Origin: Artemia franciscana
Taxonomy: Eukaryota; Arthropoda; Branchiopoda; Anostraca; Artemiidae
Assembly (NCBI RefSeq): GCF_032884065.1
Contig: NC_088880.1
Location: 32,763,298-32,827,297, forward strand
Length of the DNA stretch: 64,000 bases
Reading direction: 5' to 3'
Position numbers and translations under genes: made by a program. This document shows positions 1 to 64,000 of the stretch, piece after piece (positions within the stretch are counted from its first letter, which is position 1; every line of letters begins with the position of its first letter). The notes below the pieces were generated by a model, which worked only from the letters and a program-made list of their open reading frames with translations, searched no databases and had not been told where the DNA came from.

Positions 1-613
1 GGAATCACGCTATCAATCTTATTCGCAATTTCTTCAGTCACTATGCATCCTGTCAACTTCATCCTCGCGTCAATAACAGATTCGGCATTTCAGAACTTGG
101 TTGGGATGAATAGGAAAATAAGTCTGCAAACCGAGAATAGAATATTGGAATCTAGAGTGATGACAGTGGTCAAATATGGCTCTGAAGCATGGGCACTCCG
201 AAAAGAAGATGAAGATTTGCTAGATGTTTTACAGAAAAATTGTCTAAGGATTGTTCTGGGGACCTGGCTAACTGACCGTATTTCAAACAGTATGCTTTAC
301 GTAAAGTGTGGTCCAATCCCGTTTTCTAGGCTATAATGATAGAAAGGTTGAGATGACAAAGGCACGTTCTGGGGATGAAGTATGACAGATCGCCGAAGAT
401 GGTCCTTCTCGGCTAACCGTCTAGGGTTAAACGGAAAGCAGGCCGTCCGCTATCGGGGTGGGAGGATGTCATAAAGAAGATTTAAAGAAAATAAGAGCTT
501 TCTGGGATGGTGTAAAGAGGGAGGCTTTGAAAAGATTGGTATGGAGGAGGAGCGTGCGTAGCTGTGTTTGCCTCAGGCGCCTTGGTGCTGCAGTGTGTTG
601 TTAGTAGTAGTTA
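1..613 (+). mobile_element. LINE 3' fragment with (TAG)n tail
   Basis: The first 97 codons (43-336) are open and encode the C-terminal part of a non-LTR retrotransposon ORF, with motifs such as GSEAWALRKEDEDLL and NCLRIVLGTWLTDRISNS. After a stop near 336 the homology continues in shifted frames to about 560 (LRWxxHVL, KRKAGRPLSGWEDV), so this copy is broken by at least one stop and one frameshift. It ends in a short TAG microsatellite at 600-612, a 3' tail type seen in RTE-like LINEs. The same family, with the same tail, recurs at 62987-63305. The 5' part lies outside the window. Confidence 0.7.
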
Positions 614-800
614 CACTTCCACACAAATCTTTGCAGCATATTTTGCAGTAGACAATGTCTGGGTTGTTTGGAGATTTTGAAATAAAATTCAACAAGGCAG
701 GATCCAATACCGAACTCAAAAAATTAGTTTCTCGATTTCTGTTTATGCGGAAGCTTTGCTTTTTTCCCCACTTAAGTTTATTAGTTCTTTCCAAGGATTG
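613..800 (-). pseudogene. possible zinc-finger transposase remnant
   Basis: Directly beyond the LINE tail, the minus strand reads about 60 open residues ending in a C-x2-C pair (YCKICCKDLCGSV) after a DPALLNFISKSPNNPDIV segment. This resembles the start of a BED-type zinc finger as found in hAT transposases. The expected His residues are missing because the LINE occupies the following sequence. The assignment is weak and rests on the short motif only. Confidence 0.25.
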
Positions 801-1330
801 TTCAAGACATCAAACAGTTCGTGGTAACAAACCGTAAGTAAGGAGCGACCCGGCTAAACAGTACCCGAAGCTCTAAAAAACGAAATTCTGGTACCAATTG
901 ATTTATTAAAAGAATTGTGGTCTTATGCTGGTTTCAAATATATAAGTTTCACCAAGTTTATTCTTATCCATCAGAGGTTACGAGCCTAAGAAAATTTACC
1001 CGATTTTTGAATAAGGAACGAAACACCCTTAAAAGTCATAGAATTTTAATGGAAATTACATCATCAGATCCAGCGTATCAGATATCCTCATTGTAGAAGT
1101 TTCAAGCGCCTATCTGAAAAAATTTGAAATTGTGAATATTCTACCAGGAGAAAGATGAGTGTTTTGTTTATTTGTTTTTTTTTTTAATTTTTTTTCATGG
1201 GTGATCGTATCGAACCAATGGTTCTAGAATATGTGAGAGGTATCATTTGAATGGAAATTAAAGTTCTAGTTCCCCTTTCAAGTGACCAAAAAATTAGAGG
1301 GCTACTAGGCCCCCTCCCCCGCCCTTATTT
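800..1330 (+). repeat. dispersed repeat family A
   Basis: Begins with a block containing CAGTTCGTGGTAACAAACCG and runs through a segment with TTGTAGAAGTTTCAAGCGCC. Related segments occur at about 35760-36100, in reverse at about 39540-39760 and, for the head only, at 43040-43110. No coding capacity is visible. The family is interspersed and divergent between copies; its class cannot be told from this window. Confidence 0.6.
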
Positions 1331-1860
1331 TACTTAAAATCAACGCATCAAAATTTTGAGATATCTTTTTTGTTCAGCATAGTTGAAAGGCTGAATAACT
1401 ATACCGTTGAGGATATCATGACCCACCCATAGCCCTGGGGATAGGTCTTTAAGTTACAAAATTTGCCTATCGTTTACGTATAGTATTTGTTATTGGGAAG
1501 TATACATACATTATTCAGAGGGGGGAGGGGAGTTCCCTCGGGACAATTTTCCAGAGGGAGAGAAGTTTCCAGGGGGCGAACTTTCTAGAGGAGATTTTAC
1601 ACTGGGGGAATTTGTCAGAATGATTATATGAAATTCTTCTTATGTCTTGATTTCTCTTTTCTGTCTCAATTTAAAGCTTGGAAGTGTTATGGGTAGTTGT
1701 CCGGGGTAAATTTTCACCAGGATTGAATTGTCTAGAGAATAAATCCTTGGGTAGGAGGGATTTTTCCGTGGAAGAGTGGCCAGATTTCCTGGCGTTATTA
1801 GACAAGAGCTAAAAGCTCAAATGGCACTTGTGACGAGGTCGGAAGAGCCAAGAGTTCATA
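1331..1860. other. no recognised feature
   Basis: Purine- and G-rich low-complexity stretches (about 1510-1620) but no ORF, RNA gene or clear repeat boundary that I can support. Confidence 0.5.
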
Positions 1861-3530
1861 TAGTATAAGCTCTAGCAAAATTATAAGAATCAATAGATTG
1901 CTTTGAGGAAAATCAGAGGCTTAGTGCCGGTCGGGATTTAAAATAAGAGCTCTGAGTCACGAGATCCTTCTGAATATCAAAATTCATTAAGATACGATCA
2001 CCCACTCGTAAGTTAAAAATACCTCAATTTTTCCTCTCTCGTCAGCCCCCCAGATGGTCGAATCGGGGAAAACGACTTTATCAAGTCAATTTGTGCAGCT
2101 CCCTGACACGCCTACCAATTTTCATCGTCCTTACACGTCAAGCAGCACCAAACTCGCCAAAGCACTGAACCCCACCATCTAACTCCCCCAAAGAGAGCGA
2201 ATACAGTTCGTTTACGTCAATCACGTATCTACGACATTTGCTTATTCTACCCACCACGTTTCATCCCGATCTCTCCACTCTAAGCGTTTTCCAAGATTTC
2301 CAGTTTCTCCCTACAACTCCCCCCAATGTCAACAGATCTGGTCGGGATTTGGGATAAGAGTTCTGAGACATGATTTTCTTCTAAATATCAAATTTCATTA
2401 AAATCCGGTCACCCGTTCTTAAGTTAAAAATACCTCAATTTTTCCAAATTAACAACCCCCAGCCCCCCAAAGAGAACGGATCTGTTCTAATTATGTCAAT
2501 CACGTATCTATAACTTATGCTTATTATTCCTAACAAGTTTCATCCCGATCTCTCCACTCTAAGCGGTTTCGAACATTTCCGCTTTCCAAGATTTCTGTTT
2601 CCCCCCCTCCAGCCCTCTATGTCCCCGCCGATTCCAATTGAAAATGGAGCATCTAAGACATACGATTCGTCTATATATCAAGTTTCATTAAGATCCGATC
2701 ACCCATTCGTAAGATTGGTGATTTTCATCCCGTCGATTTTCACGTTTTCCTAGAATTCCGGTTCCCCCCTCCAACTCCCCCCAGTGTCACCGGATCTGGT
2801 CAGGATTTGAAGTGAGAGTCCTAAAGCACAAGATCCTTCTAAATATCAAATTTCATTAAAATCTGATCACCCGTTCGTAAGTTACAAATACTTCGTTTTT
2901 TTTCCGAATTACCCCCCCCCCCCACCAACTCCTCCAAAGAGAGCGGATGCAGCCCTGTTATTTCATTCGCGTATCTTGGACTTGTGCTGATTCTTCCCAT
3001 CAAGTTTCATCCTGATCTCTCCACTTTAAGCGTTTTCCCGTTTGCCCCCCCCCCCCAATGACATTGGATCCTGTCGGGATTTAAAATAAGAGATCTGAGT
3101 TACGAGGTCCTTCCAAATATGAAATTTCATTAAGATCTGATCATTCCTTCTTAAGTTAAAAATACCTCGTTTTTTTTCTAATTTTTCAGAATTAATCCTC
3201 CCCCAAAGAGAGCGGATCCGCTCCGGTTATGTCAATCACGTATCTAGGACTTGTGTTTATTTTTCCCACCAAGTTTCATCCCGATACCTCCACTCTAAGC
3301 GTCTTCCAAGATTTTAGGTCCCCCCAACTCCCCCCAATGTCACCAGATCCGGTCGAATTTAAAATAAGAGCTCTGAGACACGATATCCTTCCAAACATCG
3401 AATTTCATCAAGATCCGATCCCGTTCGTAGGTTAAAAATACCTCAGTTTTTCTAATTTTTCCGATTTAACCATCCCCCTCACTCCCCCCCCCCAGATGAT
3501 CGAATCGAGGAAACAATTTCTAATTTAATC
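1860..3530 (+). repeat. degenerate tandem array, 270-410 bp period
   Basis: About five to six diverged units follow one another. Landmarks that recur in order are AAGTTTCATCCCGATCTC (near 2258, 2535, 3003, 3271), CACTCTAAGCG, GATCCGGTCGGGATTT and ATCACCCGTTCGTAAGTTA (near 1993, 2405, 2697, 2868, 3140, 3418). C-rich spacers separate them. The 60-80 codon ORFs here are shadows of the repeat. A reverse-oriented copy of the same unit lies at about 31920-32240, so the family is also interspersed. Confidence 0.75.
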
Positions 3531-3599
3531 TTGTCTGGTTCCTGATACGCCTGCCAAATTTCATTGTCCTAGCTTACTTGGAACTGCCTAAACTAGCAA

Positions 3600-3690
3600 A
3601 AGCGGGACAGACAGACCGACCGACCGACAGAATTTGCGATGGCTATATGTCACTTGGTAGATACCAAGTGCCATAAAAAACGATCAGAAA
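3600..3690 (+). repeat. hairpin-bearing repeat terminus
   Basis: A short (GACC)n-like run is followed by a near-perfect palindrome, CACTTGGTA / TACCAAGTG with a 2-nt centre (about 3652-3671), and then CCATAAAAA. The same terminus, with a slightly altered loop, occurs at 33985-34020, which suggests it marks the 3' end of a dispersed element. Confidence 0.55.
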
Positions 3691-3694
3691 TTAA

Positions 3695-3897
3695 ATAGAA
3701 AAATAAGTTTTTTCAACTGAAAGTAAGAGCAACATTTAAACTTAAAACGGCAGAAATTATTACGTATATGAGGGGTTACTCATCCACAACACCTTCTTAT
3801 TTACGCCCCCCTCATGTAGGATACGTAATAATTTCTGTTCGTTTTAAGTTTTAATGTTGCTCCTTGCTCTCAGTTGAAAAAAACTTGTTTTTTTATG
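3695..3897. repeat. foldback element
   Basis: Two inverted arms of about 75-80 bp (about 3703-3780 and 3812-3893) flank a short C/T-rich centre. The left arm starts AAGTTTTTTCAACTGAAAG and the right arm ends CAGTTGAAAAAAACTTG. Arm-related copies occur at 4390-4470, 20760-20850 and 32265-32490. No coding sequence; consistent with a non-autonomous foldback/MITE family. Confidence 0.7.
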
Positions 3898-5840
3898 TGA
3901 TAGATTTCAATAAAACGTGACTGACTCAGAAGGCATTTACAGATAGAGGAGGGGGAAGGGGACAGTAGATGTCCAAAAAATAGAAGGTTTTTTAACGCAG
4001 ATGATACTTCTTTAGTATGGCTATTTATGTGCTATTCCGGCATTGGCAAGTCATGGATGGCCATTATCAGTATTTCACCCACCCCTTCCCCTTTATGGAG
4101 GATAATAAGGAGATTATGTTAGAGATGTAAAAACAAAAACTTTAAAAATGCTTAAAAAATTTGTTTATATGCATTTCTTAATGTTTTACGAGTCAAACGA
4201 AAATTTTGGACGTGTCAAAATCAGTAGCTGCAATCTAGTAAAGAGCGAATTACAGCCGATAGTAACCAAAAGTTGAAAACACATTTTGAACAAAACTGCC
4301 TAATGAGAAAAAATTGCCTTCTGACACTGATTCAGGAATGGTAACTATATTTTCAGTTAATCTTAAAAGTATTAAATAAATAAAAAAACAAGTTTTCTTC
4401 AACTGAAAGTAAGGAGCAACAATAAAACGAAAAAGTATTATCCTGTATGTGAGGGGTCTGAAATAAACATTTCCTTCTTTATTTCTCTTTTTGACCTCCT
4501 ACTTTTTACGCTATAGTCAAAGTTTTCTTTCTTTAAATACTTCTCGTACAAAATTTACAGAACGTCATAACATCCCTTTTGACGCACATGACGTCAAACG
4601 TCAATTCAAAACGTCCCTTAAGAATCAGAACAAAAAGTCAGACTTTTTTGCATGGATAGTGCTGATGTATCTTTATATCTACCAGGACTTGCAGATTACC
4701 AGAACATCATATAGCTGTTTAATGGCTCGTTTAAAAGCTATTACTCCTATCTAAGGGGTTTCTATAAATTCTACCATCCGCAAGTGCAGCATGGCACTAA
4801 AAATGACACTTGGTGCCATTTTTCAAGTGGAAAAGCTTGGAAGTACAAGAGGGGTATCATTGTAATACATATTGTCTAAAATCCTTAAATGGATGTTTAT
4901 AATTACCCCTACCGTATACTCCCCCTCCCAACCCTCTTAGTAATTTTCTTTAATCATCTGCTGGCCAGTAGGCTACTACGATATTAGCAGAGCAGACAGG
5001 CTACAACACAAGGCTGTATTCAGGGGATGGACTAGAGGGTTTGTACCCCAACATCCGAGATGTTTGTCTGAATACTAAAACCGTGATAAAAATGCATCAA
5101 AACATGCTTTTGATACGTTTTTTCAAAGTTACCCCCCCCCCACCAAACAATCCTGGATAAGACCCTACTAGCACAATATCGTAAAGATATATTTAATGGC
5201 TCACTTAAAAGCTACTGCTCATATCCAAGTGCTTTTAATAAATTGTGCCATCTGTAAATGCCATATAGCAAAAAAATGGAACTGTTGGTCCCATTTATGC
5301 ATTTTTATTATTTTTTGTATGAGTCGGACAACTTTTATTTAGTGGGGGGAACTGGGCACCCCTACTCCTGGATACGACCCTGTGGGAAGTTAAACACTTT
5401 GCAGTATTGTGGTAGTAATTACAATAAAGATTACCAAAGCTTCAATAAATTATATTAATTATACATATAAAATTCTGTTAAACTCCACCAGTTTTCTAAA
5501 ATCTCACTAAATTTCCTAGGACAAAATTTCATAAATAGTTAAACTTTAATCTGCCAGTTCCATAAAACGTCAATTTACAAGATTCTCAATAGTCTTCCAC
5601 CCACCATGGAATCAATAAATGTTAGCATGCAAATTTATTTCTTAAAGAAACTCAAGTAGCCCGAAACCCATTAAACATGAGTGTAATGCCTGTTGCAATA
5701 GTGAAAATATGTTAATTGTCGCTAAATATTTATAACCTTCAATTGTAGAAAATGTGAGTCCAATTTTTTGTTGCATGATACAAATAACCTTGAAAATCTC
5801 TACCTAATGTGTATGTTTTTGATGGGTTTTATTAGTTGTC
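3898..5840. other. repeat debris, no gene seen
   Basis: A partial copy of the foldback arm lies at 4390-4470 and a CACTTGGTGCCAT block at 4800-4825 echoes the hairpin terminus at 3652. The rest is AT-rich with short C runs. The small ORFs here have no recognisable domain. Confidence 0.5.
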
Positions 5841-5844
5841 TTTT

Positions 5845-5846
<2 letters not shown>

Positions 5847-5903
<57 letters not shown>
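5847..5903. repeat. (TA)n microsatellite
   Basis: About 28 uninterrupted TA dinucleotides. Confidence 0.95.
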
Positions 5904-5905
<2 letters not shown>

Positions 5906-6059
5906 CTTTTTTCATATGTTTTTAGCTGTTTGGATAAGTTTAAGCAAAAAATATGCTTAATCTAACCATATTTCTTAATGTTTATTAAAGCGTCATTTCT
6001 TTTTTATTATATTTCATTGTATGATCAACGAGACTTTTTTTTTATTCATAATATAGAAC

Positions 6060-6735
6060 TTGGGCCAAGATTAGAGCTTCTTAAGGAAGAAAAAGGAGCT
6101 GAGAGAAAACTTAAGACATTATCAAACAGGATGGGAACGGTAGACTTATTACTGTAAAAAACCGGTTTTGGATAAGATGGCGAGACTGATGAAAGCGTAT
6201 TACGATAATATAAGCGTCCAAACCCAGGCTAATGGAGAGCTCTCCACGATGTTCCTCATAGACCACGATGTCAGACAGGAATACGTTCTCTCATCCGTAC
6301 TTTGCAACTTTGAAATTGACTAGGTGAAGTTCAGAGCAATGTCGGGCTTTGATGGCGCACTATTTCAGCCCGATTTTAACCTGAGCTATCAAGATTACAC
6401 AGGACATCAGTCTCCTATCTGGGACCATCGCAGAAGCCCGGGAAATGCTTACCAAGGTGGTAATCACCACCCAATCAATGAGTTTCAAAATCAGCATTCC
6501 CAAAGCGAAAATCCTCATGTCTAATACGCCAAGTCCGTTACAGCATATTTATCCCCAACAAGATGAGATTGATGTAATGGAAGCTTTGGCCGACGGTGGG
6601 ACGAAAACTGGCTTGAAATATCGCAGGAATGGACCCTAAACCGCCAAAGATGGCGCTCAATCGTTGACAAACTGTTGAGTGCCAGGGAAGGCTTATAGTC
6701 GTTGTCCTGGTCCAAGTACAAGTAAGTAAGTAATA
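6060..6735 (+). mobile_element. decayed LINE reverse-transcriptase fragment
   Basis: Frames on the plus strand give recognisable RT blocks: VRQEYVLSSVLCNFEIDWV (the RT4 'G-x-R-Q-G-x-x-L-S-P' block), then LSYQDYTG in place of L-x-YADD, then MLTKVVITTQSMSFKISIPK and LQHIYPQQDEIDVMEALAD. Frames change between blocks and the catalytic YADD is lost, so the copy is dead. It ends near 6720-6733 in an AAGT-type microsatellite, likely its 3' tail. The clade is probably RTE/R4-like, by the RT4 and post-RT blocks only. Confidence 0.65.
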
Positions 6736-8246
6736 TTAAAGCCAATGTCACCATACTGAGTTCACTACTAAATCTTCACTTTCAGCAACAGCCAGATAAA
6801 AGCCTGTAGGTTTATAGCCGTAATATCTATCATCCTGATAGGAGTGGTGGGAAAACTTCATTCGTTTATTATTGAACAGTTGCATTTTTAACCATGGGTT
6901 TCTTTCCAGCATGCTCTATACCCGCGGCATGAACCGAACCCACTTTCTTAAGGGTACATTAAAATTTTGAGTTAAGGTTTTCGATACCAAATCAGGAAGT
7001 CTTTCACCACAGTTCACATTCATCGTAATGACAATTTGAACATAAAAACCCTTTGGCGGAAGTCAAAGCCTTTTACTCGAATTGGGCAAGTCTTATGTGA
7101 CTTACAAGGATTGCAAATGTGACATCCCACGAGAAGGACCTAATAACAAACAAGCATACTGGAGACGTATGGAACATGATTTCAAACAAACTACAGCTTT
7201 ATCATATACAAACTTTTTATGAGTGTAGCCACAAAAACAAACAAAAAAAATCCTTCAGCAAAAAAATATACTAATTAACAAAACTAAACGTTAAAAAAAC
7301 GAAACACGTTAGTTAACTCCTTTATTTCTAAACAAAAGGCCATTTTAGCCCCGGAGTAACCCCCTGATGCTGCACAATGGCACGCCCGCCCAACGCGTGC
7401 CCCCCTTCCGCTGTCCATCATCGTGACGTACCGCTCCGCCCTCTAGCGCAACCCCACTTTGGTGTTTGCGCTCTCTGGTACAGTTCAGAACTGAAATATC
7501 AAGTCAGTAAGGAAAGTCCAAAAGAATACAACGTTGGATATTAGACGTCATCTTAAGACACCCCCGTGACTTTGTGTATCACAATATTTGATAGAGAAAA
7601 CGCTACATCAGCATTCATTATTCAAATATTTCAATAATTCATAAAGGTTCAAAAAGATAAAAGCAATCCCCTCAGTAAACAAATTGAGGTTCTAGAATAC
7701 TGTTGAAAATTTTCAATATCTAACAAATAATAGAACGTCTTCATTCAGTGGCAAATTTTGGTGAAATTCTAGATTATGAATATCTTGGAAAGTAGTTAGT
7801 CCTCATCCTAATCCAAAATGAGTCCAAATTCTAATGAACTTTGATTCGGACCTTGAAAAACTTGTGTTATTACCGTGAAAAATTAGAAACAGAATTACAG
7901 CCCAAACGAAGACCAAGGTTTTAAAGTAATTTGTAACAATATTTCATAAATTTAAAAACCAAATCCTTATATAGGAAAACCACCTCCTAATATCATTGAA
8001 ACTGTTGGTGAAGCCTATAGTCGATATGGTCATCAAAATTGACGAAAACAGAGTTCCTGTCGAAGGATAGGAAGTAAATCGACTTACATGTAACCTATTC
8101 AGCCTTAAATGTATAATAGTAAGGGAGATAAGAGCTTGCTCTTCTTGGGGTGTGATTTAGGCTTACCTCCATTCCTGAATGTTGATTGACCTACTTAACT
8201 ACCTTCCAAGATAGCAAAACTCCATCATCTATTTTACTGTGTTTTC
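6736..8246. other. no gene; one GC-rich island at about 7370-7490
   Basis: Mostly AT-rich. The block at about 7370-7490 is clearly more GC-rich than its surroundings and contains several CpG (ACGCGT, TCGTGACGTACCG). No ORF or promoter motif could be tied to it. Confidence 0.4.
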
Positions 8247-9130
8247 TCATATGCTCACAAGATGTGGTCGTAGCATAGCAAATTGAAGATATTTAACAAT
8301 CTGCCTTCTCAGATTTTTGCGAAGCTTGCCTTGCACAGCTTTTGACACCAAAGTTGTTGAAGAAAAGGATTCTTTAATGCATACTTTAGAATTTTTGCAA
8401 GAAGAATTTTTCTCCTTTCTAAAATCACATTGTTCTTCTAAAACTTTATCTACAGCGTCTCCAAGTCTAAAAAGTATCATCCTATTAAATAATTTGCTTA
8501 GTACAGATACCAAGATAATACCTCCATAATTACCAAACTCACTCCTATCACCTTCCTTATGGAAGGGTTTAATTAGAGTTTCGCTACAATTAATTACTTT
8601 TAAAATGTTAAAGTATGAGGGTTTCCCAAGAATAAAAAAGAAAAAAAAGCTACACAATCGCAAACCGTGTTATAAAAAAACAAAATTAAATTTATAAGTT
8701 ATATTGGAATTCGATATCACAAAACTCACTTCGGTTGCACTTAGAGCTCAGAATACCAAACTCACTCCTATCACCTTCCTTATGGAAGGGTTTAATTTGA
8801 GTTTCGCAACAATTAATTACTTTTAAAAGGTTAAAGTATGAGGTTTTCCCAAGAATAAAAAAGAAAAAAAAACCTACACAATCGCAAAGAGCAATTAGAG
8901 CTCAGAATACCAAACTCACTCCTATCACCTTTCTTACGGAAGGGCTTAATTAGAGTTTCGCTACAATTAATTAATTTTAAAGGGTTAAAGTATGAGGTTT
9001 TCCCAAGAATAAAAAAGAAAAAAAAACCTACACAATCGCAAATCGTGTTATAAAAAAACAAAATTAGATTTATAAGTTATATTGGAATTCAATATCACAA
9101 AGCTCACTTCGGTTGCACTTAGAGCTCAGA
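8247..9130 (-). mobile_element. LINE reverse-transcriptase fragment, locally triplicated
   Basis: The minus strand is open from 8663 to 8247 and encodes an RT block: LIKPFHKEGDRSEFGNYGG, then SVLSKLFNRMILFRL and EEQCDFRKEKNSS. This matches the N-terminal RT region (K-x-G-D...NYR-G-I-S-L...KL-x-R-I...Q-x-G-F-R) of RTE/R4-like LINEs. The leading part (LGKPSYFN...KGDRSEFG) is repeated at about 8750-8890 and 8905-9045, so the fragment's start occurs three times in tandem. Conserved positions such as GFR are changed (CDFR); the copy is dead. Confidence 0.65.
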
Positions 9131-9835
9131 ATTACTACTAGGGTTATATTTAAAAACCAAATCTTTATATCTCTATAAAAGAAAGGCAAACAGAAGAAAG
9201 ATCAATCATACACAACCGGTCAATCAAACGGTACATAGATGAGAATATAATCAAATAAAAAAAAATAACAATCAAACCGTATTAACAAACTTACAGTTAA
9301 AACTAGCATTTTGAAGGGTTAAAATAGCCAGATTATTACCACACTTTGACAATTTACTTGAAATGAGAAAATTAATTTTGTCTTCAAAAAAGAACATTTT
9401 TATTCTTTTCTGACGCCAATATTGTCTTTAATCATAGTCATAAACTATAAAAGTTTAGTAGCCAATGATAACGGTGAGGGGGGGGGGAGGGAACTCATAA
9501 CAATGAATCAGATTGTGGCGCTGAACTGGAGTACAGTAAACTTACATAAAATTCATTACCATTTAGCAACGATCGTAAGAAAAACGTAATATTCGAATTA
9601 CGCTAGATAATATCAGCTCCACTTGCAAATTAGGTTTGATTAGCCCTTTCTTAGCCCCCTTTCTTTGCAAAGATCAGGATTTATAAAAAACTTTACGAAA
9701 AAAGACGAAAAATTCACCTTCAGCAAATAAGGACGGGAAAGCTCAGTTTCGTTAAAGAAATGCAGAAATCCATCTCTGGTCATTTAGATTAATAATTAAA
9801 CTGAAACAGAACTAATAAAACCTTAGAGTTTAAGA
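9131..9835. other. no recognised feature
   Basis: AT-rich, with a G run at about 9476-9490. Nothing else supported. Confidence 0.5.
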
Positions 9836-9837
9836 CC

Positions 9838-9926
9838 ACCCTGATAATCATATCCTGATGATCATACCCTGATAATCATATCCACCCTGATAATCATATC
9901 CTGAAGACCACCCTGATAATCATAAA
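9838..9926. repeat. short tandem repeat, CTGATAATCATATC-like
   Basis: Five to six imperfect copies of a 14-20 bp unit containing CCTGATAATCATA, some separated by a GAAGACCAC block. Confidence 0.75.
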
Positions 9927-9954
9927 ACAGGCGTTTTGGCGAAGCCTTAGCTTG

Positions 9955-10600
9955 GCCAAACGCCACTTACTATACAAAAGGAGCGGTCCTCAGCTAGAAT
10001 ATGGTCTATTCATTTCTCCAATATTTCATACTGTATGGAGGATATGTGGATATAAATTTCAGATTGACTAAATGATATTAGTTCCGCATGCAAATTGGTT
10101 AGATCAGGCCCTCCTCGTTATTGCCTAACCAATATCAATAATTACAAAATCTTTATACATCTTTTCGATTTTCATACATAAAATCCATCTAAAGTCACGA
10201 AACTAATATTGAAACTGGAAGGAGGGCTACTAAAAGCTTATAGTTTACGGCCACCCTAAAAATTACACATATCAGGCGTTTTGCCCAGGTCTTAGCTAAG
10301 GGTGCATAAACACCACTTACTATACAAAAGGAGCTGCCCTCAGCTGGAATATGATTTATTCATTTCTTCAATATTTCATATTGTGTGGAGGATATATAGA
10401 TATAAATTTCAGATAAACTAAATGATATTAGCTCCGCTGGCAAATGGTTGGATCAGACCCCCTCCTCCTTATTGCCTAATTAATATCAATAATTTCAAAA
10501 TCTTTATACGTCTTTTGATTTGCATACATAAAATCCATCCCTAGTCGCGAAACTAATATTGAAACTGGAAGGAGGGCTAATAAAAGCTTGGAGTTTACTT
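9955..10600. repeat. direct duplication of a ~355-bp block
   Basis: Two tandem copies start at about 9963 and 10316, each with ACTATACAAAAGGAGC near the start, then GTGGATATAAATTTCAGA- and CAATATCAATAATT-type landmarks, and ending near GGAGGGCTA. Divergence is moderate with small indels. Confidence 0.75.
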
Positions 10601-10602
10601 GG

Positions 10603-10957
10603 ATAGATGGCAGAAGAAGATTTCATTTCCACTACTATGAGTCATAACCATACAAGTTTGAATGGTTTATGTCTAAAGATGCAACAGTGACTTCAACCAT
10701 TGTCCTCGTTTGTGGACAATGGACAGAAATGCTAGATGGCAGAAAAAGATTCTACTGCTAGGAGGCATAACTATACAAGTTTGAATTATGAATGTCTTAG
10801 GACACAAATATGTCTTCAAGCATTGTCCTCGTTTGTGGAAAATGCACAGAAATGCTAGATGGCAGAAAGATTCTACTGCTAGGAGGCATACTCATACAAG
10901 GGTGAATAATTTATGTCTTAAATTGCCACCGTGACTTTAAGCATTGTCCACAGGTGC
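10603..10957. repeat. ~120-bp tandem triplicate
   Basis: Three units begin at about 10604, 10733 and 10856 with AGATGGCAGAA and contain CATTGTCC and ACAGAAATGCT. No coding role seen. Confidence 0.75.
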
Positions 10958-11895
10958 TATTCTAGACAGGGAGGGGACTGGCTACCTAAATAAAATCACA
11001 TTTAGACCTTGGTCTATCAAGGTATATTGGAACCTGTTGCAAACACTCTTGAGTGCGGGGAAATATTCCCTCAGTCACTCTATGTGTGTGGTGATGATTT
11101 ACCAAGCTTAACTAAAAAGATTTACACAGCCAGCAGAAAATTATTTGCCATTTATAGGCTGGTTTACATACATATGCCCAGTAGAGTATGCCTGGTCACA
11201 ATGTTGGGCTGGGGACCAAGCTCCAAATTTCTCTTTCGAAAATATTTCTTTCTCCAGCCTTTGTCTCCTTCCCGACTTAAAATTTCTTTGGCTTTTGCTA
11301 CAATATTTACACCATTTCAGCTCAATTTATCATTAAAAATCATCTCTAATATGAAGCATGGGTAATACACATTCAAGAACGAAACCGCTCATTTCAGAGA
11401 TGGCACGGTGATAGCTTTGAGTAAATAAAAGAACTGATTGATCCCCCCCCCCCATAATCAACATATCAAACAGAGTATTGGAAACTGACGAGATTAGACT
11501 TTGGTGCTTATAAATAAATTCAATAAGAGTTAAAAATTATTAGAACCACTGAGTGTACAGTGATATCTAAAACAAGGACAATATAAATAATCTGTTTAGT
11601 TTACTTGGATCTGACCTAAAATTTTCACAAATCACATATATATTTTTTTACGATTTAATATTGGTTATAAAATGGCTAAGACTAGGTTAGTATTCAGAGC
11701 AAATACATCTTTTCGGCAAAAGTGGGTCTTTTATCTTTGCCCAAATGTAAAGAAACAAAAATATTTTAATAGCTCATGATCAGACAGTGAATCAGAACCG
11801 AGAGAAGTGGTTCTTTTCATATGATCAGAATCGTGTAAATAATCTGAATTCTTGAAACAATTCTACTTTTGTAATTCAGGTATTTAAAGCAACGA
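10958..11895. other. intergenic, no gene supported
   Basis: An open stretch at 11009-11365 has no recognisable domain and no splice context. A C run lies at 11443-11453. This is sequence downstream of the VAP gene. Confidence 0.5.
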
Positions 11896-11900
11896 ATATT

Positions 11901-11906
11901 TTTATT
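11901..11906 (-). terminator. candidate VAP polyadenylation signal
   Basis: AATAAA on the minus strand about 195 nt downstream of the VAP stop codon. Placement is suitable for a 3' UTR of ordinary length, but AT-rich sequence makes chance hits common. Confidence 0.4.
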
Positions 11907-12099
11907 ATTCTTTTTATAATCCATGTTCTGTGGTTTTGCCAGGATAACGTTGTTTTCACACCTTTTTTTTCAGAGAAATCTTGATTTACATCTCTTAATA
12001 GTTTCCCATACTCTTTGGAACAAATAAAACGCAAAAAAAAAACTACAGAGGAAAAATAACTGGCTTTGAAGCAGTAACAGGCTATTCCATTTTTGTTTT

Positions 12100-12357
12100 T
12101 TAATAAATTTTGCCAGCAATATATCCTAATAAAACTGCAACTAAAACAAAAATGATGGTGGTATAGGTCATTGGTTCGGCGATGGGCTGCGCATGAGCGC
12201 GGGCAAAGTTGTCCGCTTTGCTTTCACCAATAGAAGCTGCCCTGTTCATTCTTATACTCTCCTCCCTTAGTTTCAAATTGTCTTGGGTCATACGGGCAAT
12301 ATCTTCACGCAAGCGATTAATTTCTTCAACTGCTCTTTGATCAGCTTCCAGCAATTT
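12100..12357 (-). CDS. Vap33: VAP coding exon 5 (coiled coil and membrane anchor)
   Basis: Starts KLLEADQRAVEEINRLRED after acceptor CTATTTCAG; a heptad-rich helix runs to LREESIRM. A hydrophilic stretch (GESKADNFARAHAQPIAEP) leads to the tail anchor MTYTTIIFVLVAVLLGYIAG and the last residues KIY, then TAA. The tail anchor fits post-translational insertion into the ER membrane. Confidence 0.95.
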   Translation of the reverse strand, partial: KLLEADQRAVEEINRLREDIARMTQDNLKLREESIRMNRAASIGESKADNFARAHAQPIAEPMTYTTIIFVLVAVLLGYIAGKIY

Positions 12358-15300
12358 CTGAAATAGAAAAATCAATATATAGTTAAGATTAAACAGGACC
12401 ACATTTTGAATTAAAATCAAGTAGTTGTGGGCATCAAGCCATGGCTAATTGTAGAAAAAGCCAAGACAGATAGTCCGATTTATTGAGAGGCAAATCTGAC
12501 ATTAGCCCTTATTAGGATTGTATAAAAATGGTCAGTTCATTTGTTAATAGTAAGTCTATCTATCATCCCTCCATGGAAACTGAACAGATTACATAGAGAC
12601 CAAGATCTTTTAATTAGTTACATGAATAGTTTTCTTTTTTAGATTCAGAAACGAAGTGAACATAACAAAGGGCCATCCACTTCCCGCGGCCAGGTGTACT
12701 TGTTCTTACTCATTTGCACTTGTAGCCGCATTCAGGTTCATCATGGCTACCAGCAGACGACGACAAGTTCTTAGAACATCATGTGTACCACACAGTCCCA
12801 CCCAGTCTGGGACAGTTCCAGTACGCGTGGTACATTTTCACCACGCTTGGAACACGCAGTCAGCAATGCCTCGGAATATCACCCAAAAAAAAAGTCGAAA
12901 GTCCATAAAAAACTCACCATTAGAACAAAAACGCAAAGTTTAACTATCAAAGCCTAAATAAACGTAACAGTTGAATTCATAATTATATACATTATTTTTC
13001 CTTTTGCTTCCCATTTGGGCATGTTTGAGCACCCAAGATCACACTCTTATTCAGAGAGAGGGAGGGGGGGATAAATTCATCACAATAGTAAAACAAGCCC
13101 ATAAAAACTGAACTTTAAGGAAACTATTGGAAAATTGCATAGAATATTAAAGTACGAGAATATTATTTAGCTATAGAAGAAGAACCAAAAAAGGGTTCCA
13201 TTTGCTGAAAGGGCTATATATGTACATTTACTGGTTTGCATGCAATATTCCTGATTTTTCCTTTTTAAGCAAAATCTACTGTACCTTTGTCGATAGAGGA
13301 GAGGACTCGGAAGGTATATCTATAAATTAAATATCACGTTAACATAGATTATTATAGTTGTATTAGGGCTGATGGATTTTCTAAAAATAATTCTCACTTA
13401 TTTTACATTTAAACATTTAAAGTCGTTTAAAGTTTAATTTTATTTAATTTTAATTTTTTTGAAGTTTAATTTAATTTAATAACGGTATCCACGACATACA
13501 TTTCCCCTTTACTGATTGATCAGATCATTGATATCAGTCATAGATCTTATGCTAGTGATATTATTTTGTTGGTTAAAGATTTTGATTCACGTCAAACTGT
13601 TGGAAATGAGCCTGACTCAGAAGGTATATCTATAAATTCAATATCACGTTAACGTTGATTATTATATTTCGATAGATACATCAGGAAGCTTCACACTTAA
13701 CTTGGATAGAAAAAAAAAAGAAAAATAATGTATGTTAAAGACAAAAATTTTTATAGGACAAAAATTCCAGCATTTATACCCTAGAAATCCTTTCCGGAAT
13801 AAGTCGGACTAAGAAGAAGCTAAATATCCATGTACATTGTTGTTTGTTTTTTTAAATAAAGCTAATATATAGCCTCCTAGACTGGATTTTCTAAACCATA
13901 TACAGTGATATAACAGTGTTGCATACAACAGTAGGGGCATAATTCTGGAAGAGCAATAAAAAAAAAACTGATCAGTTACTAGACACTGGTAACCTGTTGA
14001 TTCCCAGTTAGCGTTGACAGACCCACAATAAAAAAATTGTGATCTCTTTGTCTGCAATGCAGGTCACAGACAAGGGATCCAAACAATTCAATATAGCCAA
14101 GCGTTGTATTCTTGAATACAGGAATAAATCCAGGAAAGGTACAAGGATTTTATTATTTATTACAATCCACTGTCTCTGGCACAAAAAAATTAATTTCGAA
14201 GTCACAATTTTTTAATTCATTCAAACTGCAAAGGGAAACACCCTCTATCTTTTGTGCAGGTGTGGTGGTGTGGCCTGGAAATTTATCGGAGATATACTTT
14301 TGCCCTTGCACGGCTGAAAAAAAAACTGATGGTCAGAAGCTCAAACTGTGATTTAGCTGCCAAGCACGTGCAGCAAATTGCAACACTGAATTAAATTTCA
14401 ATATTTTATCGATGGAAAAAAAATTGACTGATGAAATCAAACTTCGTCTTCGGATACAAAAATATTACCAGACAGGCGGAGTCCGTCCGTTCAAAGTGAT
14501 CAAAGGCTTGAAAGAGTAATTAGAGAAAAGCCAAGACAGATAGTCTCTGTAAGAGTCAAAGCTACCAAAATCTATTCAGAGTTTCATAAAAACGATTATT
14601 TTCACTTCTTCATGATAGTCTATCAATCATACAGAGAGAGAGCTGGAATTCATTCCAGTACCATCAAGTGGATTAAAGTCCTATACGTCTCCCTATTCCT
14701 CGCTTTCAGCGGCAATGACAAGGTTTTATATTAAATGAAATTCAAACAGATGTTTCAATGAAAATTGAAAATAATAATAAAAGTTGTTTCTAAACACTGT
14801 TTTTCTTTGCATAAACGTAGAAAAAATGTGTGACAGGGACTGAGGAGTCTCAAGAATCTGTTTGCATGGCGACAATGCATTACTATAGCTCTGCTTTCAG
14901 GCACCAGGTTTGAAGCATGTTTTGAGCGAGTTTGACAACAATCGTTTTCAAGTTCTCCGCCAAAATTTAAAGCGTTTCCATCTTACGAGTTCCAAGCGTA
15001 TGGGACTAGGGTTCTTCAAAATTGTAATGTATCACAATAGCACGGTTGAACATGGGTTCTGAAAAGACCCAAACCCGTGTTGAACACAGGACTCATGTTG
15101 AACACAGAAAAAAAATTAATTAATGTTTCGACATAAATTCTATTTTAAAATAACAAAATTTCCCTTTCTTGAATCCATTAATGAATTAAGGGCAAATTCG
15201 AATTCAATGGCCCTTATGTTACAGGAGTCGTTCATGAAAACCGGTGTAAAAAGTCAAACTTTAGCGTAAACGTAAAATGCGCAAAATTTTCCATAGGTAT

Positions 15301-18300
15301 TTTTTTCGTTTGTCTCTGTTTGTACTTTTTTCTGTATGTCTGAAACCGTTTCAGGTCCAAAAGATATCTCTCCTAGAAATACAGTGGCAAAGAAATGTTT
15401 TTCTGTGTGTATGTTTCGGCCACAATACGGCATTATTACATCTTAGCCATACTAAAAAAATTTTTATATTTAACTTTTGATTATACAATTAAAAAGAAGA
15501 AAGAAAGTGAATTTGATATACATGAAATTGACCTACTTTAACACGCTCCAAATACTATTAGGATACTATAAATTTTAAAAAGGGGCAAGCTTTGGAATAT
15601 GCTTTATTTTTGGATATGCGCATTAGTCGATTTAAATATGAACGACATATTGGGCAGCTCTGTTCACAACCGATTGATATTTAATGGAAATAAAATTGAT
15701 AACAATGCATTGAAATTAATTTATTTTTTGAGTAATTAAGTAATAACAAGAAAGATCGGAAAAATGTGAAGCTTTCGAATGTGAACAATTTCAAAGCATG
15801 AAATGTTGAATAGTCAAATGACATATTCTAATATAATATTTAAACCTCTGACCCCCTATTGTAGAAGACTTGATGGCTTTGTTAGCAGCGCTGAAAAATA
15901 AATAATAACTACTACTACTGCTACTACAACAAGAAAGCTTGAAAATAAAAGTAGTCAAGTGACATATTCTAATATATATTCTTTTATTTCCCACTTTAAC
16001 CTCCGATACACTATTGTAGAGATAGATGGCTTTGTTAGTCATAAAAAAAAATTATGTGTGGTTATTTTACGTGTGTGCTACAAGGGTTTAAATTTTTTTA
16101 AGGTAGGTTTTTTTTTATTTTTGTGTTGTATTGTAGATGGCTTTGTTAGTAGCTCTCGAAAATAAATCATTGCTACTATTGCACTCTACACTATTGTAGA
16201 GGTCCCGATGGCTTTGTTAGTAGCTCTCGAAAATAAATCGTAGCTACTATTGCACTCTACACTATTGTAGAGGTCCCGATGGCTTTGTTAGTAGCTCTCG
16301 AAAATAAATCGTAGCTACTATTACACTCTACACTATTGTAGAGGTCCCGGTGGCTTTGTTAGTAGCTCTCGAAAATAAATCGTAGCTACTATTGCACTCT
16401 ACACTATTGTAGAGGTCCCGATGGCTTTGTTAGTAGCTCTCGAAAATAAATCTTGGCTACTATTGCATTCTACACTATTGTAGAGGTCCCGATGGCTTTG
16501 TTAGTAGCTCTCGAAAATAAATCGTAGCTACTATTACACTCTACACTATTGTAGAGGTCCCGGTGGCTTTGTTAGTAGCTCTCGAAAATAAATCATTGCT
16601 ACTATTGCACTCTACACTATTGTAGAGGTCCCAATGGCTTTGTTAGTAGCTCTTGAAAATAAATCGTAGCTACTATTGCACTCTACACTATTGTAGAGGT
16701 CCCGATGGCTTTGTTAGTAGCTCTCGAAAATAAATCTTGGCTACTATTGCACTCTACACTATTGTAGAGGTCCCGATGGCTTTGTTAGTAGCTCTCGAAA
16801 ATAAATCATTGCTACTACTGCACTTTACACTATTGTAGAGGTCCCGATGGCTTTGTTAGTAGCTCTCGAAAATATATCATTGCTACTATTCACTCTACAC
16901 TAATTGTAGAGGTCCCGATGGCTTTGTTAGTAGCTCTCGAAAATAAATCATTGCTACTATTGCACTCTACACTATTGTAGAGGTCCCGATGGCTTTGTTA
17001 GTAGCTCTCGAGAATAAATCGTAGCTACTATTGCACTCTACACTATTGTAGAGGTCCCGATGGCTTTGTTAGTAGCTCTCGAAAATAAATCGTAGCTACT
17101 ATTGCACTCTACACTATTGTAGAGGTCCCAATGGCTTTGTTAGTAGCTCTCGAAAATAAATCATTGCTACTATTGCACTCTACACAATTGTAGAGGTCCC
17201 GATGGTTTTGTTAGTAGCTCTCGAAAATAAATCATTGCTACTATTGCACTCTACACTATTGTAGAGGTCCCGATGGCTTTGTTACTAGCTCTCGAAAATA
17301 AATCGCAGCTACTATTGCACTCTACACTATTGTAGAGGTCCCAATGGCTTTGTTAGTAGCTCTCGAAAATATATCATTGCTACTATTCACTCTACACTAA
17401 TTGTAGAGGTCCCGATGGCTTTGTTAGTAGCTCTCGAAAATAAATCGTAGCTACTATTGCACTCTATACTATTGTAGAGGTCCCGATGGCTTTGTTAGTA
17501 GCTCTCGAAAATAAATCATTGCTACTATTGCACTCTACACTATTGTAGAGGTCCCGATGGCTTTGTTAGTAGCTCTCGAAAATGAATCATTGCTACTATT
17601 GCAGAAAAGCTTGAAAGAATGTAAAAGCTTGAAAAGTTAAATAATATATTCTAACATATATTCTGTTATATCTGATTTCAACTTCTGACTAGACTTCTCA
17701 CTAAACTTTAAAAGGCTACAGATGCAAAAATTGCACGACCAACTTATGAATATAGGAATGGCACCATGAATCGCCCCCAGTTTTAAGCACCATGAGACTT
17801 AAAATTCATCAAATAAAATCAAAACAACACCAGTCTTTAAAGCAAAGTACATTCAAACCTTTTCAATCTGTGGACTAGATTGCTTGAGTTCAGTCTGAGT
17901 CCTTGGAGGGGTAGCATCTGGTTGCTCAATAGCAGCACCAAGTTCAGGACTCTTTTTTGGTACGATTCCTTCTACGTGAGGAGGGAGGTCCAAAATACAC
18001 TTCAATTTCCAATCATGTATGTCCTCTGGTGCAACTTCCTTCCACTGGAAAACGCAAAAAATATTTAAAATGTTACCAATTAAATGTAGATAAATAAAGA
18101 ATTATTTAAGGAGAAATTTTCAAAGAAACGAAAGGTGCTAATAAGATTTGATTGTTCGAATTTGTTAGGTGAAAACCAACGCAACCAGAAATATGTTTAA
18201 AAATTAGGAAAAATTAGAAATTAAATTCGGTTGAGGATGACCTCAATATGTAATATGTGGTCCACTGGAAAACGCAAAAATATTTAAAATTTTACCAATT

Positions 18301-21300
18301 AAATTTAGAAAAGTAAAAATTTATTTAAAAATATAAAAGTAATAAAATGGAGAAATTTTCAAAGAACCAAAAGGTACCAACAAAATTTGATTGTTCGAAT
18401 TGGTTAGGTGGAAACCAACGCAACCATACATATTTTTAAAAATTAGAAAAAATTAGAAATTAAATTCGGTTGAGGATGACCTCAATATGTAATATGTGGT
18501 CCACTGGAAAACGCAAAAATATTTAAAATTTTAACCAATTAAATTTAGAAAAGTAAAAAATTATTTAAAAATATAAAAGTAATAAAATGGAGAAATTTTC
18601 AAAGAACCAAAATGGACTAACAAAATTTGATTGTTCGAATTTTTTAGGTGGAAACCAATGCAACCATACTTATTTTTAAAAATTAAGGAAAATTAGAACT
18701 TAAATTCGGTTGAGGATGACCTCAATATGTAATATGTGGTCCACTGGAAAACGCATAAAATATTTAAAATTTTAACCAATTAATTGTAGAAAAAAAAATT
18801 ATTTAAAAATAAAAATATAAGGTAACAAAATGGAGAAATTTTCGAAGAACCGAAAGGTGCTAACAAAATTTGATTGTTCGAATTTGTTAGGCGGAAAGTT
18901 AAATTCGAATTGGGATCACCTCTATATGTAATTATGTGGTTTTTGGCAGTAGCAGGTGCTGAATTGAAGAAAAAAGGAAACATGATTGAATAAAAACAGT
19001 ATAAAATAAGCTAAAAACACAGCACTAGAGAGCTTAAGAAGGTGTAGCTTACATTTGAAGGTTTAGTTGTCTTTGAAAATCAACATGTTGTTCATGTTTG
19101 AATCTTTACGAAAAAAAGCGTTGTTAGAATTAACTAATGCTTATTTTCTTTCAAGCTAAAACACGGCAAAACTGATGTAAGTGTTGTTTTGCCCCAAAAG
19201 CTTCATAACTTTGAAACAATCACAAGAAAGATATTGGAAAAAAACTGGTGGAATAAAACTAAGATGGGTCCCGGTAACAAGAAAGTGTTTATATTTCAAT
19301 GTCCTTGGTATATCATTTTCTTACTCGTAAGTATTATATTGCTTTTCTTCTTTCTCGATGAAAAAAAAAAAAAAAAACACACACTAGGGATTTCCTCTCT
19401 TCTCATTCTATAAACAGTAAAGGAAATTAATTTTATATAATAAGGTCATTTTCACCATCTGCCTAATGCCCCATTCACAATGAGATTTTACTAATACCGA
19501 GATTTATCTAGTTTTAATTTAAGTTGCTCAAAACTTCCGTGGATTTTTCGAGCTGATCAGAAAATTCTGATTGGCTCAAATTAGCGCCAGCTAAATCTCG
19601 GTATTAGTAAAATGTCATTGCAAGTGGGCCTTAAAGCAATTTTCTCTTTACATTAATTTCAATAATATATTTGAAGTCTTCAATTAGAAAAAAAACACAA
19701 AACAATTTTTTCCCATTTTTCCACTCTCTCTCTTAAATGGATTTTGTTTAACATAGCTTTTGGAATGCAACAACCCACAGTTGGGTACTTACCACCTTTT
19801 CTAAATTCCTCATTCCCTCATAGTCTAACATAACTTTTGGAATGCAAACACCCATAGTTGAATGCTTACTTTGTTATCTAAATTAGTTATTTTGTCATAG
19901 CTCAACATAGATTTGGGAAACACCCACAGTTAAGTTCTTACCACGTTGTCTAAATTGGACAGCCCATCATAGCTTAACATAGCTCTTAGAATGCAACTAC
20001 CCACAGTTGAGTACTTACCACGTTGTCCAAATTACCAAGTTACCAAATTACCTTCAGAAGTACTTACCACGTTGTCTAAATTGATCATTCCCTCTGGAAC
20101 TGCAACAGAAAGCACTTGAAACTTGTGTTTTCCTCTTTCAGCTGGATCGTTAATATCAAAAGGCTGCAGACTTACTGGAATAAGGAAAAACCAATTAAAG
20201 CTACTGAATCACACTTTCCTGCACAATCACATGACTGAACAGGAGAAGAGATTCCAGGGGAACCAGGACATAAGGACATTGATGCTGTGGACTTCTTTTC
20301 AGTTTTTCAGACAAAATCAGTTCATATAAACTATTTTTACTTTCACCCTACAATAAAAACTGATCTAAGATACCAAGGCAAAAGTGGTGACTGAAATTAA
20401 AACATATTCAACAGCAAATTCAAAGCTACGCCACTTGAAGATAAATTAGAAGATATAAATTAACTTAATAAGATGCTGGTTAAGTTTCAACCACGATGAA
20501 GGCCAAAATGCATTGGAGAAATTACCCACCACCCTGATTACGATATGATCTAAATAATATCATATTTTTAGACAATTAATCATGTCCAGAATTTTCTTTA
20601 TCCATCCCTTCTTTTCCGAGATTTCCGAATTCAGATTGTTTTATTCAATTCATATTTGTCATTTCATAATTTTAAATTTTTATTTGATTTTTGAATTTGT
20701 TTTCTTATTGCTGAACTAGTCTTGATGTTTGAAATTAATGCACTGTTGCAGATATCTGTTAGAGACTGAAAGTAAGGAGGAGCATTAAAAATTAGAACAA
20801 ACAATAATTATTCTGTATATGAGGGGACTACCCTTCCTCATCCCTTGCTCTTTACACCAAAGCCTTACAGTTCTTTAAAAATATTTCTCATAAAAATTCA
20901 ATGGCCCTATTATTTCAGGAGTTGTTCTTAGAGAATCAGGGCATAAAGTCAAAAGTTGGTGTAAAAACAACTTTCTTACGAACAAATCTTACGATTTGTA
21001 AGTATATCAATTGCAACAATCAATATACAGAATTTGAAAAGCTTTCTATTTGGTGAAGACTTATTGTGTTCTGCCAATTTTTAATCCAACTCCCGACTAG
21101 GATCAGAGATCATCAATTATTTTATTAACATGGAACAAAAATACACTTACGAACAAAATCTAATTTCTTAAAATTCGGCAACAAGGAACAGATATCAGTC
21201 AAAAAATTAATCATCATTGAATATAATCACAACATGAAAAGCAACCCCAATTTTTTCAGTAGTCCACTCAGAATTTGACCAATCAAACTACTGCAATACA

Positions 21301-24300
21301 TATTATAGAGAAATAGCTCTTATCTAGTGTGCAGTTTTGTTTTAAGGACGTTCAATACCAAATATATCATTTGCAAGTCTCAGCATTGGCTGACTGTCTC
21401 AAAGACAAACAGCCTATTAGCCAAGTTTTCTCAGCACCACAGTGAACTTCCAAAGCAATTTTGGTACAAATTGATAGGAAATCTTAGATGAGTCAACAGT
21501 TCAAAAAGCTAACAAGAGACTAAATTAAAAGAAAGGAAGCCTAAAAATCTCTTACTAATTGCTATGCAAAACGCTGTCTAATCAATGTACCTACAGCATA
21601 AAAAATGTGGATCCTGTATGCACAAAGATTTCAATCAAGGCAGTTAGCACAACAGGAAACTTCAAAAGCTGTCAAATTATTCAATTAGACTTCTTTTGAG
21701 CTAATTTGTAATAATTTCCAAGCAGATATACTAGAATATTCTTAGAAAATGCACTTTTCTCAACTTAAAAAAAAAAATTCTGCTCCATTAAATAAAAAAA
21801 AAACAAAGTTTATACTTTCTAATTATTTAAGTTTCATTAAACCTGAAGATCCCCATCTCTGGCACAAAACTGGAGAAGTTAAATGGTTTTTCTAAGATTT
21901 CCAGGCAAATAGGTGTTGGCTTGTCAGGTTGGATCTTTTATCTAAGCTATACTAGTTATGGGAAGACCCCCCTCCCAATTGATTCTGAATAGTTTGACCA
22001 CACAAACTAAAACGTTTTGATGGATGCAATCAGATGGATCGTCAACATATCAAACAACCTAAAGCATTTGTCTAAGAGTAATGACATTCTACCAATAGAA
22101 GACCTTGGTAGTATAGTGGTAAGCATCCCTGCCTGTCACACAGGAGACTAGGGTTCAATTCCCTACTGGGGGAGGATATTTTTTCTCTCTCTAAGGATAT
22201 TTCTCTTAGTGCCATTTTCAGGCAGAGATAAGAGATCTCTGCCTGAAAATGAAAATCTACCTTTTGCTAGTGACCAAGTAAGTTCTCCATAAACCCTCCT
22301 CAGCTCCAACTTATCAGCTTTATTTAATATAATTCTACCAATTGAAGAATTTATTTCAGGAGGAGGCACATATTTGTGAAAATAGCAAAAAGATTCTGTT
22401 TAAATGTAACATAGACAAAATTTTTGGAAACTCATGTAAACACAGAAAATAGGGAAAATGATACCCCTCCCCACATGAAAAAACCCAATCACAATATTTC
22501 TGTCAAGTTGTTGTTAAAAATCGATAGCAAGAAATAGACATAATAGCAGCAAAATACAACTTACCCAAAATGGTAACAGAGCTATTAGCTTCCAAAACAC
22601 CAGTTGTGGGCTTTACACAGTATTTCCTTGGGGCAGTAGTTTTCACTTTGAAACATACACGTTTTTCAGTCTTATTGGATATTACCATTGTTGCAGTTGA
22701 TGGGCCATTGAAAGGTCCTGCAAAACCAAGATTTGTTTACATAGCAATTAGATAAACTCACAGAAAAATTATCTGAAATAAATTATTATATTATATGTAT
22801 TATTAATCACTATTAATAGATTAACCAGCACACCTTTATTAGATACAATCTGGATATAATCTCATTATACAGTAAGACTCAATCGTGATTCCCTATGGAC
22901 TTCTCTTAATCAACCTTGAACTTGCATGTTCTGAGTGAAAATTCCCTTGGGAACTTTGATTAAGAATTAACCTGAGTGATTTCCCTAGAGTCATTTAGTA
23001 TCCGATTGTTTTGATCTATTTACTTTTGACATTTTTGCAATTTGAACTTGGTGTACTCAGTAGCGATATTTATTATGGATCCGGAGCAGTGTGGTATCTG
23101 TTTAAAAAGAATTACAAGCAAAACAGGCGGCGTGCAGTGTATCAAATGTAATAAATGGTCTCATTTTAGTTGTGGAAAAACTAAATACTCTAATGACTTG
23201 AAGAAGACCTTTGTGTGCGTAATTTGTACAGAAAAAGATTCCCCTAAGACTTTTACTCTGAAAAAACTGAGATCGAAAAATAATAGTCCGAAACAGCAAA
23301 GTAACAACGATAAAATCCAGGATCAACTTCTAAAGAGCACTATCTTCCCAGTAGAAAACTTGTCATCTAAATCTCCAGGCATTCCTGGCGGTGCACTGAG
23401 AATTATGGATACTACAGAAAATATCACCGAGGAAAGAATCGATACTATAGAAAATATCACCGAGGAAAGAAATGACTACTCAGGTCCTGATCTGAGCTGC
23501 CTCTTATGTGACGAACCGACAAAAGACAGCCCTTCGTTTGATTGTCACCTTTGCTTACACCGCATGCATGCGGCCTGCGCTGCAATTGATGCAGACATAG
23601 TTCTTGCTCTGCAGAAACCCTCGGGACGTTTCTTTCTTTTTACCTGTGAGAAGTGCTTAAACCAGGGTAATATAACCAGCTCTAAAGTTCTCAGTAATAA
23701 TGTATCTGTTCAATGCAGTAGCTTTGTTACTAGTCAAACAACACAAACCGACCTAGAGTATTCTCAGTCTCCGCATACAGATAAAGAGGGTGTTACAACA
23801 GATCATATTCCCGAACGACGTGTCTGCAGATTTCACATAAGGCGAGGCTGTAGAAAGGCGGAGAATTGCACGTTTCTCCATATTTGCTTGGATTATTTCA
23901 AAGGCATCTGCCGTGATGAGTGTTGTATTCTGCCTCACAGATCTTTGTGTAAAAAATTTGCTCATGGCCTTTGTTTCATGAACTGTTGTCCTAATGTGCA
24001 TCTCACTTCCCCCAGAAGGAAAAAGCTACGTTCCAATACTGAATTGCGAAGTTCAAAAAACGGGGAGCGAAAAATTCCACCTCTGTTAAAACATGGTTGC
24101 CAAAGACAACAGTTTACAGTCCCACTTATGAGTTTGAAGCTAAAACCACCTGTCTTAAATCAGCCAATGCAGATCCCTCCCCCCTCATACCAACCACTCC
24201 TCGTGAAAACTTGGAGAAACTGGCAAGAACCAACATCTGCCAGCCTTCCGACAATATATCCAGTACTAACAACCAACCAATTTGGAATTTCAAAGAAATC

Positions 24301-27300
24301 AAAGATTCACCCACCCCTCAAACCATGTCTTCCGAGTATCCCAACTTGGAACCGATTCAATGTGTTGGCAAGGAGATTCGAGACCGCAGTGTAAAGCCCC
24401 CCTTTCATCCCTATATATTTCCGAAAATACTATTATCAAATGTCCGGTCACTTATGAACAAATTAGAAGAGGTTGAACTTTGCTTGAAGAATGAACTGGT
24501 TGATATTGCTTGTATCTGTGAATCATGGTCCGCGACTGAAGATGTTGTAGCATTTGAAGGATATGATACTTATTTCAAACCTAGAATGACACCCAATGAT
24601 ATTTCAGTAACACATGGTGGTGGTGTTGGTATTATTTGTCGATCGTCTATAAGAAATCGAGTTCTCACTTTCAGTAATATACCAAATAAGCATGGTTTTG
24701 AAGTATTATGGTTGTGGTGCAGGCCTAAGAAGCTTCCCAAGGAAGTGGCATCACTGGTGATATGTGTTGTTTACTATCCGCTCTGTGGCCCCTATCGTAA
24801 AGACCTTGTGAATTACTTACAGAATTGCACTGACAATGCACGATCTTTGTATCCTAATGCTGGTATCATAATGTGTGGTGACTTTAATGACTTAGATGCC
24901 AAATGGCTAAGTAATTCACTATCACTTAAGCAGGTTGTGAATGTGCCCACAAGAGGTAACCGTATGTTGGATCTCATTTTTAGCAACTGTCCTGAATATT
25001 ATAATACTCCAGTTACATTACCCCCATTAGGTTTGAGTGATCACTTGTGTGTTGCTTGGACACCCAATCATTTTATCCCAAATCGACAAATAAATAGTGT
25101 GGTGTACAGGCCTTTCTCACCTGAACTAGTAAATCTCTACAAGAATTGGCTCACAGATCGTGACTGGCGTGATATTCTCTCATTGTCTGACGGTGACAAA
25201 ATGGCAAGTTTATTCTGTAAGGAACTATTCGAAAAATACTGTGAAATTTTCCCACAAAAAAAAATATATGTGAAATCTAATGATAAACCATGGATTACTC
25301 AAGAGATTCGGAATCTGATAAAAGTGAGGAACGAATTGCATTTAACTGGATCCGTAAAAGATTTCAAAAGAGTAAGAAATTTAATTGTATGTAAAATAAG
25401 ATGTTCTCGTAAGCAGTATGGGTCTAAAATAATAAGCAAAATATATAAATCCAACCCAAGGAAGTTCCATGACTTAGTTCAGAACATTATCGGGAAAAAA
25501 GTAACCAGAGTTGAAGTGAGAGATGTCAATGGTAAACCCATGTTACCTAGTGAAATTAATAACTTTTTTGCATCTGTTTGTAAAATTCATCCGCAACTAA
25601 GAACATTACAACCGAATGATTCAGTTTCAAATATCCCTATACTAGAGATTTGTTCAGTTGCTAAAAAGTTAAAGGCACTTGATTCTCGTAAATCTAGTTA
25701 TCCTAGTGAGATACCAATTAAATTGATTATTGAGTGTGCTGATCTTTTATCTACTCCTTTAACGGCAATTTTTAACCAGTGTTTTATTGATGGTGTTTTC
25801 CCATGTACTTTTAAACAGGCATATGTAACGCCAATCCCCAAATGCAAGGCACCTAAAGATATAACCGAGATGAGGCCGATTTCGAAAACTCCAGCTCTCT
25901 CAAAAGTATTTGAAAGTTTTATTTTTGATTGTTTATTTGAGGACATAAATGATAATATTGATCCCCAACAATTTGGATTTAGATCCGGGCATAGTACTGT
26001 TCATTATTTGGTTGCATTATTGGATACTATCCTTAAGCACTTAGAGAATAATGGGGCCTATGTTGAAGCATTATTTGCAGACATAGTTAAGGCTTTTGAT
26101 AGTCTTGATCATAATGTAGTTGTGGAAGAAGCAAAGGCTATGGGTGCCCGTCCATTTGTTGTACGAATGCTAGCTAGTTTTCTTTTTGAAAGATCTCAGT
26201 GTGTCCAACTTCCTGATCATGAGCCATCTGAATTTGTAAATATTTTTTGTGGTTCGCCACAAGGGACTAAATTAGGCCCGCTTTCTTTTCTTATTGTTTT
26301 TAACCGTATTTTAACAACAATACGTGAGCGTTTTAAATTTGCTGATGATTTAACTGTTTTATCACTGCGACTAAGCCCTCCGACTACTGAACAGTCTGAC
26401 TTGATCAAAATCTATCATGATCTAAAAGCTGAATTAGGAAAGGTAAAACTGGCGGTCAGTGAAACTAAGAGCTCTTATATGACATTTTCCTTCCTAAAGG
26501 GAAACAACCACTCTTCTCATAATTCCATACTGCCAACAAAGAAAACTGTTAAAATACTTGGGATTCTTTTGGACGATGATTTAAGATGGAATTCGCACGT
26601 TGACTATCTGACTAAAAAAGGCGCCTCGCTTTTACATTCATTTTCCAACCTAAAAAGATTTGGTACACCAACTGAGGTTTTAAAGTCTGTATACTGCAGC
26701 TATGTTAGACCTTCTCTTGAGTATGCATGCCCTGCTTGGCATCCGGGATTGACAAAAGATCGAACAGATAGACTTGAGACAATACAAAAAAGAGCTGTAA
26801 AAATTATACTTGGACAAAATTACTCAACTTACGAAGATGCACTGAAACAACTCAATTTGGACTCACTTGATAGTCGTAGACATGGCTTAACATATAGATT
26901 TGGACTAAATTGTTTAAATTCCCCAGCTCATTGTCGTCTACTACCCAACTTTGCGAGCCCCCCAAGTGGAGGACCAGTTACTAGACTTCGACAAATAAAA
27001 AACAATTGTCCACAGTTACTGACTTGCTCAGCATATAGTACTGAGAGATATCGCAAATCATTTGTTCCATATTTTACCCGTCATTTTAATAATATTGACG
27101 CGACTAATATTTAATGTTTGATTAATATATTGTTTGTTTAAATTTTCCTGTGAGTGTTTTTGAAGGTATAAATTATTTTTGTCATGACATGCTAATGCTA
27201 GCTCCGGCTATTGCAGTGAATAAATATATTCTATTCTATTCTATTCTATAGAAGGAGAAAGATACCCTCTTATATTAGTTCAAGCACCCCTTCCCTCATT

Positions 27301-30300
27301 TCTTATGCTCTATATGTGAAATACTTTGTATGCAAACTTGCAGAGAGAGAAAATTAAGTGCAGAAGATTACTAACCAGAAAATGCAGATAGATATACATT
27401 AGTTAGTCTAGATACTAACAGAAAAATCCCAAAAAGAAAGGGAAGACAGGGCAGAATATTATGAAACAAACTTACAAAAATACCTCTACAGTATTGTTTT
27501 GATTTTTCTTTTCTTTGAAGAGGATCCATCAAACTAATTTCTGGAGGAGGGATAATCCTCTTACATACAAATATATACAATACGTGGGAGTAAACTAACA
27601 TCTATTGAGCAGGAAGTTGATGCAATCACACATGGTACAAGCCAGAATAGTTTCCAAAATCAGAAAGATTCTTCTAATAACCACCATAAGAGCAGAGAAT
27701 GCTATTTTTGTGGTAGATCTTACTCAACCAATCATGCATGTCCAGAGAAGGGGAAAATGTGTAGGCCTATACAGTGCCAGAAACCAAACCATTTTGCAAG
27801 GGTCCAACTGACCATAAAAACTAGCTTAAACCAAGAAAAACCAAGCAAATGTCATTCCTTAAAACATTTTAGACAAGTTTAACCCAAAACCAAATCTGGA
27901 ACCAACTAATCAGCAACAGACCAGCTTCTGTGGTGCTAGGATCCCTGTCATTGGCACTTGTGATCTTATCTGTAGCCACAAACAGACTCAGCATTGACCC
28001 CAATAGTGGGTTCAATCCAGCATAGACTTGAACCTCATCAAACTGGTACTCAATGTTAATGCAGAACAAACCAGCATAGACGAGAAGTACAAAAGCCTCT
28101 TTGAAGGCATTGGTTGACTTGAAGGACAATGCAACATCCATCTAAACAATGGGTCCATACCAACCATCTATCTGGCCAGAAAGGTACCAGAGGCATTGAA
28201 AGATAAACTCCAGGACAATCTTAACGGAATGGAAAGAGATAGAATTATTGAAAAAGTCACAGAGCCCACAGAATGGTTAAATTCAATAGTGATGATTGAA
28301 AAGAAGTTTAGAGCTGCAAGGCTAGGCATAGACCCAATAGACCTCAACAAATGCATAAAGCGCCCTTACTATTCTATACCTACCTTGGAAGACATTACAG
28401 CCAAGCCGCATGGTACAAAAGTGTTCAGCAAAATGAATGCTTAGTCAGGGTACTGGTCATGATTCCTTTCTGCAACTGTACCTGAGATGCCAACATTCAG
28501 CACTATATTTGGGCATTATTGATTCCTAAGAATGCCCTTTGGCTTACTTTCAGCACAAGATGAGTTCCAGTGCTATATAGAAGAAGCATTTGAAGGGCTG
28601 GAAAGACTAGCCATCATAATTGATGATATTCTAGTGTATAGAGCAAGCCAAGAAGAGTATGATTAAAGACTTTGAGCCATTATGGAAAGAGCACTGGACA
28701 AAAAGATGTAAAATTCAACAAGGACAAATGCAGCTTCAGTGCAAGCAGCATATTCTCATTTGGGCATGTAATTGGAGCTGATGGCATGAAACTGGACTCA
28801 GAAAAAATGAGAGCCATACATTCCCAACCTGTCTACTAGAAATAAAAGCCTTCAAGACATACTCAAATGTGATCCATTCTCTTGGAGTCCCAAAAATGAC
28901 CAGATGCTGGAAGAACTCAAGCTGTCAATTATGTCAGGCATCTCCTTCTTCAACTACAAGAGCTTGAATGTAGAGCTGAAAGTCAATGCTTCCAGCCATG
29001 GCTTGGGAGCAAACCTCTGTAGTGAGGGAGGTAGTAGCATATGCATCCTGTGCACTTAGCAAAACAGAGCAAAAGTACTCCCAACTTGAAAAGGAGTTTA
29101 TGGACGCAAGCACTTTCGCCACTACCTCTATGGAATGTGTGTCAACATAATAACTGATCACCGCCCAATTGAGACAATAGTCAAAAATCCTATCCACAAG
29201 GCCTTTCCAAGGGTACAGAGACTAATGCTACAACTCAAACCATAGAATCTTCATCTGCAATTCTGGCCAGGTCCAAACTAGGTCCAGGTCCAATGACAAA
29301 CTGGCAACAGAAATAGATGTGTATGTTCATCAGATCTCTAGACATCTTCCTATACATGATGAGAAGATCCTGCAAATCCAAGAAGAAACTTCCAAAGATA
29401 GCCAACTCAGGATTCTGGCAAAACAATCCACTAAGGCTGGCCAAAAAGCAGAAAAACATCCCAGTCAGAGGCACATTCATTCTAAACTGTCAACAAACAA
29501 AGGGATCATCTTTAAAGGTGAGAGATTGGTCATACCCAAGATACTACAGTCAGACATCCTGAAACAGCCCCATGCTGCTCATCCTGGAATAGAAAAACCA
29601 AGCAAAGAGCCAGAATGCTGGCTTACTGGCCATGCCTGAATCCACTACATCAAAGGCCATTATCTCCAAACTCAAATTTCATTTTGCCAGATATGGCATC
29701 CCATCTATACTAAAATCTGATAAGGCCCTCAGTACTCTTCAGTTGAATTCCAAAATTTTGCCAGGATATGGGGATTCATTCACAGAACATCAAGTCCAAT
29801 CTACCCCCAGTCCAACAGCCTTGTGGAAAAGACTCTCCAGAGAGCAAAGAGCCTCATGATAAAGGCATCAGAAAATAGACCCATACTTAGGACTGCTCTA
29901 ATACAGGAACACACCCATGGGTGGACTAGCTTTGCCATCCCAGGTTCTGATGAGCCATCAATTGAGGACACTTATGCAATTTACAACTGACCAGCTAAAA
30001 AAGAAAATGGTCAGTAATTGCAAGTTTTTGGAGAAATGCACAGCTCTCCAGAGACAACAGAAGTGTCAGTATGATGCAATGTCTAGGCCTCTTCTGTCAG
30101 CAGAAATAGGAAAATATGTATATATGCAGAAGACTCCAGGTGGCAAAGGCACCCATCAAGAGTAATTGCACAGTCTGAGGCCCCTTGATCCTATATAGTT
30201 GAGACAGGGGATGGGTCTGTCATAAGATGAAATAAAGTTCACTTCTTGAGCTGCCTTGGTATTGACTTGGAGACTAGAGACCTTGGTGGGCCAACTGTCA

Positions 30301-33300
30301 TATCTTTAACCCCATTCTCTACTCTAAACAAAGAAATTCCAGCTCAAAAATCACCATCACCACCTGGAAATAAGCTCAGCAGATCACCACTGCACTCCTC
30401 AGCACCATTAGAGTGAACAGGGACAGAGTTCACCTCTTCTGAAGCCTCAATTCAGACATTTGGAGCAGCATCTCTCCCCTAAGTTGCATAAGAACACAAT
30501 CTGGAAGAGCAATCAACTCACCAAAGAGATTGAACCTTTAAATAGTTTTATTAAGTGAAAAGTATGCAATGTGTATACCAGGAGTACATACCAGAGAAGT
30601 GAGCCTAGCATCTTCTTATACTTGGTAAAAAAAAAAGTGTTAAGTGTGATAGTAGATTCACTAGTGTAACAACCCTTATGTGCACTTAAAATACACAATA
30701 GAGAATCAAGTCTAGTGCTTTCTCAGGATGTAAATAAATGTAATGATATCTCAGCTGGTGATGATATGGTGAAGTATTGGTGTATTGTGAAGCAATCAGT
30801 TTAAAGTGAAAAGAAGGGAGATGTGGTGATTATGATTGCTTTGCTTGTGTTTATTCTTGCATGTGTGCTTGTTCATATTGCTTACTCTTCTTTATAAGAG
30901 TTTGGGTTAAATAAATGTGTATGGTAATTGTTTAGTTTTGTCACAAGCTGTCTAAGCTGGAAACTATGCTGCAAACCAGCATAGTTTCCACACTGATAGT
31001 TATGGCATAGTATGACAGTTCATATAACTGAATTGCCAATAAAGTGAATATACCATCTGATGCATTTTTTTTTTGTTCTTTACAAATATAACAAGTGCTT
31101 CTACTGCAAATCCAAATCTAAGGACTTTTTGAGCTGTTAAAAATGATGAATTTCAACAAAAGTTTGAGTTATTACTAGTTTTCCATAGAATAATACTATG
31201 CTTTCTCAGCACCATCTTTTCTTGGTTGTTTTTGAAAAAATAATGCAACATTTTCTCAATGCTAAAAATATTTATTATAAGTTTAGTTTAGGTTAAAAAG
31301 TGCGGTAAAATACTAGTCCATTGACTTCTTGCTATCTTGGAAAGTTGTTGGGCTAGAGAATTGAAAACTTTCAGGGATGTGTCTATAGGCTAAAGTATAT
31401 CCTGGGAAGTTATTTTGAGATCCCTAGCTATACCCCTTCCCCCCTCCTCTATATAACGCAGTTTTTTGTGCATTACAGCTTATATTTTGGTCAAATTTGA
31501 TCCTATATTACTATTAAAAGTGTAAATCCTTGCTTACCTTAGAAAAATTCAACTTTTCACTGTTTTTTAAGCTACTATATTCCATAATTAGTTCACTGGC
31601 ATTGAAAAACAATTATTACCTTTTATGGTATAGTTCAAAATGGAATGTAGGCATTTAAATGCACCCCCTGTTTGAAATGTCTTATCTTTAAATGGCTTTT
31701 CACAGGGGTAATACAGATAAGACTTTGAACTTTTAAGGGGCTTCTCACTCAAAATTATGATTTGTTGCTACAATTGGGTAAGGTTTATGTTATATGTGTG
31801 TCAATAACATTTATTTTGTAAATCATAACAGCATAGAGAAAGTCAATTTCTTCAAGAAGGCCCAATAATGATTCTTAGAAACCTGAAGAGAGGCAAAATG
31901 GAAATTTAGTGGGAAAAATAAACACAAGTCCTAAATACATGATTGACATAACTGTAACAGATACACTCTCTTTGGGGGAGTTTTGGGGGGGGATTAAATT
32001 GAAAAAATTAGAAAGATGTATTTATAACTTACAAATGGGTGATCAGATCATAATGAAGTTTGATATTTAGAAGGATCTTGTGCTTCAGAGCTCTTATTTT
32101 AAATCCCAACCAGATCCAGTGACATTGAGGGGAGTTGGATGGGGAAACTGGAAATCTTGGAAGATGTGAAAATTGAGGTATCTTTATCTTGCAAATGGGT
32201 GGTCAGATCTTAATGAAACTTGATATTTAGAAAGGTCTTATGTCTGAGATGCTTAATAAAGATGCTTATACAGAAATTACTCTGTATACAAAAGGGGTTT
32301 TTCCTCCTCAACACCCCACTTTTTTATGCTAAAGTTTGACACTGTCTGTTAACTTTACTTTTTAGAACAGTAAAAAACTTTAGCATAAAGAGCGGGGTGT
32401 TGAGGAGGAAAAGGCCCTTTCATATATGGACAAATTTCTGTTCATTTTAAGTTTTAATGTTGCTCCTTACTTTCAGTTAAAAACACTTGTTTTTTTATTT
32501 AATTTATACAATAGTTTTATGAATATATATTTAAAATTATCAAAATAAACCAAAAATAAGCCCTTAATAAACATTAATTACAACACAACTATCCAGAAAA
32601 GAAGTTTTACAAAGGAAAGTAAAGAACCATATTAAACTTAAGACAAGCTTCAACACATTCCTATATTATTTAAAGCTCAATGTTTTGTGAGAAACCAGGA
32701 AAGGAAAATATATAATTAATGAGCACTAAAGGATGGCACTGTCCCAGCCTTACGAGCTCTGCTCTCTGTTGGGGCATAATATTGTTTGTGTATTTTTTGA
32801 GTTGAATAAAGAAAAAGTTGAAGTTGAATGAAAAAAATCAAATAGTTGAGAAAATGAGAATTTTGTTAGCCAGTAGCAAAATATGAAGACAAAAATCATA
32901 CAAATATTTTGACAAGGACCTCTGAATAATGGAAGTGTTTTCAAACAAAATGAAGTGGTGAGGGTTATCGTGCACGTGTTGGGCCAAGGCAGAATCAAAA
33001 TTTTCAGGCCTTTGGTGCAAACTATGACTTTGTTGATTGAATATTTGTGTTTCAACAATCCCTTCTCCCAATTGTTGGCATTTTACCAATATAGAAGATT
33101 TAGAAATGTTACACACCCCTTAAAATTTGAAAACTGGTATTTTTCACATTTCTAAATCTCTTTCATAGTGTGGTATCCAGGAAATTTCCAAGGGGGAAGG
33201 GGTATTAAAGATTTTTTTGAGGAATCTTTATAAAACAAAAACTATGAAATGCATTAAAGACTTGTTTATATTTGTTTTGTTACGTTTTTACAAGTCAGAG

Positions 33301-35214
33301 AAAGGTTTTGGATGGGGGGTACATACCCTTTAGCCCTCCTGGATATGGCATGTTTTTTCCTAGCCTATTTGAATTTAATGGGAAAAGATTGTATTAATTT
33401 TCTCACAACCTCCCACATATTTACATTCTCATTAAAACAAACAGTCTTCTAAATATTTGAACTCCACAATAATTACTCTTTTAAACACCGGATGACACAT
33501 GGAAAGGTAATTAAGAGTGACATAACAATTCCCCCAGAAGCCAGAACAGCTTTCTGGGATCTGAAAGGAGCTTTTGTTGAAGTTATAAGGTAATTTAGCA
33601 TTCTTATTTTTAATATATTCATGGAAAATTTATAATGATGGAAATATCATTAAAGACTGCTTACAAATCTGTAAGTTGTTCATAAGTCTTCTTTGTGTTT
33701 GATGAGTTGAGAGATCCATCTAAGACAGTGTCAAATAACACAATTTAGGAGGTGTAAAATACATTTTGAAAATATAGCAGGGGGGGGGGGGGGGAATTTG
33801 TTGTTTTTTTAAAAGAAAACACAAATAAAGGCATTTTCAATGAAAATATAAAAAAAAATCTAGAGGGGGAGTTCCCTTGTCCCTCCTGTAATTGACACCA
33901 CTGGTCTCAGATTTCTGTTTTGCCTCTCTTCAGGTTTTTAAGAATCATTATTGAGCACAATCAACAGAACAACACAATTTGTGATTGCTATATGTCACTT
34001 GGTTAATATCAAGTGCCATAAAAACAAATTATTCAAGTGAAAACAAAGAAGTACTGTTAAATTTTTCAAAAATTTCTCACAAATATATTAAAAATAAGAA
34101 TGCTAAATTACCTTATAACTTCATCAAAAGCTCCTTTCAGATCTTTATTCTGAAATATATTCTGGTATATTCACTTTATTGGTAAGTCAGTTATATGAAC
34201 TGTCATAAACTTACCACTAATTCTTGAAGCATATCCATTTCTTGTTGACCCTCCTCCTCCATGGGGCAAACTAAAAATGCATAATGTCAGCAGGGTTTTG
34301 AAGCCAAGGGAAAAGTTGGGGTTGTACAATATGAATGAAATTATATTTTAAGGTAAAATTCTAGTTTAGTGACTTCTTGCTAATTTTCAAGACCTTAATT
34401 TTCAGTTACCAGTTGCTTTTTCCCTGCCTTTAGTTCTGAAAATACAGTCAATTTAATACTAATTATAGTTATCACACTGGTAATTTCTGTAGGAAGTCAA
34501 AAGATAATTAAAAAACTCACACATCCATTAATGTAAATATCCAAGATGGTTCACTTTCACTCTTAAATTTGGTAGGGTGTGCAACATCTGATTTTTCTTA
34601 CAGGTAACATTACCTATAGAGCAAAGCATATTAGTCCATGAGCAAGCATTGGGGTAAGGTCTGTAGTCTATATTTATTTAATGATTATTTGGCCTGGAGT
34701 CTCAAAGATTAAAATGCAGAAAAAGGAGCTTTTTGGTGATTTGTGGCCCCATCGAGGAGGTTCAACCAGAAATAGATGTGCTTCTAGAATTAGCATTTCT
34801 AAATACTATAGGCTAGTATTGAGATTATGCTGCTTTACAGCATAGTTCCCAGTTTAGACAGCTTGTGATGAAACACTTTCCAAGAAGGCAAAAGTACCCC
34901 ATCTCAAATTTTACCAGGGCTGCTGTCAAGGCCTAAGCTACAAATAGGAAACATAGCCTAGAATACTTGCTAAGAGAATGTACACAAAATCAATAGTGAA
35001 AAAATCCACTTTCTTAGTGGTATAATGGATACTTGCATTGATTTAACTGTTAAAGTATTTAGCCTATTAGCTGTCCAACTACTGGATATTTTATCCTCTG
35101 TTGGCTAGTTCTGGCTGATATATGGTCTAGGCTAGTTTGCTTTCAACTAAATAGCCTAACTGACTCACCTTTGAATCTAAGTTCATTTTCAGGCTCAACT
35201 GCAATAAGTGGCAT
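12100..35214 (-). CDS. Vap33: VAMP-associated protein (VAP), whole gene
   Basis: ER tail-anchored receptor of membrane contact sites; its MSP domain binds FFAT peptides of lipid-transfer and other tethering proteins. The coding sequence joins five exons: 35169-35214, 22565-22717, 20068-20174, 17859-18044 and 12100-12357. All introns are GT-AG and phases agree, giving 750 nt (249 residues plus stop), the usual size of VAPA/VAPB. Order: MSP domain (about residues 3-122, with FKGPF, CFKVKTTAPRKYCVKP and LQPFD), a Pro/Ser linker, a coiled coil (about 165-198) and a C-terminal membrane segment (about 226-247). The proline mutated in human ALS8 (VAPB P56S) is present. The residue equal to human VAPB M89 is Gln (HKFQV for HKFMV). 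Introns 1-4 are about 12.5, 2.4, 2.0 and 5.5 kb and are packed with repeats and mobile elements. Confidence 0.95.
12430..13300. other. VAP intron 4, no further gene seen
   Basis: Contains an open stretch at 12656-12943 of mildly higher GC with no recognisable domain; I do not call it a gene. Confidence 0.4.
13311..13668. repeat. direct repeat pair, about 45 bp, 310 bp apart
   Basis: AGGTATATCTATAAATT and ATCACGTTAAC blocks recur at 13311-13360 and 13621-13668 with few changes. The segment between is AT-rich and non-coding. Confidence 0.7.
13669..15790. other. VAP intron 4, no recognised feature
   Basis: AT-rich intronic sequence. The block at 15190-15270 (containing AATTCAATGGCCC) is related to sequence at 20905-20960, so it is part of a dispersed repeat. 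The short ORFs have no domain. Confidence 0.45.
15791..17680. repeat. 71-bp minisatellite, about 20 units, with repeated flanks
   Basis: From about 16130 to 17600 a 71-bp unit containing GAGGTCCCGATGGCTTTG and TTAGTAGCTCTCGAAAATA recurs about 20 times at very regular spacing (16201, 16272, 16343, 16414 and so on). Variants at one site (CGTAGCTAC / CATTGCTAC / CTTGGCTAC) are interspersed. Degenerate units lie at 15850-15900 and 16000-16150. The sequences flanking the array (AAGCTTGAAAA plus ATATTCTAAxATATATTCT, about 15935-15980 and 17625-17670) are also copies of each other. It lies in VAP intron 4, about 180 bp from exon 4. Confidence 0.92.
17859..18044 (-). CDS. Vap33: VAP coding exon 4 (linker)
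   Basis: Starts WKEVAPEDIHDWKLKCIL, matching the VWKEAKPDELMDSKLRCVF region that closes the MSP domain in VAPs, then a Pro/Ser/Gln-rich linker ending SSPQIEK. Acceptor CGTTTTCCAG, donor GTTTGA (weak at positions +3 to +6). 62 codons, phase 0 on both sides. Copies of its acceptor form the array at 18045-18945. Confidence 0.93.
18041..18945 (-). repeat. tandem array carrying copies of the VAP exon-4 splice acceptor
   Basis: Four units of 220-240 bp start at about 18041, 18261, 18500 and 18740, with a fifth truncated unit ending near 18945. The first unit overlaps the true acceptor. In minus-strand sense each later unit again reads GCGTTTTCCAG followed by TGGA, reproducing the polypyrimidine tract, the AG and the first four exon bases. 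Other landmarks are GAGAAATTTTCAAAGAA and GGATGACCTCAATATGTAA. Confidence 0.9.
18946..19744. other. VAP intron 3 with one MITE
   Basis: Apart from the inverted-repeat element at 19468-19634 and an A run at 19363-19377 I see nothing to annotate. Confidence 0.45.
19468..19634. mobile_element. MITE with ~40-bp terminal inverted repeats
   Basis: The left end CCCATTCACAATGAGATTTT continues into ACTAATACCGAGATTTA; the right end reads TAAATCTCGGTATTAGTAAA then ATGTCATTGCAAGTGGGCC, an inverted copy. About 165 bp in all, non-coding. A TAA/TTA flank would fit PIF/Harbinger but the exact ends are ambiguous. Confidence 0.75.
19745..20067 (-). repeat. tandem array carrying copies of the VAP exon-3 splice donor
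   Basis: Four units of about 75 bp (junctions near 19788, 19864, 19939 and 20017) precede the true donor at 20067. Each reads, in minus-strand sense, an AATTTAGA-like exon end followed by GTAAGT, GTAAGC, GTAAGA or GTAAGT. Up to about 27 nt of exon sequence is copied, with intronic landmarks CCCACAGTTGAGTA and AACATAGCTTTTGGAATGCA. All four copies keep the donor GT. Confidence 0.9.
20068..20174 (-). CDS. Vap33: VAP coding exon 3 (end of MSP)
   Basis: Encodes SLQPFDINDPAERGKHKFQV followed by LSVAVPEGMINLDNV. Acceptor TTATTCCAG, donor GTAAGTAC. The 107-nt length restores phase 0. The motif HKFQV replaces HKFMV, altering a residue that in human VAPB (M89) contributes to FFAT binding. The donor junction is repeated in the adjacent intronic array (19745-20067). 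Confidence 0.95.
20175..22085. other. VAP intron 2, repeat debris
   Basis: A partial copy of the foldback arm seen at 3703 lies at about 20760-20960. Otherwise AT-rich with no supported feature. Confidence 0.5.
22086..22347 (+). mobile_element. tRNA-Asp-derived SINE with target-site duplication
   Basis: The head (22102-22173) folds as a tRNA-Asp-like sequence: A-box region TAGTATAGTGGT, anticodon arm CCTGCCTGTCACACAGG (GTC) and B box GGTTCAATTCC. The acceptor stem has three G-U pairs and one mismatch, so this is not a sound tRNA gene. The body contains a perfect 17-bp hairpin (22213-22251). The 16-bp flanks ATTCTACCAATAGAAG (22086) and ATTCTACCAATTGAAG (22332) differ at one base and look like a target-site duplication, which sets the ends. 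Confidence 0.8.
22565..22717 (-). CDS. Vap33: VAP coding exon 2 (MSP core)
   Basis: Acceptor TTTTGCAG, donor GTAAGT. Begins GPFNGPSTATMVISNKTEKR and continues through the signature CFKVKTTAPRKYCVKP to SSVTIL. This is the central MSP beta-sandwich, including basic residues that contact FFAT acidic tracts in homologues. Enters in phase 1 and leaves in phase 1. Confidence 0.95.
23075..24394 (+). CDS. LINE ORF1 protein with two PHD-like and CCCH zinc fingers
   Basis: 439 residues from the ATG at 23075, chosen because it has A at -3 and G at +4 and directly precedes the first finger. Order: a PHD-like finger at about 5-54 (CGICLK, CIKCNKWSHFSC, CVIC); a second at about 139-195 (CLLCDEP, CHLCLHRMHAAC, CEKC); then tandem Cys/His fingers at about 250-310 (CRFHIRRGCRKAENCTFLH, CLDYFKGICRDECCILPH, CKKFAHGLCFMNCCPNVH), which read as three C-x6-9-C-x3-5-C-x3-H units, i.e. 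CCCH type. The C terminus has PTWNRFNVLA. ORF1 proteins bind element RNA; here the CCCH array is the likely RNA-binding part. It overlaps ORF2 by about 70 nt in another frame. Confidence 0.85.
   Translation: MDPEQCGICLKRITSKTGGVQCIKCNKWSHFSCGKTKYSNDLKKTFVCVICTEKDSPKTFTLKKLRSKNNSPKQQSNNDKIQDQLLKSTIFPVENLSSKSPGIPGGALRIMDTTENITEERIDTIENITEERNDYSGPDLSCLLCDEPTKDSPSFDCHLCLHRMHAACAAIDADIVLALQKPSGRFFLFTCEKCLNQGNITSSKVLSNNVSVQCSSFVTSQTTQTDLEYSQSPHTDKEGVTTDHIPERRVCRFHIRRGCRKAENCTFLHICLDYFKGICRDECCILPHRSLCKKFAHGLCFMNCCPNVHLTSPRRKKLRSNTELRSSKNGERKIPPLLKHGCQRQQFTVPLMSLKLKPPVLNQPMQIPPPSYQPLLVKTWRNWQEPTSASLPTIYPVLTTNQFGISKKSKIHPPLKPCLPSIPTWNRFNVLARRFETAV
24325..27114 (+). CDS. LINE ORF2 polyprotein: endonuclease and reverse transcriptase
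   Basis: 929 residues from the first ATG in frame, inside the end of ORF1; the open frame itself extends back to 24097. An apurinic-type endonuclease comes first: LLSNVRSL, ACICESW (Glu), CVVYYP, MCGDFND (Asp, Asn), RMLDLI and LGLSDH (catalytic His). The reverse transcriptase follows: PIPK...RPIS, QFGFRSGHST, ALFADIVKAFDSLDH, GSPQGTKLGPLSF and KFADDLTVLS (F in place of Y in YADD). Thumb motifs are KILGILLDDDLRWNSHV and PSLEYACPAWHPG. No RNase H is present, as expected for CR1/L2-type elements. All catalytic residues I can check are intact. Confidence 0.9.
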   Translation: MSSEYPNLEPIQCVGKEIRDRSVKPPFHPYIFPKILLSNVRSLMNKLEEVELCLKNELVDIACICESWSATEDVVAFEGYDTYFKPRMTPNDISVTHGGGVGIICRSSIRNRVLTFSNIPNKHGFEVLWLWCRPKKLPKEVASLVICVVYYPLCGPYRKDLVNYLQNCTDNARSLYPNAGIIMCGDFNDLDAKWLSNSLSLKQVVNVPTRGNRMLDLIFSNCPEYYNTPVTLPPLGLSDHLCVAWTPNHFIPNRQINSVVYRPFSPELVNLYKNWLTDRDWRDILSLSDGDKMASLFCKELFEKYCEIFPQKKIYVKSNDKPWITQEIRNLIKVRNELHLTGSVKDFKRVRNLIVCKIRCSRKQYGSKIISKIYKSNPRKFHDLVQNIIGKKVTRVEVRDVNGKPMLPSEINNFFASVCKIHPQLRTLQPNDSVSNIPILEICSVAKKLKALDSRKSSYPSEIPIKLIIECADLLSTPLTAIFNQCFIDGVFPCTFKQAYVTPIPKCKAPKDITEMRPISKTPALSKVFESFIFDCLFEDINDNIDPQQFGFRSGHSTVHYLVALLDTILKHLENNGAYVEALFADIVKAFDSLDHNVVVEEAKAMGARPFVVRMLASFLFERSQCVQLPDHEPSEFVNIFCGSPQGTKLGPLSFLIVFNRILTTIRERFKFADDLTVLSLRLSPPTTEQSDLIKIYHDLKAELGKVKLAVSETKSSYMTFSFLKGNNHSSHNSILPTKKTVKILGILLDDDLRWNSHVDYLTKKGASLLHSFSNLKRFGTPTEVLKSVYCSYVRPSLEYACPAWHPGLTKDRTDRLETIQKRAVKIILGQNYSTYEDALKQLNLDSLDSRRHGLTYRFGLNCLNSPAHCRLLPNFASPPSGGPVTRLRQIKNNCPQLLTCSAYSTERYRKSFVPYFTRHFNNIDATNI
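27600..31060 (+). mobile_element. Ty3/Gypsy LTR retrotransposon fossil
   Basis: A decayed copy in VAP intron 1, antisense to the gene. Parts in order: gag zinc-knuckle region (about 27690-27800), reverse transcriptase (about 28190-28680), RNase H region (about 28900-29220), integrase (about 29320-30180), then a purine-rich tract and a 3' LTR at about 30821-31060 that starts TGTGGTGATTATG. I could not find a matching 5' LTR; the left end is missing or lies near the LINE tail. The copy carries many breaks and is clearly inactive, probably old. Confidence 0.75.
30821..31060 (+). repeat. 3' LTR of the Gypsy fossil
   Basis: Follows a purine tract (GAAAAGAAGGGAGA). Contains two AATAAA-type signals and an internal inverted repeat around GGAAACTATGCTG / CAGCATAGTTTCC (about 30959-30991). 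The right end is approximate. A reverse-oriented relative lies at 34150-34880. Confidence 0.6.
31061..31919. other. VAP intron 1, no gene seen
   Basis: A block at about 31306-31425 (TTGACTTCTTGCTATCTTGG) has diverged relatives at 34342-34400 and 62600-62650 and is a dispersed repeat. Confidence 0.45.
31920..32245 (-). repeat. reverse copy of the 1.9-3.5 kb repeat family
   Basis: Read on the minus strand it carries the same ordered landmarks: CCAAGATTTCCAG, a CACTGGATCTGG block, AGAGCTCTGAAGCACAAGATC, ATCACCCATTTGTAAGTTA, and a CTCCCCCAAAGAGAG-like block with GTCAATCA. Confidence 0.7.
32260..32495. repeat. foldback element
   Basis: Arms at about 32265-32340 and 32370-32452 are inverted copies (TTTCCTCCTCAACACCCC against GGGGTGTTGAGGAGGAAA; TATGCTAAAGTTT against AAACTTTAGCATA). 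The right side continues into the ATGTTGCTCCTTACTTTCAG block shared with the foldback at 3695-3897. Confidence 0.75.
32496..33549. other. VAP intron 1, no gene supported
   Basis: Overlapping short ORFs on both strands at 32750-33155 show no domain and no coding constraint I can recognise. Confidence 0.4.
33550..34146. repeat. inverted repeat with ~75-bp arms
   Basis: Left arm about 33555-33628 (GATCTGAAAGGAGCTTTTG then GAAGTTATAAGGTAATTTAG) and right arm about 34072-34146 are near-identical in reverse. The roughly 440-bp centre holds a G run (33781-33794) and the hairpin terminus CACTTGGTTAATATCAAGTG (33994-34013) shared with 3652. Confidence 0.8.
34150..34880 (-). repeat. reverse LTR-like fragment split by an insertion
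   Basis: 34155-34205 is a reverse copy of the distal part of the LTR at 30821-31060, and 34835-34880 a reverse copy of its middle part. In the LTR these parts are about 40 bp apart; here about 630 bp. This suggests a solo or partial LTR into which other DNA (about 34210-34830) was inserted. Both are fossil remnants. Confidence 0.6.
34881..35168. other. VAP intron 1 next to exon 1, nothing seen
   Basis: No ORF, repeat or RNA feature could be supported. Confidence 0.5.
35169..35214 (-). CDS. Vap33: VAP coding exon 1
   Basis: Encodes the first 15 residues (MPLIAVEPENELRFK) and the first base of the next Gly codon. The ELRFK-G motif is the classic start of the MSP domain. The ATG has A at -3. 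The donor is GTGAGT. The exon was found by phase and homology to its partner at 22717; it is too short to show as an ORF. An inverted-repeat segment begins about 20-70 bp upstream of the ATG, so any 5' UTR or promoter must lie in or beyond it. Confidence 0.9.
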
Positions 35215-35234
35215 AGTATGCGACATGCTGTAGG

Positions 35235-38200
35235 ATTTTAATCAAACCAGTCCTTTTCAATAGGTATATATTTCTTTTCTTCCTAGAACTGCAAGGGATG
35301 ACGGTCTTTAATTTAAGAACATGAAGTCAAAGATAGAGGACAGTAGCAGTACACTAACAACAGTTCTAAAGCGATGCTTAAATACCGGACTCTGTCTGGG
35401 ATTTAGTTCAGAAGTCCGGTTGTTGAATTTCCAACTAATCAGGTTCATAATCAAGATAAAAAAAAAAGCTTGAAACAATCTTCCAATTCAGCTTTGTAAG
35501 AAAAAGGCCAGAAAGTAAATCCGGAAGCTAAAAAGTTTACAAGGACAAAATGGGTAGGGGGTGAATGATCGGACACATGTCCGCTTTATTAATCCAGCTT
35601 GCTATTGCACTAAATCTGGACGTAGCTCGTTTTTATTCAAAATCACTATCCATTTTTTTCTAAATGAGTACCGCGACAATGAAAAACTGTGAAAAGGGGA
35701 GTTTCGATAACAATATACACGCTTAAAATGTTTTTTTTTTTTTTTTGCTGATTCCAAACACTTAAAGTTTATCAGGTTTAAAACTAACCATTAAAAGCTA
35801 TGAGCCTGAGAAAATTAGGCTGATTTTCAAAAAGAGAGGAAACCAACCCAAAAGAGCAAGTAATCTTAATAAAATTTAAACCATCAAGTTCAATCGGAGA
35901 TCCTTATTGTAGAAGTTTTAAACTCCTATCTACAAAAATGTTGAATTTTGCTTTTTTGTTCGAGAAGTAAGATCCCAGAAGTGTGTTTATTTGTATATTC
36001 CTTTGTTGTAGTTTTTCAGTAGTCATCGTATCGGACTAATAGTCCTAAAAAATCATGAGAGGGTCTATTCGAGCCAAAGTTAAAAACTGCATTGCCTTTT
36101 TAAGTAACCAAAAAGGTTTTAGCACAGTAAAGTGGGTTTTATTTCGCCATTTTGTGTCGCCAAACCGAATAGCACAAAACTTGAAAATTTGGAGACAACC
36201 AATCGACTTAAAACTATTAAAAAAATATGTATTGAGTTTCCCATCTTAAGAGGCAGTAATATCTTACGGTAGCGCATTCGTTCCTAAAGACTCGTGAAGG
36301 TGATATAAATTTGACCAATTAATCCAAAACTAAGGATTGAAACACGTAAGTTTTTGACAAATGATTATTGATATCGTAGAGATTAAAGAAAACAAGAGCG
36401 AAAATTTTGGGGATTTAAAAAAAACAGCTTGAAACCACAAAAGTGGTGTTAGATCAAAATTATCCAATGGAATCAACATATCCAAAATTCATATATGTGA
36501 ATTGGAGTCTCCATCAGGAGCAAAATGGAAAACGTCTTTTTCACATCAAACTGCAGGAGAAGCAGTGATTTGTCCCTTTTTTTCTTCGACGCTAGTGGCT
36601 CACTGAAACATGATATAGAGATATTTAAGGACTCATTTGAAAGGAAGTGGCTATATCTACGTGCTTGGTGCAAGTTTCATAAGATAATATTAAAATAAAA
36701 TGCTTCTCTGGGATATGATGTCACAGCGAGCGTAGGTCGGTAAACATACCATACCATCAAACTATCAAGCTAGGGTAGGTGTCATTTAAAGCTGATTCAA
36801 AAGTGGAAACTGTTTTCTTACAGAAATGTTACTTAAAGACGATGCTTCCTAAGTGTTTGAAATTTTTATCTGCCATTTTTAAAAGATAAGCTCAAAATAA
36901 ATAAAAAACAATTAGTGCCACAGACGGTTTAGCAGTACCAAATGGATCGCACAACTCAACAATGACTTTGTTTGAATAAAATTTCAAATGCAGATCTGAG
37001 TTTATTTGACTAAGTTGATCTGAAGTTTAAAATGTTTTTTTAAAGCACCAATTTTAACGGTGTGGTCATTAATACCCCCTAAAATTAGAAAGGATTAGAA
37101 ATTAATTTCTACCACACCCCCTCCCCACTAAGATTCCTTGTATATGTATCTGAAGGCTCAAGGAAAGTTAGGGAAGTTGAGCATAGAACATTGCTTCTTG
37201 GGGCTTCTGGAAAACTCCCCCTATCTATTCAGAGATCCATCAGCCCTCCCTTCATAATGGCTTATGTACAATTATATACCACAGTACATAACTTTATGAA
37301 GCATCAATTGGACAAACTTGGTTATATAAAGCTTAAATAATGTCTGTATTAACTGTTTATTTTGTATGGAGTACGTGCGCCTTGAGGAAAGAATTCTTGA
37401 CCGCATGACATTACTGTCTCTGAAACTAAAATGCTTAGTGAATATCTTTTCTGATCATTTTAAATTGATTTGCCATCGCAAAGTTTTCACTCGATAACCG
37501 TTTGGCACCATCTGGGCCAATATTGTTGTTTGTGCAACAAAATGGCCGGAAACACTAATTTGCTATGGCTCTTTTTTTGGCTACTTAAAGGATCGATAAA
37601 ACTTTTAAAGTCCTTTCAAGAAATCCTTCTGCTGATATTATAAAAGTACTGGCTGGATACGATCACCCTGAGAAAAAAAACAACAACAAACAAACAAATA
37701 AACAAAATCCCGTGGTTATCCTTTGCACAAAAAAAAATCAAATTAAAATCTAATATTTTTCAATAGTAGATTTTTCATCGAAATCACTTACCCTTTTTTT
37801 AAAAGGGGCAGATTTTCTCAGGATTGTAACTTTTGTTGCGTTAGGAATCAAAATAGAATTTCGATTGTTTCAAAGTATAAAATGCTATTAAAACTTCATT
37901 CTTTTCATGTTCTAATCGTATTAGCACAATTTGCTTCTAACTTACAGATCGTTGCCATGAACTATCTAGTACATAAAAAATAAACTTACAGCACAATGTT
38001 CTCTTTAAACGATGAGTTAGAAAATTTGGGAATGAAAATGCACTTTTCAAAGCATCAGGCACGCCCCCCCCCCCCCTGAACAATGACCATTCCGATAATA
38101 GCTGATGCATAATTATTCGTCCCTATACGTTATTAATATCAAGTGAACGAACTTAGTTAAATCAAGCTTTAAGAAAATATCTCAATCAATGAATAAATCA

Positions 38201-40260
38201 ATTTATTTCTGACCGGTCAAAAAAACCAAAGAGGATTTGAGGCCATAGTGACGGAGAAAGACAAAAAATAAAAAGAGAAAATAAACAACAACGAAAAGAT
38301 GGATTACAATCAACAAACATAAACATAACTACATACTATATGAAGAGGGAAGACCACTGGTAATTGAATTTTCTAGCGGAGGATTTAAAATCTTCCACTC
38401 TTTTAAAATGTTTGCAGGCAGAATCGATTTAAATTTTTGTACCAGAGAAGAAATACTGGTCCAGGGAGGCAGATGCAGCCGATACTTGGCGAACTTAAAA
38501 TAAATTTGGTTAATATTTTTTTTGTTTGAAGCAGAAAAAAAATTACAAATGGGGGACATAGCAAGAAGATGGGGCAAAGTTAGACTATTGTAAAGTTTGG
38601 AAAGGCGAAACCGACTAAGATTTTGATATTAGATGCAAGCAAAACATATGCGATTTCGAACGAAGTACAGTCAAAATTTTGAACGAAGTACACGAAACGG
38701 CTATAGGGCGGTATGATTGACAATCTTCGAGATCTTTTTCCCTTTTTGGGAATTTAATTTATTCCGTTTATTTAATCTGTATTAACGTTTTTTTTGTATG
38801 TACTATGGTACTAAGAACGAGTGCGTTACCGTACGTCATAACCGTATCCAAAGCTGGGAGCCTCAATATATTGCTTTTTGATAATTTTAAATCGTTTGGG
38901 ACCTTTTGTGACGGTAAGAATATGAATAAAATGTTTTATGCTACCATGAAAACATTTTCTCTGAGAACGATGAAACTTTCAACCCACAGCATCCATATTC
39001 ATGCTTAGTCCAAGTAAAAGGAGATTGGAGATTAGTTTCTATTTCCACCCCTACTCAGACCCTCTTCTGTATTTATCTGAAGTTTCTTGGAAATTTAGAT
39101 AACTTTAACGCCCCCTCCCCGCACCTAACAATGAAAAATCACTCCCTTGATAATTGCTGATGTGCAATCATGCATCACAGTACATAATCTTGTCAAATAT
39201 AAAGTGAATAAATTTATCTAAATGAACCTTTGAAATACATGTCTATGTTGTTAATTTTCTATGAACTACACAAGGCCTTAAGAATGAATGCGCTAACGCA
39301 CGACATTACTGCCTCTTAAGCTGGGAAGCATAATACATAATTTCTTATTCAGTTCCAGAAATTTCAAGTTTTGTGCTGCTCCATTTTGTGGCACAAATGG
39401 CAGAAAAGGCCACTTTGCTTTGCGACAATTTTTTGAATGCTGAAAAAGGGCCGTACTTTTATTTTCGGATCGAATTTTAACGGACCATTGGTCTGATGAG
39501 ATGACCACAGAAATAGAAAGAAAAATTGAAATAAACACACATCGGGATCGTACTTCTAGGAAAAAAGATCAAAATTCCACATCTTTGTAGATAGGAGCTT
39601 GAAATTTCTACATTAATGTTTTCTGATTGAACTTTGTGGTGTGATTTTCATCATGATAACTAGCCCTTTTGGGGTTGTTTTCCTGTCTTTTCAAAAATGA
39701 GACAAAATTTCTCAGGCTCTCAGCTTTTGATGGGTATCTTTAAACCGGATGAAATTTAAATATCTAGAATTAATATAAAAATCCGTTTTTGTATGCATGT
39801 ATTGTTACCCAAACTCCCTTTTTCAGAATTTTTCATTGTCTTGGTACTCATTGGGGAAAAAAGTGGATAGTGATTTAGAAAAAAAAAACAAGCCGAGTCC
39901 AGATTTGGGGGAATAACTAATTAGATGTATAAAGTAGGCCCGTATCTGCTCATTTACCCCCTATCCATTTTTTCTCTGTAGACTTTTCAGCCTTCTAGAT
40001 TGACTTTCCGGTCATTTTCGTAGAAAGCCGAATAAGAACGTCGTTTCAAGCCGTTTCGATCTTGATTGTGAACCTGATTGATAGAAAATTCAAGAATTGG
40101 ACTTTTACGTTCGATCCTAGACCGTTTCAGTATCTAAGCACCGCTTCAGAACTCTAATTATTCGACTGCTACTGCCATCTATCTTTGATTTCAAAGGCTT
40201 AAATTACAGACTGTCATCCCTTGCAGTTAAAGAAAGAAAATAAATATTTACCTCCTGAAA
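35235..40260. mobile_element. ~5-kb segment bounded by ~1-kb inverted arms
   Basis: Left arm about 35250-36300, right arm about 39240-40250, inverted relative to each other along their whole length. Strong landmarks: AACTGCAAGGGATGAC at 35287 against its complement ending at 40228; TTGTAGAAGTTT- and AAGAGGCAGTAAT-type blocks; ATTTTGTG at 36150 and 39390. Divergence is moderate with many indels, so the arms are old. The centre holds two more direct copies of parts of the right arm (about 37080-37600 and 37990-38180 with 38770-38950) and a LINE 3' end. No transposase could be recognised. It may be a large foldback transposon or an inverted segmental duplication. Confidence 0.7.
38200..38600 (-). 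mobile_element. LINE 3' end remnant
   Basis: The minus strand is open for 82 codons at 38577-38329, with a C-terminal LINE-like stretch (LPPWTSISSLVQKFKSIL). A T-rich 3' UTR then leads to AATAAATTGATTTATTCATTG near 38210-38190, a typical LINE tail repeat. The call rests on that combination; the residues alone would not be enough. Confidence 0.45.
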
Positions 40261-40683
40261 AGTCTTAGGCCTAGGCTAATTAAAAGCCTTGAGTTGTATG
40301 GGGGTATGAGCTAAAAGATTGTTGTGTTAAAAGGGTTGAGTTGGACAGGGTTCGGTTAAACGGGTTTGAGTTATACGCTCATCGTCCAAGACATTTACAG
40401 CTCATTTGAAGAAAATGCAAAATCGGCTATTTAATAATGTAGATACCCAAATTCTTAATTGTTTGTGCTCATATGAAATATATCCTCTGTTTTGGGCGCA
40501 TCAGCATGTCTAAGACATATTCAGCTCGATAGAAAAACAAAATAATAGAACGATAAAACAAAAACGATAAAAACAAAAACAAAAAGGCCGTAAAATGTTT
40601 CACTTCGTGATGGAATAACCTACAGAATTACCTCTTATTTCCAAAATATTTAAGAGTTAAAATCTCTGGAGCACTTTTTTTCA
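40261..40683. other. no recognised feature
   Basis: AT-rich with a GGGTTNGAGTT-like short repetition at 40330-40380 and an A-rich stretch at 40540-40590. Confidence 0.45.
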
Positions 40684-40890
40684 CTATACTTGTATTCTCC
40701 ATACTCTTGGAAAGTATCTCTGTTCATCTTTTAATGCATGCCCACATTTATAACAGACTTCAATTAGAACGAAACATTGAACAGCATAAAAGGCAAAGTT
40801 TTTAAGATTCGGTCTTGAGAAATGGGTGCACATATAATTTGCAAAAACCCTAAAGTAGTTGAAGAAGTTTATGCTCATACAATTAATGAT
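40684..40890 (-). CDS. possible terminal exon of an unrecognised gene
   Basis: Open minus-strand sequence ends in TAG and contains CYKCGHALKDEQRYFPR. A possible acceptor, GGGCTCCAAG, lies near 40886 but has a poor pyrimidine tract. Read in phase 0 it could follow the better exon candidate at 41771-42138. The tandem array at 40857-41455 overlaps its start. No family recognised; low confidence. Confidence 0.2.
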   Translation of the reverse strand: MINCMSINFFNYFRVFANYMCTHFSRPNLKNFAFYAVQCFVLIEVCYKCGHALKDEQRYFPRVWRIQV

Positions 40891-41455
40891 CTTGGAGCCC
40901 AAAAGTAAATGTAAGATAGCTAGAGCACTTTAAAGTGAGCCACACTCACAACAAAATCAGTTGAAGAAGTTGAGGAAAACAGTTTAAGAAGCGTACAATC
41001 ATACAATTAATGATCTTGGAGCCCAAAAGTAAATGTAAGATAGCTGAGCACTTCAAAGTGAGCCGCACTCACAACAAAATCAGTTGAAGAAGTTGAGGAA
41101 AACAGTTTAAGAAGCGTACGATCATACCATTAACGATCTTGGAGCCCAAAAGTAAATGTAAGATAGCTAGAGCACTTTAAAGTGAGCCACACTCACAACA
41201 AAATCAGTTGAAGAAGTTGAGGAAAACAGTTTAAGAAGCGTACGATCATACCATTAATGATCTTGGAGCCCAAAAGTAAATGTAAGATAGCTAGAGCACT
41301 TCAAAGTAAGCCGCACTCACAAAAAAATCAGTTGAAGAAGTTGAGGAAAACAGTTTAAGAAGCGTACGATCATACCATTAATGATCTTCGAGCCCAAAAG
41401 AAAATGTAAGATAGCTAGAGCACTTGAAAGTGAGCCACACTCACAACAAAATCAA
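40857..41455. repeat. ~123-bp tandem array, five units
   Basis: Units contain GATCTTGGAGCCCAAAAG (near 40888, 41010, 41135, 41259 and 41382) and GTGAGCCACACTCACAACAA. Units are 90-97% alike by eye, so the array is fairly recent. Its first unit runs into the possible exon at 40684-40890. Confidence 0.9.
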
Positions 41456-41770
41456 AAACGTTTACAATTTGTAAAGTAAAATTTCAGCAAGAATCCTCAA
41501 TTTAAACATCCGAGTTGCTTTTTTAACAGGGACTCAGTCTTTGAAAGGAGGAAAAGGAATCATACGAGTTTAGAAGGTACCAGGTAATCAGAACTGTAGT
41601 GATATAGCTGCAATAAAACACGTTACATTGCAAAACATTACCGAAGCGAGCATAGGGCCAACATTTCTAGAAATGTTCAGCTAACTATACAGAGTTATGT
41701 TTAACAAGAATAAAGCGTTGGATATCTGGTTCCTTTTTTATGACAACATTTATGGCATTAGGTCACTTAC

Positions 41771-42138
41771 GAGCTTAGGGCCTTTCTCCCTACAACTGTT
41801 TCCTTTGAGCTTACTTCTAAGGAAATCAACACACAAGTTTTCAGGAGTAACTTCCCCCAGGAGAGTACTACGAATGGAGGTGTGCCGCCTCACAAAGCTG
41901 CTTATCTTGTACTTAGTTCGGAGTGACAGTTCTTGTAGGTAACCAGATCGCACTGGCTTGGAAAGCGGCAGTAAAAGGAGAAATTGCTCTTTGAGGACAG
42001 CCATTGGTGCCTCGTCAAATCTCTCACTTAGAAGGTGTAAAGGCACCCAATCAGTGCTATTGTGCAAGAGGATAGGAACGTGTTCCAGATGTGTTGTCCA
42101 ATCAGGCATTATCCAGAGTTTTAGCTGATGGGGGGTCA
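41771..42138 (-). CDS. likely internal exon of an unrecognised gene
   Basis: 122 codons are open between a good acceptor (TTCTTTATTCTTTGGGCAG) and a consensus donor (GTAAGTGA). Residues include LKLWIMPDWTTHLEHVPILL, VPLHLLSERFDEAP and LLGEVTPENLCVDFLRSKL, with balanced composition that looks like a folded helical protein rather than repeat noise. I do not recognise the family. It enters with two bases of a split codon and leaves in phase 0. It lies between VAP and NDUFB8 on the same strand and could equally be a captured gene fragment. Confidence 0.5.
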
Positions 42139-43500
42139 CTGCCCAAAGAATAAAGAAGAAAATTGTTACCTTTCATGTACTTTGTGTAATGTTCTTAAAT
42201 AAGATTTTCTTTTATCTGCACTTATTCGAACAATTTTCGAGTTGGAGAATTAATTTTTTGTTTGTAGAAATATTTTTCACCCCACTTTTAAGACTAGTTA
42301 AAAGTCGAAGAAATATCTCAGGGGGAGGGGTTCAGACCAGTTAACCCCCTCGCCTTGGATGACGTCACCTACAACGCTAGGAAGCAGTATCTTTCTTTTA
42401 TTGTTGGAATAAATCTTAAGATTAACACCGAATAAGAAAAGGAATTTATTTTCCATGATGTCATCGCAAATGAATTTCAAATGAAATGCACATAAATAAT
42501 TTTTTAATGCCTTGTCAATTATTTGACCTAAAGAGTCATGCAGTCCATAGTAAATAAACTTTTAATATAGATATTTAATTAAAGTTTGACTTAATAAGTT
42601 CATTCAATTAACATGTTATAAAATCATGTACAGTAACGTATAATTGCGCATCAGCTACGGAAGGGTGGGTCCTTATGTAGGGGGGGGGGGCAGGAGGGAT
42701 GCCTCGAAAAGTACATTTTTATACTCAGATTTTCTAACTCCTCTTCAACCTCAAGATAAATACAGAAGAGGATGGGGGGCATAAATTAATCTATATTTTC
42801 CCTGTATTTAGATTAAGCCTGAATATGAGTGATCCAGTGTTATAGCTCCCTTATTTCTGCCAGTTTTCTTTGTAGGACAAAAAGATTGGACTGGAATGCT
42901 AACTGGCACAAAAAGTGATGAGAAGGGGGGTCGTCTTCTGTGAATTCTTATGAAGAGGGGAGAAAAATACTGACGTGAACTTCGCTTTCGTAGACATTTA
43001 AACTGAAAGATTGTGTTTAAGCTTGATTTTTTATATACTAAACAGTTCGTGGCAACGAACTGTAAGTTAGGAGTAACTCGTGCTAAAAGTAACCAGAGCT
43101 TTAAAAAAAGGGTGTTTTGATTGCAATATATAAATTAAAAGAATCTACTTTTTGTTTTGATTCTATTCTTAGATTAATTAGTGCTTGAAGCCATCCTGAT
43201 AATTAGTGTAGAAGTGCCTGAGCCATCAAGTACCTTTAGTCCTTAGTCTTATAAATTATGAGCAAACGTTTGATTCAGCTATTAGAAGAGCTTTAGAAAA
43301 GGTCTCATCCTTGTAATGTAGGAAATGAGGTTAGTAGCTGCTTTTTTGTTAAGTCAGTTAAGAAGAGTTAAGAAGGGTTGCGTTCTATCCCTGTTTATGT
43401 GGATCATTTGTCCTAAGGAGCATAGCAAAGGCTATGGGAGAACACTGAATCAAATGGAGAAGTAAAACTCTCCTGCACTTAGATTATGCTGATTTATTGG
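42139..43500. other. no gene; dispersed repeat copies
   Basis: 42590-42790 is a reverse relative of the 37080-37370 / 37990-38180 repeat (AGTTCATTCAATTAACATG, a G run, ATACAGAAGAGGATGGGG). 43035-43110 is a copy of the head of repeat family A at 810-880. Confidence 0.5.
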
Positions 43501-43504
43501 CGAA

Positions 43505-44040
43505 CATACATTACAATAAATAATCAAGTCAAATTTAAAAACGAACAGAAACTACCAGAAACAGGGGTATGGCTATGCCCTCTAAAGACCAGAACATCAT
43601 TTGGACTTAATGAAAACAATCTTTTTTCGAGCTGTGTGGTATTATTGGTCATAGCATCAGCAAAAGAAAGAAAATCACCATAATAACCAAGATTGCTGAA
43701 AAGAACTAATAAAATGTAGATTGACTGTTTGAAATATACTAATATTCATTCCTAAAAGTCTCTACAGCTTTGGATTTATTAACGTTACAAAATAGAAAAC
43801 ATTAAACTAATAATTTCGTAGACCGCTCTGCCTTTCTATTTACACGATTTAACAAATGAAAATATAAATATATGATAATTTAGAATATTTTAAAATGTTT
43901 AAATATATTTCATTTTCAGTAAAAGGGTAGATGAAGTTCTGACCTTTAGAGGGCATAGTAGGCGTGAGCCCCACTCCTGTCTGCGGTAGTTTCTGTTCGT
44001 TTTTAGTTTCACTTGATTATTTATTGCGATTTGTGTTCCT
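43505..44040. repeat. foldback element with ~95-bp arms
   Basis: Left arm about 43510-43610 (AATAAATAATCAAGT then ACGAACAGAAACTACC and TATGCCCTCTAAAG) and right arm about 43930-44030 are inverted copies. The AT-rich centre of about 320 bp is non-coding. Confidence 0.8.
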
Positions 44041-45010
44041 TTTAGTTTTATTTTTTATAGTGATTCATATAATTTTTTTTGTATCTTAAGTTTAATATAG
44101 CTCTTTACTTCCCTTGAAAATTTTTTGCAGATTTTTTTTTTGATGATAATTAATAAGAAATAAAAGTATAGGTGAAAGGAAGGTAAATTTTATGAAAAAA
44201 GTTAAGATGAACGTTTACTGTGTACCATCCAAATGAAACCAGATTTATTGTTAGAAATAAAGTCGAATTAATTCCTTGATGCTTTAGCATTTTTTTTTTC
44301 AATTTCAATATTATAATGACAAAATAAAATTTATTCAACATGTATTCCATCTTGAGTAAAAGCAAATGGCCATCACTTATTATTGCGGTGCAAGGTATAC
44401 AATTGTCCCATTCTTATTTCTAGTAGTTTTTGTTTGTTTATGCTCACTTTTGGTTTCAATTATTCGATTAAAGATTCTTTTTCCTTTTAGGTTTGACTTT
44501 TTTTAAGTTTCCCCTTCCCCAACATACAGAACTGAGTCCAACAGTCGAAAGTACAAATAGTACTTAAACATTTGCTAGTATCTCTATTTTTTCTATTTCA
44601 GAATGGTGAGCATGTTAAAATTTTAGTCATATAAAGAGTTTCAATTTTTATGGTTAAGGGGCTTAAACTGAGAACTTTGCCCCCCACCAATACCCCCACA
44701 CTTAATTATAGTTGGTTTTTAAAACAAATTTCGTTTATTTTGAATTGTGTAGGATTTCGATTCAACTTTTATACATATGTTAATAAATACAAGCGCCAAC
44801 TTTGACAGTTTATGTCATTAAAAATAATTTTTTGCTTGACTTGATGTTTTTTTAATTAAAATAAAACAGTCGTTTTGGCAATACATGCATTCCAGTGAAT
44901 ATCAATTCGCTTTTAACGCCATTCATACTGGTAGTGCTTCACCATAACAACACCATTCACCGTAACAACACCATTAGCGCTAGTAATACAAATACTCTAC
45001 ACCTATATTA
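44041..45010. other. no recognised feature
   Basis: AT-rich sequence with short CAACACCATT repetition at 44940-44980. No gene supported. Confidence 0.5.
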
Positions 45011-45025
45011 TTACTGATACTAATA

Positions 45026-45348
45026 AAAAAAAAAGGTAAAGGATACGGCATGAGACTTTACAGTCCGTACCGGCGGTGCTGATTTCCGTTTCTTGGCCCT
45101 TCAGCCAGGAAGTGAAATGGGGGGTTAGGGGCCAGCCATCCTGTGCTTTCGCACACCCTTCCTGTTTACCTTCCCCAGATTTCTCCAGGTACCCATTTAG
45201 AGCTGGGTCGACTCTGGCTAAGCTTACAGAGTCACGCCACTGACCCCCGTCCCAAACTGAAGAATTGGGTACGCTGGGATTCGAACCCGCGTCCTCTCAG
45301 ACAAGGGATCCCGAATCCAGCGCACCAACCCACTCGGCCGGGAAAACA
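45026..45348 (-). mobile_element. tRNA-derived SINE with a conserved-looking body
   Basis: Read on the minus strand the head has A box GGCCGAGTGGG (45331-45341) and B box GGTTCGAATCC (45277-45287), with an extended variable arm like class II (Ser/Leu) tRNAs. The body is GC-rich, with TACCTGGAGAAATCTGGGGA and GGCCAAGAAACGGAAATCAG, and ends in a T10 run. The 9-bp sequence ATACTAATA is present at both sides and may be a target-site duplication, though the right flank is itself repetitive. The plus-strand ORF over this region is a shadow. Confidence 0.8.
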
Positions 45349-45414
45349 TCAACGAATACTAATACTGATACTAATACATTTTATCCTGGCAATCACCATC
45401 TTATCTCGCTGGCA

Positions 45415-47205
45415 ATTGTGATTTAAGATAATTAATACTAACATCACTAACACCATTTTACTGACATTTAAAATTAAAACGGATTAATATCCATAATTTG
45501 TTCCATGCCCTGCAGCTTATAGGCATTCGTTGGTATTTTTTTTTTTAAGCCGGGTAATATGTTATGATTTAAGGTAATTCATACTAACATCACTAACACC
45601 ATTTTACTGACATTTAAAATTAAAACGGTTTAATATTCATAATTTGTTCCATGCCCTGCAGCTTATAGGAATTCGTTGGTATTTTTTTTTTAAGCCGGGT
45701 AATATGTTGTGATTTAAGGTAATTTAAGGTAATTCATACAAACATCACTAACACCATTTTACTGACATTTAAAATTAAAACGGTTTAATATTCATTATTT
45801 GTTCCATGCCCTGTAGCTTATAGGAATTCGTTGGTATTTTTTTTTTAAGCCGGGTAATATGTAGTGATTTAAGGTAATTTAAGGTAATTCATACAAACAT
45901 CACTAACACCATTTTACTGACATTTAAAATTAAAACGGTTTAATATCCATAATTTGTTCCATGCCCTGTAGCTTATAGGAATTCGTTGGTATTTTTTTTT
46001 TAAGCCGGGTAATATGTTGTGATTTAAGGTAATTCATACTAACATCACTAACACCATTTTACTGACATTTAAATTAAAACGGTTTAATATTCATAATTTG
46101 TTCCATGCCCATCAGCTTATAGGAATTCGTTGGTATTTTTTTTTTAAGCCGGGTAATATGTTGTGATTTAAGGTAATTCATACAAACATCACTAACACCA
46201 TTTTACTGACATTTAAAATTAAAACGGTTTAATATTCATTATTTGTTCCATGCCCTGTAGCTTATAGGAATTCGTTGGTATTTTTTTTTTTTTTAAGCCG
46301 GGTAATATGTTGTGATTTAAGGTAATTCATACAAACATCACTAACACCATTTTACTGACATTTAAAATTAAAACGGTTTAATATCCATAATTTGTTCCAT
46401 GCCCTGTAGCTTATAGGAATTCGTTGGTATTTTTTTTTTTTTAACCCGGGTAATATGTTGTGATTTAAGGTAATTCATACAAACATCACTAACACCATTT
46501 TACTGACATTTAAAATTAAAACGGTTTAATATCCATAGTTTGTTCCATGCCCTGTAGCTTATAGGAATTCGTTGGTATTTTTTTTTTTTTAAGCCGGGTA
46601 ATATGTTGTGATTTAAGGTAATTCATACAAACATCACTAACACCATTTTACTGACATTTAAAATTAAAACGGTTTAATATTCATTATTTGTTCCATGCCC
46701 TGTAGCTTATAGGAATTCGTTGGTATTTTTTTTTTTTAAGCCGGGTAATATGTTGTGATTTAAGGTAATTCATACTAACATCACTAACACCATTTTACTG
46801 ACATTTAAAATTAAAACGGTTTAATATTCATAATTTGTTCCATGCCCTGCAGCTTATAGGAATTCGTTGGTATTTTTTTTTTTAAGCCGGGTAATATGTT
46901 GTGATTTAAGGTAATTTAAGGTAATTCATACTAACATCACTAACACCATTTTACTGACATTTAAAATTAAAACGGTTTAATATTCATAATTTGTTCCATG
47001 CCCTTCAGCTTATAGGAATTCGTTGGTATTTTTTTTTTTTAGCCGGGTAATATGTTGTGATTTAAGGTAATTCATACTAACATTACTAACACCATTTTAC
47101 TGACATTTAAAATTAAAACGGTTTAATATTCATAATTCGTTCCATGCCGTACAGCTTATAGAAATTCGTTGTTGTTGTTCATTTTTTGTTTTTTAAGCCG
47201 GGTAT
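45415..47205. repeat. ~145-bp satellite, about 12 units
   Basis: Each unit has ATCACTAACACCATTTTACT, AAAATTAAAACGGTTTAATA, TTTGTTCCATGCCC, ATTCGTTGGTATTTT with a T run of 9-14, and AAGCCGGGTAATATG. Units are highly similar except at the edges (first unit near 45415 and last near 47060-47200), where they decay. Some units (for example near 45715, 45865 and 46905) carry an extra AAGGTAATTT, giving length classes. Confidence 0.93.
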
Positions 47206-49370
47206 TATATGTTGCATTTACCATTAAGTTAACTATTTCAAATTCAGAAATATGTTGATATTTGTGTTATATTAAAAAATAGAATTAAAGTTACTTGCTA
47301 ATAAGGGGGCGCCTTAGCCCCCCTAAACCTATGCCATGAAGTGTCCTCCCACATTCATCCATTGTTTTCTTAGATGAGAAACTTACAAAGGTTGTTTTAT
47401 GATCCCCAATTGGAGAATCGGGTGAAATTTTTTTTATATTTTGGGTGACAAACCGTATAGCCTACCATGTCCATATTTTTAATTTCAGATCAAAAGGAAT
47501 GGAAAAACAACCCGGAGGCAAAGCTTACTAAAGAGCAGATTTGTTTTAAATCCTACAGGACATGAATACTTAAAAGACAGAAGAGGTATTTTCCTAGCAG
47601 GAATTTGCCAGAAATATCGTGATTTTGTAGTTCTAATTTTTTGAAGAATCCCCCCCCCCCCAGAAAAAATCCATAAAGCACGAATCTGTTCTTAATACAG
47701 CATCGTTCCATATATTACAAGATTGCCTGATTGTTACGAGGTTCTAAAGCGTTTCATTCTTAATCAACAGAATCGAAAAATTTCCAAGCATTTATTTAAC
47801 ATTAACTTGTATATACATAATTTATCTAGATTTATTCGTCTTTCCGTTCAAAGGTATAATGAACAACTCCAGGGGTTGGACGTTGGGGTGCCACCTAAAA
47901 AATAAAGAATAGGTAATAGACAAAATAAGAACCAACAGAAAACCCAACAGAAAAAGAACCAACAGAAAATAAGAACAATAAGAACCAACAGAAACTATGA
48001 CGACAGAACATGGAAGTGTCCAGATAACTATTTTTTGTTTTTAACCAATTGAGTTTTTTAAGATATCAGTGTAAGAAAATACCAACATTTTGTGGCAGGG
48101 GTTGGTGTTCCCAAATTACGGATGGGTAATATTGTCACTTATACAAGAATCGAATAATTTACAATCCATGGATACGCAGTAAATGGTTATAGCATTAGTG
48201 TTGATTTGGTTTTTTGAGCCCACCATTACAATTTTCCACGTCCATAACGATTGTATTGGTAGTGAGGGCTTTTTGGATTTAGAATGACCCATAGCCACTA
48301 CACTTTTCTTCCTTAATGCATAAGAAAGTTATGCAAGTGCTTATCAAATCTTATGGTTTTGTACTTTAAGTGTCCAGTCTACGAGTCATATTTTGTATTA
48401 CAATTATTCCCTTTGTCAATTTGGTTTCAACATATACAACATATAGAGCTTGATTTTATCATGAAAATATCCGAAAAATGCCTTAGGAAGGAGTCATTCT
48501 AAACATAGTAACAAATAACTAAACAACAGCTAACATGAGAAATATCGAGTCAATGAGATGAACTAAGGGTTTTCGAATTATAACATTTACAGTTACAACA
48601 TCGAGATGAACTAAGGGTCTTCGAGTTACAGCATTTCTGCAAGTATACTTTTTCCCAGAACCGAATAGATGTACCAAGTGCAACTTTGAAACCATAATGG
48701 TAGAGTAGTGAGGCAAATCAAAAGAGTATGTTCACCAAGTATATCAAAATAGCATATCTTTACTAACCTGGAAACGACTAGGGGATCAAGCTAGAACTTT
48801 TATATAACATTTTAGGAGGGTACCCCATTACAATTTTCCACATCTATAACGAATGTACTATGTTTAAATCGAAGGAGACCAGGGATAATCAATAAATCTT
48901 GGTTTTTTATTGATATGAGTATCTAGTGTGAGGCATAGTACTACTGCATGGTTCTTCTGGTTTTGGGTAAGGTAAGGAGCTATGGTAATGGTAAGGAGGG
49001 TAGGCTATGGTAATGAGGTTATCGTAGGGAAAGTCAGGTAAGGTGAGTTATGGGTAAGAAGGAGGTTGGTAACAATATTTTTAAACTAAAAAGGATTATA
49101 CTGAATCGGCACAGCTGTATTCTGTGTCACAGATTCATCCATTTATTACAACAAGTTAACCTCTGAGTAACTAGGAATGGAATAAAATAAAGGGAAGCAG
49201 AATAAACCAACTGAGCCGGAGTTGTCAACTGAACTGAAAAGAACGTATATCCTAATCTAAAATATGGGGACGCTTTAAGTTACCCCGTGGAAGCGCAATT
49301 GAAATGATTTCTGCTTGGCAATAAGGGTCCAGGATATAAAGCAGTAGGACATGAAGTTTTTCATTTGGTA
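47206..49370. other. no gene; small local duplications
   Basis: 48549-48630 has two copies of GAGATGAACTAAGGGT-xTTCGA. 48960-49070 is rich in GGTAAGG. An open stretch at 47723-47905 has no recognisable domain. A C run lies at 47650-47661. Confidence 0.45.
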
Positions 49371-49374
49371 AATA

Positions 49375-50315
49375 CGAGGTTTTTTTAATTAGGTCCGTTT
49401 GAATATAAATATATAACGAAAGATTATTTCAAAAAAGTAGATTTATTTTCAGAAAGTCCATACTCTATTTTTCGGCATAGTTTCCAAGTATTTTAAACAC
49501 CTATCATACATCTAAACTAATTTGAAAGTAACCGCTTCAAAAAACTTGCCACCTGCTAACCAAGATTACTAAGAATTCACTGTCGTTTTTACGTCGTCTT
49601 CATCATTCTAACAGTTGCCACTGAGGTGACAACCGGTTGAACTGGATATCACGCCCGAATCGAGGCAATAGAACATGGAATGAAAATCCAAACATTTCCC
49701 TGTAAAATGAAGGCCAAACAGACTCTCTCCCAACACAGAATCATGGCGTCAGTGTTTTGAAATAGGTATGGTGTTTTGTTGGTCGACTTCGTGCCACGAG
49801 GAACCACTATCAATGCAGAAGCATATTACCAAAATCTCAGAAAGCTCCGCAAAGCGATTAAAAACAACAACAAAAAACTTGGCATGCTGACACAGGGAAT
49901 AGTCCTTCATGACAATGCATTACCTCACACTGCAAGTCAAACCCACAATTTGTTGGACGGTGGACGGTGGGCTGGGAAGTTTTAGACACCCACCCTGCTG
50001 TCCAGATCTCGCGCCGAGTGGTTACCATCTGTTTCTGTTTCTTCACCTCAAGGAAAACCTCAGTGGCAACCGTTACAATGATGACGACGACACAAAAACG
50101 GCAGTGAATTTTTGATTATCTTGGTTAACAGGCGGCAAGTTTTTATGAAGCGATTACTTTAAAATTGGTTGAGAGGCATGATAAGTGTCTGAACAAACTT
50201 GGAAGCTATGCCGTAGAGTAAAGTATGTACTTTCTGAAAATAAATTTAATTTTTTGAAATAATCTTTCGTTGCGTACTTAAGTTCAAACAGACCTTATTT
50301 AAAAAACACCACTTG
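49375..50315 (+). mobile_element. palindromic, internally rearranged mariner transposon
   Basis: Contains the C-terminal part of a mariner transposase on the plus strand: LVDFVPRGTTINAEAYYQN, VLHDNALPHTA and, in another frame, CPDLAPSGYHLF. The second catalytic Asp (HDN) is present. The third, normally in PSDYHLF, is Gly, and one frameshift separates the blocks. The ends are not ordinary short TIRs: 49375-49628 is an inverted copy of 50057-50315, including the last transposase codons. The 5' half of a normal 1.3-kb mariner is gone. TA dinucleotides flank both ends. Confidence 0.85.
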
Positions 50316-51788
50316 TATGTTCACCGTTACATAGTAGGCGTTTGTCGTCTCAATTCAATTTTTCTTCAATACTAAACCGACGGCTAAAAAAAGTTATCCA
50401 AAAGCTTGTTAGTACCAAATGCAATAGTATATAAAGTCAAATATAATAATAAATTATAAAATTAAAACACAAATAAAGATTATTGTGTCAAAAGTAATGT
50501 ATAATATTCCTTGTATCTTATCAGTTAATCTTACGAGACAAAAGTCTTTTAGTTGTGGGAGATGGTTACATTCACTCTTATCAGCGGAATTTTTACCCAC
50601 GTAATGTTTCCTATCGTATTGAACCCGGGGTTAAAATAAAATCCCATCAAAGGAGTAATTTTGACACTTTAACAAATTGTGGTATCAAGTGTCAAAATCA
50701 AAAGGAAAAAAAACCTATTTCATCAGGAATATCATCATTATTAAAAACAGTATACAATGTGAGGACATGAAGAAAAATAGGAAATTGCGGGATAACTGTG
50801 ATAAATGAGACCGACCTGGGCCTGGAACCCCGATTTCTCGGAATATCCCACAATTCAATATCCCCCTGAGCACTTTGAAGAAGAAATAAGATATTTGAAA
50901 CCGAAGCGGATATCAAGTGTAGAGAGCTCTTCTTAAGAAAAGGGTGTGCACCTCAAATTGTCCGTATATCTCAGACAAAGCTTAAAAACTATATACACAA
51001 AGACGGACATAACCATTTCTTCTTCCAAACGCGAAAAAACTTCCTTCCATTTAGATCTAGATTGCCTAAATTTCGCAGTGTGAACCTAATCTCCATAGAT
51101 CCAGATTGCCTAAATTTCGCAGTGTGAACCTAATCTCTAGGGGGAATTTTGGATTCTTTGTACCAAAATCTTCCTTGTATCAAAGTTGAACAGCTCAAAC
51201 ATCATCACTACAGGCTGTCACAAATCGTACTTGACCTTCTTCGCTTTTAGACAACGCCTACTGTTTAGGGGCTTTCTCCTTCACTATTGACAATGAACCA
51301 AGATTTATTTTCACACACGTGCTTAGACAGCATGAGGCATTCAGTAAAACCTGATGTAATTCTCTTACAGATGTAGCTTGGAAGATTTCTTACGATTGAC
51401 AATGAATCAAGATTTATGTTTGCTTGATATATGTATCTGTTTAGATAGCATGAGGCATTCAGCAGAATCCGATTCTGTGATACGGTTCCAAAGCCTTGTC
51501 GGGACCATCCTTAAGAAAGGCTTCCCAATTATAAAAAGCGAGTGTTATCTAGAGGACTAGATAACTATCTAGAGTTACCTATCTAGAGAGCTTTGCAGGC
51601 TTTGACACTGTCGGGCAACCCACTCACAATTAATCAGTGGAGGATCCCAAAGGTCTCTACAGGCTACATAAGCTTCTTGAAAAAGCACAAGCATTCAAGT
51701 TGAAAGATTCAGGAGGATCTATCAAATATGCCCACCTCGTTTCTGGTCAGTAGCTATATTAGAAAGCCAAGTTGGAGCTGAACTAACC
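50316..51788. other. no gene supported; short duplications
   Basis: A 47-bp direct duplication (AGATTGCCTAAATTTCGCAG and GTGTGAACCTAATCTC) sits at 51058-51140. A second pair (TTGACAATGAAxCAAGATTTAT ... AGCATGAGGCATTCAG) sits at about 51288-51345 and 51397-51462. A short open reading (GLYRLHKLLEKAQAFKLKD) at about 51654-51745 looks protein-like but has no context. Confidence 0.4.
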
Positions 51789-51964
51789 ATGTCGAATGAT
51801 GGTGGATTCGGGAGACCCTACCCTGATTTGTTCGTGGAAGGCATCAAGGTAAGTGGTTCATCATGTCGGTCAAAGTGCATCTCTGAATGTACAATATTAC
51901 CACTCTTCTGTCTTATTTTGAAAATTAGCCCTTTAAGGTTTTTGAACATTGTTGCACTGTTAGG

Positions 51965-52425
51965 AGACTAATACCTTTTCCTTTACTCATTCATGCTCTC
52001 TGTATCTCCTGTTGAACACTGTTGTACCTTTTAGTAAATAATACTTTTCCTTTCTCTTGTTCCAGCTCTCTGCTGCTCCAGCTTCACATCTCCTACTGAA
52101 CACTGCTCAGTGAATAATACGTATTCTTTCTCTTGTTCCAGCTCTCTGTTTGTATCTCCTGTCAAATACCGTTGGGTGAATAATACTTTTTCCTTCTCTT
52201 GTTCCAGCTCTCTGTTTATATCTCCTGTTGAACACTGTTGGGGGAATAGTACTTTCTCCTCCTTTTGTTCCAGCTCTCTATTCATATCTCCTGTTGAAGA
52301 CTGTTGGATAAATAATACTTTTTCCTTCACTTGATCCAGCTCTCTGTTCGTATCTCCTGTTGAACACTGTACTTTTTCCTTCACTTGTTCCAGTGCTCTG
52401 TTTGTATCTCCCCTTTGATTCTGTT
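51965..52425. repeat. 66-bp minisatellite open on both strands
   Basis: About six to seven units with TTCCAGCTCTCTGTTTGTAT, CTCCTGTTGAACACTG and AATAATACTTT. Most units are 66 bp, a multiple of three, so one minus-strand frame stays open for 117 codons as a 22-residue repeat (STGDxNRELEQEKEKVLF) and a plus-strand frame for about 75. The minus-strand reading is highly charged and would form a coiled coil if translated. Confidence 0.85.
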
Positions 52426-52609
52426 TAATTTCATAGCCATAAGAGCCCCTGTTATAACTTACTGGCTCTTTCTTAATTCAATTCCTTAGAACAAATGAAA
52501 ACTGACGATGAAACTGGGAGTGTGAAACTTCCTAGATAACCGACGATCTAAAAGGGGTAGAGATGAGGGCTGAATTGATTTGTACCAAAGCTGTCTGGAG
52601 GCTCTAGTG

Positions 52610-53030
52610 CCATGATTCCCAACGTGGGACGCAGGCCCAACCTGTGGGGCATGGCATTATTTTGGTGGGTCATGGGCAAGGCGTGCACCCTTCGACTGAT
52701 TATTCTTTAGAGCCTTAATTAAAAAAAAAAAAAACATTGTTCACATGACTGTCGTCACACTCACATGCATTTATAGAGCAAAAGATATATGATAATGTTT
52801 CAATGACGTCATACATGGCGTAAAAGGTGTTGTATTCAGACAACATCTATCATTAGTATAAAATATGCCAAAACGACGAACCGTAAAAAGATACTAAGTT
52901 AATAGCCTTTAAGCTTACTTCAGGTGAATAAAGACAACAATTTGAGTAATAAATTTTAAACATCACGAGGGGTATCAGGATTTTAGAGATGCCTAGGTGG
53001 GGTATGGCGAAAAACGGTCGGAAACCACTG
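52610..53030. mobile_element. non-autonomous hAT element with 8-bp TSD
   Basis: Flanked by perfect 8-bp duplications CTCTAGTG at 52602-52609 and 53031-53038, as hAT transposases make. Ends are imperfect inverted repeats (CCATGATTCCCAACG; CGGTCGGAAACCACTG). An ATG near 52866 starts MPKRRTVKRY then stops, which resembles the first residues of many hAT transposases, so this is probably an internally deleted derivative of 421 bp. Confidence 0.88.
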
Positions 53031-53369
53031 CTCTAGTGTATCACGCAACGATAATGCTGTCTTGATCCCGCTGGGTACCATAATAAAATGCACACATTTA
53101 TATAAAACGACTACCTCTTTGGCCTACTAGCGAAACTTTTAATATTTACTATAAATATATAAATTATTTACTAGAAATATGTAAATTACTAGTGCTATAA
53201 ATAATAAATTATTACGTGCAATATTTCATTTCAGTATTACACAATTCAATCTTGAAGGAGTTTTTATGTTTGTTTATTTTTGTGTCATTTTTCCTTTTTT
53301 TTTCTTTTTGAATACGACAGCCCCAAAATTGAACATTATATTTAGATGATCTTTAACTCCTAAAATTGC

Positions 53370-54710
53370 ATAAATACAAACTGAAACTAGAGGCCAACAA
53401 AAGGATCTTACTACTTTTGGTTTAGGGCCATATTTAACATTTCTTAAATTTTTTTTTTTTAGTTCTTAAAAATGCATAAATACAAACTGAAACTAAAGAA
53501 CAACAGAAGTTTCTTACTAGCTTTGGTGTTGGGCCATATTTGACATTTTTTCTTATATATTTTTACTTTTAGCTCATTAAAATGTAAAAATACAAATTGA
53601 AACCAGAAGTCAACAGAAATATCTTACTAGCTTTGGCGTTTAGCAATACTTAAAATGTTTTCCAGTTTCGCCTTCTAGTTTGTTTTTTTTTTAGTTCCTA
53701 AAAATGCATAAATACAAATTGAAACTAGAGGTCAACAGAACGACCTTACTAGTTTTTTTTTTTTTTTTTTTTTTTATTGGGCCACATTTACAGTTTTTTT
53801 CATAAAAAAAGTCAATTCCTAAAAATGCATAAATACAAACTTAAATTAGAAATTAAGAGGAAGATCTTACTAGCTTTGGCGTTGGGCAAGGTTCCTGTTT
53901 TTCCTTCTAAAATTTTTTAGTTCCTAAAAATGCATAAATACAAACTGAAACTAGAGGTCAACAAAAGGATCTTACTAGTTTCGGTGTTGGGCACATTTAA
54001 CATTTCTTCCATTTTTAGTTCCTAAAAATGCATAAATACAAACCAAAATTAAAGGTGAACAGAAAGATCTTATTAGCTTTGGTGTTGGGCCATATTTGAC
54101 ATATTTCCTGTGTTTTTCCTTTTATACAAGTTTATACAAATTGAAACTAGAGGTCAACAGATGGACCTTACTAGTTTTGGTGTTGGCAACATTTAATATT
54201 TTTTCCTAAGGAAAAAAATTCTATAATTTTTCAAGTTCCTAAAAATGCAGAAATACAAACTGGAAGCGGAGGTCAACAGAAGGATCTTACTAGTTTTGGT
54301 GTTGGCAACATTTAATATTTTTTCCTAAGGAAAAAAATTCTATAATTTTTCAAGTTCCTAAAAATGCAGAAATACAAACTGGAAGCAGAGGTCAACAGAA
54401 GGATCTTACTTGCTTGGTGTAGAGACGTATTTAACATTTCTTGCTAAAAAATTTTTAGTTCCTAAAAATGCATACATACAAACTGAAATTAGAGGTGAAC
54501 AGAAACATCTTACTAGCTTTGACATTGGGCAATATTTGAAATTTCTTGCAGTACTTTTCCTTCTAAAATTTATTAGTTCCTAAAAAATACATAAATACCA
54601 GCTGAAAAGTTGGTGCTGGGAGATAGCTAACATTTCTTCCAAAATTTGTTTTTAGTTCCTAAACATGCATAAATACAAACTAAAATTACAGGTCAACAAA
54701 AAGATCTTAC
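53370..54710 (-). repeat. tandem array carrying copies of an NDUFB8 splice donor
   Basis: About 12 units of 95-125 bp precede the true donor at 54710. Units share CCTAAAAATGCATAAATACA, GAGGTCAACAGAAGGATC and the junction block CTTACTAGCTTTGGTGTTGG. In minus-strand sense the junction block is the last ~24 exon bases (ending CCAAAGCTA) followed by GTAAGATC. Copies lie near 53407, 53510, 53616, 53740, 53865, 53970, 54068, 54165, 54285, 54405, 54511 and, degenerate, 54615. Most keep the GT; the one near 54068 has AT. Two neighbouring units (about 54165-54400) are almost identical, showing recent turnover. Confidence 0.9.
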
Positions 54711-54866
54711 TAGCTTTGGTGTTGGGCCATATTTGAGATCAAGAGTGAGCAATCCTATAAAGAACCCAACGAAGCCAAAGAACGCAGCGCATTGCTTCCA
54801 CACAGACACGCGCAGTCTTGAGGTATCCATACGCTCACCCACGTACATATTGAAGTCTTTGTGAAT
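54711..54866 (-). CDS. NDUFB8: NDUFB8 exon with transmembrane helix
   Basis: Acceptor TTTTTATGACAG, donor GTAAGA. 52 codons, phase 0 at both ends: [20 protein letters not shown], a hydrophobic segment of about 20 residues, then [11 protein letters not shown]. The NMYxxxRxDTS motif matches DMYNRNRVDTS of human NDUFB8. Its donor junction is the unit repeated in the array at 53370-54710. Confidence 0.92.
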
Positions 54867-57800
54867 CTGTCATAAAAAGAATAATTACATACAGTATTAC
54901 ATAGGAATTACAGTAAGGTCCATACGCTCACCTACGTATATATTGATTTTTGGAAATTTCCTTAATATATAACTGTCTTAGATTTAAAATAATTTAACAA
55001 GTAGCCCAATGATCCTTGAACAGATATCAGATCAAGCTGCGACTAAAAATATAACAATCTTTCAAAGTTAAGAATTTTTACAGCTAACTCCCAAAAATTT
55101 CCCCCGTCTTGTTCTCACCCTACCCCTCCCCCTGAAATGCCGGTTATTACTATGAAATCATTTGGTGATACGGAATGGTGATTTGTGATTTGAAATGTGA
55201 CCGCCATTTAATTGCTATACTAGCTCGTCCTCCATTCTCATTCAAAATCCTTGAATCTTTTCAAAATTCTGCTATTCGAATAGCTTCGGGTGTGCATAAG
55301 CATACTCCTCTGTCAAAGTTAAAAATACTGTCGGGATTGGTGTCCCTAAGTGAAAGAGCATCTAGTCTAAGGATAAAGTATTTCTCGCAAATCCAGGCTT
55401 ATGGAGCCAAGCATGCTGTATATGCACATACCTTTGTTGGGAAGTCAGCCTGTCCCAATGCCCATTCATCATGGAATCAGTTTCAACTGAAGGTCCCAAA
55501 CTGGAATCAACATTTGCTTTATACATATCCCTTTACTGAGTCCCCTCCATGGAAAACGAGTCCTCCAAGTTGTCAAGTAGAACTTATCTCTATTAGTAAA
55601 GACTTGATTCCTAATTACGAGATCCAGACTATTTTGGCTGAACAGATCTCAAAGGCGTACCCCAACTATAGAAAAATATATACAGATGGATCTGTAAAGA
55701 GGGAAAGAGCTGGAGCAGGAGCATGTATCCCATCCCGGAATTTGAACATGTATTCTCCTCTCCCATTGGGATCTTCTATCTTGTCTGCTGAATTATGTGC
55801 CATCCGCCTGGCCTTAGATGCACTTATAAATTATAACATGAAATCTGAAAATATACTCTGTCTCTCTGACTCTAAATCAGCATTTGTATTGATCCAAAAT
55901 ATTAATAGAATTGCTAATGAAAAGGATTTATATATTATTAGAAGGCAGCTTCTTAATCTTAAAATCAAAGGAAATGAGGTTTATTTTCAACATGTTCCAA
56001 GTCATAAAGGCATCAAATATAATGATATGGCTGATTCTCTAGCAGCAAAGGCTTCCATGTTAATTCCTAGTCCTTCCTCTGACCTCAATTCACGAGATAT
56101 TATCAGGCAAAGATCCAATGTCAATCACAGTAAATTAATTTCATCTCCATTTCATAGAAGATTAAATACGATGCTATATTACCGGCTGAAATCAGGTGCC
56201 CTACTTCTAAATAGCTTGTTATTTAATTGAAAGCTACATCATTCCCCTTTATGCCGAATCTGCTTTTCAGCAGAGGAAACAATCCACCATGTTTTATTTG
56301 ATTGCCAGGCTCAGAGTGAGGAGACTGTTGCTCTTAAGCGTTTCTGCTCCTTGGCTAAGATACACTTATACAGCTATCCTGGATTCTAACCTGCCATGGG
56401 AAATTGATCGTATGATATTTAAGGCAGCAATTGATATCTTAAAGAAGAGAAATATTGTTTAATCATGATTAAAGCTTGAAGAAGTCAATTTTTAAAAGGA
56501 CATGATTTATCTATAGTTTTTGATTGTGCAGAAGAGAGCAGGAATGAGTAGGAAGAGCGGTACCGGCCAGCCTAGTGGCCCTAATCTGCTGGGGACAGGT
56601 AACTCAGGTACTCGCACTTCCCACAATCAATAACAGTGTATTATTGTTCATAGTTGCATATATTCATTGTTTGCAGACTGGAGGAGAATAGCGCTTCCAG
56701 TGGCTAGTTTTTCTGAAGAAGTCAGAGAGGTGAAAGGACTTGTTGTTATTTGTCCATATATCTTCCTATAATTTTTGGAACTGGAACTGGCTGTTGCACC
56801 TTAAGTTCATATGACAAATGATATTTTAAAATTCTTGAATAATAACCATAACTAGTAACTGGTAATTATGTTCAGGCTGAGACCCACCCATGCTGGCACC
56901 CTGGCATATATGAAATAATAGAATTCTCAAAGAAAATTAACAAACCAATCAGTATAACTGTCTTACTAGGTGACATAAAAGAATGGGCAATTGAGGCGAT
57001 TGCTGGCAATTGAGGCGATTAAGTTGACGACATAATTTCTGAAGAAGATTGGAAGAGCAGCAACCATCTAAATCTACGAATCAGCACAATGAAAGACATC
57101 CTGTGGTGACAAGACAAGAGAGGACGGTTAATCAACCACCTCTGCCGTCGTCACCATCAACTGTTTGCTGAGCTATGTTCAAAGGAAGGATCACCAGGGC
57201 AATATATGTTATATCACACTTCGATCCTACAAATCAAACAAATGAAAATATAGAAAATGGGATATAATATTTTAAATAAGACAGTGGACAAAAGAGGAAA
57301 AAACAAACTTTTAATAATAAAAAAAAAAGGTCCGAATATTCAACTAAAAGCCTTTTTCAACGAAAAACAAAACAAACAACAAACTGAAAAGAACGTTTAA
57401 ATAAAATAAAAGACAAAAAAAAACCCGGCAAAAACCCCCGCAAAAAAATCACGGTTGACATATTGAATATTATTTATATCTGAGTTTTTTTTGGTTTTTG
57501 TTTTCTTTTTGCCTTTCATTGTATTTATATCTTCTGTTTAATTTAGTGTTTGTTTTTCGTTGAAAAAGGGTTCTGGACACAAAGTCGAAATATTTGGACC
57601 TTTTTTTTTATAAAAGTTTGTTTGTTTTTTCCTGTTTTGTCCACTGTTTTATTAAAAATATTATATCCGTTTTTCTATTCATACATTTGTTTAATTTGTA
57701 AATAGAAACGCAGCGCGGTCCAAGAAATTATTTACACTTTGGTTCTCCTGATCTACATCACCATGTTGATCTTCCTTATGAGAACTTCCTTATGAGAAAT

Positions 57801-58893
57801 TATTTACACTTTGGTTCTCCTGATCTACATCACCATGTTGATCTTCCTTATGAGAACTTCCTTATGAGAAATTATTTACACTTTGGTTCTCCTGATCTAC
57901 ATCACCATGTTGATCTTCCTTATGAGAACTTCCTTATGAGAAATTATTTACACTTTGGTTCTCCTGATCTACATCACCATGTTGATCTTCCTTATGAGAA
58001 ATTATTTACACTTTGGTTCTCCTGATCTACATCACCATGTTGATCTTCCTTATGAGAACAGCTTCAACAGTGTTCTCAATTACCTCATAAGTACGAAAAT
58101 GTCACTTATGTTGGCGCAATAGCAATAACCTCAATGATATCTTACAGCCTATAAATGCAACGTTCCTCAAACTTTCTCCCTTTTCAAACTACTTAAAAAA
58201 TTATATATCCTGCATCACACTATTTGAGAACTTTATTCTTATGTATATATCCAATCCTACAGCAGGCCTGCACTTTTCGGCATTCTGGCCATTTCCAAAG
58301 AATTGTCAGGCAGGATAGAGTCTAATCTTGAATGAAGGTTGAGTCCCTTACAGCAACAATCTAAGAATTGTAAAGCAAAGTGAGATTCTCCAGCTCCCAG
58401 AAACTAGGAGTCATCCTAAGTTCCAAAAGCCTCTTCCCTGACGAGTCCATTCTGACACTACACACGTCAATTATCAGACAAGTCAAGGAATATGTACATC
58501 CTCTTTTTGCTGGCGCTCCAACTAGTCCCATAGCTCCTCTTCAACGTGTCCAAAACCGAGCAGCCCGCACAGCAATTTTTAGAAACTCTAATTCCAAACC
58601 CCTACAGTCAATCCAGGAACAATTTGAACTGGATTCAATATCGGTGTTCTACAAAGGTTTTGCAATCAACTCGCTAAAGTACAGCTCAACAGGACTACCT
58701 TGTGAAGGGCACACCTCACCAAGAATACTTCAAGACAAATTTCGTTCGACAACCCACCACCATAAGAAATGACCTCCCAGTAGGGGTAATCCCAGAAAAT
58801 CCTTCTTGAAGGTATAATCAACACCTTAAAAGTAGTTAGAGTGGTAATTACCAGGACTAGCGGCATATCATCACTTGTGATGGAGCCGTGAAG

Positions 58894-58990
<97 letters not shown>

Positions 58991-61900
58991 GAAACTTTGC
59001 CTATGTTTCACCAAAAGTGCTTTCCATAGCCCCTGAACAAACTTCTTTCCTTAGTCATAAATAAACCCTTTTCTTTCTATTTTTTTTTAATAGAATTTGG
59101 ACGAGCTCGATTTGTTTGCAATATTTAAATGATTTTTTGTAATATTATAGACCATTTTGAGCCTAACACATTTTGTTTAAATTAGTTCTTCAAGTTTTTG
59201 TTTCTACTTTTTTTTTTCAGCGTAAGAATCTACTTTAGCTCTATTAGAGCTTGTGACAGTATTTTTGAAAAAAAAAAGATGCACTGTGGCATAGAGTATA
59301 GAGATGAATTAAACAAATTTTAGATTATAGGGGAACAGTTAAATTATACTAAAATTTAACAGGGACAAACCGGTTCTCCCCAGTTTCTTCTCCAGTAACG
59401 ATCATCCCATTGTTCATAGCCACTTCTTTCATGGGTGCCAACAAGAGGAACGTCTGGATAGTCACCACCTATTTGGGGATCAGGCTTGTAATCAGCTGGA
59501 AGCAATCCATATTTCTTTGCTGCAGCTGCAATCTCAGCTGCATTTTTGGGCACCTGGGGAGCAGGTTTCCAATCTTTGTTCCATCCTAGAACAAAAGAAA
59601 ATATTAGTTTATAATCTATAAAATCAGCTCATCAAGAATATAGTTTAAAATAGAAAATAGTTTAATAGTCAAGAAAAGTTTCTTCTTGGCCCTGGGGAAA
59701 ATTCCAAAAAAAAATCTTGAATATTAGCCCCTCTCCATAGGCACATGGGGCAACTTCCAAATTTGGAAATATTTCTAAGTCTTTCCCAGAAATGACCACA
59801 AATAGATACAGTACTAGCACCCCCAATGCATTCTAAAGGCCAGAGCATCACTTTCACTTTACTAAAAATGATTTGTAGTCCAAGCGTCGTTTTCACTACT
59901 CTTTTTACTGAGTGCTTTTTGTAATCCAATCCACATACATCTTTCTTTCCTCTTCTTTCATTTTCAAGTATTTGACTCCTCCCGAACTTCTTCAGAAAAT
60001 TATATCTATCAAATTCTGAACAAATTCTGAGCTTTTTCTCTTAGAAATCACATGGATATTTTCATTCATAAAACTAAAACCATATTATCAGATTTTAATC
60101 CAGTTTTATGTTGTACCTCCATATGGAAATCCCCATCCATTATAATTCAGCTATGTTATTCTCATGGACAATTTAAAAAAGAGCTAACTGAAAACCTCCT
60201 ATGCCTAGAGAGTTAGTTCTCTCCTCCCTTCTCTGTTTCACCTCTATCTTTCCTTTTTAATTTGTTTAATCGATTTATTTTGATTGGCATGGCATTTTTA
60301 ATTTTGTTTTTGTTGTTTTTTTTCTCTTCTTCTCTTTCTGTTTGATTTTAGCACCATTATCTAACGTAATGTTTATTCCCCCACTCTTACGGGCCAAAGA
60401 TCCTTTGTGGGGGGGGGGGGGGGGTCTAAAGCTATGTAATTTTTTTCTCTGTTTTCTTCAAATAAATTCATTTATTGATTGATTGTATGTTGTATTACTG
60501 TGAGCTTGTGTTTTATTATTAAAACAACAACGAAAATTGGTATCACCAGGTTAATCAAGGTTTAAAAATAGGAGTCATACTACACGTCACCTTCCGTTTT
60601 GAAAAACCAAAAATAAAGAAAAATTATAAGTAAAATATGTGAGGATTGTAAAATTATAATAAAATTTAATTTGAATATAATGTTACTATTCAATATAGAA
60701 ATTTTCATTTTGCTCATTATTTAATCCTAGTTCCATTGTAAAAATGGATTATATAAATAATGTCTATATATGTGTATGAACTATATTTAATATATGGACT
60801 ATATAAATTCAACTATAAAACTTTTTTTATGGCTAAAAAGAAAAACAAAGCCTCCTGTAATTCAAAAGCATCAATAAAACAGAGGCCATGCTCATAAAAC
60901 AAGTTCACTACAATTTTTAATAGTGTTTATAAACACTCGTTTTTGTGCTACCTAACTTTTCTGTAATTAACTGTCACAAGAGTATTTTGTTTTAAATTAC
61001 ATCTGATTGGGTTTATAAGTGATTAACAACGCTCTTTTTTTTTAAATAAAAGTGTTAGATTAGCCATTCAGAGACCAGATTGATTAAGCCTGTCAAAATA
61101 AAAAAATCAAGAAAATTAAAAACGAAGACATTAGTGACTTGATTTCTGATGTACTAATTACATGCAAGGGAATTTTTAGATATTTTACTTGTTAGTCTAT
61201 TTCTATTTCCTATTCAGTTGTTACTTCATATAATGATAAATAACAAATAGTAGTAAAATAAAGTAAATTGATTTTAGTATTTGTGCTTTCTGTTTTACTT
61301 TCTGTTTGATCATTAGACAATTAAATGTCCAGTAAAGATTGAGACAAGAGAAGAAGCAAATGTTGAGTTTATTTGAATAATAATTGCTGTTAGTCTGATA
61401 GTAATTTTCATATAGGACCAAAACTTTCAAAGACAATCTTTTTGGGAAGAGGCACAGCTCATTGGCTTCAATTCATTTTGGGAGGGGGCAAAACAATCAG
61501 AGGAGGAGGTCAGTGCCTACCTACACCCCCCTCTCTAATACATGCCCTCAGCAGGGTCACCAGAATTTATTTGCATATTTTAGCCCAAATTCTGTTACTT
61601 GTCTTGCTGTTTACTGCAGTGAAGCTATAGTAAAATTTAGCCACATTATTCCCCACAATATTTGGCAAGAATCAGATATTCTGAGAGCTTGTATAGGAGC
61701 TGTTCTACTACTTTAGTGGACTATTTTTTAACTTCTTTAGTAATGTGAAGTGTATTCTCAGTCAGATTTGAATGACACTGAAAATTCTGGGAAGTTTGAT
61801 GGATGTCCACTACTGCAAGTCAGGCTCCGAATATACACATTTCTGTAGACCCTACACCTACTACAGTTCACAGCTACTTTTGTGCTCATTAGGAAAGGTA

Positions 61901-62061
61901 AATTACCAAAATATGTGCTTTTCTTTTGAGTTTTAATGATTGCCATGTGAAATTTCAAGACAAGCGTATTGTTTAGGGTTCACACTTTTCATGGGGTGTA
62001 AAAAGGAAGATTTCTGAAGTTTTTAATGGCTATTGGATCACAAAATCAAATTTCTCTTCAG

Positions 62062-62113
<52 letters not shown>

Positions 62114-62786
62114 TCTGTGAAAACTTATGTACAAGTGATTGGTGTGTTACGCAGTAACTTCATTGTTTTTTTTTTTCAGTCAAAGTTGATCAAGTAATTT
62201 TGACTGAAAGTTGAATTAGGCACAATAAAAGTTATATTTTTCAGGAAAAGTCAACACTGATGATTAAAAGGTTTTAACCACTGACACAACATATCTGCTT
62301 AATCAAAAAGACCAAAGATCAATCAAAGTTCAGTACATTACTTTCTTAGTTACAAAAATCATTACATGATGTTTGAAATAGTTAGGACAAAGATCAATGC
62401 TAATGGAATAGCGGTTATAAGCATCAAAGAAGGGCTAAAATACAGCTAACTGTTAACAAAGAAACATATAGCATCAAGAGATGAAAAACAACAGATAAAT
62501 AACTTATCTAGGGCTAAACCTGGTATAATCAGGGGGAAAGGTGCATTGTTTTGAGTAGTGTAAATTACATTTGGAAAGAACATTAATTTGGAAATCTACT
62601 AGGGTAAAATTCTAGATCAGGGGCTTTTTGCTATTTTTATGAAACTTTTAAGAGTGAATCCATGGCTTACAACATACCATGTGGAGGTATTTTGAAGTTC
62701 CTTCCTCCTTTAAAGGCCACTCGCCTTTGATGATCTTTCACAATCTTTGATTTATACATATTAAGCCTTGCGAAATAGGTCTTTTA
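54711..62786 (-). CDS. NDUFB8: NADH dehydrogenase 1 beta subcomplex subunit 8, partial gene
   Basis: Supernumerary single-pass subunit of mitochondrial respiratory complex I (fly ND-ASHI), in the distal membrane arm. Exons 62678-62786, 59371-59585 and 54711-54866 join in phase to give 151 residues from the ATG at 62759. Features: a basic N-terminal presequence ([20 protein letters not shown]), [27 protein letters not shown] and [24 protein letters not shown], then the membrane helix ([17 protein letters not shown]). The fly protein is about 175 residues, so roughly 20-25 C-terminal residues (the region around KQYP) must lie on a further exon below 53.4 kb, which I could not find. The first exon also has 27 nt upstream of the ATG with an in-frame stop and a good acceptor, implying a separate upstream 5' UTR exon. 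Confidence 0.9.
55170..56640 (+). mobile_element. I-type LINE 3' fragment with RNase H
   Basis: Open from 55175 to 56230 (351 codons), antisense to NDUFB8 in its intron. The front part ([20 protein letters not shown]) is the post-RT linker. RNase H has the full acidic set: [26 protein letters not shown] and [17 protein letters not shown]. One in-frame TGA at 56228 is followed, in the same frame, by a terminal zinc knuckle ([13 protein letters not shown]...FDC) and a frameshifted end ([20 protein letters not shown]). Endonuclease and RT are missing, the usual 5' truncation. The 3' UTR extends to about 56640. Confidence 0.85.
56641..57224. other. NDUFB8 intron, no recognised feature
   Basis: A 20-bp direct doubling of GGCAATTGAGGCGATT at 56987-57020; nothing else supported. 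Confidence 0.45.
57225..57705. repeat. foldback element with ~150-bp arms
   Basis: Left arm about 57225-57378 and right arm about 57540-57702 are inverted copies (for example ATATAATATTTTAAATAAGA against TATTAAAAATATTATAT; TTCAACGAAAAACAAA against TTTGTTTTTCGTTGAA). The centre is A- and T-rich with no ORF. Confidence 0.85.
57722..58065. repeat. 72-bp minisatellite, five units
   Basis: Near-identical units with ATTATTTACACTTTGGTTCT, CCTGATCTACATCACCATG and TTGATCTTCCTTATGAGAA. The fourth unit lacks the 18-bp AACTTCCTTATGAG doubling present in the others. Near-identity means very recent expansion. The 77-codon ORF here is the repeat read in frame. Confidence 0.93.
58300..58870 (+). mobile_element. 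Jockey/CR1-like LINE C-terminal fragment
   Basis: Open 58380-58772 (130 codons) with [39 protein letters not shown] and [18 protein letters not shown], the thumb and post-RT block of non-LTR elements. The plus-strand frame decays after 58772. The (TA)n run at 58897 starts just beyond and may have grown from its 3' tail. Confidence 0.7.
58897..58986. repeat. (TA)n microsatellite
   Basis: About 45 uninterrupted TA dinucleotides directly after the LINE fragment. Confidence 0.95.
58987..59370. other. NDUFB8 intron, nothing seen
   Basis: T-rich intronic sequence approaching exon 59371-59585; no repeat or ORF supported. Confidence 0.5.
59371..59585 (-). CDS. NDUFB8: NDUFB8 central exon
   Basis: Acceptor TTTTGTTCTAG, donor GTTTGT. 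Starts in a split Gly codon and reads [57 protein letters not shown] and WRRNWGEP. The WNKDxKPAP and [15 protein letters not shown] motifs match insect ND-ASHI; NWGEP matches human NDUFB8. Confidence 0.95.
59586..60229. other. NDUFB8 intron, nothing seen
   Basis: The minus-strand ORF at 59669-59929 has no recognisable domain. Confidence 0.45.
60230..60490 (+). mobile_element. LINE 3' UTR remnant
   Basis: A pyrimidine-rich stretch with a G16 run (60408-60423) leads to CAAATAAATTCATTTATTGA followed by TTGATTG. That tail type ends many non-LTR elements and matches, in reverse, the tail near 38190-38230. No coding part remains. Confidence 0.5.
60491..62060. other. NDUFB8 intron, no gene seen
   Basis: Very AT-rich. 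Small plus-strand ORFs at 61442-61716 show no domain. Confidence 0.45.
62062..62111. repeat. poly(A) run, about 48 nt
   Basis: An uninterrupted A run. It could be a retroposon tail, but I see no element body attached to it. Length may also be inflated by assembly. Confidence 0.9.
62678..62786 (-). CDS. NDUFB8: NDUFB8 first coding exon (presequence)
   Basis: From the ATG at 62759 it encodes 27 residues and the first base of a Gly codon, then donor GTATGT. The split phase fits the exon at 59585 exactly, giving PPHG-WNKDW, which parallels AGHWNKDY of the fly protein. The peptide is basic (nine Lys/Arg, one Asp), as expected of a mitochondrial presequence. It is joined on phase, position and total length rather than on residue identity, so an unrelated exon is possible. 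Confidence 0.65.
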
Positions 62787-62986
62787 CTGAAACAGAACAA
62801 CAAAGTAAAATATATTGCTCTGCTAGCTGACTTGTTATGCCTATGTGCTTTATTTATAGGTAGTGGATCTCCATTAAATTATTATATTCAAAACTTGCAA
62901 GTCTGACAAGGGAAAAGGTTACACAATGCCAGAACAGACAGTACACCTGATAGAATTTTTCCAGAGAAATTGCCAATGAATTTTTC

Positions 62987-63305
62987 TGGGTACCTGGCTG
63001 ATTGACTGTATATCAAACAGTATACTCTATGAAAATGCGGTTAAATCCTGCTCTCTAGGGCCATAATGAAAAAAAGAGGCTGAGATGGACAGGACACGTT
63101 CTGCATGTGAAGGATGACAGATTGCCAAAGATTGTCCTTTTTGGCCAACCATGTAGGGCTAAGCAGAAAGCAGGTCATCCTCATCTGGGGTGGGAGGGTA
63201 TAAAGAGGGAGGCTTTGAATAGATTGGGATCAAGGAGGAGCGTGCATAGCTGTGTTGGCATAGGATGGCTAGGTGCTCTGGTGATTTGTTAGTAGTAGTA
63301 ATAGT
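62987..63305 (+). mobile_element. LINE 3' fragment with (TAG)n tail
   Basis: Same family as 1-613: WLIDCISNSILYENAV in place of WLTDRISNSMLYVKCG, then LRWTGHVLHVKDDRLPKIVL, FGQPCRAKQKAGHPHLGWE and RRSVHSCVG, ending in a TAG repeat at 63287-63308. The open part runs to 63292. It has indels and shifts relative to the first copy; 5' truncated. Confidence 0.75.
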
Positions 63306-63600
63306 AGCCCCACAATCAATTAGTCATCAGCAAATCTCAAAACCTCTTAGACCCAATTTCACCAACAAGGTGAACTGATGTGCATAGGACCTTCTTCCAG
63401 AAAAAGTGTTAAGTCCTCATGCTTGTTGAAGTGGGTTGGAGAACAGAGTTGAGATATATTTAACACATTCCAAATTGCAGAAACAGAAACCAATAAAGGG
63501 GATGTATACCTGAAAAAATTCAGTGGGCATACTGGAAAAAATTCAGTGGGCATACTGGACTCATTTCAAATCCCATTTTTTTACTCATTTTTCACAGATA
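63306..63600. other. no recognised feature
   Basis: Contains a 22-bp tandem doubling of AAAAATTCAGTGGGCATACTGG at 63514-63559 (two copies). Confidence 0.5.
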
Positions 63601-64000
63601 GAATCAGAAAGAAGGAGAGATAATTGAATCATAAATGACAGCTCTAGAGTTACTGGCCCTAGAGTGTGATTTTGAAGAAATCCCAGATGAAATGGTGAGA
63701 TCCCATGAACACAAAGGCAAGATCTGCTCCAAATGTCAAAGGCTTAACCATTTTGAAAAGGTTTGCAAAAGCAGGTCAGTCAATAAAATTGAAAGTCTTT
63801 CAATTTCAACTGGAAATGAAAGAAACAACCAATACTTCTTTGAATCTATTGACTGTAGAATTGATTCAGTGCAAAAACCTATGATTAGAGTTAATCTACC
63901 TTATTCATGTTTTTGAAACAAACAAAGATCCAAAAGTTGACAAACAAACAAGTGAACAGATTAACTTTAATACAATTTGCAATCAGCCTATCATGTGATA
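63600..64000 (+). mobile_element. start of a second Ty3/Gypsy fossil
   Basis: Carries a gag zinc knuckle (CSKCQRLNHFEKVC) and the region that follows it in Gypsy elements, then runs off the window. It resembles the knuckle region of the fossil at 27600-31060 and is probably of the same lineage. State beyond the window is unknown; the visible part appears broken. Confidence 0.6.

Follow-up and report, generated by a model that had tools for sequence, protein, structure and literature searches.

A mirage-type tandem array across a splice donor of the Artemia franciscana NDUFB8 gene

In NDUFB8, a mitochondrial-enzyme gene, of Artemia franciscana, the end of the penultimate exon and its splice donor are repeated in tandem into the intron that follows, forming a real and well-formed mirage-type structure of a kind that is already in print. 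The array lies in a stretch of 64,000 nucleotides of contig NC_088880.1 (C18:32763298-32827297), which is referred to here as the window. It is most likely a neutral minisatellite born of local tandem duplication and removed by splicing at the authentic outer donor. Local tandem duplications abound in this genome, and the array appears to be a by-product of them, with no special device behind it. The new elements are how common such structures appear to be (about 5% of sampled junctions), a measured base rate against which they can be judged, and the presence of junction copies in other genes.

The NDUFB8 gene and its array-bearing junction

The gene is read on the minus strand, and the following parts of it were placed in the window:

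59371..59585, minus strand: upstream exon (...NWGEP), read from the sequence and from an exon match in the species' own genome
54711..54866, minus strand: penultimate exon, with its acceptor at 54867 and its donor GTAAGA at 54710 (Pfam NDUF_B8, own-genome match and sequence)
47832..47894, minus strand: last exon (VAPQRPTPGVVHYTFERKDE*), from an own-genome match and the alignment of PDB NDUFB8 chains
54919..54957, minus strand: the head of exon 54711-54866, copied once and in part within the upstream intron

Joined, exons 59585-59371 and 54866-54711 match Pfam NDUF_B8 with an E value of 1.1e-29, and the frame is continued by exon 47894-47832. The joined protein finds NDUFB8 chains in the PDB, with an E value of 2.3e-19 for 8b9z at full length. 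Three chains (8b9z, 8esw and 8ba0), which we take to be Drosophila NDUFB8, align across the array-bearing junction; the 47-residue tail alone gives E values of 0.026-0.078 (0.026 for 8b9z), with one four-residue gap just upstream and one gap of a single residue, and the PDB chain reads ...LDDKKMYRP-VAAKQYPSPGVKHYTFE opposite the tail. An exon end at CTA, directly before GTAAGA, is supported because this alignment crosses the junction, and protein homology makes the authentic outer donor the site most likely chosen there.

A search of the genome (1.27 Gb) matched each of the three exons individually and gave only those three; neither a second NDUFB8 copy nor a processed retrocopy, which could have proved the splice, was found in it. 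The partial copy of the exon head in the upstream intron has an alignment score of 26, which was reached by none of 1000 shuffles.

Anatomy of the array

The array extends well into the intron and includes the end of the coding exon itself:

53352..54736, minus strand: NDUFB8 mirage array, 12 donor-bearing units (functional one included) and one degenerate donorless unit
54711..54736, minus strand: the exonic 26 nt of the repeat unit, in the functional exon

Each unit runs from a copy of the exon end through the donor into intron sequence, in gene sense. The motif GTAAG is found at 54710, 54513, 54409, 54290, 54171, 53975, 53870, 53749, 53627, 53517 and 53411, and ATAAG replaces it in one unit, at 54073. 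A first-pass annotation of the sequence had proposed about 12 tandem units carrying the exon end and the donor in gene sense, and the count stands: there are 12 donor-bearing units, of which 11 still show the 26 bases of the exon end in recognisable form and 11 have GTAAG, the functional unit being included in both figures. Beyond the functional donor, the next intron holds 11 more copies, with the exon part recognisable in ten and GTAAG intact in ten. The array had also been described as beginning exactly at the junction, which is not the case, as its start lies 26 nt inside the exon. The degenerate unit without a donor sits within the first inter-donor interval, of 197 bp, and the remaining ten intervals measure 98-122 bp.

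The exon part is identical at all 26 positions in two distant copies (54073 and 53517) and at 19-22 of 25-26 positions in eight others; in copy 53749 it falls to 13/26 because a run of A has replaced it. The resemblance of the units to the exon end exceeds chance: a 31-nt word spanning the junction, allowed up to nine mismatches, has eight sites in the window, the functional one included, all within the array and none in the rest of the window on either strand, and 20 shuffled words gave a single match in total over the window. Some neighbouring units had been called nearly identical; this is true of 54409 and 54290 (92%), the sole close neighbouring pair, and not of the other pairs, which are 56-88% identical. 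That the array is still turning over, a further claim, is hinted at by this one pair.

A stretch of 231 bases of the array, searched against the genome with one candidate region scored and very common words skipped, gave seven matches, all within the NDUFB8 array. The confinement of the sequence to its own locus argues against a dispersed repeat, and an origin from a dispersed repeat or transposon was rejected; a stretch of another large array likewise matched its own locus only.

Two further arrays in a VAP-type gene

The window had been credited with three junction arrays, and all three are borne out: besides the NDUFB8 donor they are found at a donor (five copies) and an acceptor (four copies) of a second gene, whose joined exons match Pfam Motile_Sperm (MSP domain) at 9.1e-21 and which we take to be VAP-type.

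20068..20174, minus strand: VAP-type exon b, with its donor GTAAGT at 20067 (Pfam on joined exons)
19749..20087, minus strand: second mirage array, five copies (functional one included) of a context like AATTTAGACAACGTG followed by GTAAG
17859..18044, minus strand: VAP-type exon c (WKEVAPEDIHDWKLK...), from sequence and Pfam
18041..18897, minus strand: third mirage array, four copies (functional one included) of the acceptor TGCGTTTTCCAG followed by TGGA

The exon b copies, which were found via the GTAAG motif, are spaced at intervals of 49, 77, 72 and 77 bp. The exon c array is built of units of about 240 bp that have four exon bases (TGGA) in common with the exon, and the two arrays occupy opposite ends of one intron. 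In all three arrays of the window, the repeat unit spans an intron/exon boundary, the repeats adjoin the authentic boundary and the extra copies lie on the intron side; these are the features by which mirages are recognised.

Origin of the array

From this anatomy we infer both an order of events and the neutrality of the outcome. A short tandem duplication would have captured ~26 bases at the end of the NDUFB8 exon, the donor and ~70 intron bases, and the array would then have grown by more tandem duplication as its units diverged. Where a duplication spans a donor, the first copy would stay joined to the exon and the others would become intronic; where it spans an acceptor, it would be the last copy that stays joined. 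Because the first NDUFB8 copy remains attached to the rest of the exon, all additional ones would be intronic and removed with the intron, and the array would drift near-neutrally with the coding sequence unharmed. Junction-spanning duplications could be tolerated, and expand, because the coding sequence is unchanged as long as the outer site is used. Since local tandem duplications are many in this genome, some would be expected to cross junctions by chance, donors and acceptors alike.

The reverse order, in which a minisatellite confined to the intron was there beforehand and its outer unit became the exon end, supplying the donor and the ~9 codons that close this exon, is unlikely. It can appeal to the tail of the exon, which is only loosely conserved relative to the presumed Drosophila chains and, from the LD residues on, is one residue longer than the aligned PDB chains, and to VAP-type exon c, where the four shared exon bases look as if the array had given the acceptor. 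The NDUFB8 tail nevertheless falls in the K.Y.P region of the PDB chains with the frame kept. Moreover, in a comparison with the functional unit the decoy consensus differs at 1/26 positions of the exon tail and at 6/60 positions of the intronic portion, which is consistent with a conserved tail as the source of the copies.

Decoy donors and splice site choice

That the intron contains a ladder of decoy donors is upheld by a splice-site model with assumed frequencies: the decoys score 5.3-8.3 compared with 6.3 for the functional donor, and the ATAAG copy scores -7.0. As the decoys score like the real donor, context, such as exon definition, would have to decide between them. The outer donor is most likely the one used, probably via exon definition, and occasional use of a decoy would yield a truncated transcript; in a conceptual reading, it leads into VRSFC*, that is, to a stop within six codons. 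With 4 to 12 similar splice sites beside the authentic one, arrays of this kind provide a natural experiment on site choice where the motif cannot decide.

Selection on the decoys has also to be weighed. It is improbable that mirage arrays stand genome-wide, at about one junction in 20, with their decoy donors under selection, for example as U1 sites or as a reservoir of new exon ends and introns, and it is more doubtful still that the ladder has a function in regulating NDUFB8, whether through alternative ends, through U1 sites that protect the transcript or through decoys that lower output. A functional ladder would fit the retention of GTAAG in 10/11 further NDUFB8 copies and in 4/4 further copies of VAP-type exon b while neighbouring columns vary. 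When five-base windows are ranked by conservation, ties included, GTAAG comes fifth of 82 in the NDUFB8 array and eighth of 73 in the exon b array, with a combined P of 0.04. This is a weak signal of special conservation, a hint of donor retention in these two arrays, and it is not built upon here because the copies were located by that very motif and the degenerate NDUFB8 unit, which lost its donor, was left out. There is also a precedent in human IFI6, where, according to a passage in PMC4526556, a minisatellite does provide alternative donors. Against a regulatory role, four other windows of the 82 in the NDUFB8 array are kept equally well or better, the downstream NDUFB8 donors lead to early stops, and junctions do not carry copies more often than other points do. 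The NDUFB8 array is most likely neutral.

Background rate of local copies

Three junction arrays in a single window had been regarded as too many for chance. As they fall in two genes, with one VAP-type intron flanked by arrays at either end, they could be taken to reflect a targeted process that preferentially duplicates splice junctions, a reading that is very improbable in view of the background rate of local copies: junctions show no excess over introns, either in the window or in a sample of the genome.

Within the window, 12 junctions of NDUFB8 and the VAP-type gene were each represented by a 40-base word with the junction at its centre, and a copy was counted if it lay within 1 kb and had a local score of at least 22. 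Such copies are present at 3/12 junctions. Of 1500 points drawn at random from the window without its two retroelement stretches, 19.5% have one, and shuffled 40-base words reached the score in 0/500 cases. At a background of 19.5%, three or more of 12 junctions are expected with P 0.42, and an excess over chance is not supported. The rate is 19.2% of 2000 random points when exons are also left out, and 23.5-24% for intron points up to 1 kb from NDUFB8 or VAP-type exons. Words of 30 bases (3/12 junctions, 17.5% of random points) and 60 bases (2/12 and 19.5%) did not reveal any enrichment at the window junctions either. Arrays detected by TRF with periods of at least 10 cover 12.9% of the window.

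The genome sample was made up of kinesin exons (50 of the 122 matches listed) and TCP-1 chaperonin exons (30 of the 72 listed), giving 80 loci that were merged to 59 clusters by collapsing near-identical ones. A simple consensus model, likewise with assumed frequencies, set the position of each junction. Where a match ended at the edge of a domain, no junction was assigned there, and only splice sites with a score above 3 were kept, which left 90 estimated junctions in 58 loci. A first pass over 60 loci had found copies at 3/67 junctions compared with 8.5% of intron points. In the full sample, copies occur at 5/90 junctions (5.6%), at 280/2675 intron points (10.5%, with a 95% bootstrap range of 7.0-14.5%) and at 2.6% of 422 points inside exons, so that the junction rate is close to the exon/intron midpoint of 6.5%. 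Relative to intron points there is no enrichment at these 90 junctions, and the deficit is not significant, since at the intron rate five or fewer of 90 have P 0.08. TRF places 4/90 sampled junctions within an array, compared with 7.1% of flanking bases.

Junctions in the window do carry copies more often than sampled ones (3/12 vs 5/90, Fisher P 0.050), a point in favour of targeting; the higher rate is in line with array coverage, which is 12.9% in the window and 7.1% in the sampled flanks. More generally, the background rate warns against treating overlaps of repeats and junctions as special in repeat-rich genomes.

On inspection, four of the five sampled junction matches are convincing, and the fifth (L029) is doubtful because a stop interrupts the match. 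In L070, a 24-base word covering the end of a kinesin exon and its donor has seven identical copies about 247 bp apart, a younger and cleaner example than the NDUFB8 array. At a TCP-1 acceptor (L063), eight copies of the junction word are spaced 140 bp apart and the array extends into the exon; the acceptor chosen by the model is probably about 21 bases too early, and the array spans both sites. In 8/8 matched junctions, the copy with the better match is the intronic one (three in the window and five in the sample, the doubtful L029 included). Identity within the arrays at sampled junctions is 88-99%, which together with the 92% pair at NDUFB8 suggests turnover of copies.

Tandem arrays are in general prone to misassembly, but an assembly artefact is almost certainly not the explanation, given that similar junction arrays are present on other contigs and that the NDUFB8 units, because they differ from one another by 8-44%, are not one unit repeated by the assembler.

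Relation to known systems

The closest counterparts are the mirages of amphioxus, of which the Adh case is said to have been described originally by Canestro in 2002. They are tandem repeats across exon-intron boundaries, both 5' and 3', and passages in PMC3087553 and PMC3902484 name them in Adh3, troponin C, the globins BflGb6 and BflGb9, and PGBD5, with units of ~10 to 160 bp; there, regular splicing is reported to be undisturbed, and a route to intron gain is proposed. In these accounts, amphioxus mirages resemble the arrays described here in having boundary copies at the 5' or the 3' side, many of which keep their splice signals, and in the turnover of copy number. They differ in that the present cases concern NDUFB8, VAP-type, kinesin and TCP-1 genes, are read from genomic sequence and are accompanied by a measured background rate. 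No mirage outside amphioxus was recognised in full-text searches that took in mainly open papers, with queries worded in part for amphioxus or mirages.

A human IFI6 minisatellite with multiple donors was reportedly described by Turri in 1995. Its repeat unit, of 12 nt, is far shorter than that of NDUFB8. As a passage in PMC4526556 has it, downstream repeat units of IFI6 serve as donors for different isoforms. The likeness lies in minisatellite units that present splice donors where an exon ends; the difference is that donor use in IFI6, as presented there, gives rise to isoforms, whereas use of an NDUFB8 decoy is predicted to truncate the protein.

In the Rogers model, as outlined in PMC3087553, introns are gained when AG/GT sites in the genome are duplicated in tandem, and potato RdRp is given as a case of such gain in a passage of PMC4974935. 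There too, by these accounts, tandem duplication multiplies splice signals, although in Artemia it is an existing junction that is multiplied within an existing intron. If about one junction in 20 has copies, this would be a good genome in which to test whether junction duplication feeds intron gain or alternative splicing, a model argued so far, in the sections of PMC3087553 and PMC3902484 that treat it, from a few amphioxus genes.

Other repeats and insertions

Several further repeats were noted in the window. In the last NDUFB8 intron, a 66-bp array (52083-52370) has an open minus-strand frame that reads as a repeat of 22 residues and, on the plus strand, carries a repeated acceptor-like TTGTTCCAG followed by CTCTCTG. 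A 72-bp array at 57723-58058, with a nested 14-bp repeat and open as a 24-residue repeat, has copies that are 100% identical and is probably a recent expansion. A 148-bp array at 45416-47171 comprises 11.8 copies, and a stretch of it matched its own locus only in the genome. Open reading frames of non-LTR retroelement type are found at 23075-27114 and 55169-56230, encoding a weak PHD-like finger, an endonuclease and a reverse transcriptase, with a separate RNase H open reading frame among these stretches.

Elsewhere in the genome, 75 COX1-like matches are spread over many contigs. About a dozen are near full length, with 'stops' that are TGA only, as would be expected if TGA encodes tryptophan, which it does in animal mitochondria; several of these lie on chromosome-size contigs, and the matches probably represent many mitochondrial insertions in the nuclear genome.
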